Source: an uncultured Clostridia bacterium (lineage in GTDB: Bacteria > Bacillota > Clostridia > TANB77 > CAG-508). From it: a stretch of DNA of 37,876 bases. A model generated the notes under the pieces. The model had not been told where the DNA came from. It did no database searches and saw nothing but the letters and a program-made list of their open reading frames with translations. Position numbers and translations under genes: made by a program. Of the stretch, positions 1 to 37,876 are shown one piece after another; the stretch's first letter is position 1; every line of letters begins with the position of its first letter. The DNA is taken from NCBI GenBank assembly GCA_946410665.1, contig CAMKBC010000006.1:1-37876 (forward strand). Direction: 5' to 3'.

Positions 1-654
1 ATTTAAAATGTATTCTGCTGTTACTGGATAATGAACATCTGCAAGCATTGCATAGATTGTTAGTATATCGTCGCTTCTTTTTTGTATTAGTTTATAATCC
101 AAGTATCCATCGTCTAAGAATTGTTTCATCAACTCTTCTGTTATAGCTCCTGTATTATAGTCATCTGGAGTACTATCTTTGTATATATCGTCCGTTGCTA
201 TAATATACATTATGTCTGCTTTGTCAGCATCCCTAATGATGTTGGCAAACAACAATTCTCTCTCGTTTAAATCAGCCTCTATGTGTGTTCTATTGTGGTT
301 TATAATTGCTTTTCTGATAATCTCGTCATATTTGTCTTCTTCAACAAATTTTCTAATCATCCCATCTTTAAATAAAATCTCTGCACCTAATTCGCCATGG
401 TTTACACCACTTTTTTGGTCGCTGAAAGTGTTGTATCTTCTAACTTGTTCAAATCTTCCGATATCATGAAGTAATCCTATTAACTCAGCTAATAGTCTAT
501 CTTCTTCATTTAGATTTAGATAGTTGGCTATCATTGTACTTCTTTCAACAACTCTTAATGAGTGCTTTTCTTTTCTCTCTATCTTATCTGAGTGATGATC
601 GTAATTTGCTGTATATTTTAAAAATTCTTCTTTTGCTTTTTCTATGTCTATCAT
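1..654 (-). CDS. HD-domain phosphohydrolase, C-terminal end cut by window edge
   Basis: Open minus frame from ATG at 654 to the window start (not in ORF track); translation contains LLHDIGRFEQVRR, INHNRTHIEADL and RDADKADIMY, typical of HD hydrolases. Confidence 0.8.
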   Translation of the reverse strand, partial: MIDIEKAKEEFLKYTANYDHHSDKIERKEKHSLRVVERSTMIANYLNLNEEDRLLAELIGLLHDIGRFEQVRRYNTFSDQKSGVNHGELGAEILFKDGMIRKFVEEDKYDEIIRKAIINHNRTHIEADLNERELLFANIIRDADKADIMYIIATDDIYKDSTPDDYNTGAITEELMKQFLDDGYLDYKLIQKRSDDILTIYAMLADVHYPVTAEYILN

Positions 655-655
655 T

Positions 656-1507
656 TTAATCTCCGTATATCCCTATTTTTCTCATGTAATTTATATATCC
701 ACCGTCTATGTTACTCCAAACTTTAATCTCACGATCTAGCTCTTCTTTGTTAAGTTCTTTTCCTTCTAGTTTTTCATAACTTCTAGCAATACCATCTTTA
801 AAATTTTCTGGACATCTTCCAATGATCCTTGCTAGGTCATTGTATTTGTTTCCAAATCCACCAAATCCGAAATCTATAATTGCTTTTACATTGTTGTCAT
901 CATCAAGAATAACATTGCTTGAGTTTAAATCTCCATGTACTAAACATTCAGCTTCGCTTGATTTATCTATTAAATCTTCTGTTTTCCAGAATTCATAATC
1001 TTCTTCACTTACGTGTACTCTAAGTAATTCTTCAATAAAATCATTTAAATCTAATCCGATATTAGCTGTAATATTGAATATCTCCGATTTATCATATTTT
1101 AAGTTGTGAAGTTCGTACATAAACTTTGCGATTTGTTCTGAAACTTTTTTAACATCGTTTTGGCTTAGTTCATTCATTACGTGTGCAATTGGTGTTCCTG
1201 GTATTTCTTTGTGAACACTAAATGGTCTTTCTTTATCATAATGTAATTCTAACTCGCATGTTTCAAAAGATGTTTTTCCATTTATGTATTTGCAAAATTC
1301 ATAATCTTTTACGATTGTTCTTTCCCAGAAATCATCTCTTGGAAATCTAAAGTAGTAATTACCTTCTTGGCTGTAGGCTTTAAAAACAATGTTAGTCCAA
1401 CCAGTTGTAATCATTTGAATGTCATCTATTTTTGTGATGTTTTTTTCTGATAAAACATTTCTAATTATCGAATCGAAATCTTCATCTAATTTAAAAAAGT
1501 CTTGCAT
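656..1507 (-). CDS. Aminoglycoside phosphotransferase (APH)/choline kinase family protein
   Basis: VHGDLNSSNVILDDDNNVKAIIDFGFGGFG matches the APH catalytic loop and metal-binding motif. Confidence 0.8.
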   Translation of the reverse strand: MQDFFKLDEDFDSIIRNVLSEKNITKIDDIQMITTGWTNIVFKAYSQEGNYYFRFPRDDFWERTIVKDYEFCKYINGKTSFETCELELHYDKERPFSVHKEIPGTPIAHVMNELSQNDVKKVSEQIAKFMYELHNLKYDKSEIFNITANIGLDLNDFIEELLRVHVSEEDYEFWKTEDLIDKSSEAECLVHGDLNSSNVILDDDNNVKAIIDFGFGGFGNKYNDLARIIGRCPENFKDGIARSYEKLEGKELNKEELDREIKVWSNIDGGYINYMRKIGIYGD

Positions 1508-2070
1508 TAATTATTCTCCGAATTCATTATAGTTTGTATTAACTCAATCATTCTATCTTCTGAATCTTGATCGTAGTTATTAGTAAAGACATAATCAAAT
1601 TTATTCATCATATCTTCGTCTTTTACGACTGCATTATATTGTTCTTCTATTTCTTTTAATCTAACGTCTTCTTTATCTTTTGAAAGATGTCTTTCATAAA
1701 TTCTTTCTTTTGCATCGTCTAGAGACTTTGGTAATATGTATATGGATACTAAATCGTTGCATAATCTCTTCCAGTCATCTAGTTGTGTGTAATGCATTTC
1801 AAACACTTTGTTTTCTTGTGATTCTACTTCATTTCTTAAATATGCATATTGACCATCAAAAACACCAAATCTGTAAAATATCTCACCTTTATTGTCTAAC
1901 TCGTCTAGTTCTGCTGGCGTCATAAACAACCCAGTTACACCATTTATTTCGCCTTCTCTTGGCTCTCTAGTACGAATTGTTGTTAATTTGTTAAAGTTTA
2001 GTCGGTTACAGATTGCGTTCTTGTAGAACGATTTTCCTACCCCTGTAACCCCAAAAAGTGCTACTATCAT
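1507..2070 (-). CDS. Guanylate kinase-like P-loop protein
   Basis: P-loop GVTGVGKS; likely start is ATG at 2070 (MIVALFGVTGVGKS) after AAAGGGG rather than the longer ORF-track start at 2130. Confidence 0.65.
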   Translation of the reverse strand: MIVALFGVTGVGKSFYKNAICNRLNFNKLTTIRTREPREGEINGVTGLFMTPAELDELDNKGEIFYRFGVFDGQYAYLRNEVESQENKVFEMHYTQLDDWKRLCNDLVSIYILPKSLDDAKERIYERHLSKDKEDVRLKEIEEQYNAVVKDEDMMNKFDYVFTNNYDQDSEDRMIELIQTIMNSENN

Positions 2071-2123
2071 AAGTCCCCTTTCGGCCCAAATTATATCATT
2101 TTTAAATATAAAAAGCAAAAATA

Positions 2124-2152
2124 TTGACACTTGGCGATAAATGTGCTAATAT
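2124..2152 (+). promoter_or_regulatory. Sigma-A-type promoter of tRNA-Arg
   Basis: TTGACA-N17-TAATAT immediately upstream of the tRNA. Confidence 0.7.
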
Positions 2153-2171
2153 ATACTTTGTTATGACTTAT

Positions 2172-2248
<77 letters not shown>

Positions 2249-2252
2249 TAAT

Positions 2253-2290
2253 AAAAAAGACTGGATTTCTCCAGTCTTTTTTTTTTTTTG
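2253..2290. terminator. Rho-independent terminator, probably bidirectional
   Basis: AAAAAAGACTGGA-tttc-TCCAGTCTTTTTTTTTTTT between the tRNA (+) and the minus-strand gene ending at 2293. Confidence 0.85.
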
Positions 2291-2292
2291 CA

Positions 2293-4602
2293 TTAATGCT
2301 CCATATCAGGTCTTCTGCAATTCTTTTCTATTTCCTTTAAACAACTCTTAATAAACTGTTCATTTCCTTCTGCATTTGCTGTATCTAATCCAATTACGTA
2401 CTTTATTTCACCATTATCTTTTTCGCGCTTAAAAAACTTCTTTTTATCTACTTTATGAGTTGTCTTGTCTGTTGCTTGTTCTTCTATAAGTTTTACCTTT
2501 TCTAATACTTCCTTTGGAACTTCTTTTTTGTTTCTAAACGTCATTGCAAACGATGCACTTCCATCTTTTCGTGTTCCTACTACAAATACATATGAATAAC
2601 CTAATCTAATTGCTTTTGCGTCAAATTCTTTTATGTCTTGATTGTTTGACATTGTGAATCTTTCTCTGTTTGAAAGTACTATGGTGTTTCGTCTAATAAC
2701 TTGTAAATCTTTTTCATCGTAAAACCATTTCTTTATATAGCTCTTTTTTCCTTTAAACGTTTCCTTTGCAGAGTTTATTACGTAAGTAACTAAATCAGCT
2801 GATTTTTTAAATCTTGCCCCTGTTTTCTTAATCTTTTTAATTGCTTCAAACATTACTCTTGTAATATCTTCTTTTTCTGTAATACCATATTCTTTTAGCA
2901 CTCCATATGGTTCATCGTTTTTTGTAAACAATTCAGCTAATTTTTGTCTTCGCATTATATTAGATAATTCTGTCATCTCTGTATAGTATGTAGCCATCAT
3001 TTGATAATCTTGTATTCCTGCTTTTCCTACTTGAGTTAATGCTCTACATTTATACATTAATAATGTTTGATTCATTATTCTGGCACCGATTGCTTTCGAA
3101 TAATAATCATCTGTAATCATCTTCATTTTTACAGCATCCATCTCTGATACATCTCTTCGGAAGTTCTTTGATGTCTCTGCTATTTGATACATAAAGTCGC
3201 TTGGTATTCCTATCTCTTTGTGAAACAAATCATCCATTATTTTTGAAATAGTATAATTGGTATTTCCTTTTTTCTCTAGTGCTTGTGCTATTTTAGTATA
3301 TATAAATGCCCATCCAACTACTTTTCTATCGAAGTCTGTTATCGCTTCACCTTTATAGCTCTCTTGCATTTTTTGCAAATAATTTAAGAAGTCTATGTCT
3401 TGTCGTTCAAAGATTTTTTCATCTAATTCCGCATCGTTGTCAACTTTTTGTATCAAATCAATCCATATCTTGTTTGCTTCTTCTTGATCTCTATTTTGAT
3501 ATGTATTTACTCTATATCTATTTGCAGTTTTGTATTTTTCATATTTATTGCTTATTTTTTCAACGTTTGTTAATAATTCTTTTTTGATAAACTTTTGCAC
3601 TGCTGGTTCTAATATTGGTCCTGGCATATTTGCTATTATTTCATCTATATTGCTTTCAGTACACTTTTCTATTATTGTCTTTGCTGTTTCATCAGCATGT
3701 CTGTAATAATAAAAGAATATATGATCTAATAATTCATCAAAACTAATTAAGGATGTTGTTATTGATCCGATTCTTGATTGGCAAAGTTCCATCAAATGAT
3801 TATAGTCCTTTGTACCATTAAGATAATCTTCCATGTCTTTTGCTGATAATCTCAATGCTAGGCATTCTCCATTATCAAATGTTCCAATAGGAAGTGCTTT
3901 ACCTGTTTTTTTATCAAATACGATTGCAAAATTCTTTGTGTGTCTATCATTGTAATTTGTTAAACAATCCATTAAGCAGACTGAAATTAATTGCTTAACT
4001 AATTTGTCCGCTTCGTCTGGTTGTATGTTTTTAATTTTTCTTAAACTACGTTCGATTAATTCTAACGAATATCTTTCTCCTGTTGCTTCAACTGTTGCTG
4101 TTTCGTTTGTGTATGTTTCCTCTGCGTTTGATATGATCTTATCGATTGAGTTTAATATATATCTTTCGGCAAACTCAACACCAGAAATGTCTTCTCTGAC
4201 ATCATAACTTAAGCAGCCGATTCTTCTTTTATTTTTAACTATTTCTATTTTTGCGCAAGGTATACCAACCTTTTTGCATAATTGAGAATATATATGTTCA
4301 CCCACATGGAACTTGATTGGTTCTTCTCCAATGTGTGTTTGTTTTCCAGATCCACCACTAAAAGCCTCTTTTGTTCTTCTAGGTAAAACACCTTTTAATT
4401 TACTCGATGTTCTTCTACTTAAAGGTGTTCCAGAATTCTTGTTTGCTTCCAATCTATCGTGTAAATCTTTCAACTCACTTGGATATCTTGATTCTTTGTA
4501 AAGTGCTGTTCTCTTCTCTATTTTTATCCAATACTTTGCAGTTATTCCATTAGGTTCTTGTTTAAACGGCTTAAAATTACTTATATTCCTAATCTTTCTC
4601 AT
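2293..4602 (-). CDS. HipA/CtkA-like kinase-fold protein with long C-terminal extension
   Basis: CLTNYNDRHTKNFAIVFDKKTGKALPIGTFDNG resembles the HipA-type catalytic N-x-D-x-H-x-K-N-F motif; GEEPIKFHVGEHIYSQLCKKVGIPC resembles the HipA N-lobe. About 450 further residues unassigned. Confidence 0.6.
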   Translation of the reverse strand: MRKIRNISNFKPFKQEPNGITAKYWIKIEKRTALYKESRYPSELKDLHDRLEANKNSGTPLSRRTSSKLKGVLPRRTKEAFSGGSGKQTHIGEEPIKFHVGEHIYSQLCKKVGIPCAKIEIVKNKRRIGCLSYDVREDISGVEFAERYILNSIDKIISNAEETYTNETATVEATGERYSLELIERSLRKIKNIQPDEADKLVKQLISVCLMDCLTNYNDRHTKNFAIVFDKKTGKALPIGTFDNGECLALRLSAKDMEDYLNGTKDYNHLMELCQSRIGSITTSLISFDELLDHIFFYYYRHADETAKTIIEKCTESNIDEIIANMPGPILEPAVQKFIKKELLTNVEKISNKYEKYKTANRYRVNTYQNRDQEEANKIWIDLIQKVDNDAELDEKIFERQDIDFLNYLQKMQESYKGEAITDFDRKVVGWAFIYTKIAQALEKKGNTNYTISKIMDDLFHKEIGIPSDFMYQIAETSKNFRRDVSEMDAVKMKMITDDYYSKAIGARIMNQTLLMYKCRALTQVGKAGIQDYQMMATYYTEMTELSNIMRRQKLAELFTKNDEPYGVLKEYGITEKEDITRVMFEAIKKIKKTGARFKKSADLVTYVINSAKETFKGKKSYIKKWFYDEKDLQVIRRNTIVLSNRERFTMSNNQDIKEFDAKAIRLGYSYVFVVGTRKDGSASFAMTFRNKKEVPKEVLEKVKLIEEQATDKTTHKVDKKKFFKREKDNGEIKYVIGLDTANAEGNEQFIKSCLKEIEKNCRRPDMEH

Positions 4603-4629
4603 AACCCCTCAACTTGTATTACTTTTTTC

Positions 4630-5895
4630 TTATCTATCTTTTTCTTTTTTACTTTTGCTTTTGTAATACTCTGTTACTCTTTTTACTGCGTCTTCTGATT
4701 TTTCATACTTTTCGAATTTCTTTCTCATTTCTGCTAAATTAGAATTAAAGTATATTGTGTTTACTCCACATTCGTTTTGAGATAATAAGTAAATCTTTAA
4801 CATGAAGAGTTCTCTATCATTTAATTTTACATCAGTGTGTTGCTTTTTAGGTAATGGTATTTGTACACCGTTATCTTTACTTTCTTTCTTAAACTCAACT
4901 AGTATTTGTTTTCCTTTTTTATCTGTATATAACCAATCCATTGGCATAGTATCTATATCTTCACTAAAGTGGCTCTCTATGTATGTTGATATCATTTGGT
5001 CGTTTAATACTACTTCTCCAAGTTTATCTAATTCTCTTTCTGATACATGTTCGTCTTTTTCTATATCTGTTTTTGTTGGAATCATGCTATCTCTCATTTT
5101 AGCAGTTTCTGTTGATTTATATTGTCTTATAACTTTTAATGCTTCCTCGATTGCTTTCCCTGCAACATGATCTCCATTTATATAATTTTTCTTTAGTTTT
5201 AAGAAAGCTAATAGCATCCATTTTTCTTGTGCACTTAAACCTTCTTCAAAACTTGCATTAAAGTTTAATATGTTGTGAACAATATTTTTATTTTTTAACA
5301 CTTCTTTAGCTAAACTACTAATACCTTTTCTTACTGCTGTTTGTTGATCTTTTAATCTGTCTATATATAATCCCTTAGTTGTTAAGTAATAATCATCTGT
5401 TGCAGATTTAGAAAATGTATCTATTCTCTTTCCAATAACATCTTTTTCTTCTTCGAAAAATTCAACCTTGTCTCTAGTAGGCAAAACTTTATCCGCAAAA
5501 TTATTAAACATTGTTGAACTTACAGATACTTCTTGAGATGCTGGGAATTGTGCTAATCTTACTGTCTCATATCCCATCTTTTTAAGGTCTCTTAGCCCTG
5601 TTTTACTGTATCCAAATATATAATCTTTTTCACTACTGTCTTCTTTTGATGGTGTATTAACTATTAGGTATCCTAAAATAGTTCCTACCTCATCTAGTTC
5701 ATTCTTTTGCCAAATAACATCATATATTTTATCTATATTAATTTCAGGCGAAATAAATCTAGACTCTTCGTATTCGCCTAGAATTTCTTTTACCTCTCTT
5801 CTTTCAAGCTTTTCAAACTCTTTTGGATCTTTTCTTACAGCGTTAAATTCGCCTATGTTTCCATCTGAATTTTTACTTGTAACTTTTCTACCCAT
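4630..5895 (-). CDS. Hypothetical protein encoded upstream of the HipA-like gene
   Basis: Long ORF; likely start ATG at 5895 (MGRKVTSKNS) with AAAAGAGGT upstream rather than the longer ORF start at 5982. 27-bp gap to the next gene suggests an operon. Confidence 0.75.
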   Translation of the reverse strand: MGRKVTSKNSDGNIGEFNAVRKDPKEFEKLERREVKEILGEYEESRFISPEINIDKIYDVIWQKNELDEVGTILGYLIVNTPSKEDSSEKDYIFGYSKTGLRDLKKMGYETVRLAQFPASQEVSVSSTMFNNFADKVLPTRDKVEFFEEEKDVIGKRIDTFSKSATDDYYLTTKGLYIDRLKDQQTAVRKGISSLAKEVLKNKNIVHNILNFNASFEEGLSAQEKWMLLAFLKLKKNYINGDHVAGKAIEEALKVIRQYKSTETAKMRDSMIPTKTDIEKDEHVSERELDKLGEVVLNDQMISTYIESHFSEDIDTMPMDWLYTDKKGKQILVEFKKESKDNGVQIPLPKKQHTDVKLNDRELFMLKIYLLSQNECGVNTIYFNSNLAEMRKKFEKYEKSEDAVKRVTEYYKSKSKKEKDR

Positions 5896-5928
5896 AAAAA
5901 TACCTCTTTTAAAAAGATTACAACTATC

Positions 5929-5957
5929 ATTATACCACATTTTACCATATTTGTAAA
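5929..5957 (-). promoter_or_regulatory. Promoter of the 5895-2293 operon
   Basis: Minus strand TTTACA-N17-TATAAT. Confidence 0.65.
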
Positions 5958-5983
5958 CATAATTTCGGTTGCTTTGTTGCATT

Positions 5984-6021
5984 AAAAAACAGCGTAATCA
6001 TTTGAAAATTACGCTGTTTTT
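5984..6021. terminator. Rho-independent terminator
   Basis: AAAAAACAGCGTAAT-loop-ATTACGCTGTTTTT. Confidence 0.8.
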
Positions 6022-6053
6022 ACTCATTTTTTATCTTTGGTTATCTATATCAA

Positions 6054-6737
6054 TTATTCTTTTGTTTCTTCCTTCTTATTTAGGATAATATAAATTAATG
6101 CTGCGATTGCTGCACCTACTAATGGCGCTACTAAGAATAGCCAAGATTGAGCTAATGCTTCGCCACCACTAATTAATGCTGGTCCAAAGCTTCTAGCTGG
6201 GTTAACAGATGTTCCTGTTAAGTTGATTCCTAATAAATGAACAAATGTTAATGTTAAACCAATAACGATTCCTGCAACTGAACCTTTTTTCTCATCTGCT
6301 GTTACACCTAAAATTGTATAAACAAATACGCATGTTAATACAACTTCTGTTATGAAAGCTCCTCCCATGTTGATTGATGTTGCTGATGCTAAATCAAAGC
6401 CATTTGTTCCTAAAGGAATAGCTCCACCAACTGCAAATCCTGTATTGCTTAAGATTAAAAATAATAATCCTGCTCCAGCGATTGCTCCTAAGAATTGTGC
6501 AATTACGTAGAAGATGAAATCTTTAATTCCCATTCTCTTTGTAATTAACATTGCTAGTGAAACTGCTGGGTTTACATGACAACCAGAAATGTTTCCGATT
6601 ACATATGCCATTGCTACAATTGCTAAACCAAAAGCTAGTGCTGTAGCAACTAAATTTCCACCTGAAACAACAGCTATTCCACATCCGAATGTTACAAGTA
6701 CTAATGTACCTAAAAATTCTGCGAAATATTTTCTCAT
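6054..6737 (-). CDS. Aquaporin / MIP family channel
   Basis: Two NPA-type motifs (GCHVNPAVSLA, GTSVNPARSFGPAL); start ATG 6737 after AAAGGAG. Confidence 0.95.
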   Translation of the reverse strand: MRKYFAEFLGTLVLVTFGCGIAVVSGGNLVATALAFGLAIVAMAYVIGNISGCHVNPAVSLAMLITKRMGIKDFIFYVIAQFLGAIAGAGLLFLILSNTGFAVGGAIPLGTNGFDLASATSINMGGAFITEVVLTCVFVYTILGVTADEKKGSVAGIVIGLTLTFVHLLGINLTGTSVNPARSFGPALISGGEALAQSWLFLVAPLVGAAIAALIYIILNKKEETKE

Positions 6738-6787
6738 ATATATTTCTCCTTTCAAAATATTAACTAGATTATATTTAATCAAAAAAA

Positions 6788-6840
6788 TAAAATCAAGGAA
6801 TTTTTAAGAATGTAATAATTCTCTAAAATCCTTGATTTTA
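6788..6840. terminator. Terminator-like inverted repeat
   Basis: TAAAATCAAGGA ... TCCTTGATTTTA. Confidence 0.6.
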
Positions 6841-6855
6841 CTACGTTTTATCTAA

Positions 6856-8100
6856 TTAACTCTGCAATTTTGCAGCTTCTGCTCTTTTCTTTTCGTTTTG
6901 TTTTTCTATTCTAATATATGCTGGTACAAAGAATATTGCTCCGCATATAATTGGTAGATAGAAGATAAACAATCTCCAGAATAATATTGAAACGTTGATT
7001 GTTCCGTTTTGGAATATATCTTTGAATAATATTAAGAATCCACCTTCTGCTCCAAGTCCTGCTCCTGGTGTTGGAACAAATGACATGATAAGCATTAAGA
7101 ATGCTTGTGTTGTTACTATTTCAAAGAATGTGTATCCACTGTTTCCAAAAGCTTTGTATATTGCATATGTGATTGCATAATAGCATAGGTTTTGGAATAC
7201 ACTTATTATAACCATTGCAGCGATTGTGCCTTTTTGGCTACCCATCTTTGTGAATTGTTCGCTGTAATGTTCAACGCTACCCCTGAATTTATTGATTCTA
7301 TCTTCTGGATCTTTTACTAGTCTCTTCTTTCCAATTTTAATCTTACCACCTAACTTAATGAAAGGCTTTGCAATTTTTAACACGAAGTTTTTTCTAGTTC
7401 CTGCTAAGAAGAATGAAACAACTATTCCTATGTTTATCAAAATTCCAATTGCTCCAAGCCATACCCAATCTTTGAATAGGTTTTGGAAGAAATTAAATTG
7501 TGATAAAACAATTGATATTGTGAATAATATTAAAACAGTTTGGCCAATGATGAATTTTAGTGAAAGAACCGAAAATGTTTCACTTGCTCGCTTATTTTCT
7601 TTACTCATTACATAAACTTGCATTAATTGTCCGCCAGATGCGAATGGTGTTAAGTTGTTAAATAATTGTCCAATCATTGTGATTCTAAATGAATCCCATA
7701 CTTTGAAGTCTGGATAAATCTTTTTCATTGGAAGTACTAGTGCAATTGTTTCTGCTACCCACATTCCTAATAAGAATAATCCTGCGACTCCTAGCCACAT
7801 TCCGTTACAGTTGTCCATAAGTGCTATGATGTTTTGCATACCATCTTTTTGGATTGTGTAAATTATGAATCCTATAAAGATAACTAAAATAATAAAAACA
7901 TCTAGAATATACTTTCTTCTGTTTTTCTTAACTTGTGCCTCTGGATCTTTATTTCCTATTTCTTGATCTATTTCTTCAACATAAGCATCTTCAATTGTTT
8001 CATTGCCATATAGTCTGTCTGTTTCTCTATTATGAGGCTTTTCTAAATTGATTCTTGCGCCTGTCTCAGTTATTTCGTATTTTGGTTTTTGGTCTGCCAT
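6856..8100 (-). CDS. UPF0104/lysylphosphatidylglycerol synthase TM-region family membrane protein
   Basis: Multiple TM helices with NNLTPFASGGQLMQVYVMSKE and FVPTPGAGLGAEGGF motifs. Confidence 0.85.
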   Translation of the reverse strand: MADQKPKYEITETGARINLEKPHNRETDRLYGNETIEDAYVEEIDQEIGNKDPEAQVKKNRRKYILDVFIILVIFIGFIIYTIQKDGMQNIIALMDNCNGMWLGVAGLFLLGMWVAETIALVLPMKKIYPDFKVWDSFRITMIGQLFNNLTPFASGGQLMQVYVMSKENKRASETFSVLSLKFIIGQTVLILFTISIVLSQFNFFQNLFKDWVWLGAIGILINIGIVVSFFLAGTRKNFVLKIAKPFIKLGGKIKIGKKRLVKDPEDRINKFRGSVEHYSEQFTKMGSQKGTIAAMVIISVFQNLCYYAITYAIYKAFGNSGYTFFEIVTTQAFLMLIMSFVPTPGAGLGAEGGFLILFKDIFQNGTINVSILFWRLFIFYLPIICGAIFFVPAYIRIEKQNEKKRAEAAKLQS

Positions 8101-8229
8101 TTACCTTCTCCTCGTTTCACAATTAGCGCTATTATATCTAATAATTTCACTTTTTTCAACAAATTTTAGTCAATTGAAAAACAACATATTGAAAAAAACA
8201 GCAAATGATAGTATAATCTTTATTGTTAT

Positions 8230-8306
8230 GTGACCGTGGCGTAACTGGATAGCGCATTTGGCTACGAACCAAAAGGTTGGGGGTTCGAATCCCTTCGGTC
8301 GCACCA
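8230..8306 (+). tRNA. tRNA-Arg (anticodon ACG), CCA encoded
   Basis: Acceptor GTGACCG/CGGTCGC, anticodon loop CTACGAA, T loop TTCGAAT. Confidence 0.93.
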
Positions 8307-8314
8307 TAACATTG

Positions 8315-8341
8315 AAAGAGGCTCGAAAGAGTCTCTTTTTT
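8315..8341 (+). terminator. Rho-independent terminator after tRNA-Arg
   Basis: AAAGAGGCTC-GAAA-GAGTCTCTTTTTT. Confidence 0.8.
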
Positions 8342-8423
8342 CACCTTTTTCCCTTTTTTATTTATGTGAATATGATATAATCCGGCTAACTGAATAGATT
8401 ACTTTTTCGAAAGGAATTTTTTT

Positions 8424-8963
8424 ATGAATCTATATGATTTAAGAGTTAAAAAGAGAGATGGTAGTGATTTAAACTTGTCTGATTTAAAAGGAAAAGTCTT
8501 ACTTGTTGTAAATACTGCAACAGGCTGCGGTTTCACTCCTCAATACGAAGGAATAGAAAAGTTGTATGGAAAGTATAATGAGAAAGGTTTGGAAGTATTA
8601 GATTTTCCTTGCAACCAATTTGGTCATCAAGCTCCTGGAGATAATGATGAAATTCATTCTTTCTGTACAGCAAAATACAATACAAAATTTGATCAATTAG
8701 ATAAAATTGAAGTTAATGGAGAAAACGAAAGTCCAATATTTACTTATTTAAAGGAAAACTCTCCAGAAGAACAAATTGTTGGAATGAAGAATAAACTAGC
8801 TATGAAAGCTATTATGAAGATCAGTTCAACATACGTTAAAGAAAACGATATCAAGTGGAACTTTACTAAATTTTTAGTTGATAAAAACGGTAATGTTTTA
8901 AAAAGATATGATCCAACATTCAATCCAATGGATATTGAAAAAGATATTGTAGAGTTATTATAA
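8424..8963 (+). CDS. Glutathione peroxidase family protein (Cys form)
   Basis: VVNTATGCGFTPQYEGIEKLY, DFPCNQFGHQAPG and IKWNFTKFLVDKNG motifs. Confidence 0.95.
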   Translation: MNLYDLRVKKRDGSDLNLSDLKGKVLLVVNTATGCGFTPQYEGIEKLYGKYNEKGLEVLDFPCNQFGHQAPGDNDEIHSFCTAKYNTKFDQLDKIEVNGENESPIFTYLKENSPEEQIVGMKNKLAMKAIMKISSTYVKENDIKWNFTKFLVDKNGNVLKRYDPTFNPMDIEKDIVELL

Positions 8964-8982
8964 TAAACCTAGGAGGTCATTT

Positions 8983-10536
8983 ATGTACACAGATGGTAAA
9001 TTATTAATCGGAAAAAACGAAGAGAAAGAAGTTTGTTTATTACCTCAAATGGCTAATAGACACGGACTTATAACTGGTGCTTCAGGTACTGGTAAAACAA
9101 TAACAGCAAAGGTTATGGCTGAGAGTTTTTCAGATGCAGGTGTTCCTGTATTTCTAGCCGATGTTAAAGGTGATATTGAAGGAACAGCATTACCTGGAGA
9201 AATGAATGAAAACATAGCTAAAAGAGTTGAAAAATTAGCTCTTACAGATTTTGATGTTAAGGCATTCCCAGTTAGATTCTGGGATATTTATGGACAATAT
9301 GGCCATCCAATTAGAACTAAAGTTTCAACAGTTGGTGTTAGCATTCTTTCTATAATGTTAGGTTTAACTGAAGCTCAAGAAGGTGTTTTAGAAATAGTAT
9401 TTAGAATTGCTAAAGATGAGAACTTACCTTTAATTGATTTAAAAGACTTAAAAACAGCACTTCAATATGTTGGAGACAATAGACAACAATACACAACTCA
9501 ATATGGTAATGTTACAACTCAATCAGTTGGCGTTATTCAAAGAAGTTTATTAGCACTTGAAAACCAAGGTGCTGACAAATTCTTCGGTGAACCAGAACTT
9601 GATATTCATGATTTCATAAGTGTTGATGCTAACGGCAAAGGAATAATTAACATTCTTCATGCTGTTGAATTGTTTAGAAGTCCTGATTTATATGCATCAT
9701 TCATGTTATGGCTTCTAACAGATTTATTTAACACTCTACCGGAAGTTGGAGATATGGACAAACCTAAGATTGCATTCTTCTTTGATGAAGCACACTTAGT
9801 ATTTAGCGATATGCCAGCTTACAGATTAAAACAAATCGTTCAAGTAGTTAAATTAATTAGATCAAGAGGAATTGGTTTATACTTCATTTCTCAAAACCCA
9901 ACAGATATTCCTAGCGAAATCTTAGGACAATTAGGAAACAAGATACAACATAACCTAAGAGCTTTCACTCCAGCAGAGCAAAGAGTTGTAAAAGCTGCAG
10001 CTGATGGATTTAGAACAAATCCTGCATTTAACACTGAGGAAGCAATCTTAAACTTAGGAACAGGCGAAGCTTTAGTAAGTTTTCAAAACGAAAAAGGTGA
10101 GCCAGAAGTAGTTGAAAAAGTTACAATTTTACCACCACAAAGTAAGATGGGGGTTATTGATGACTTATCAAGAAACAAAGTAATAAATAGCAGCTTAATT
10201 GCTGGAAAATATGAAGAAGCTATAGATAGCGAATCAGCTCACGAAATCATTAATAAAAAGATTGAAGAGCAACAAGCTGAAGAAGCTAAGATAAAAGAAG
10301 AAAAAGAACAAGCCAAGAGAGAAGCCGAAGAACAAAAACAAAGAGAAAAAGAAGAAAAAGAAAAGGCTAAACAAGCAGCAGCTGAGCAAAAGCAAAAAGA
10401 GAAAGAAGCTAAAGAGGCCGAAAAGAAGAAAAAGAACTCTTTTGAATCTAAACTAACCAAGAAAGTTGTTAATAAAACTACTGATAAACTCATCAATAAA
10501 GGATTAAACTCTTTATTCAAGAATTTCTTTAAATAA
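8983..10536 (+). CDS. HerA-like ATPase, DUF853 family
   Basis: Walker A GASGTGKTITAK, Walker B KIAFFFDEAHLVF, SRGIGLYFISQNPTDIP; charged K/E/Q-rich C-terminus. Confidence 0.9.
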   Translation: MYTDGKLLIGKNEEKEVCLLPQMANRHGLITGASGTGKTITAKVMAESFSDAGVPVFLADVKGDIEGTALPGEMNENIAKRVEKLALTDFDVKAFPVRFWDIYGQYGHPIRTKVSTVGVSILSIMLGLTEAQEGVLEIVFRIAKDENLPLIDLKDLKTALQYVGDNRQQYTTQYGNVTTQSVGVIQRSLLALENQGADKFFGEPELDIHDFISVDANGKGIINILHAVELFRSPDLYASFMLWLLTDLFNTLPEVGDMDKPKIAFFFDEAHLVFSDMPAYRLKQIVQVVKLIRSRGIGLYFISQNPTDIPSEILGQLGNKIQHNLRAFTPAEQRVVKAAADGFRTNPAFNTEEAILNLGTGEALVSFQNEKGEPEVVEKVTILPPQSKMGVIDDLSRNKVINSSLIAGKYEEAIDSESAHEIINKKIEEQQAEEAKIKEEKEQAKREAEEQKQREKEEKEKAKQAAAEQKQKEKEAKEAEKKKKNSFESKLTKKVVNKTTDKLINKGLNSLFKNFFK

Positions 10537-10541
10537 TAGTT

Positions 10542-10567
10542 AAAAGGACGCGAAAAGCGTCCTTTTT
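10542..10567 (+). terminator. Rho-independent terminator
   Basis: AAAAGGACGC-GAAA-AGCGTCCTTTTT. Confidence 0.85.
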
Positions 10568-10593
10568 GTTTCTTTACAAAAGCTTTGATTTTG

Positions 10594-10622
10594 TTGACTT
10601 TTGGGCCTTTTGCTTATATAAT
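10594..10622 (+). promoter_or_regulatory. Promoter of the condensation/HD-GYP gene
   Basis: TTGACT-N17-TATAAT. Confidence 0.7.
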
Positions 10623-10663
10623 TAGGCCATCAAAATAATAGTTTTATTAAGTGAGGGTCTCAC

Positions 10664-13492
10664 ATGGAGAAATCTTTGTATGAATCAAAGAATCCTCTAG
10701 AAAATTCTTCAGTAATTAATTTCAATCATGAAGTTAATATTGAGAATTTGAAGCAATCTATTCAATGGGTCATTGATAATAACGATGCTTTTAAAAAGAG
10801 GGTTAGTACAAAAGACAAAGATGTTTCTACCGAGTACGACGTAAAAGTATTTGGCGTTAAGAATAAAACTGAGATTAATAAACTAGAGAAGAAGCTAGCA
10901 AACAGATTGCTAGGAGAGAATAAATTATACGATATAGTAGTTTATAAACTAAAAAATATAGGCGGAGGAATTATTATTATCATTTCGCCTTCTTTTGGTG
11001 ACTCTATATTCCTAAATAAGATTTGTTCTCAACTTTCAGATGTTTATTATCTATATGAAAACGAGATCCCTAAAGTTAAAAATATATGCAACATCATTCC
11101 GCTTGAAATAGTTCAAAAGAAAAGAAGCTATCCTGTTACAGGGACACAAAGGCGAATTTATTATTCTAATATGTTGTGCGGTGATGAGAATACTGTTTAC
11201 AATATGCCTTATGCAATCCGCTTCAATCGCAAACTTGTTGCAAGCAAGATGCAAACTGCTTTTGAAAATCTGATTAATGACAATAGCAGTTTAAGAACAA
11301 CTTTTGCATTAGCAGAATCTGAGACAGGTAAGATTGAGTTGCGTCAAAAAATCAAAAACAAAGTTACATTCAACTTAAAAGTTGTAGAAAACTATAAGTT
11401 TGAAGATAAAAATATAACTAAAACATACCAAAGTTTTGTAAAACCATTCAATATAGAAAGAGCTCCTCTACTAAGAGCTGCTTTATATGAAAACGAAGAA
11501 CAATCAATGTTATTAATTGATACACATCAACTTGTGTGTGACAAAACTTCAGTAATGTTAATTATCAAGAAGTTATTGAATTACTACAACTCAGATGTTT
11601 TAGAACAACAAATTTCACTAGATAGTTTTGCTCTAGTTGAAGAACTTGATTATAAAGATTACTCAGTATGGGAAGCAAAATATATTTCTAGCCCCGCAAT
11701 CAATATTGATAAAGATTACTGGATGGATAAGTTTATTGGGTATAATCACGAGGCTTTATATCTTCCTTATGACAATCCTTTAAATGATGCTAGAAACTAT
11801 ACTGGTGAGAAGTTAAAGTTTGATTATAGCAGAGAAAAGTTTAAGAAGATTAATAAATTTGCTCATGAAAATAATGTGCTACCAAGTTCAGTATTCTTAG
11901 CTGCACTTTATATAACTCTTTACAAATACACTGAACAAAAAGATATTGTTATTGGTGTTCCGGCAACAAACAGAAAGTTAGAAGACTTAAAAACAATCAT
12001 CGGACCTTTTGAAAACTCATTACCTTTAAGAGAATTGATTGACGAAAACGTTTCAATTGTAGATTTTATTAAAGCAATCAACTCAAGTTACTTGCAAGGA
12101 ATGGAACATCAATCTTATCCTATCGATGAACTATCAAAAGCTATCAATGTAGTCTCTGCAAACTCAGATAAACCATTGTTTGATGTTTGTTTCAACTATC
12201 ACTTCAACGAGAAAGAAAAGATTAACAGTATAGTTGATATCAGTAGAATTTGTAATTACACTTCACAGTATTTAATTACTGTAGATGTTGTTCCTGATAC
12301 TAATAAGATAAATTTCAATTATAGATCTTACCTATTCAAAACTGAAACAATTGATAGTATCGCAACTAACTACATTGCTGTTTTGAAACAATTGACCGAA
12401 TTAACCGATAAATCTATTGCTGATATCGAGGTTAATATTGATAAAGAAATTCAATTATTAATAGAAGAAAATAAGGCAGAACAAGATAAACTAAAACAAG
12501 CAAGTTCAAAAATTGTTGACCCTGTCATTGCACAAGAAGTTGATGAAAAAGAATTCCCTACTTTAGCAGAAAATACTGTTGAAGAAAATTCAAACGAAAT
12601 GGATTACTTGGATATCAACGAGCCTGATGTTTCTAAAGAAAAGATAAAAGGCAAACATAGAAACTTCATTGTATTGTTCTTTGGTAAATTAAAAGCTTTG
12701 TTCAAATATAATAAAGACACTAAAAAGAAGGAACGTGAAGAAAATCCAGAAGCAAAGAAACACATCAGAATAATTCCTTCATTCTCAAGCCAGGCAAAGA
12801 AGGCTCTTGAAGAGGAAAAAATAAAGAGTCAAACTCTTCTAGAAAAAGCATACCTTGATACCATCAATATTTTGAAGCAAACTGTTGATGCGAAAGATCC
12901 TTATACTAGAGGACATTCTGATAGAGTTTCTGCATATTGTGTTTTACTAGGAAAAAAATTGGGATGTGACGAAGATACTCTTAAGACATTGAAAATCGGT
13001 GGTCTATTCCATGATATTGGAAAGATTGGCGTTCCTGATTCTGTTCTTTTAAAGAATGGAAAGTTAGACGATGCAGAGTATGAAATGATTAAAAAACATA
13101 CTACAATCGGTGCTAAAATCTTTGGAAACGCTGAAATGTTTACTGATATTGTTCCTATAGTTTTACATCACCATGAAAGATTCGATGGAAATGGATATCC
13201 TGATAAATTAAAAGGTGTAGACATTCCTTATATTGCTAGAATATGTGCAGTTGTTGATACATTCGATGCTATGACTTCAAAGAGAAGTTATAGAAATGTG
13301 CTACCTTTAGATATTGTAAGAGCAGAAATCGATAAATGTTCTGGGGCACAATTTGATCCTATCATTGCGACAGCGTGGCTTGATATTTTAGACAATGATT
13401 ATGAGGAAATTGTGGAAATTCAAAAGGAATTTCCGCCATCAGATGAAAACTCAACAATCAATAATGACGAAACAAAATCAGAAGTAAAATAG
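10664..13492 (+). CDS. Condensation-domain-like (NRPS C-domain fold) protein fused to C-terminal HD-GYP domain
   Basis: YPVTGTQRRIYYSNMLCGDENTVYNMPYAIRF and LLIDTHQLVCDKTS (degenerate HHxxxDG region), then VDAKDPYTRGHSDRVSAY, GGLFHDIGKIGVPD and HHHERFDGNGYPDKLKG (HD-GYP). Confidence 0.88.
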   Translation: MEKSLYESKNPLENSSVINFNHEVNIENLKQSIQWVIDNNDAFKKRVSTKDKDVSTEYDVKVFGVKNKTEINKLEKKLANRLLGENKLYDIVVYKLKNIGGGIIIIISPSFGDSIFLNKICSQLSDVYYLYENEIPKVKNICNIIPLEIVQKKRSYPVTGTQRRIYYSNMLCGDENTVYNMPYAIRFNRKLVASKMQTAFENLINDNSSLRTTFALAESETGKIELRQKIKNKVTFNLKVVENYKFEDKNITKTYQSFVKPFNIERAPLLRAALYENEEQSMLLIDTHQLVCDKTSVMLIIKKLLNYYNSDVLEQQISLDSFALVEELDYKDYSVWEAKYISSPAINIDKDYWMDKFIGYNHEALYLPYDNPLNDARNYTGEKLKFDYSREKFKKINKFAHENNVLPSSVFLAALYITLYKYTEQKDIVIGVPATNRKLEDLKTIIGPFENSLPLRELIDENVSIVDFIKAINSSYLQGMEHQSYPIDELSKAINVVSANSDKPLFDVCFNYHFNEKEKINSIVDISRICNYTSQYLITVDVVPDTNKINFNYRSYLFKTETIDSIATNYIAVLKQLTELTDKSIADIEVNIDKEIQLLIEENKAEQDKLKQASSKIVDPVIAQEVDEKEFPTLAENTVEENSNEMDYLDINEPDVSKEKIKGKHRNFIVLFFGKLKALFKYNKDTKKKEREENPEAKKHIRIIPSFSSQAKKALEEEKIKSQTLLEKAYLDTINILKQTVDAKDPYTRGHSDRVSAYCVLLGKKLGCDEDTLKTLKIGGLFHDIGKIGVPDSVLLKNGKLDDAEYEMIKKHTTIGAKIFGNAEMFTDIVPIVLHHHERFDGNGYPDKLKGVDIPYIARICAVVDTFDAMTSKRSYRNVLPLDIVRAEIDKCSGAQFDPIIATAWLDILDNDYEEIVEIQKEFPPSDENSTINNDETKSEVK

Positions 13493-13502
13493 AATAAATA
13501 AA

Positions 13503-13535
13503 AGAGCAGGAATTAAATCCTGCTCTACTTTTTTA
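13503..13535. terminator. Bidirectional Rho-independent terminator between convergent genes
   Basis: AGAGCAGGA-attaaa-TCCTGCTCTACTTTTTT. Confidence 0.8.
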
Positions 13536-15116
13536 TTCTAATCCTAAATATTCGTTGTATGTTGTTTCTTTATCAATCATTGAACCATCTTTCTTGATTT
13601 CGAAAATTCTGTTGGCAACTGTTTGTGTTAATTGATGGTCATGAGATGTAAAGATCATGTTTCCTGTGAATCTTGTCATTCCTTCGTTTAATGCTGTAAT
13701 TGATTCCATGTCTAAGTGGTTAGTTGGTTCATCAAACACTAAAAAGTTTGCTCCTGATAACATTATCTTTGAAAGAACACATCTTACTTTTTCTCCTCCT
13801 GATAAAACATTAACTGCTTTTAATGCTTCTTCTCCTGAGAATAACATTCTTCCTAAGAAGCTTCTTACATATGTTTCATCTGGGTCTTTAGAATATTGTC
13901 TTAACCAGTCTGTAATGCTTTCTGTTCCTTGGAATAAGTAGTTATTGTCCTTTGGAAAGTATGAGTTTGTTATAGTTGTTCCCCATTTTACTTCTCCACT
14001 GTCTGGTTCAACTTCTCCCATTAAAATTTGGAATAGTACTGTCATCGCATTTTCATTCTCTGCTAAAACAGCAATCTTATCATCTGCTTTTACTTTGAAT
14101 GAAATGTTGTCTAAAACTTTTTCTCCATTTACTGTCTTTGTTAAATTGTTAACTTCTAGAATTTCATTTCCTGGTTGTCTATCTGGAGTAAAGTTTATAT
14201 ATGGATATTTTCTATTTGATGGTTTGATATCATCAAGTTGAATTTTCTCTAAAGACTTCTTTCTTGAAGTAGCTTGTTTTGATTTTGAAGCGTTAGCTGC
14301 GAATCTTCTGATGAACTCTTCAAGTTCTTTAATCTTTTCTTCTTTCTTCTTATTTTGGTCTCTCATTTGTTTTTGTAGTAATTGTGAAGACTCATACCAG
14401 AAGTCATAGTTTCCAGGGTAAAGTTTGATTTCCCCATAATCAACATCACAAATGTGAGTACATACTTTGTTTAAGAAATATCTATCGTGAGATACTACAA
14501 TAACTGTGTTTTCATAGTTGATTAAGAATTCTTCAAGCCATGCAATTGATTTTAAATCTAGGTCGTTTGTAGGCTCGTCTAATAATAGTATGTCTGGGTT
14601 TCCGAATAATGCTTGTGCTAATAAAACCTTAACCTTGTCTTTTGCTTCCAAATCTTTCATTAATAAATAATGTTTCTCTGGTTCAATTCCTAGGTCATTT
14701 AATAAAGTTTCAGCATCTGATTCTGCATTCCATCCATCTAATTCTGCAAATCTTTCTTCTAATCTTGCTGCCTTCATTCCATCAGCTTCACTAAAGTCTG
14801 GTTTTGCATAGATAGCATCTTTCTCTACTCTGATGTCATATAATTCTTTGTTTCCCATAACTACTGTATCAATTACTGAGTGTTCTTCAAAAGCAAAGTG
14901 GTTTTGTTGTAATACAGAAATTCTTTCAGTCTTATCCTTTGTAACCTCACCTTTACTTGGTTCTAGTTCGCCTGATAATACCTTTAAGAATGTTGATTTT
15001 CCTGCTCCATTTGCTCCTATGATACCATAGCAGCAGCCTTTGCTAAATTTTAAATTAACGTTTTCAAATAAACTTCTTTTTCCGAATCTTACAGAAACTC
15101 CTGTTACTTGTAGCAT
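13533..15116 (-). CDS. ABC-F family ATP-binding protein
   Basis: Two ABC cassettes (GANGAGKST; LSGGEKVRCVLSKIMLSGANFLVFDEPTNHLDMES), no TM helices. Likely start ATG 15116; ORF track start is 15173. Confidence 0.93.
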   Translation of the reverse strand: MLQVTGVSVRFGKRSLFENVNLKFSKGCCYGIIGANGAGKSTFLKVLSGELEPSKGEVTKDKTERISVLQQNHFAFEEHSVIDTVVMGNKELYDIRVEKDAIYAKPDFSEADGMKAARLEERFAELDGWNAESDAETLLNDLGIEPEKHYLLMKDLEAKDKVKVLLAQALFGNPDILLLDEPTNDLDLKSIAWLEEFLINYENTVIVVSHDRYFLNKVCTHICDVDYGEIKLYPGNYDFWYESSQLLQKQMRDQNKKKEEKIKELEEFIRRFAANASKSKQATSRKKSLEKIQLDDIKPSNRKYPYINFTPDRQPGNEILEVNNLTKTVNGEKVLDNISFKVKADDKIAVLAENENAMTVLFQILMGEVEPDSGEVKWGTTITNSYFPKDNNYLFQGTESITDWLRQYSKDPDETYVRSFLGRMLFSGEEALKAVNVLSGGEKVRCVLSKIMLSGANFLVFDEPTNHLDMESITALNEGMTRFTGNMIFTSHDHQLTQTVANRIFEIKKDGSMIDKETTYNEYLGLE

Positions 15117-15191
15117 TTCTTTTCTCCTATAACCTGCTATTTGTGTTAATATCCTTAACACATGCCTTGTCATTATAACATCTTTATTAAA

Positions 15192-15959
15192 TTAATTCAA
15201 TTTTTTAGCTACTATTCCATAATATCTTCTTATTAATAGAATGCCTTTTTCGTAAGTATTTTCTGCTATGTACTTATCTAATATAGCTTCATCAATTTCT
15301 TCACTTGCTAGATTGTTGTTTTCTTCTATCTCAGAAAAGTCATTAATTATTGGTGCTTTATATAAAAGCATTAATAAATCCTTTTTTGTTTTGTAGTACT
15401 CTCTTACATGAATTGGTACTAACTCAACCTCACTAAATCCAGCGTTTAAAACATTCTCATAATCGATAACACTTATTGGTTTACTATCTCTCATTGCTTG
15501 TCCTTTGCCAAACATTCTCTTTAATGCATAACAATCCATCTTATCAACACCTCTTATTAAAAGTGTTCCTCCTGGCTTTAATGTTTTGTAAATTTGCTTT
15601 GGATCTGTTACCGTGTGTCGTGCAACAACCAAATCAAAATATTCATTAGGTGTTGTCATTTTTGTGTTGTCCATTACTTTGAATGTAATGTTTTTTCTAC
15701 CCGACTCTTCTAAATTTTCATTTGCCGTTTTAATCATGGCCTCTGAATAATCTGTTCCTACTATTTCTTTTACTTCCGGATAATACTTTATTACTTTTTC
15801 TCCTCCTGCTGTACCAAGATCTAAAATTCTTGAATCTTCGTTTGTGTGTTTTAATATTAAATCATTTAAATTCCAGTCTGTTAAATTCTCTGTTTTATAA
15901 TTAATGTATGAAAAGTCCCAGTTTTTTACTTCATTGTATAATTCATATTCTTTTGACAT
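15192..15959 (-). CDS. Class I SAM-dependent methyltransferase
   Basis: RILDLGTAGGEKVIKYYPEVKEIVGTDYSEAMI motif I region. ATG 15959 after GAGGGAG; an in-frame TTG at 15995 also has a strong SD (AAAGGAGG). Confidence 0.88.
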   Translation of the reverse strand: MSKEYELYNEVKNWDFSYINYKTENLTDWNLNDLILKHTNEDSRILDLGTAGGEKVIKYYPEVKEIVGTDYSEAMIKTANENLEESGRKNITFKVMDNTKMTTPNEYFDLVVARHTVTDPKQIYKTLKPGGTLLIRGVDKMDCYALKRMFGKGQAMRDSKPISVIDYENVLNAGFSEVELVPIHVREYYKTKKDLLMLLYKAPIINDFSEIEENNNLASEEIDEAILDKYIAENTYEKGILLIRRYYGIVAKKLN

Positions 15960-16018
15960 ATCGTCTCCCTCTCTTTGTTTTATTTGGTTGTACAAAAAAA
16001 GAACCTCCTTTCATAAAC

Positions 16019-16150
16019 AGCAAAAACAACCATAATTTTGCTATGGTAACTTTTTGCCATTCATGAAGAGATTCCAAAGACTCTTCATTATTCCTTTAAA
16101 CTTTACGTTTATCTGGTAGTAAAACGCGAATGGTCGAATTGATTTACTAC
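16019..16150 (-). promoter_or_regulatory. Putative structured leader with overlapping alternative hairpins
   Basis: Inverted repeats 16116-16123/16143-16150, 16064-16070/16081-16087, 16043-16046/16057-16060, 16029-16034/16042-16047 and 16019-16025/16036-16042; the last three overlap. Confidence 0.5.
16041..16088 (-). CDS. Putative 15-aa leader peptide MKSLWNLFMNGKKLP
   Basis: ATG at 16088 preceded by AAAGGA, stop TAG at 16041-16043, between promoter and methyltransferase gene. Confidence 0.5.
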   Translation of the reverse strand: MKSLWNLFMNGKKLP

Positions 16151-16156
16151 ATTTCT

Positions 16157-16185
16157 ATTATAGCATGTTTTCGTAGTTTGTTCAA
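16157..16185 (-). promoter_or_regulatory. Promoter of the leader peptide/methyltransferase unit
   Basis: Minus strand TTGAAC-N17-TATAAT with extended -10 (TGCTATAAT). Confidence 0.7.
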
Positions 16186-16275
16186 ATAAATAAGAGCAAG
16201 TTTTGTGAACTTGCTCTTTCTTTTGTATTTAAACTTTTACTTATTATCCTTAGTCGTTTAAATGCTTTTGTTTAT

Positions 16276-17745
16276 TTATTTGTTTTTTCTGTAGTTTACA
16301 AATAATACTACTGATACTCCTGCTACAACTACTAAAGCAACTAAACTTATAATGCTTTCACCTGTTTGAGGTATTTTCTTTGTAGCTACTGTTTGATCTC
16401 CACTTGTTGATTTTGGATTTGTTGTTGAATCCTTAATTCCATCTTGTCTATATATTAATTGTTCTTCGGGTTCTTTTGTTTGTCCTGGATTTGATGGGTC
16501 TGTTGGGTTTGATGGATCAGTTGGTTGTGTTGGATCTGTTGGATTTAATGGTTGAAGTCCTGTTGGGTCATCCCATTCACAAACAAATCCTGTAACTTCC
16601 ATACTGTTATTATCTAATGCTGTCCATTTTCCAGAAACTAATGCTACCCTATTGTTGTTTCCTGGTTCATTTGTATTCCAATCTGTGTAGCTCCAAGCTT
16701 CGCTTGTTACCCATTTCCATGTAGAATCTTTATATCCACCAATCCATGCTTTATTTGAATTAACTAATGTGTTTACAAACTCTTCTTCACCTTCTGCTGT
16801 AATTGTTACTAGATGTCCTCCAATTTTTTCACAATATGCCTTTGCATCATCCCAAGATTTGTTTCCTGAGAAGTAATAATATGCATGTCCATTATGTCCT
16901 TTAGCGTCATCTGGAATGTCTTTTTTAGGATCAATTGTTGCTGGTGCTCTAACTATTACGCTAATATCAATAACTTCATTTCCGTTTTTTGTTCCTCTAA
17001 TTGTTGTTGTACCAATCTTTAATCCATTTATTTTGTTATCTGTAATTGTTGCAATTGTTGGATCATCACTTGTCCAAGTTATTGTTGATAAATCTGTTCC
17101 GTCAGTTCCTGTTAATTCTAATGTTTTTCCTATTTCTACAGACATCTCTCTTGTTACTATTGTTGTATTAGCTCTTCCTAATATAGGATAAACAAATTTA
17201 TCTATTGTGTTTCCAACTTTTGCCCATAAAACATAGTATTTAGTATGATCTGTTGTATTATTGATTGTGAATCTACCATTTGTTGCTTCAACCCAATTTG
17301 AATTGTTGTATTTTGGATAAGTATTTTCTATTCTTTGTTCTAAAGCAGCTTTTGATTCTAAGTAATTTGATTTCATTGCCTCTAACTCTGCAAATAATCT
17401 TGTTGCTGTTTCATATTCTTCTTGAGTTGCAGTTCCATTATTTACTTTTTCTTTTAATGGATCATATATAGCTTTCTTCTCATTAAAAGCAGTTTCAAAG
17501 TTACTATAATCTGTTACCTTTTGATTTTCTAACTCAACTAATGTTGCATGTTGAGTATCTGACATCTCTACTGCTTGATAGTTAATTGTTTCATTGCTTC
17601 CACTTACATTAATTGTTCCTAATCCGTTATAAAGTTGTGTTGGAAAATTAATGGTTATAGCTGCAAATGAATTTGCGCAAAATAGTAAGGTAGCTAACAA
17701 TGTTGCAACTATTGTTGATATAATTTTTACTTTTGTATTTTTCAT
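16276..17745 (-). CDS. Secreted, sortase-anchored surface protein with Big_2-like and C-type-lectin-like domains
   Basis: Signal peptide; GTDLSTITWTSDDPTIATITDNKINGLKIGTTTI (Big_2-like); WDDAKAYCEKIGGHLVTI ... WSYTDWNTNEPGNNN ... GFVCEWD (CTLD); Pro/Thr/Asp repeats; IPQTGE + TM + RKNK. Confidence 0.9.
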   Translation of the reverse strand: MKNTKVKIISTIVATLLATLLFCANSFAAITINFPTQLYNGLGTINVSGSNETINYQAVEMSDTQHATLVELENQKVTDYSNFETAFNEKKAIYDPLKEKVNNGTATQEEYETATRLFAELEAMKSNYLESKAALEQRIENTYPKYNNSNWVEATNGRFTINNTTDHTKYYVLWAKVGNTIDKFVYPILGRANTTIVTREMSVEIGKTLELTGTDGTDLSTITWTSDDPTIATITDNKINGLKIGTTTIRGTKNGNEVIDISVIVRAPATIDPKKDIPDDAKGHNGHAYYYFSGNKSWDDAKAYCEKIGGHLVTITAEGEEEFVNTLVNSNKAWIGGYKDSTWKWVTSEAWSYTDWNTNEPGNNNRVALVSGKWTALDNNSMEVTGFVCEWDDPTGLQPLNPTDPTQPTDPSNPTDPSNPGQTKEPEEQLIYRQDGIKDSTTNPKSTSGDQTVATKKIPQTGESIISLVALVVVAGVSVVLFVNYRKNK

Positions 17746-18048
17746 GTTTTACCTCCGTTTTTACATCATACATAATTCTATCAATATAATAATACGTAGT
17801 AAACCGTGGATTATTAAATGAAATATAATTGTAAAATTTGAGCAATTTTTCTGCAATTTTTTCTCAAATTTTTCCATCGTTTAACTTGATGTTTTTCGTA
17901 TTTTGTTTTTTGTTGTTTCTTGTATCCCTTATTTTACAATAGTTGCAGAGCTTTGGTTTTTTACTCAAAAAAATCCCCATTTTTCAACGTTTTTAGGTTA
18001 CATAATTGTAAAAAACGGCTGTAAACCTTAAAAAATGGTGGGTTGCGC

Positions 18049-18077
18049 TTGACAACAGCTATAAAATTTGCTAAATT
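18049..18077 (+). promoter_or_regulatory. Promoter of HU gene
   Basis: TTGACA-N17-TAAATT. Confidence 0.7.
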
Positions 18078-18128
18078 AAGCGTGTACAAAAGATAGCAAA
18101 AATTTAGATTTTAATTAGGAGGTTTGTT

Positions 18129-18407
18129 ATGAATAAATCTGAATTAGTAGAAGCTATAGCTAAGAAAACAGGCTCTAGCAAGAAAGCTGCTGAAGCAGCA
18201 TTAGACGCTGCAGTTGATTCAATCAGCGTAGCATTAAAGAAAGGTGATAAAGTTCAATTAGTTGGATTTGGATCATTCGATGTTAAGAAGAGAAGTGCTA
18301 GAAAAGGAAGAAATCCTCAAACTGGTGCTGAAATGAAAATTCCTGCAAAGAAAGTTCCAGTATTCAAAGCTGGAAAAGCTTTAAAGGATGTTGTAAATCA
18401 TAAATAA
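18129..18407 (+). CDS. hup: HU-family DNA-binding protein
   Basis: [27 protein letters not shown] ... [29 protein letters not shown]. Confidence 0.97.
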
Positions 18408-18424
18408 TTTGATTTAAAATATTC

Positions 18425-18456
18425 AAGACTTCACCTCGGTGGAGTCTTTTTATTTT
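18425..18456 (+). terminator. HU terminator
   Basis: AAGACTTCACC-TC-GGTGGAGTCTTTTT. Confidence 0.85.
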
Positions 18457-18462
18457 ATTTTT

Positions 18463-18505
18463 TTACATAAAAAAGAGAGAGTAGAAAATCTACTCTCTTT
18501 TTATT
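18463..18505 (-). terminator. Terminator of the minus-strand 18524 gene; left copy of a near repeat
   Basis: AGAGAGTAGA-aaa-TCTACTCTCT hairpin with A/T tracts; near-identical to 21007-21040. Confidence 0.7.
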
Positions 18506-18523
18506 CTTATACAACATCTAAGC

Positions 18524-18802
18524 TTAATTACTCTTTTTGTTGTTATACTTATATATTTCAGATAACATCTTTTTTTCAAATTCATCCTCTATTATATATT
18601 GAAGATTTAATGTGCTATATGCACTTAAAGCTTCTTTGCTTATTTGTCCATTCCATAATTTTCTTCTAATTACCATCGGATCGTAGTCAACTAATTTGTT
18701 TTGCTCAATCCTTTCCAAAATTTTAGTTGGTATTTTATTTTTATATTCATTTCCTAATATTTGAAATAATTCAAACAATTCTGTACACGCAACACTATTC
18801 AT
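18524..18802 (-). CDS. Hypothetical protein, 92 aa
   Basis: ORF with Met start, 19 bp downstream of the 695-aa ORF on the same strand; no family recognised confidently. Confidence 0.6.
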   Translation of the reverse strand: MNSVACTELFELFQILGNEYKNKIPTKILERIEQNKLVDYDPMVIRRKLWNGQISKEALSAYSTLNLQYIIEDEFEKKMLSEIYKYNNKKSN

Positions 18803-18821
18803 ACATTTACTCCATTTTAGC

Positions 18822-20909
18822 TTATATTTCTTGTTCTGTTTCTTCTGCTTTTTTATTAACTGATTCTACTATTTCTTCTACATTGGATAATCCGCACGAT
18901 AATTCGGTAAAATCTAAGCCTAAATTTTTGGCTTCTGACATTGCTATGCCAAAAATAATTTGTTCTAGGATTTGTTCTTTAAAATCTCTTTCTTTGTTTT
19001 CTCGTCTATCCTCTAAATACAGATCAGGGCGATTATTTCCTCCACAAATAATTCTAGTACTTTTTATAAGCATATCATCTAAATTTTTAAATCCTGTATT
19101 TGATTGAGGATTAGCTCCTTTTAATAATTCTTCGCGGTTAATTTGTATAGCCCATTTGATTGTCTCAAATGGTAAATCATTCTTTTTAGGATCTGATTGG
19201 ATTGCAAAAGTTATTCCTTTCTTTTTATCGTTTATATAATGATCGCTCACACTTATTACATAGTTTGCCCCAGTAGTGTAAGCAAAATATGATGCCAGTG
19301 GATCCTTTCCACCATATATGGCAACAATTTTATTTCCTATTTGTTTATAATTTAATTCATCTATACATTTGTTTAACCTTTCTTTTATTTCGTTTTCGTA
19401 TTCTTTGACCCCATATCTCTCCATTTGTTCATCAGTTAATTTTGCGTTCTTTAAATCTGTTCCAGATTGATTTAATTCTTCACATAAACAATAAATTTGT
19501 TCTCCAGACATGCCAACTGAGGCAAGATTATAGGCATTGTTAGGTTTGATGGTCACTATATCCGGTCTATTTGCATATAAAACTACATCTCGTGGCACTT
19601 TAAATCCTAGTCTATATAATATTGATGAAATTGATATTTCTCTTTTCTCTTCATTTACATTGATAAGGATCTGATCATTATGATTAAAAACAGAACCGTT
19701 TTTATTTAAGTTTAAGTACAATCCGTGATCAACAGGTTTTGTTCCAGGCGCAATAGGTATAATGTTTTCATTTTGCAAGTCAATTCCGTTATTTCTGCAT
19801 TCTCTTTTTATTGCTTCAATTGCAACTTTAGAATCTAATGTATTAGGAGATGCTATGTATATTTTGCCGAATTTTTTTAAATTTTTCATTATCATGTTAA
19901 ATTTACGTTCATCCTCTATTGTTCTACTCTTTGTGTATTCGGATAGTCCGCATTCATTTTCATTGATAAAAGAATATGCTACTTTGCTATTCGCTTCATT
20001 TAATTCAATTCTTGGGTTCTTTCCTAATAATACTGAATATAAGAAAATCTTTCTAAATAGTTCTTCTTGATTTTTATTCTCTATTTTATTTATATCTTTA
20101 GCTTTTGCTTTTATTCTTTCCAATTCTTTTTCTATGTTACTCAAGTCTGTTATTTCATCTTTTGTATATAAAAAAGACATCTTTCCAAGTTCCCTGTTTC
20201 CTTCTGCTAGTTGCTCATATTCATGTTGTATTTCATAACAATTAATATCATATAAAATATCTTTTTCGTCATTAGGCTCTATATGAAATTGGTATGTTCC
20301 CAGATTTCCCGGTATATTTATTGCAAAAACATATGCATTATCATCTCTTATGAATCCATATATATAATTTTTATATTTTTCCGGATTGTTTCCCAGTTCT
20401 TTAATTATAGCTGAAAGCAGTTTGTGTTTTATTTCATAAAAAATTTCTTTTCGGTTTTCGTGTTGGGCGTTTTTATAATACTCTTCAAAGTCTTTTTCTG
20501 TTAATTTTGATAATTTCTTAAGTGCTTCTTTGCGTTTTTTTTCATCATTCGAATTATATTCTTTACGAATTTCGTCGAGTAATTGTTTGTTTTCAGTCTT
20601 GTATTGTTCTTCTTTTTTTATTGCATTTGTTTTTGTGCATTTGTTAACCAAAAAAGCCAATTGTATCATGGCATCTATTTTAGATTTAGCATTGTATATG
20701 GGCGTAATCAATTTGTTTCTATCAACCATTATATTCTTATCATTAAATCTTTTTTCGTGAGTGTTGGCTAACAAGTCTATATCTAACATTTCTGTGCAAT
20801 ATTGGGCTATTTTTAAAATTAATTCTTTAGCTGTTTCATGCGATAATTCTCCAATCATATCTATGTACTGAACATATGGCATGTACATTCTAATTCTTTC
20901 TTTATTCAT
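18822..20909 (-). CDS. Hypothetical protein, 695 aa
   Basis: Long uninterrupted ORF, SD-like GGGAGAA before ATG; no recognised domain. Confidence 0.85.
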   Translation of the reverse strand: MNKERIRMYMPYVQYIDMIGELSHETAKELILKIAQYCTEMLDIDLLANTHEKRFNDKNIMVDRNKLITPIYNAKSKIDAMIQLAFLVNKCTKTNAIKKEEQYKTENKQLLDEIRKEYNSNDEKKRKEALKKLSKLTEKDFEEYYKNAQHENRKEIFYEIKHKLLSAIIKELGNNPEKYKNYIYGFIRDDNAYVFAINIPGNLGTYQFHIEPNDEKDILYDINCYEIQHEYEQLAEGNRELGKMSFLYTKDEITDLSNIEKELERIKAKAKDINKIENKNQEELFRKIFLYSVLLGKNPRIELNEANSKVAYSFINENECGLSEYTKSRTIEDERKFNMIMKNLKKFGKIYIASPNTLDSKVAIEAIKRECRNNGIDLQNENIIPIAPGTKPVDHGLYLNLNKNGSVFNHNDQILINVNEEKREISISSILYRLGFKVPRDVVLYANRPDIVTIKPNNAYNLASVGMSGEQIYCLCEELNQSGTDLKNAKLTDEQMERYGVKEYENEIKERLNKCIDELNYKQIGNKIVAIYGGKDPLASYFAYTTGANYVISVSDHYINDKKKGITFAIQSDPKKNDLPFETIKWAIQINREELLKGANPQSNTGFKNLDDMLIKSTRIICGGNNRPDLYLEDRRENKERDFKEQILEQIIFGIAMSEAKNLGLDFTELSCGLSNVEEIVESVNKKAEETEQEI

Positions 20910-21006
20910 AATTTCTCCCTGTTTTTTATCAAAACTAACGTTTGTTTTATATAACTATAATATCACTTAATTGTTTCTTTTCAATGTATGGTTCTTTACG
21001 GATTCA

Positions 21007-21044
21007 TTACATAAAAAAAGAGAGTAGAAAACCTACTCTCCTCT
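21007..21044 (-). terminator. Terminator of tRNA-Lys(CTT); right copy of a near repeat
   Basis: Minus strand GAGAGTAG-GTTTT-CTACTCTCTTTTTTT. Confidence 0.75.
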
Positions 21045-21048
21045 ATTT

Positions 21049-21124
21049 TGGTGGGCGACCGGGGGATCGAACCCCGGACCTTCTGATTAAGAGTCAGCTG
21101 CTCTACCAACTGAGCTAGTCACCC
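21049..21124 (-). tRNA. tRNA-Lys (anticodon CTT), CCA encoded
   Basis: Minus strand GGGTGACTAGCTCAGTTGGTAGAGCAGCTGACTCTTAATCAG...GTCGCCCACCA. Confidence 0.94.
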
Positions 21125-21193
21125 ATAAAGTATAATAGCAAAATTGTTTGCACTTTGCTATTATACAACGCTTTTTTCAAAGTGTCAATAAAT

Positions 21194-21703
21194 TTATTTT
21201 AAATTAATTTCAATATCTCTTAAACCTTCTGTGTCTAATTTCTCGTATTTTACTCCGCATGCATCAAACAATCTTCTTGCAGCTATGTTATTTGCTGATG
21301 TTGCATACTTATCTGATAAGAAAACAACGTGTTTTATTCCAGCTTGAATTACTATCTTTGCACATTCGTTGCAAGGAAATAATGTTACATATAATGTACT
21401 GCTTTCTAATTCTCTTCTGTTTCCTCTATAATTTAATATGGCATTTAATTCACCATGACAAACATAAGGGTACTTTGTTTCTAATTCTTCTCCATCTCTT
21501 GCCCATGGAAAGTCGTCATCATTAAAACCGTTTGGGGCTCCGTTATATCCAATTGATAAAATTCTATTATCTGATGAAACTATACAAGCACCAACTTGTG
21601 TTGATGGATCTTTACTTCTCATTGCTGATAATTTTGCAATTGCCATGAAGTATTCATCCCATTTTAAATAATCATTTCTTTTTTTGTTTTTATCTTGTTC
21701 CAT
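21194..21703 (-). CDS. Deoxycytidylate (dCMP) deaminase family
   Basis: [50 protein letters not shown] zinc motifs. Confidence 0.93.
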
Positions 21704-21844
21704 TATTTTTCCTTTCTAAATAAAAACAATTTTATTTTCCTTAAAATCAATACGATATTAACATATATCGATTTTTTTTACTAGACTTTTTAATAATCCA
21801 ATATTATAATTTTGTTGAACACTAATGTTTGTGAAGGAGATATT

Positions 21845-22447
21845 ATGATTGGCGCTTTATTAGAACAAATTAGAAAAGATAAAAAGATGTCTAAAACAAC
21901 ACTTTCAGAACTTACAGGAATTAACGTTGGACACTTAACTCATATTGAAAAAGGCGAAAGAAACCCTAGTTTGAAAGCTCTAATATCTATTTGTAATGCT
22001 TTAAAAATTCCTTATCAACCTCTTATTCATGCATTTGAATTTGAGTTAGATGATGATCAAAAGCACTATGAGGCTCAAGCGCATATAAACTATAATTCTA
22101 TTCCAGTCTTTTCATCAATTAAAGGATTTTCTAAATGTCCTAGAGCTTTTTATAATGCATCTTTTGCAATCAAAGCTTTTGATAAAAACATGGAAGATAA
22201 AATTCCGGCAGGCACGATAATGTACGTAGAAGAGAATTCACCTTTATCAAATAGGGATATTGGTTTATTTAATTATAATAATTCACTAATTGTTAGAAGA
22301 TTCATCATTCGCAAGCACGATGTTGTTTTAAGGGCAGATAATGACGAAATTGAAGATGTTATTTTAGACAATGACGATAACTATTTTATTGTTGGCAAAA
22401 TTCTTGGTATTAATAATCCAAAAGAGAATAAGTTCATCGTTTTCTAA
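21845..22447 (+). CDS. XRE-family HTH regulator with S24/LexA-like C-terminal domain
   Basis: LLEQIRKDKKMSKTTLSELTGINVGHLTHIEKGERNPSLKAL (HTH); C-terminal S24-like fold pattern; likely ATG 21845 after AAGGAGATATT. Confidence 0.78.
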   Translation: MIGALLEQIRKDKKMSKTTLSELTGINVGHLTHIEKGERNPSLKALISICNALKIPYQPLIHAFEFELDDDQKHYEAQAHINYNSIPVFSSIKGFSKCPRAFYNASFAIKAFDKNMEDKIPAGTIMYVEENSPLSNRDIGLFNYNNSLIVRRFIIRKHDVVLRADNDEIEDVILDNDDNYFIVGKILGINNPKENKFIVF

Positions 22448-22556
22448 TTAGATTTCATAAGTGTTACACGACTTTTACAATTCAATGTCATTTGATTTTT
22501 TCACTTGCTATAAATTACCAGTTAAATTATAATCAATTTATAATTATTGAGGAGAG

Positions 22557-23033
22557 ATGGCAGAAATGGAATTAGAACCAAATATTTTTTTCAACACAGA
22601 TAAGTTAGTTGAAAATGATACTGTTAAAATTTCATATATGGGTTATTTCTTTCAAAGAGGTGATGAGAAAGTTACATTGCATTATGGCTTTGGTAACGAG
22701 TGGCATGACCTTAATGAAATCGAAATGGAGAAGACAGAGTTAGGTTTTCAAGCTAAATTCCAAATCGTTGGAACAGACGAACTTCACTTATGTTTTAAAA
22801 GTGATAAGGGCGACTGGGATAACAAATTTGGACAAAACTTCAACTTTGAAGTAAAACCTTGTGAGAAAGCTCTAGCAATTATTCCAAACCAACAAGAGAT
22901 TGTTTCTTATAAGTTAACACCTTCTTATATTTTCTTTAAGAAAGTTAAGTTAGCTGTTTATAAGACTTTCAAATATATTCCAAGAATTCTTGGTTTTGGA
23001 AAATATGCAGCTCAAGATGATATGAATTATTAG
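22557..23033 (+). CDS. Small intracellular protein with starch-binding-type (CBM25/26-like) carbohydrate-binding domain
   Basis: VTLHYGFGNEWHDLNEIEMEKTELGFQAKFQI ... LHLCFKSDKGDWDNKFGQNFNFEV pattern; no signal peptide. Exact start ambiguous. Confidence 0.6.
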   Translation: MAEMELEPNIFFNTDKLVENDTVKISYMGYFFQRGDEKVTLHYGFGNEWHDLNEIEMEKTELGFQAKFQIVGTDELHLCFKSDKGDWDNKFGQNFNFEVKPCEKALAIIPNQQEIVSYKLTPSYIFFKKVKLAVYKTFKYIPRILGFGKYAAQDDMNY

Positions 23034-23120
23034 TAAATTGACAAATAAATAGATGTTTTAAGCCATGTTTCGACATGGCTTTTGTTTTTTATAAAATATC
23101 AACATTTTTTGGTAAAATAG

Positions 23121-23149
23121 TTGACATCGCCCCGGGAATATAGTACAAT
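23121..23149 (+). promoter_or_regulatory. Promoter of tRNA cluster
   Basis: TTGACA-N17-TACAAT. Confidence 0.8.
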
Positions 23150-23190
23150 ATCAATTGTTCGCAATGCGAAACATGAGGTGGGTACAACAT

Positions 23191-23266
23191 GAGTCATTAG
23201 CTCAGTTGGTAGAGCACTTGACTTTTAATCAAGTTGTCCGGGGTTCGATTCCCCGATGGCTCACCA
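23191..23266 (+). tRNA. tRNA-Lys (anticodon TTT)
   Basis: GAGTCATTAGCTCAGTTGG ... CTTTTAA loop ... ATGGCTCACCA. Confidence 0.95.
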
Positions 23267-23272
23267 TTATAC

Positions 23273-23347
23273 GGCCCCGTGGTCAATCGGTTAAGACATC
23301 GCCCTTTCACGGCGGAGTGATGGGTTCGACTCCCGTCGGGGTCACCA
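23273..23347 (+). tRNA. tRNA-Glu (anticodon TTC)
   Basis: GGCCCCGTGGTCAATCGGTTAAGACATCGCCCTTTCACGGCGG ... CGGGGTCACCA. Confidence 0.95.
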
Positions 23348-23352
23348 TATAT

Positions 23353-23428
<76 letters not shown>

Positions 23429-23547
23429 TTTTTAAAGGTCTCTAAGCTTTAGATTTGCTATTGCTTTTAGGCTTTTTTCTTTTGTCTTTTTTTAGTTTTA
23501 CTAATATGCTATAATCTCATTGTAGATTAAATTTTTAAGGAGATATT

Positions 23548-24270
23548 ATGGAGCAAAAAGTTTCAATTGTTACCGGAGGCTCAAGAGGTATTGGCGCTGA
23601 GATTTGTAGAAGACTTGCTAGTTTAGGTTATAACGTTGTTTTGTGTTATAACAACTCAGAAGAAAGTGCTAAAGCTATCGCAGAATCTCGTGATAATGTT
23701 TTTATTTATAAAATAGATGTTTCTCAAGCTGATCAAATCAACGCATTAATTGATTGGACATATGAGAAGTTCGGAAGAATAGACTTATTAGTAAACAACG
23801 CTGGTATAGACATGTTCTCACCTATTCAAGATTATTCTAATGATGAGATAGATAGTTTATTAAAAACAAATCTTTATTCATATATATGGGCTTGTAGAGA
23901 TGTTTCTAAATATATGATTGGACAAAAGTCAGGAAATATTATTAATATATCTTCTGTATTTGGACAAACTGGTGCATCATGTGAATCCATTTATTCAGTT
24001 AGCAAAGCTGGTATTGATGGATTAACTAAGTCTCTTGCTAAAGAACTTGGCTTATCAGGAATTAGAGTTAATAGTATTGCTCCTGGATTAATTGATACAG
24101 ATATGAATGCAAGATTAGACGAAGATGAGAAACAAGCATTTATCGAAGATGAAATTCCATTAGGAAGAATCGGAACTCCTGCAGACGTTGCAAACGTTGT
24201 AGAGATGTTAGAAAAATGCGATTATATAACTGGCCAAATTATTAATGTTTCAGGCGGCTGGGATAAATAA
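23548..24270 (+). CDS. SDR-family oxidoreductase (3-oxoacyl-ACP reductase-like)
   Basis: VTGGSRGIG, LVNNAGID, YSVSKAGIDGLTKSLAKELG, GGW C-terminus. Confidence 0.93.
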   Translation: MEQKVSIVTGGSRGIGAEICRRLASLGYNVVLCYNNSEESAKAIAESRDNVFIYKIDVSQADQINALIDWTYEKFGRIDLLVNNAGIDMFSPIQDYSNDEIDSLLKTNLYSYIWACRDVSKYMIGQKSGNIINISSVFGQTGASCESIYSVSKAGIDGLTKSLAKELGLSGIRVNSIAPGLIDTDMNARLDEDEKQAFIEDEIPLGRIGTPADVANVVEMLEKCDYITGQIINVSGGWDK

Positions 24271-24288
24271 AAACGGAGGTGTTTAGAA

Positions 24289-25011
24289 ATGTTAGCAATC
24301 GAAACAAAAGCATTAACTAAAAAGTACAAAGACAAAACAGCAGTAAACGGAATTGATTTAAAAATTGAAGAAGGTGAATTATTTGCACTATTAGGTGTTA
24401 ATGGTGCTGGTAAAACCACTACTATAAAAATGTTGTCTGGCCTTATTTTACCTACATCTGGAGACATTACAATTGAAGGTTTAGATATGAAAAAAGATAC
24501 TCTTAAAATTAAAGAGTTTTTAAATGTTTCACCTCAAGAAACAGCAATAGCACCAAACTTAACAGTTAAGGAAAACTTAGAATTTATGGCTGGTGTTTAT
24601 CAAATTGAAAACAAAGACGAAAAGATCGCTGAATTAGTAAAACAATTTAAGTTAGACGAAGTATTAAAAAAGAAATCAAAAACTTTATCTGGCGGATGGC
24701 AAAGAAAAGTTTCTATAGCAATCAGCTTAATTAATGATCCTAAAATATTGTTCCTAGATGAGCCTACATTAGGCTTAGACGTAATTGCTAGAAAAGAACT
24801 ATGGAAAGTTATTACTGGGTTAAAAGGTAAGAAAACAATTATTTTAACAACACACTATATGGAAGAAGCAGAAAGCTTATCAGATAGAATTGGAATAATG
24901 GCATACGGCGATTTAGTCGACGTCGGAACAGCACAAGAATTAATAAAGAAAACAAATGCAAAGAACTTTGAAGATGCCTTTGTTTCAATAGCAACAGGAG
25001 GTGAAGAATAA
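24289..25011 (+). CDS. ABC transporter ATP-binding protein
   Basis: GVNGAGKTT, LSGGWQRKVSIAISL, ILFLDEPTLGLD. Confidence 0.95.
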   Translation: MLAIETKALTKKYKDKTAVNGIDLKIEEGELFALLGVNGAGKTTTIKMLSGLILPTSGDITIEGLDMKKDTLKIKEFLNVSPQETAIAPNLTVKENLEFMAGVYQIENKDEKIAELVKQFKLDEVLKKKSKTLSGGWQRKVSIAISLINDPKILFLDEPTLGLDVIARKELWKVITGLKGKKTIILTTHYMEEAESLSDRIGIMAYGDLVDVGTAQELIKKTNAKNFEDAFVSIATGGEE

Positions 25012-25742
25012 TGAGAGCACTTAACTTTGCTAAAAGAAATTTTAAAGAATTAATAAGAGATCCACTAAGTTTAATATTTGAAATTGCATTACCTTTATTC
25101 TTATTATTCATATTCCAACAATTCAATTTACCTAATGAACTATTTAAAATAAATAATTTTACACCAGGCATAATCGTGTTTGGATTCGCATTTATTTCTT
25201 TATTTAGCGCAACATTAATAGCTAAAGATAGAACATCTTCATTACTTATAAGATTAGGTACATCACCTATGAAACCAAAGGATTACATCATAGGATATGT
25301 TTTATCAATAATACCAATTATTCTAATCCAAGAAGTATTATTCTTTGCATTAGCTATAGCTTTAGGATTATCATTCTCAATTAACATATTATTCACAATC
25401 CTAATCTCATTAGTAGTATCAATACTATTTATTGCTTTAGGTATTTTCATTGGTAGCTTTGCTTCAGAAAAAGCTGTTGGCGGAATTGGAAGTGTTGTAG
25501 TTCAATTAGTATGTTTCACTTCAGGAATGTATTTTCCAAAAGAAATGATCGGCGACTTCTTTAGAGTAATCTGTGAATTACTACCTTTCGAAAGTTGCTT
25601 AAACATTATTAGAGGAACATTGAACGGGGACTGGGGTATGATCTCAGTTAGAAACATAATCACACTTGCTATATATCTAGTATTAGTACTAGTTTTAGCT
25701 GTTTGGTTATTTAGAAAGAAAATGGTGAGCGATAATAAATAA
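25011..25742 (+). CDS. ABC-2 type transporter permease
   Basis: Six-TM hydrophobic ORF overlapping the ATPase stop codon. Confidence 0.9.
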   Translation: MRALNFAKRNFKELIRDPLSLIFEIALPLFLLFIFQQFNLPNELFKINNFTPGIIVFGFAFISLFSATLIAKDRTSSLLIRLGTSPMKPKDYIIGYVLSIIPIILIQEVLFFALAIALGLSFSINILFTILISLVVSILFIALGIFIGSFASEKAVGGIGSVVVQLVCFTSGMYFPKEMIGDFFRVICELLPFESCLNIIRGTLNGDWGMISVRNIITLAIYLVLVLVLAVWLFRKKMVSDNK

Positions 25743-25753
25743 TTACTAAATTA

Positions 25754-25802
25754 AAAAAGACCCAAAATGTTAGGTTTAACCTGACACTTTGGGTTTATTT
25801 TT
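25754..25802. terminator. Long terminator hairpin between convergent genes
   Basis: GACCCAAAATGTTAGGTT-TAACCTGACACTTTGGGTTTATTTTTT. Confidence 0.85.
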
Positions 25803-25804
25803 TA

Positions 25805-26008
25805 TTAGTCTTCTTTTTTATTTAAAGCTTCTACTACTTCATCTACATCTACATAGTGAACTGCACAAGCTTCTTCTAATGTTTCATATGCTGAAACAGG
25901 ACATTCTAAACAGTGCATTCCAATATCTAAAAGTATATGTGCTTTCTCTGGAGCATGTTCTAGAATTTCATGTATTTGTGTTTCTTTTGTTATTTTGAAT
26001 TCGTCCAT
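25805..26008 (-). CDS. DUF1858 domain protein
   Basis: KITKETQIHEILEHAPEKAHILLDIGMHCLECPVSAYETLEEACAVH. Confidence 0.88.
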   Translation of the reverse strand: MDEFKITKETQIHEILEHAPEKAHILLDIGMHCLECPVSAYETLEEACAVHYVDVDEVVEALNKKED

Positions 26009-26136
26009 CTTTTTCTCCTTGTCTAAATTTGTTTTAAAAACAATCTATATTTTTTATTATGATTTGTTATGAAATATTTCGTCAAACAATGCACTTTGTT
26101 GACGTACAAATAGTAGCACATTTTCAAGCAAAAGTC

Positions 26137-26165
26137 TAGACAAAACGCAAAACTCTAACTATAAT
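26137..26165 (+). promoter_or_regulatory. Promoter of T4SS operon A
   Basis: TAGACA-N17-TATAAT. Confidence 0.75.
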
Positions 26166-26192
26166 GCGCATTATTGGAAGAGGTGATTACAT

Positions 26193-26336
26193 ATTTTTAT
26201 CATTTTATTTTTTATCTTTTTAATCTTAAATTTACTTATCTGTCTGTTTTCTATTTATTATTTGATTCAAACTAAGCTATTTCACAATCTTCAAGGTTCT
26301 AAATTAAAATTAAAACTCAACAAAGAAGGCTCATAA
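26193..26336 (+). CDS. Small single-TM protein (47 aa) with apparent ATT start, first gene of T4SS operon A
   Basis: Open frame after strong SD (AGAGGTGAT): (M)FIILFFIFLILNLLICLFSIYYLIQTKLFHNLQGSKLKLKLNKEGS; TAA directly abuts the TTG start at 26337. Not in ORF track. Confidence 0.5.
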   Translation: MFIILFFIFLILNLLICLFSIYYLIQTKLFHNLQGSKLKLKLNKEGS

Positions 26337-28028
26337 TTGAAAATTTTTATTTTTATTTTCTCTGTTTTTTGTTCTCTACTCATTTCTTTATTCTTACTGT
26401 TGTTTTTCAAGGACATCTTGCTAACTAGCAGTTTTCAGGTCCCAGACATTAGAATTATTAAGTTTTTTGTTTCAGATAATCAAGTTTGGAATATCGTAAA
26501 ATTAGTGTTTGTTTCTAGTCTTTTGGTATCTAATTTTTTAATATCTCATTTTATAATTAATAAATTTTTTAAAACGCAAAATAATGTTTCTATTTCAAAA
26601 GCCCCTGATTTTGGACTACTTATAGGCAAAGATTTAAACAATAATAATATCTATATTCCAGAAAAAAGTATGTATCAAAACATCCTAGTCGTTGGTTCTA
26701 TCGGTTCTGGTAAAACATCTTCTGCAATGTACCCTTTTACTAAACAATTAATGAAATACAAGTGTGATAACTCTGAAGAAAAATTAAGTTTCTTAATACT
26801 AGATGTTAAAGGAAATTACTACTCTAAAGTTCTAGCTTTTGCAGAAAAATTTGACCGTTTAAAGGACGTTATTGTAATTGAGTATGGTGGTAGTTTTAAA
26901 TACAATCCTTTAGATAAACCAGACTTAAAAGCTTCAATTTTAGCAAATAGATTAAAAACGATAATGCTGTTATTTTCTCCAAATAATACTGAATCTTATT
27001 GGCTAGATAAAGTCGAACAAGTTTTAGAAAGTTGTATAGTCCTTTTAAGATCTGCCTATGATAATTATCTTACTTTCTATGAACTTAATAGACTCGTTTG
27101 TGATAAAGATTACTACGTTATTATAAAAGATTTGATAAGAACCAACTTCAATAAAGGTCTCTATGACTCTGGTCAGTGTTATGCTATATACCATAGCTTT
27201 GAATTCTTAGATTCTGATTACTTCTCTTTAGATGATCGAACTTATAATTTATTAAAGTCTGAAATTACTAGAATAACTAATTGCTTTGTTTCTAATTATA
27301 AAGTTAAACAAACATTCTGCCCTACCAAAGAAGAAGAAAATTTCTATGGATTTGATGATGTTTTAGCAAATGGTAAGATTGTTGTTTTGAATATGAATGT
27401 TGCAGAATATAAGAACTTAGCAAAGATTATCGCTGCTTATTTAAAACTTGATTTTCAAACTGATGTCTTAAAACAATTAAGTAAAAAATCCAATAAAAGC
27501 ATTCGTCCAAGCGTGTTTATTTCAGACGAATATCAAGAATATGTCACCTCTTCTGATGCTGATTTTTATTCACAATCAAGAGAATCGAAATGTATAAATA
27601 TCGTTTCTACTCAAAGTTATACTTCCATTTTAAACACTATTAAAGATCAGTCATCAACCAAAGTAATTATTCAAAATTTAGTTAATAAACTGTGTTTCAG
27701 AACAGACGATATTTTTACAATTGAAGACTTACAAAAGCAAATAGGAAAGGAAGAAAAGAAGAGGGTTTCAAAAACTTACTCAGAGAGTTCTAAAGAAAGT
27801 AAGTATGATGTTCTTCATAAAGACTTCATTTCTTCACAAGGAAATATCTCAGAAAGCATTAATACTTCTTATCAAAACGACTATGTTTTTGACTCTAACT
27901 TCTTTACTCAAACGCTCAAATCTTTTCAGTGTCTTGGCTTTCTTTCTACCGGTGATGAAATATTAAAACCTCAACAACTTCAAATGATTCCATATTTCAA
28001 GGAGGATTCAAATAATGAAAAAACATAA
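26337..28028 (+). CDS. VirD4/TraG-type T4SS coupling ATPase
   Basis: Two N-terminal TM helices, Walker A VVGSIGSGKTSSAMYP, Walker B PSVFISDEYQEYV; TTG start. Confidence 0.9.
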   Translation: MKIFIFIFSVFCSLLISLFLLLFFKDILLTSSFQVPDIRIIKFFVSDNQVWNIVKLVFVSSLLVSNFLISHFIINKFFKTQNNVSISKAPDFGLLIGKDLNNNNIYIPEKSMYQNILVVGSIGSGKTSSAMYPFTKQLMKYKCDNSEEKLSFLILDVKGNYYSKVLAFAEKFDRLKDVIVIEYGGSFKYNPLDKPDLKASILANRLKTIMLLFSPNNTESYWLDKVEQVLESCIVLLRSAYDNYLTFYELNRLVCDKDYYVIIKDLIRTNFNKGLYDSGQCYAIYHSFEFLDSDYFSLDDRTYNLLKSEITRITNCFVSNYKVKQTFCPTKEEENFYGFDDVLANGKIVVLNMNVAEYKNLAKIIAAYLKLDFQTDVLKQLSKKSNKSIRPSVFISDEYQEYVTSSDADFYSQSRESKCINIVSTQSYTSILNTIKDQSSTKVIIQNLVNKLCFRTDDIFTIEDLQKQIGKEEKKRVSKTYSESSKESKYDVLHKDFISSQGNISESINTSYQNDYVFDSNFFTQTLKSFQCLGFLSTGDEILKPQQLQMIPYFKEDSNNEKT

Positions 28029-28338
28029 AATAGTTATCAAAATATTATTGATTGCTTTGCTTTTATTTACTTATACAACTTCTGTATATGCTGCAAATGT
28101 TGAAGTTATAGCTAAGTTAAGCAATGCATTTAAAACCATTAAAATATGGCTTTTCTCTATTGCCACACCAGCTGCTGCAGTATCTATAACGGTAGGGTTG
28201 TTTATGAAAAAATTTAGTTTTGGCGATGAAGAAAAAATGCGAACCTCTAAAAAGATAATAAGAGGAACATTTATTTCTTATGGATTAATAATACTGTTAG
28301 ACTTAATATTAGCAGCAGTTGAATCACTTCTTGCATAG
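28015..28338 (+). CDS. VirB2/TrbC-like T4SS pilin-type protein
   Basis: Signal peptide ending VYAA, two further hydrophobic segments, small size, position between virD4- and virB6-like genes. Confidence 0.75.
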   Translation: MKKHKIVIKILLIALLLFTYTTSVYAANVEVIAKLSNAFKTIKIWLFSIATPAAAVSITVGLFMKKFSFGDEEKMRTSKKIIRGTFISYGLIILLDLILAAVESLLA

Positions 28339-28347
28339 GAGGTGCTA

Positions 28348-29208
28348 TTGGATTCATCACAATTATCTGACATCATAATACAAACAATTAACCAGATTTT
28401 CAGCACAATGTTTTCATCAATTGACAATAATCTTTATGGTAATTTAGATAACTTGGTGTTTATAAAAAGTGACATTCTTAATAGTTCAATCTTTAAAAAT
28501 TTACTTGGTGCCAACACTTTAAGCGGTCTTGTTTACTTAGCAGACGCGATGCTTGCAGGTATCTTAATATACTATGTCATTCGATATTTCTATTCTAATT
28601 TTGTTGATGTAAAAGTAGAAACACCACCACAGTTTTTATTTAAATTACTCATTTTTGCTTTTGCTATAAATGGATGTTATCTTGTAATTGAACAAGTTAT
28701 AAATATTAACTATTTTATTTCTTCTTCGATTCAAGAACTAGGCAAAGGATCTACAGGATTAAATATATCGTTCTCCCAACTACTTATTAATACTAATAAA
28801 TTTATAGGTAACGATGTTTCTGGTATCAATTTTTTATCTTTTGATGGCATCTTAAAAAGCTTTATTTCAGTCGGGTTGATTGGTCTAGCTTTAAATTATT
28901 CTCTTAGATTTATTCTTTTACAGGTTTTAATTTTATTCGCTCCTTTTGCTCTTTTAAGTCTAATGACATACTCCACTTCGTGGATTTTTCAAACCTGGAG
29001 CAAATCTTTTTTATCACTATTAATAGTCCAGATTTTTGTTCCATTAGTAATAGTCGTCATATTCAACATTGATCCGAATAATAAGATTTTATTTGTAGGT
29101 GGAATCTATGTACTATCAAAAATAAACAGCTACGTCCGTGAAATCTTTGGCGGTATCAGTTCTGAAATTTTAGGTAGTCTTCCTATGATGACAAATTTGA
29201 TGAAATAG
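28348..29208 (+). CDS. VirB6/TrbL-like polytopic T4SS membrane protein
   Basis: Multi-TM protein with FILLQVLILFAPFALLSL ... WIFQTWSKSFLSLLIVQIFVPLV; TTG at 28348 is optimally spaced from AGGAGGTG. Confidence 0.8.
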   Translation: MDSSQLSDIIIQTINQIFSTMFSSIDNNLYGNLDNLVFIKSDILNSSIFKNLLGANTLSGLVYLADAMLAGILIYYVIRYFYSNFVDVKVETPPQFLFKLLIFAFAINGCYLVIEQVININYFISSSIQELGKGSTGLNISFSQLLINTNKFIGNDVSGINFLSFDGILKSFISVGLIGLALNYSLRFILLQVLILFAPFALLSLMTYSTSWIFQTWSKSFLSLLIVQIFVPLVIVVIFNIDPNNKILFVGGIYVLSKINSYVREIFGGISSEILGSLPMMTNLMK

Positions 29209-29218
29209 AAAGGATTTT

Positions 29219-29497
29219 ATGAAATTTATCATTCCAAAAAATTATAACTATCATCTTAAGATATTAGGTCTTATTGATTATCCTACTGCAATTTTTAACT
29301 TATTAGTTTTAGGATTGCTTTGGCTGTTACTTTCTCCACTTTTTCCAAACATATTGCGGAAAACTGCTATAGTAATTATCCTTTATCTTCCCTTATTGTT
29401 GATAACCATAGTTGAGAGTCAAAATGAAAGTCCTATTTATAGAATCTACTATATTCTCAAGTTCTTCGTGAAACCTAAGATATATCTGTATATGTGA
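29219..29497 (+). CDS. PrgI/VirB3-like T4SS membrane protein
   Basis: 92 aa, FIIPKNYNYHLKILGLIDYPT followed by two TM segments; operon position. Confidence 0.75.
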   Translation: MKFIIPKNYNYHLKILGLIDYPTAIFNLLVLGLLWLLLSPLFPNILRKTAIVIILYLPLLLITIVESQNESPIYRIYYILKFFVKPKIYLYM

Positions 29498-29530
29498 ATT
29501 TTATGTAAACTTGCTAACTTTTAATTTTTA

Positions 29531-29559
29531 TTGTAAATTGACCTAGTAGATGATATAAT
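29531..29559 (+). promoter_or_regulatory. Promoter of dnaD-like gene
   Basis: TTGTAA-N17-TATAAT. Confidence 0.65.
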
Positions 29560-29588
29560 ACAAACACTAAAAATTTGGAGGTCAAACA

Positions 29589-30557
29589 ATGAAAATTGAG
29601 CAAGGTGAATCTTCTTTAATTTCATCATCAACTTCTATTTCCGATTTATTCTTTACTGAATATTTATCTCAAGCCAATGGTGACTTTGTTAAAGTTTACA
29701 TGTACTTATATTTCATTTCAAAGTATAACAACGACTTGAAAATTAACGATTTAGCAAAGAAATTAGAATTGCCTTTAAAGACTATTCAAGACGCTTTAAA
29801 GTATTGGGAAGAACAAGGCTTACTTAGTAGAAAAGGCCAAGGTTTTGTTTTGACTAATATTCTAGAAATCGAAATTCAAAAATTGTATAAACCAAAAGTT
29901 TCATTGTCTCCAGAAAACATGAAGGCTATTTCTGATAATAAAATCAGATCTAAAGCTATTACAGCTATTAATGATGAATTTTTCCAAGGAGTTATGTCTC
30001 CAAGTTGGTATGGTGATATTGATCTTTGGTTTAAAAAATATAACTTTGATGAAGAAGTAATGATTGCTTTATTTAGATACTGTTTCAATCGCTCTGCTTT
30101 AAACAGAAATTATGTAGCAACAGTTGCAAGTGCTTGGAACAAGAGTAAAATTCAAAGTTTTGCTGATCTAGATGCTTACTTCCAAAAGCAAGAAAAACTA
30201 AATCTTCAATGCAAAGATATTAAGAAAAAGTTAAGATTAACTCGTAATTTATCTATGTTTGAAGAAGCTTATGTTGAAAAATGGATAATGAATTATGGAT
30301 ATGATTCTAATGTTATAGATTTAGCATTAATGAAGACAACATCAAAATCAAATCCTTCATTTGAATATATTGATAAACTAATTTCTGATTGGCATGAAAG
30401 AAATTTCAAGACAGCAGATCAAATTAAAAAGTACTTAGAAAACAAGAAAACACAACCTGTTCAAACCGAAACTAAATCTGGTAAAACTTCAAAAACAGTT
30501 AATCATAGTTTTAAAAACTTAAGTGATTTCTACGTAAATACAGATGATGATGAATAG
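29589..30557 (+). CDS. DnaD-domain primosome protein
   Basis: N-terminal wHTH and two DnaD-like (DDBH2) repeats (e.g. FEEAYVEKWIMNYGYDSNVIDLALMKT ... FEYIDKLISDWHERNF). Confidence 0.88.
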   Translation: MKIEQGESSLISSSTSISDLFFTEYLSQANGDFVKVYMYLYFISKYNNDLKINDLAKKLELPLKTIQDALKYWEEQGLLSRKGQGFVLTNILEIEIQKLYKPKVSLSPENMKAISDNKIRSKAITAINDEFFQGVMSPSWYGDIDLWFKKYNFDEEVMIALFRYCFNRSALNRNYVATVASAWNKSKIQSFADLDAYFQKQEKLNLQCKDIKKKLRLTRNLSMFEEAYVEKWIMNYGYDSNVIDLALMKTTSKSNPSFEYIDKLISDWHERNFKTADQIKKYLENKKTQPVQTETKSGKTSKTVNHSFKNLSDFYVNTDDDE

Positions 30558-30583
30558 GTAAAATCAGAGAAAGAGGTGATAAA

Positions 30584-31579
30584 ATGGACGCCAATTTAAA
30601 AACTCTTTTAAAAGAATATGAGCAAAAAAGAAACTTAGCTGAAGTAAAAGCAGCTCAAAAGAAACAAGAGTTGTATAAAAAGATTCCTGAACTAGCCAAA
30701 CTAGAAGAGGACTCTAATATTTATGCATTAGACTCTATTATTAAATCCCTTAACTCTGGAAACTCAGATAAATCATTGGCTAAAAACCTAAAAAGTAACA
30801 CTACAAAAAAGAACCAAATTCTTAAAGAAAATGGTTACGACATTCATTATTTAGAACCTGAATATGAATGTAAAAAGTGTAAGGATACGGGTTATATTAA
30901 CAACAATGACGATAAAGAATTATGTTCTTGTATTAAGCAAAGACTATATAATATCGCTTACAACAACTCAAATATTTATGATTTAGAAAATCAAAACTTT
31001 GATAAATTTGTACTAGATTATTATTCAGATGAATCTGATAAAGAACAATATGGAACTAAAGTTTCACCTAGAAAAAACATTGAAAAGATTCTTAAAACAT
31101 GTCACAATTTCGTAGATAATTTTGATGATATCAAGACTAATAACCTATTATTTTGTGGAGCTACAGGCCTAGGAAAAACATTTCTATCGTCTTGTATAGC
31201 TAATGAAATGATTAAAAAAGGTAAAGTTGTTTTATATCAAACAGCACCTCTTATGCTTGATCAAATAATAGATTATAAGTTTGGTAAATCAAACAACAAC
31301 GTGTTTGATGCAATTCTAAATGCAGATCTTTTAATTATAGATGATTTAGGCACAGAAACAGTTAACTCATTAAAGAGCACTGAAATATTTAATATTATAA
31401 ATTCTAGAATACTAAATCAAAACAATAAAGTTACTAAAACAATTATCTCAACTAATCTTTCCTTGGATAGTTTAAATTCAGTATATGAAGAAAGAATTAC
31501 GTCTAGATTAATTGGTAACTACGATTGTTGCCTATTCTATGGAGACGATATTAGAATTCAAAAGAAGTTAAAAAAATAG
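30584..31579 (+). CDS. DnaC/DnaI-like helicase loader ATPase
   Basis: CKKCKDTGYI zinc motif, LLFCGATGLGKTFLSSCIANE, LLIIDDLGTE. Confidence 0.93.
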   Translation: MDANLKTLLKEYEQKRNLAEVKAAQKKQELYKKIPELAKLEEDSNIYALDSIIKSLNSGNSDKSLAKNLKSNTTKKNQILKENGYDIHYLEPEYECKKCKDTGYINNNDDKELCSCIKQRLYNIAYNNSNIYDLENQNFDKFVLDYYSDESDKEQYGTKVSPRKNIEKILKTCHNFVDNFDDIKTNNLLFCGATGLGKTFLSSCIANEMIKKGKVVLYQTAPLMLDQIIDYKFGKSNNNVFDAILNADLLIIDDLGTETVNSLKSTEIFNIINSRILNQNNKVTKTIISTNLSLDSLNSVYEERITSRLIGNYDCCLFYGDDIRIQKKLKK

Positions 31580-31595
31580 AATACATATTTATTTA

Positions 31596-31633
31596 AAAAT
31601 AAAAGAGGTAGTTTAAAACTACCTCTTATTTTT
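31596..31633. terminator. Bidirectional terminator between dnaC-like gene and gyrA
   Basis: AAAAATAAAAGAGGTAGTTTAAAACTACCTCTTATTTTT. Confidence 0.85.
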
Positions 31634-31637
31634 ATTG

Positions 31638-34142
31638 TTATTTGCTTTCAGAATCCTCATTAGCAACATTTTCTTCTTCGTCTGGAGATATTGTTTCAAT
31701 ACTTACAATCTTTCCTCCATCGTTTGTTCTCATTAATGTTACACCTTGAGTATTTCTTCCTAATACAGAAACATCTTTTGCTGGAATTCTAATTACTGTT
31801 CCATTGTCTGTAATCATCATTACATCATATCTGTCGTCGCAGATTCTAATTCCAACGATTTCACCAGTTTTAGGAGTAATCTTATATGTGATAACACCCT
31901 TTCCACCTCTTGTTTGTACTCTGTATTCTTCAAGCTCTGTTCTCTTTCCAAATCCGTTTTCTGTTATTGATAATAATGTTCCGTTCTTTCTATCAAAGAT
32001 CTTTTCCATACCAATAACATAATCGTCTGAATCAAGTCTAATTCCAATAACACCTTGTGCTGTTCTTCCTACTGGACGAACGTCTTGTTCACTAAATGTT
32101 ATACAGATACCTTTTCTTGTAACAAGTACTACATCATTATTTCCATCTGTTAATCTAACATCGATTAATTCGTCGTTTTCTTCTTTTAAGTTGATTGCTA
32201 TTAATCCTGTCTTCTTGCCAGAGTCATATTCTTTTAATGGTGTTTTCTTGATTAAACCAGAACGTGTTGCCATTAATAAGAATTCACTGTCTTCAAATGA
32301 TTTTAATGGAATAACTGCTGTAATTTTTTCACCTGGTTCTAATGCTAATAAGTTAACAATAGCTGTTCCTTTAGCTGTTCTTCCACCTTCAGGAATATCA
32401 AATCCTCTTAATCTGTACATCTTACCTTTATTACTAAAGAATAAAATTGTATCATGTGTTGAAGCTTTGAATATTTGTTTTACAAAGTCTTCTTCACGAG
32501 TTGTTAATCCTGCAATTCCTTTTCCACCACGTTTTTGGCTTCTATATGTATCAAGAGGAACTCTCTTAATATATCCAAAGTGTGTTAAAGAAATGATTGT
32601 TTCTTCGTCTTTGATTAGATCTTCTTCTTCGAATTCGCCTTGAGCTCTTACGATTTTTGTTAATCTATCATCACCGAATTTTTCAATTGTTTCTAATGAT
32701 TCTTCTTTGATTAAGTTATAAACAAGTTTTTCATCAGCTAAGATTGCTCTTAAGTGCTCGATTAATTCCATTAATTGTTTATATTCTTCTTCAATCTTTT
32801 CACGTTGTAATCCTGATAATCTACGTAATTGCATATCTAAGATTGCTTGTGCTTGAATATCATCAAGTCCGAATCTTTCCATTAATCTCTCTTTTGGATC
32901 ATCGTAAGATGCTCTAATAATTTTGATTACTTCATCAATATTATCAATAGCAATTCTTAAACCTTCCAAAATATGAGCTCTTGCTAAAGCTTTATCTAAG
33001 TCGAATTTTGTTCTTCTCTTAATAACTTCTCTTCTATGATCAATGTAGTAATTTAAACATTGTCTTAAAGTTAAGATTTTTGGAACATTATCAACCAAAG
33101 CAAGAATAATAACACCAAATGAGTTTTGCATTTGAGTATTCTTGTAAAGTCTGTTTAAAACAACTTGAGCATTTGCATCTCTCTTTAACTCTACAACAAC
33201 TCTAACTTTTTCTTCTCTATCTGATTCATCTCTTACTTCAGATATTCCTTCAACTTTCTTATCTTTAGCTAAATTGTTGATATCAATTATTAATTTAGCT
33301 TTGTTTACTTGGTATGGTAAAGATGTAATAACGATCTTTTGTCTGTTGCCTGCCATTTCTTCAATTTCAGCTTCAGCTCTTTGAACAATCTTTCCTTTAC
33401 CTGTTAAGTAAGCTTCTTTAATTCCATCTTTTCCTAAGATTGTAGCTCCTGTTGGGAAATCAGGTCCTTTAACAAGTTTTAATAAATCTTCGTCAGTTAT
33501 TTCAGTATCTTCTTCTCTACATTCAACCATCTTAACAACTGCGCTTAAAACTTCTTTTAAGTTGTGTGGTGGAATATTTGTAGCCATACCTACTGCAATT
33601 CCTGAAGATCCGTTTACTAATAATGCTGGGAATCTATTTGGTAGAACTGTTGGTTCTTGTCTAATACCATCAAAGTTAGGCATAAAATCAACTGTGTTCT
33701 TCTCTATATCTTGAAGCATTTGCTCTGCAATTTTAGACATTCTAGCTTCAGTGTAACGGTAAGCAGCAGCTCCATCACCATCGATAGAACCAAAGTTTCC
33801 ATGTCCATCAATTAATGGATATCTCATTGTGAAATCTTGTGCTAATCTAACCATAGCATCGTAAACAGATGCGTCACCATGTGGATGGTATCTACCTAAA
33901 ACGTCACCAACAGTAGTAGCTGATTTTCTATAAGGCTTCTCTGTTGTTAAACCATCTTCATACATTGTATAAAGAATACGTCTATGAACTGGTTTTAAAC
34001 CATCTCTTACGTCTGGTAATGCACGTTGTACTATAACGCTCATTGCATAGTCGATATATGCTGTCTTCATTTCATTAACGATTTCTCTATTAATGATCTT
34101 TCCGTCAGACCATACTTCTTCTTCTTTTTTATTGTCGCTCAT
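31638..34142 (-). CDS. gyrA: DNA gyrase subunit A
   Basis: YAMSVIVQRALPDVRDGLKPVHRRILYTM, GRYHPHGDASVYDAMVRLAQDF, IDGHGNFGSIDGDGAAAYRYTEARM. Confidence 0.98.
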   Translation of the reverse strand: MSDNKKEEEVWSDGKIINREIVNEMKTAYIDYAMSVIVQRALPDVRDGLKPVHRRILYTMYEDGLTTEKPYRKSATTVGDVLGRYHPHGDASVYDAMVRLAQDFTMRYPLIDGHGNFGSIDGDGAAAYRYTEARMSKIAEQMLQDIEKNTVDFMPNFDGIRQEPTVLPNRFPALLVNGSSGIAVGMATNIPPHNLKEVLSAVVKMVECREEDTEITDEDLLKLVKGPDFPTGATILGKDGIKEAYLTGKGKIVQRAEAEIEEMAGNRQKIVITSLPYQVNKAKLIIDINNLAKDKKVEGISEVRDESDREEKVRVVVELKRDANAQVVLNRLYKNTQMQNSFGVIILALVDNVPKILTLRQCLNYYIDHRREVIKRRTKFDLDKALARAHILEGLRIAIDNIDEVIKIIRASYDDPKERLMERFGLDDIQAQAILDMQLRRLSGLQREKIEEEYKQLMELIEHLRAILADEKLVYNLIKEESLETIEKFGDDRLTKIVRAQGEFEEEDLIKDEETIISLTHFGYIKRVPLDTYRSQKRGGKGIAGLTTREEDFVKQIFKASTHDTILFFSNKGKMYRLRGFDIPEGGRTAKGTAIVNLLALEPGEKITAVIPLKSFEDSEFLLMATRSGLIKKTPLKEYDSGKKTGLIAINLKEENDELIDVRLTDGNNDVVLVTRKGICITFSEQDVRPVGRTAQGVIGIRLDSDDYVIGMEKIFDRKNGTLLSITENGFGKRTELEEYRVQTRGGKGVITYKITPKTGEIVGIRICDDRYDVMMITDNGTVIRIPAKDVSVLGRNTQGVTLMRTNDGGKIVSIETISPDEEENVANEDSESK

Positions 34143-34175
34143 AAATACCTCTTTTCTTGTATTTTACACGAAATA

Positions 34176-34204
34176 ATTATACTAAAACGGACTATAAAAT
34201 GCAA
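34176..34204 (-). promoter_or_regulatory. Promoter of gyrA
   Basis: Minus strand TTGCAT-N17-TATAAT. Confidence 0.65.
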
Positions 34205-34261
34205 GAAAAAATATGCTTTTTTTGCTTGTTTTTTCGCTATTTTCGGGCATTTTTTACTACT

Positions 34262-34290
34262 AAAAATTATGTACTAATTTACATAATTTT
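34262..34290 (-). terminator. Weak AT-rich terminator-like hairpin downstream of T4SS operon B
   Basis: AAATTATGTA-aattag-TACATAATTTTT on minus strand. Confidence 0.5.
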
Positions 34291-34330
34291 AAACACAAAA
34301 TTTTTAATGATTTTTTATTAAATTTTGACC

Positions 34331-35089
34331 TCATGCTAACTTTTTTGCAAGCTCAATTTGTTCATCAGAAACATCAAAATTTTTGTTATTATTCTTAATC
34401 AATGTGTGTAAATTTTCGATAATTCTGGTTTGTTTTATAGTATTTTCAGTTGGCATTACTTTCTTTATAGCATTTTCAATCTTTTTATACTCCTTCTCCA
34501 TCCCTGCAAAATCCCTATTCTCGAAACATTCTCTCCAATTATTATTGTACTTGTTAAGCTTTTCTAGTGAGTTTAATTGATCATTAAAACTCTCTTTAAT
34601 ATTAGCTTCAATACTGTCCATTATAGTTTTAGTTCCATTAGTTAATATTGTGGAAACTTCAGCAGTTATTTCTTTGTTTCTATTTGCATTAGTTATTGAA
34701 TTAGTTATGGCATCTCCTACATTACCTATTAAATTACCGTTTTTTAATGAATTGTATGCCTCTGTAATAGTTTTATACGCTCCCGTTATAATTCCAGATC
34801 CAGTGATATCTTTTGCCATCTCAACTGCCTTTTGTATTCCGCCTTGTAATCCATTATTAACAAGTGCATCTTTAATTCCTATTACTGCATCTTCTAAGAA
34901 ATTTGGAAGCAATGCTCTGATTCCTATATCTAATCCAGAGTTAATAGTCTTCCATAAATTTGATTGTAAAAAACTGTTTTGTTGATTTGATAAATCATTA
35001 CTTTTACTTAAACTGCTACTTATATTATTAACTAAATTATTACCTAAACCATTTGTTAAACCACTAGTAAGTATACCTGTTAAATTCAT
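34331..35089 (-). CDS. Hypothetical protein encoded directly after VirB4
   Basis: Likely start ATG 35089 (MNLTGILTSGLTNGLGN) with AGGAGGACAAC SD; 10-bp gap to the VirB4 stop. No recognised domain. Confidence 0.8.
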   Translation of the reverse strand: MNLTGILTSGLTNGLGNNLVNNISSSLSKSNDLSNQQNSFLQSNLWKTINSGLDIGIRALLPNFLEDAVIGIKDALVNNGLQGGIQKAVEMAKDITGSGIITGAYKTITEAYNSLKNGNLIGNVGDAITNSITNANRNKEITAEVSTILTNGTKTIMDSIEANIKESFNDQLNSLEKLNKYNNNWRECFENRDFAGMEKEYKKIENAIKKVMPTENTIKQTRIIENLHTLIKNNNKNFDVSDEQIELAKKLA

Positions 35090-35099
35090 GTTGTCCTCC

Positions 35100-36836
35100 T
35101 TATTTATTAATAATATTTTTCTCATATTCTGATGAATCAATTTTAGATATTACGTGGTTCGCACCAATAAATAATAATGATTCACCTTTGTTTAATGATT
35201 TAATTTTTATTTTCTCTTTCTCATTTAAATTAATGTTTTCACTTAATACTTTTATATTTTCTTCTTCCATATTAAAGAAAGCTTTAAACTCAGAATTGTT
35301 TAATAAACTCTTTCCAAATGCACCATCTTGTAAACTAAACATGTCTGAAATATCTTGAGTAATAGCTACTGCGCTACCACCATATTTTCTGATAGTTTTA
35401 AAAATCTTATAAATAAAACTTGCCACTTCTTTATTAGAAGTAATACCTATTAATTTCCAAACTTCATCCATATAAATAATCTTATTTTCATTACGATTAC
35501 TTTTTATCTTATCCCAAAACAAATCTGTAAAAACAAACATTCCATATTTTAAATTCTCTTCTCCTAATTCATATACATCGCCTACTATTAAGTTATTATC
35601 CAATTTTATATTTGTATAATTATTAAGAAATTTAAGAGAACCTTTAACAAATGGAATAAGTTTTACTTGATATTTATAATCCAAATTTTTATATAAATCT
35701 TCAAAGATTGGCATGTCGTTTGTAGTTTTAAAGTTACCTTTTCTATATAAAGAATCATCATCAAAAGTAATGTTTTTATCTTCATATGTTTTAATTATCT
35801 TAGCTTCTAAATAACCTTTTTCATCTTCACTTAAATCGCTAAAAACAAGTTTAAAAAATGCCATCAACTTAGATATTTTAGTTTGTAAATATCCTGATTG
35901 ATCACTTTCTAAACTATCTTCTCTAATATCAAAAATATTAATATAAGTATTTGAACTTGGCCCTATTTTAATTAGTGAACCTTTTAATTCATCTACTAAA
36001 TTTCCATACTCTCTGTCTGGATCAATTACATATTGTTTGATATTCAATAAGTAATTTCTTAAAATCATTACTTTATTAAAATAAGATTTACCTGAACCAG
36101 AAGTTCCAAAAACACACATATTAGAATTTTTATATTTATCTTGATTAAACCTATCTACAAAAATTAAACTGTCGTTATTTAGATTTGTACCGTACATTAT
36201 CCCCTTTTTGTCATTTATTGTGGATAACGTAAACGGATAAGTAACTCCAATAGAGCTAGTTAAAATATTTCGTTTAGCCACATTTTTAATATCCTTATCA
36301 TTCTCAATAAAAGGAAGACTAGATTTAAAAATAGACTCTTGCCTAAAATATCCTTTTTTAGAAACCATACCACTTGATTTTAAAATACTCTCTATTGTGT
36401 TTATTTTTCTTTCTAGGACTTTTTTATCTAAATCATAGGTTAGAATATATGTATATATAAAATACATATCCTCGTTGGTAATTTGAATTTCTTTTCTAAT
36501 ATACTTTGCATCATTAATTGAAAACGAAGCTATATCACTATCTTGTCTACTCTCGCCTATCTTTTCTATATCAATAGAATTATTAGATATATTGTATGTT
36601 AATTCTTTTATTACTTTAGCTTTATCCTGCTTTTCAAAATGTATAGAAATATTAATATTTTCATCATTCTCAATAAGCTGTTTAAAAATTAATTCATTGT
36701 ATTCTCTTAAATAATCGACAACTACTAACCGCGAAAAATAAACTCCATCAACTTCAAAAGTTTTAGGATTCTTAAAATTGAAATACGATGGACTTATTAA
36801 ATCTTTTGTATTTATTCTTCCTTCTTTTATGCTTAT
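35100..36836 (-). CDS. VirB4/TraE-type T4SS ATPase
   Basis: Walker A VFGTSGSGKSYFNK, Walker B KIIYMDEVWKL. Frame is open from 36836 (ATA after AGGAGG) to 35100 without stops; ORF track starts only at the internal ATG 36467 and truncates 123 codons. Confidence 0.85.
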   Translation of the reverse strand: MSIKEGRINTKDLISPSYFNFKNPKTFEVDGVYFSRLVVVDYLREYNELIFKQLIENDENINISIHFEKQDKAKVIKELTYNISNNSIDIEKIGESRQDSDIASFSINDAKYIRKEIQITNEDMYFIYTYILTYDLDKKVLERKINTIESILKSSGMVSKKGYFRQESIFKSSLPFIENDKDIKNVAKRNILTSSIGVTYPFTLSTINDKKGIMYGTNLNNDSLIFVDRFNQDKYKNSNMCVFGTSGSGKSYFNKVMILRNYLLNIKQYVIDPDREYGNLVDELKGSLIKIGPSSNTYINIFDIREDSLESDQSGYLQTKISKLMAFFKLVFSDLSEDEKGYLEAKIIKTYEDKNITFDDDSLYRKGNFKTTNDMPIFEDLYKNLDYKYQVKLIPFVKGSLKFLNNYTNIKLDNNLIVGDVYELGEENLKYGMFVFTDLFWDKIKSNRNENKIIYMDEVWKLIGITSNKEVASFIYKIFKTIRKYGGSAVAITQDISDMFSLQDGAFGKSLLNNSEFKAFFNMEEENIKVLSENINLNEKEKIKIKSLNKGESLLFIGANHVISKIDSSEYEKNIINK

Positions 36837-37372
36837 TCTATCCTCCTTATTTTGTAGAACGAATCTATTATTTTTATAATCTCTTCTTTTGAATTAATCT
36901 CTAAACTTTTATTACCACATCGTTCTAGCAATTCTTTTATTTTGCTTATCTTTTCTTCAATTTGATTTTGTTCTGATTTTTCTTTTACTACGATATAAAA
37001 ATTTTTGTTATTAGATTTTTTTATTTGATTTAGACTTTCAATATATTCAATATAATTATTTAGTATTTTTGCACGTGAAGACTCTATATTTAAACTTTCT
37101 TCATTTTTAGATTTTATATAATTAATATTAGATGAAAGATCTTCTTTAGTACTTTGAATTATGATTTGAATATCAAAATTAATAGACTTAAAAATATTTT
37201 TATAAGAATTTAGTATTACCTCCTTTTCCATTTCTGATCTTAGAAAAAAATTAATAGGTTCTACTTTTAAAATTTTAACTCGACTATTTTCTTTAGTAAT
37301 AATTGTTCCGTTCTCTAAAATATCTTCTATACAAAACCACTCTTGTATAGAATTTATTCTTTTATTAAACAT
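36833..37372 (-). CDS. TraC-like/VirB4 N-domain-like T4SS accessory protein
   Basis: IQEWFCIEDILENGTIITKENSRVKILKVEPINFFLRSEMEKEVILNSYKNIFKSINFDIQI; overlaps the VirB4 ORF by 4 nt (ATAA); SD GAAAGGAG. Confidence 0.65.
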   Translation of the reverse strand: MFNKRINSIQEWFCIEDILENGTIITKENSRVKILKVEPINFFLRSEMEKEVILNSYKNIFKSINFDIQIIIQSTKEDLSSNINYIKSKNEESLNIESSRAKILNNYIEYIESLNQIKKSNNKNFYIVVKEKSEQNQIEEKISKIKELLERCGNKSLEINSKEEIIKIIDSFYKIRRIE

Positions 37373-37412
37373 TAATCTCCTTTCTTATTTTCTCTAAATG
37401 AAACATAAAATA

Positions 37413-37446
37413 AAACTGCCTGAAAATCAATATTTTCAAGCAGTTT
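37413..37446 (-). terminator. Terminator downstream of gyrB
   Basis: AAACTGCTTGAAAATATTGATTTTCAGGCAGTTTTATTTT on minus strand. Confidence 0.75.
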
Positions 37447-37474
37447 CTAAACTTCATTTTGTTTAATTCTTCGA

Positions 37475-37876
37475 CTATATATCTAAGTTTTGTACATATT
37501 TAGCATTTTCTTCTATGAATTTTCTTCTTGGTTCAATTTCATCTCCCATTAAGATTGAGAATATTTCATCAGCTTTTTCAGCATCATCCATTGTAACCTT
37601 TACGAAAACTCTCTTTTCAGGATCCATTGTTGTTTCCCATAATTGTTCAGGATTCATCTCTCCTAAACCTTTGTAACGTTGAATTGAAACATTATCTTTT
37701 CCAATTTCAATCATTGTATTATCAAGTTGTTCATCTGTATAACAGTAAACATCTTTCATTCCTTTTTTAGATACTTTATATAGTGGTGGTTGTGCTAAGA
37801 ATACGTGTCCTTGTTCAATTAAAGGTCTCATATATCTAAAGAAGAATGTTAATAATAATGTTCTAATATGTGCACC
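37475..37876 (-). CDS. gyrB: DNA gyrase subunit B, C-terminal part (N-terminus beyond window)
   Basis: [34 protein letters not shown] ... [24 protein letters not shown]; open to the window edge. Confidence 0.96.

Follow-up and report, generated by a model that had tools for sequence, protein, structure and literature searches.

DSF quorum sensing runs on a synthase-RpfC-RpfG logic. The X-domain of glycopeptide NRPSs has the condensation (C) domain fold, carries HRxxxDD/E at the catalytic motif, is inactive and recruits P450s (PMC6565677, PMC11546977); ORF18, a stand-alone C domain from the streptothricin pathway, reads HQxxxDM and is active nonetheless (PMC11546977). NRPSs of the AusA type and reductase-terminated NRPSs of the gut release dipeptide aldehydes that go on to form pyrazinones (PMC12153313, PMC12327764). 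The gene that is the subject of this analysis, which lies in a window of 37,876 nucleotides (the whole stretch of DNA analysed, from an uncultured Clostridia bacterium), joins remnants of two C domains (C1 and C2) to an HD-GYP domain (Table 1). With the REC-HD-GYP regulators of its own family (RpfG-like, encoded beside a histidine kinase) it shares an orthologous HD-GYP domain, a coiled coil and an ABC-F neighbour; it differs from them in having ~600 residues of C-domain remnants where REC should be and in missing its partner kinase. The order C1 to C2 is common to the fusion and to the dimodular, reductase-terminated NRPSs of the AusA kind and the gut dipeptide-aldehyde synthetases, but the fusion has no adenylation (A), carrier (T) or reductase (R) domain and its catalytic motif is altered: it is not an NRPS. 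In HHxxxDG, both the second His and the Gly have been substituted, as in the X-domain, whose structure 4tx2 is among the closest solved folds; unlike the X-domain, the fusion stands outside an NRPS, has no P450 context and is attached to a signalling phosphodiesterase (PDE). Its C2 domain has the same His-to-Gln change as ORF18 (compared from the literature only), which, in contrast, is active in a pathway with carriers and has no HD-GYP domain.

Table 1. Features of the fusion gene and its immediate surroundings (window coordinates; residues are those of the fusion protein)
Feature	Position	Strand	Basis or detail
Intrinsic terminator closing the upstream GPx-HerA unit	10542..10566	+	10-bp stem, 5 G-C pairs, then T-run
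Promoter-like site TTGACT-17-TATAAT of the fusion gene (putative)	10594..10622	+	11/12 consensus matches
RBS-like GAGGG	10653..10657	+	sequence reading; 6 bases 5' of ATG
Fusion gene: C1 N-lobe, C2 condensation domain, linker, HD-GYP	10664..13492	+	942 aa
N-lobe of first-module (C1-type) condensation domain	10688..11083	+	residues 9-140; genus C1 profile
Complete second-module (C2-type) condensation domain	11120..12460	+	residues 153-599; Pfam PF00668
Altered catalytic motif H288-Q-L-V-C-D-K294 (relatives: HHxxxDG)	11525..11545	+	alignment
Linker: low-complexity, basic amphipathic FIVLFFGKLKALFK, pre-HD coiled coil	12461..12868	+	residues 600-735
HD-GYP domain	12869..13360	+	residues 736-899; PF13487 (HD_5) 118.7 bits
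Bidirectional intrinsic terminator 3' of the fusion gene	13503..13526	.	9-bp stem, 5 G-C pairs, both strands
ABC-F ATPase gene, convergent; lies to the right of the HD-GYP gene in the ancestral order	13533..15173	-	synteny with genus loci

A search of the genus with the fusion protein finds, in most genomes, a separate HD-GYP protein of about 350 aa; ~6.5 kb upstream of its gene is a C domain in a ~2,400-aa frame, and the protein encoded between them is mostly 603-616 aa long. Pfam reads the large protein as C-A-T-C-A-T with a terminal NAD_binding_4 reductase, the middle one as a HisKA_7TM-PAS-HisKA-HATPase kinase and the last as REC-HD-GYP. NRPS, kinase and regulator follow one another in this order on the same contig and strand in 22 of the 31 genus genomes, the gap between kinase and regulator being 9-90 bp in most cases; beyond the regulator, most genus loci have a convergent ABC-F gene whose product is 85-87% identical to that of the window. 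Beyond the genus, a count by eye gives more than 30 genomes in which a C domain and an HD-GYP domain share a contig and a strand and lie within ~25 kb of each other. Operons of NRPS, HisKA_7TM-PAS kinase and REC-HD-GYP are seen family-wide, genus loci such as L057:2858-13418 and L062:2093-12305 included. The nearest NCBIfam equivalog of a relative's NRPS is the aureusimine synthetase AusA (1341.9 bits, under the cut-off of 2500), and the relatives' enzyme is expected to be aureusimine-synthetase-like, releasing a dipeptide aldehyde or pyrazinone; the AusA model is also the best match of the window's C domain (169.9 bits, far under the same cut-off). The operon resembles a circuit of signal synthase, sensor and c-di-GMP phosphodiesterase, in an arrangement like that of synthase, RpfC and RpfG in DSF quorum sensing; no description of an NRPS-kinase-HD-GYP operon was found in the open-access literature. 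Variants occur in the genus: in one genome a one-module NRPS and kinase lie on the strand opposite to a lone REC-HD-GYP gene (G146, L060:3474-11924), and another has a second NRPS-kinase pair with no adjoining regulator (G167 contig 82, L090).

The fusion gene sits where these relatives have the operon, and its origin in a collapsed NRPS-kinase-PDE operon is well supported by the comparison of loci. The ancestor would have encoded an NRPS (C-A-T-C-A-T-R), a 7TM-PAS histidine kinase and a REC-HD-GYP response regulator. In the species of the window the HD-GYP end of the locus and its ABC-F neighbour survive, together with the C1 N-lobe and C2, but the A, T and R domains, the remaining half of C1, REC and the entire kinase have disappeared. 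A linker that is new, followed by the coiled coil that already preceded HD, joins the C1 N-lobe and C2 in frame to HD-GYP. The C-domain remnants thus stand in the place of REC. When the NRPS, kinase and regulator of two relatives were compared with the window by tblastn, only the C and HD-GYP parts matched, apart from a weak HD-like hit at 373-564; remnants of A, T, R, kinase or REC were not found. The NRPS and kinase parts are absent from the syntenic place in the window, and they are likely to be absent from the rest of the genome: the assembly, which is 86.5% complete, has a single Condensation domain (the window's), yielded no HisKA_7TM match, and has AMP-binding ORFs for which no link to an NRPS was seen. 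The fusion accordingly has neither the REC domain and partner histidine kinase of an HD-GYP response regulator nor, in cis or in trans in this assembly, the A and carrier domains of an NRPS. The sequence-only reading had already remarked that no adenylation or carrier domain lies nearby; its further suggestion, that a substrate held by a carrier elsewhere is modified by the fusion, is improbable, since the assembly yielded no NRPS carrier as a partner. A 1421-aa AMP-binding ORF on contig 5, considered as a second NRPS, has no C domain and looks like a PEP-synthase-like/acyl-activating fusion. Absence of an Sfp-type phosphopantetheinyl transferase was dropped as a sign of NRPS loss: it is uninformative, since in congeners that do have the NRPS the ORFs seen are likewise of AcpS size only.

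A frameshift had been named as a possible source of the fusion, but the frame is open over all 942 codons, with zero internal stops. The gene follows a glutathione peroxidase-HerA unit and looks monocistronic, because it has its own promoter-like site (41 bases 5' of the ATG) and is flanked on both sides by terminators; these elements are putative consensus matches, and expression is predicted. The source is a single MAG of 74 contigs with 3.56% contamination, the sole genome of the species seen, and confidence in the overall reading is limited on this account. An in-frame assembly artefact is unlikely: to the idea that assembly or binning has wrongly joined NRPS pieces to an HD-GYP gene we give very little credence. 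The single, fragmented and slightly contaminated MAG, with no second copy of the fusion seen, speaks for it; against it, two independent junctions would each have to preserve the frame, the gene comes with a promoter and terminators of its own and adjoins the expected ABC-F gene, and the C parts match no relative's NRPS above about 37% identity, so that they do not stem from a recent join with congeneric sequence.

The N-terminal lobe is specifically of the C1 type, since residues 9-140 score 42.3 bits against a profile of the genus first-module C domains and only 13.3 bits against the second-module (C2) profile; the best of 500 shuffled controls reaches 8.5 bits with the C1 profile. A truncated C-like lobe at the N-terminus, proposed from inspection, is thereby borne out, even though Pfam gives the first 150 residues alone 11.4 bits, below significance. 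The position of HHLxxDA reads SPSFGDS, and in the AlphaFold model strands and helices alternate in the lobe at a pLDDT of about 54-90. The succession of C1 N-lobe and whole C2 repeats the domain order of a dimodular synthetase.

The C2 domain is complete. Pfam Condensation covers residues 153-599 with 255.9 bits (cut-off 30.6); AlphaFold, with a 47-row alignment, gives a mean pLDDT of 83 over residues 1-640, mostly 90-97 in the C domain; and Foldseek finds TM scores (target) of 0.85 to 4tx2 (the teicoplanin X-domain) and to the C domain of 8rz6. All three are in keeping with the CAT-like architecture of a condensation domain, which has two lobes and about 450 residues, and the proposed C-domain fold holds. 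In an alignment of 53 C2-type domains, the window's included, HHxxxDG is present in 51 of the 52 relatives, whereas the window has DTHQLVCDKTS: the second His is Gln, as had been noticed, the Gly is Lys, and the motif of a catalytically competent NRPS condensation domain is not there. The exception among relatives (L014, G083 contig 105) reads HPIVADQ, in the context DTHPIVADQKS, within an NRPS frame that has adenylation domains; its composition is unusual and it may be a contaminant contig. Of the 35 columns conserved in 95% or more of relatives the window C2 keeps 28 (80%), and of the 58 conserved in 80-95% it keeps 40, compared with 62 of 267 conserved in under 60% (odds ratio for conserved versus variable columns 9, p 3e-17). 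His288, D293, R211, Y330, D332 and W353 are kept; losses at conserved columns include H289Q, G294K, M448P, V450E and K535Q, of which M448P and V450E fall in the conserved GMFVN stretch. Stops in the 450 C2 codons number 0, against 37 in shuffles. All this fits a folded, non-canonical C domain, the modelled fold and the motif loss being together like those of X-domains.

The history of this domain is less straightforward than its fold. Its identity to the genus C2s is 30-33%, against 61% among the genus C2s, and at most 36% to those of other genera. Its branch is the longest in the C2 tree (1.56), which groups it with C2s from other genera (support 99/88, subject to a long-branch caveat); a tree uniting it with the genus C2s is rejected (p-AU 0.002, with the same caveat). 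On this placement, the NRPS part may descend from another NRPS lineage than that of the congeners; alternatively, long-branch effects may mislead the tree. The C2 profile score, 383.8, is the lowest among the C2s scored (the others range from 443.9 to 609.9). Third-position GC is 0.25, compared with 0.12-0.16 in relatives' C2s, and might reflect relaxed selection or a different history; comparison by codon position does not tell constraint and decay apart here, the divergence being great enough to saturate it. The long C2 branch outside the genus C2s, the lowest profile score, the GC and the single MAG are counted against the collapsed-operon reading.

Does the C domain still catalyze? Loss of the second His had been read as degeneracy, and degenerate the domain is; inactivity does not follow from that loss alone, because ORF18, with HQxxxDM, is catalytically competent (PMC11546977). 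Activity as an acyltransferase or condensation enzyme on a carrier-bound or free substrate, coupled to HD-GYP, would accord with ORF18 and with retention of His288 and Asp293. We consider it improbable nevertheless: the Gly of DG has become Lys, the GMFVN stretch is further damaged, and the assembly offers neither an NRPS A/T partner nor another C domain. That the C-fold region lacks condensation activity is the best reading, and the HQ and DG-to-DK changes, the other losses at conserved positions and the lack of NRPS partners in the assembly together point to a non-biosynthetic role.

The HD-GYP domain shows no comparable damage. Pfam places the HD match at residues 750-870, and the motifs HDIGKI/L and HHExxDGxGYP of an HD-GYP phosphodiesterase are intact (HDIGKIG at 783 and HHHERFDGNGYP at 835), in agreement with the fusion of C domain to HD-GYP first read from the letters. 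The domain is 56-71% identical to the genus REC-HD-GYP orthologues and, of the 125 positions that do not vary among nine congeneric sequences, keeps 104, with no loss listed in the named motifs; its closest solved relative by sequence is 4mcw (1.6e-39). The HD-GYP tree gave no supported placement of the window row. The preceding coiled coil is one also found in the REC-HD-GYP relatives, and an AlphaFold model from another alignment has a helix at residues 709-744 leading from linker into HD-GYP; its low-confidence residues 517-562 and 790-819 are left uninterpreted because C2 alignment rows overran into the HD region. A REC profile has zero match to the fusion protein, and the linker thus holds no REC remnant. 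A search of the genome for GGDEF, which the sequence-only reading had proposed, gives two matches, and the PDE therefore plausibly has a substrate. It is likely, judging by its motifs, to be an active phosphodiesterase that would still hydrolyse a cyclic dinucleotide, with c-di-GMP as the default.

A serious rival to a working C fold, and a quite possible one, makes the C region a passive relic: selection would maintain a kinase-free, constitutive HD-GYP, and the remnants would be a decaying extension that stays in frame, soluble and non-toxic. The C region has diverged to 30-33% identity to genus relatives where HD-GYP retains up to about 70%, the C2 profile score is the lowest, C1 has shrunk to half its length and no longer has its motif, and the fusion is limited to one species, all as such decay would have it. 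Against it, conserved structural positions are kept and a full fold is confidently predicted, which indicates constraint, unless the divergence mostly predates the fusion.

On balance we hold it somewhat more likely than not that the operon collapsed, that HD-GYP is active and that the C fold is kept as an N-terminal module replacing REC. Peptide-bond making would have been given up and phosphorylation-driven control with it; the module would most likely act through dimerisation or presentation of the coiled coil, and a ligand bound in the former donor/acceptor cleft might gate it. Regulation of HD-GYP by the C fold is possible on this evidence. A more specific version, rather doubtful, is a one-component receptor binding a small peptide or aminoacyl ligand in the old cleft and so setting second-messenger turnover; the ligand might be dipeptide aldehydes or pyrazinones from neighbouring species that kept the NRPS, and the receptor would replace the lost synthase-kinase-regulator circuit. 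The earlier proposal of a C fold repurposed as a sensor or binding module thus survives, as repurposing into an N-terminal module, in the leading explanation, but it had missed the origin, at a site where relatives have NRPS, 7TM kinase and REC-HD-GYP.

An HD-GYP orthologue is present in 330 of 390 family genomes, and, among the best ~150 matches listed, family HD-GYP ORFs are about 220-430 aa long, the window's 945 excepted; listed HD-GYP matches in relatives cover the HD region only, and listed C matches sit in NRPS frames. No second C-HD-GYP fusion was seen in a 391-genome sample of the class, no homologue of the fusion at 80% coverage was found among plasmids, and no second such frame was found among plasmids, genome contigs, family and class (about 960 genomes); a paper on a C domain-HD-GYP fusion was not found in the open-access literature. 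Should the protein be functional, a catalytic fold from biosynthesis will have been turned into a signalling part through the collapse of the operon that encoded it. Dozens of relatives still have the ancestral operon intact, which makes both ends of the collapse comparable and lets dipeptide aldehydes and pyrazinones be tested as signals feeding cyclic-dinucleotide levels; the fusion has, in addition, exposed the association of reductase-terminated NRPS, 7TM kinase and REC-HD-GYP across a family of small-genome bacteria.

Elsewhere in the window, a 769-aa protein (2293-4602, minus strand) with a sub-threshold HipA_C match adjoins an APH-type phosphotransferase and a guanylate-kinase-like protein, and a 695-aa protein (18822-20909, minus strand) has no Pfam match. 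Conjugation-type, TrwB/TraG-like ATPases are encoded at 26337-28028 (plus strand) and 35100-36467 (minus strand); they suggest an integrative element or its remains in the right half of the window.
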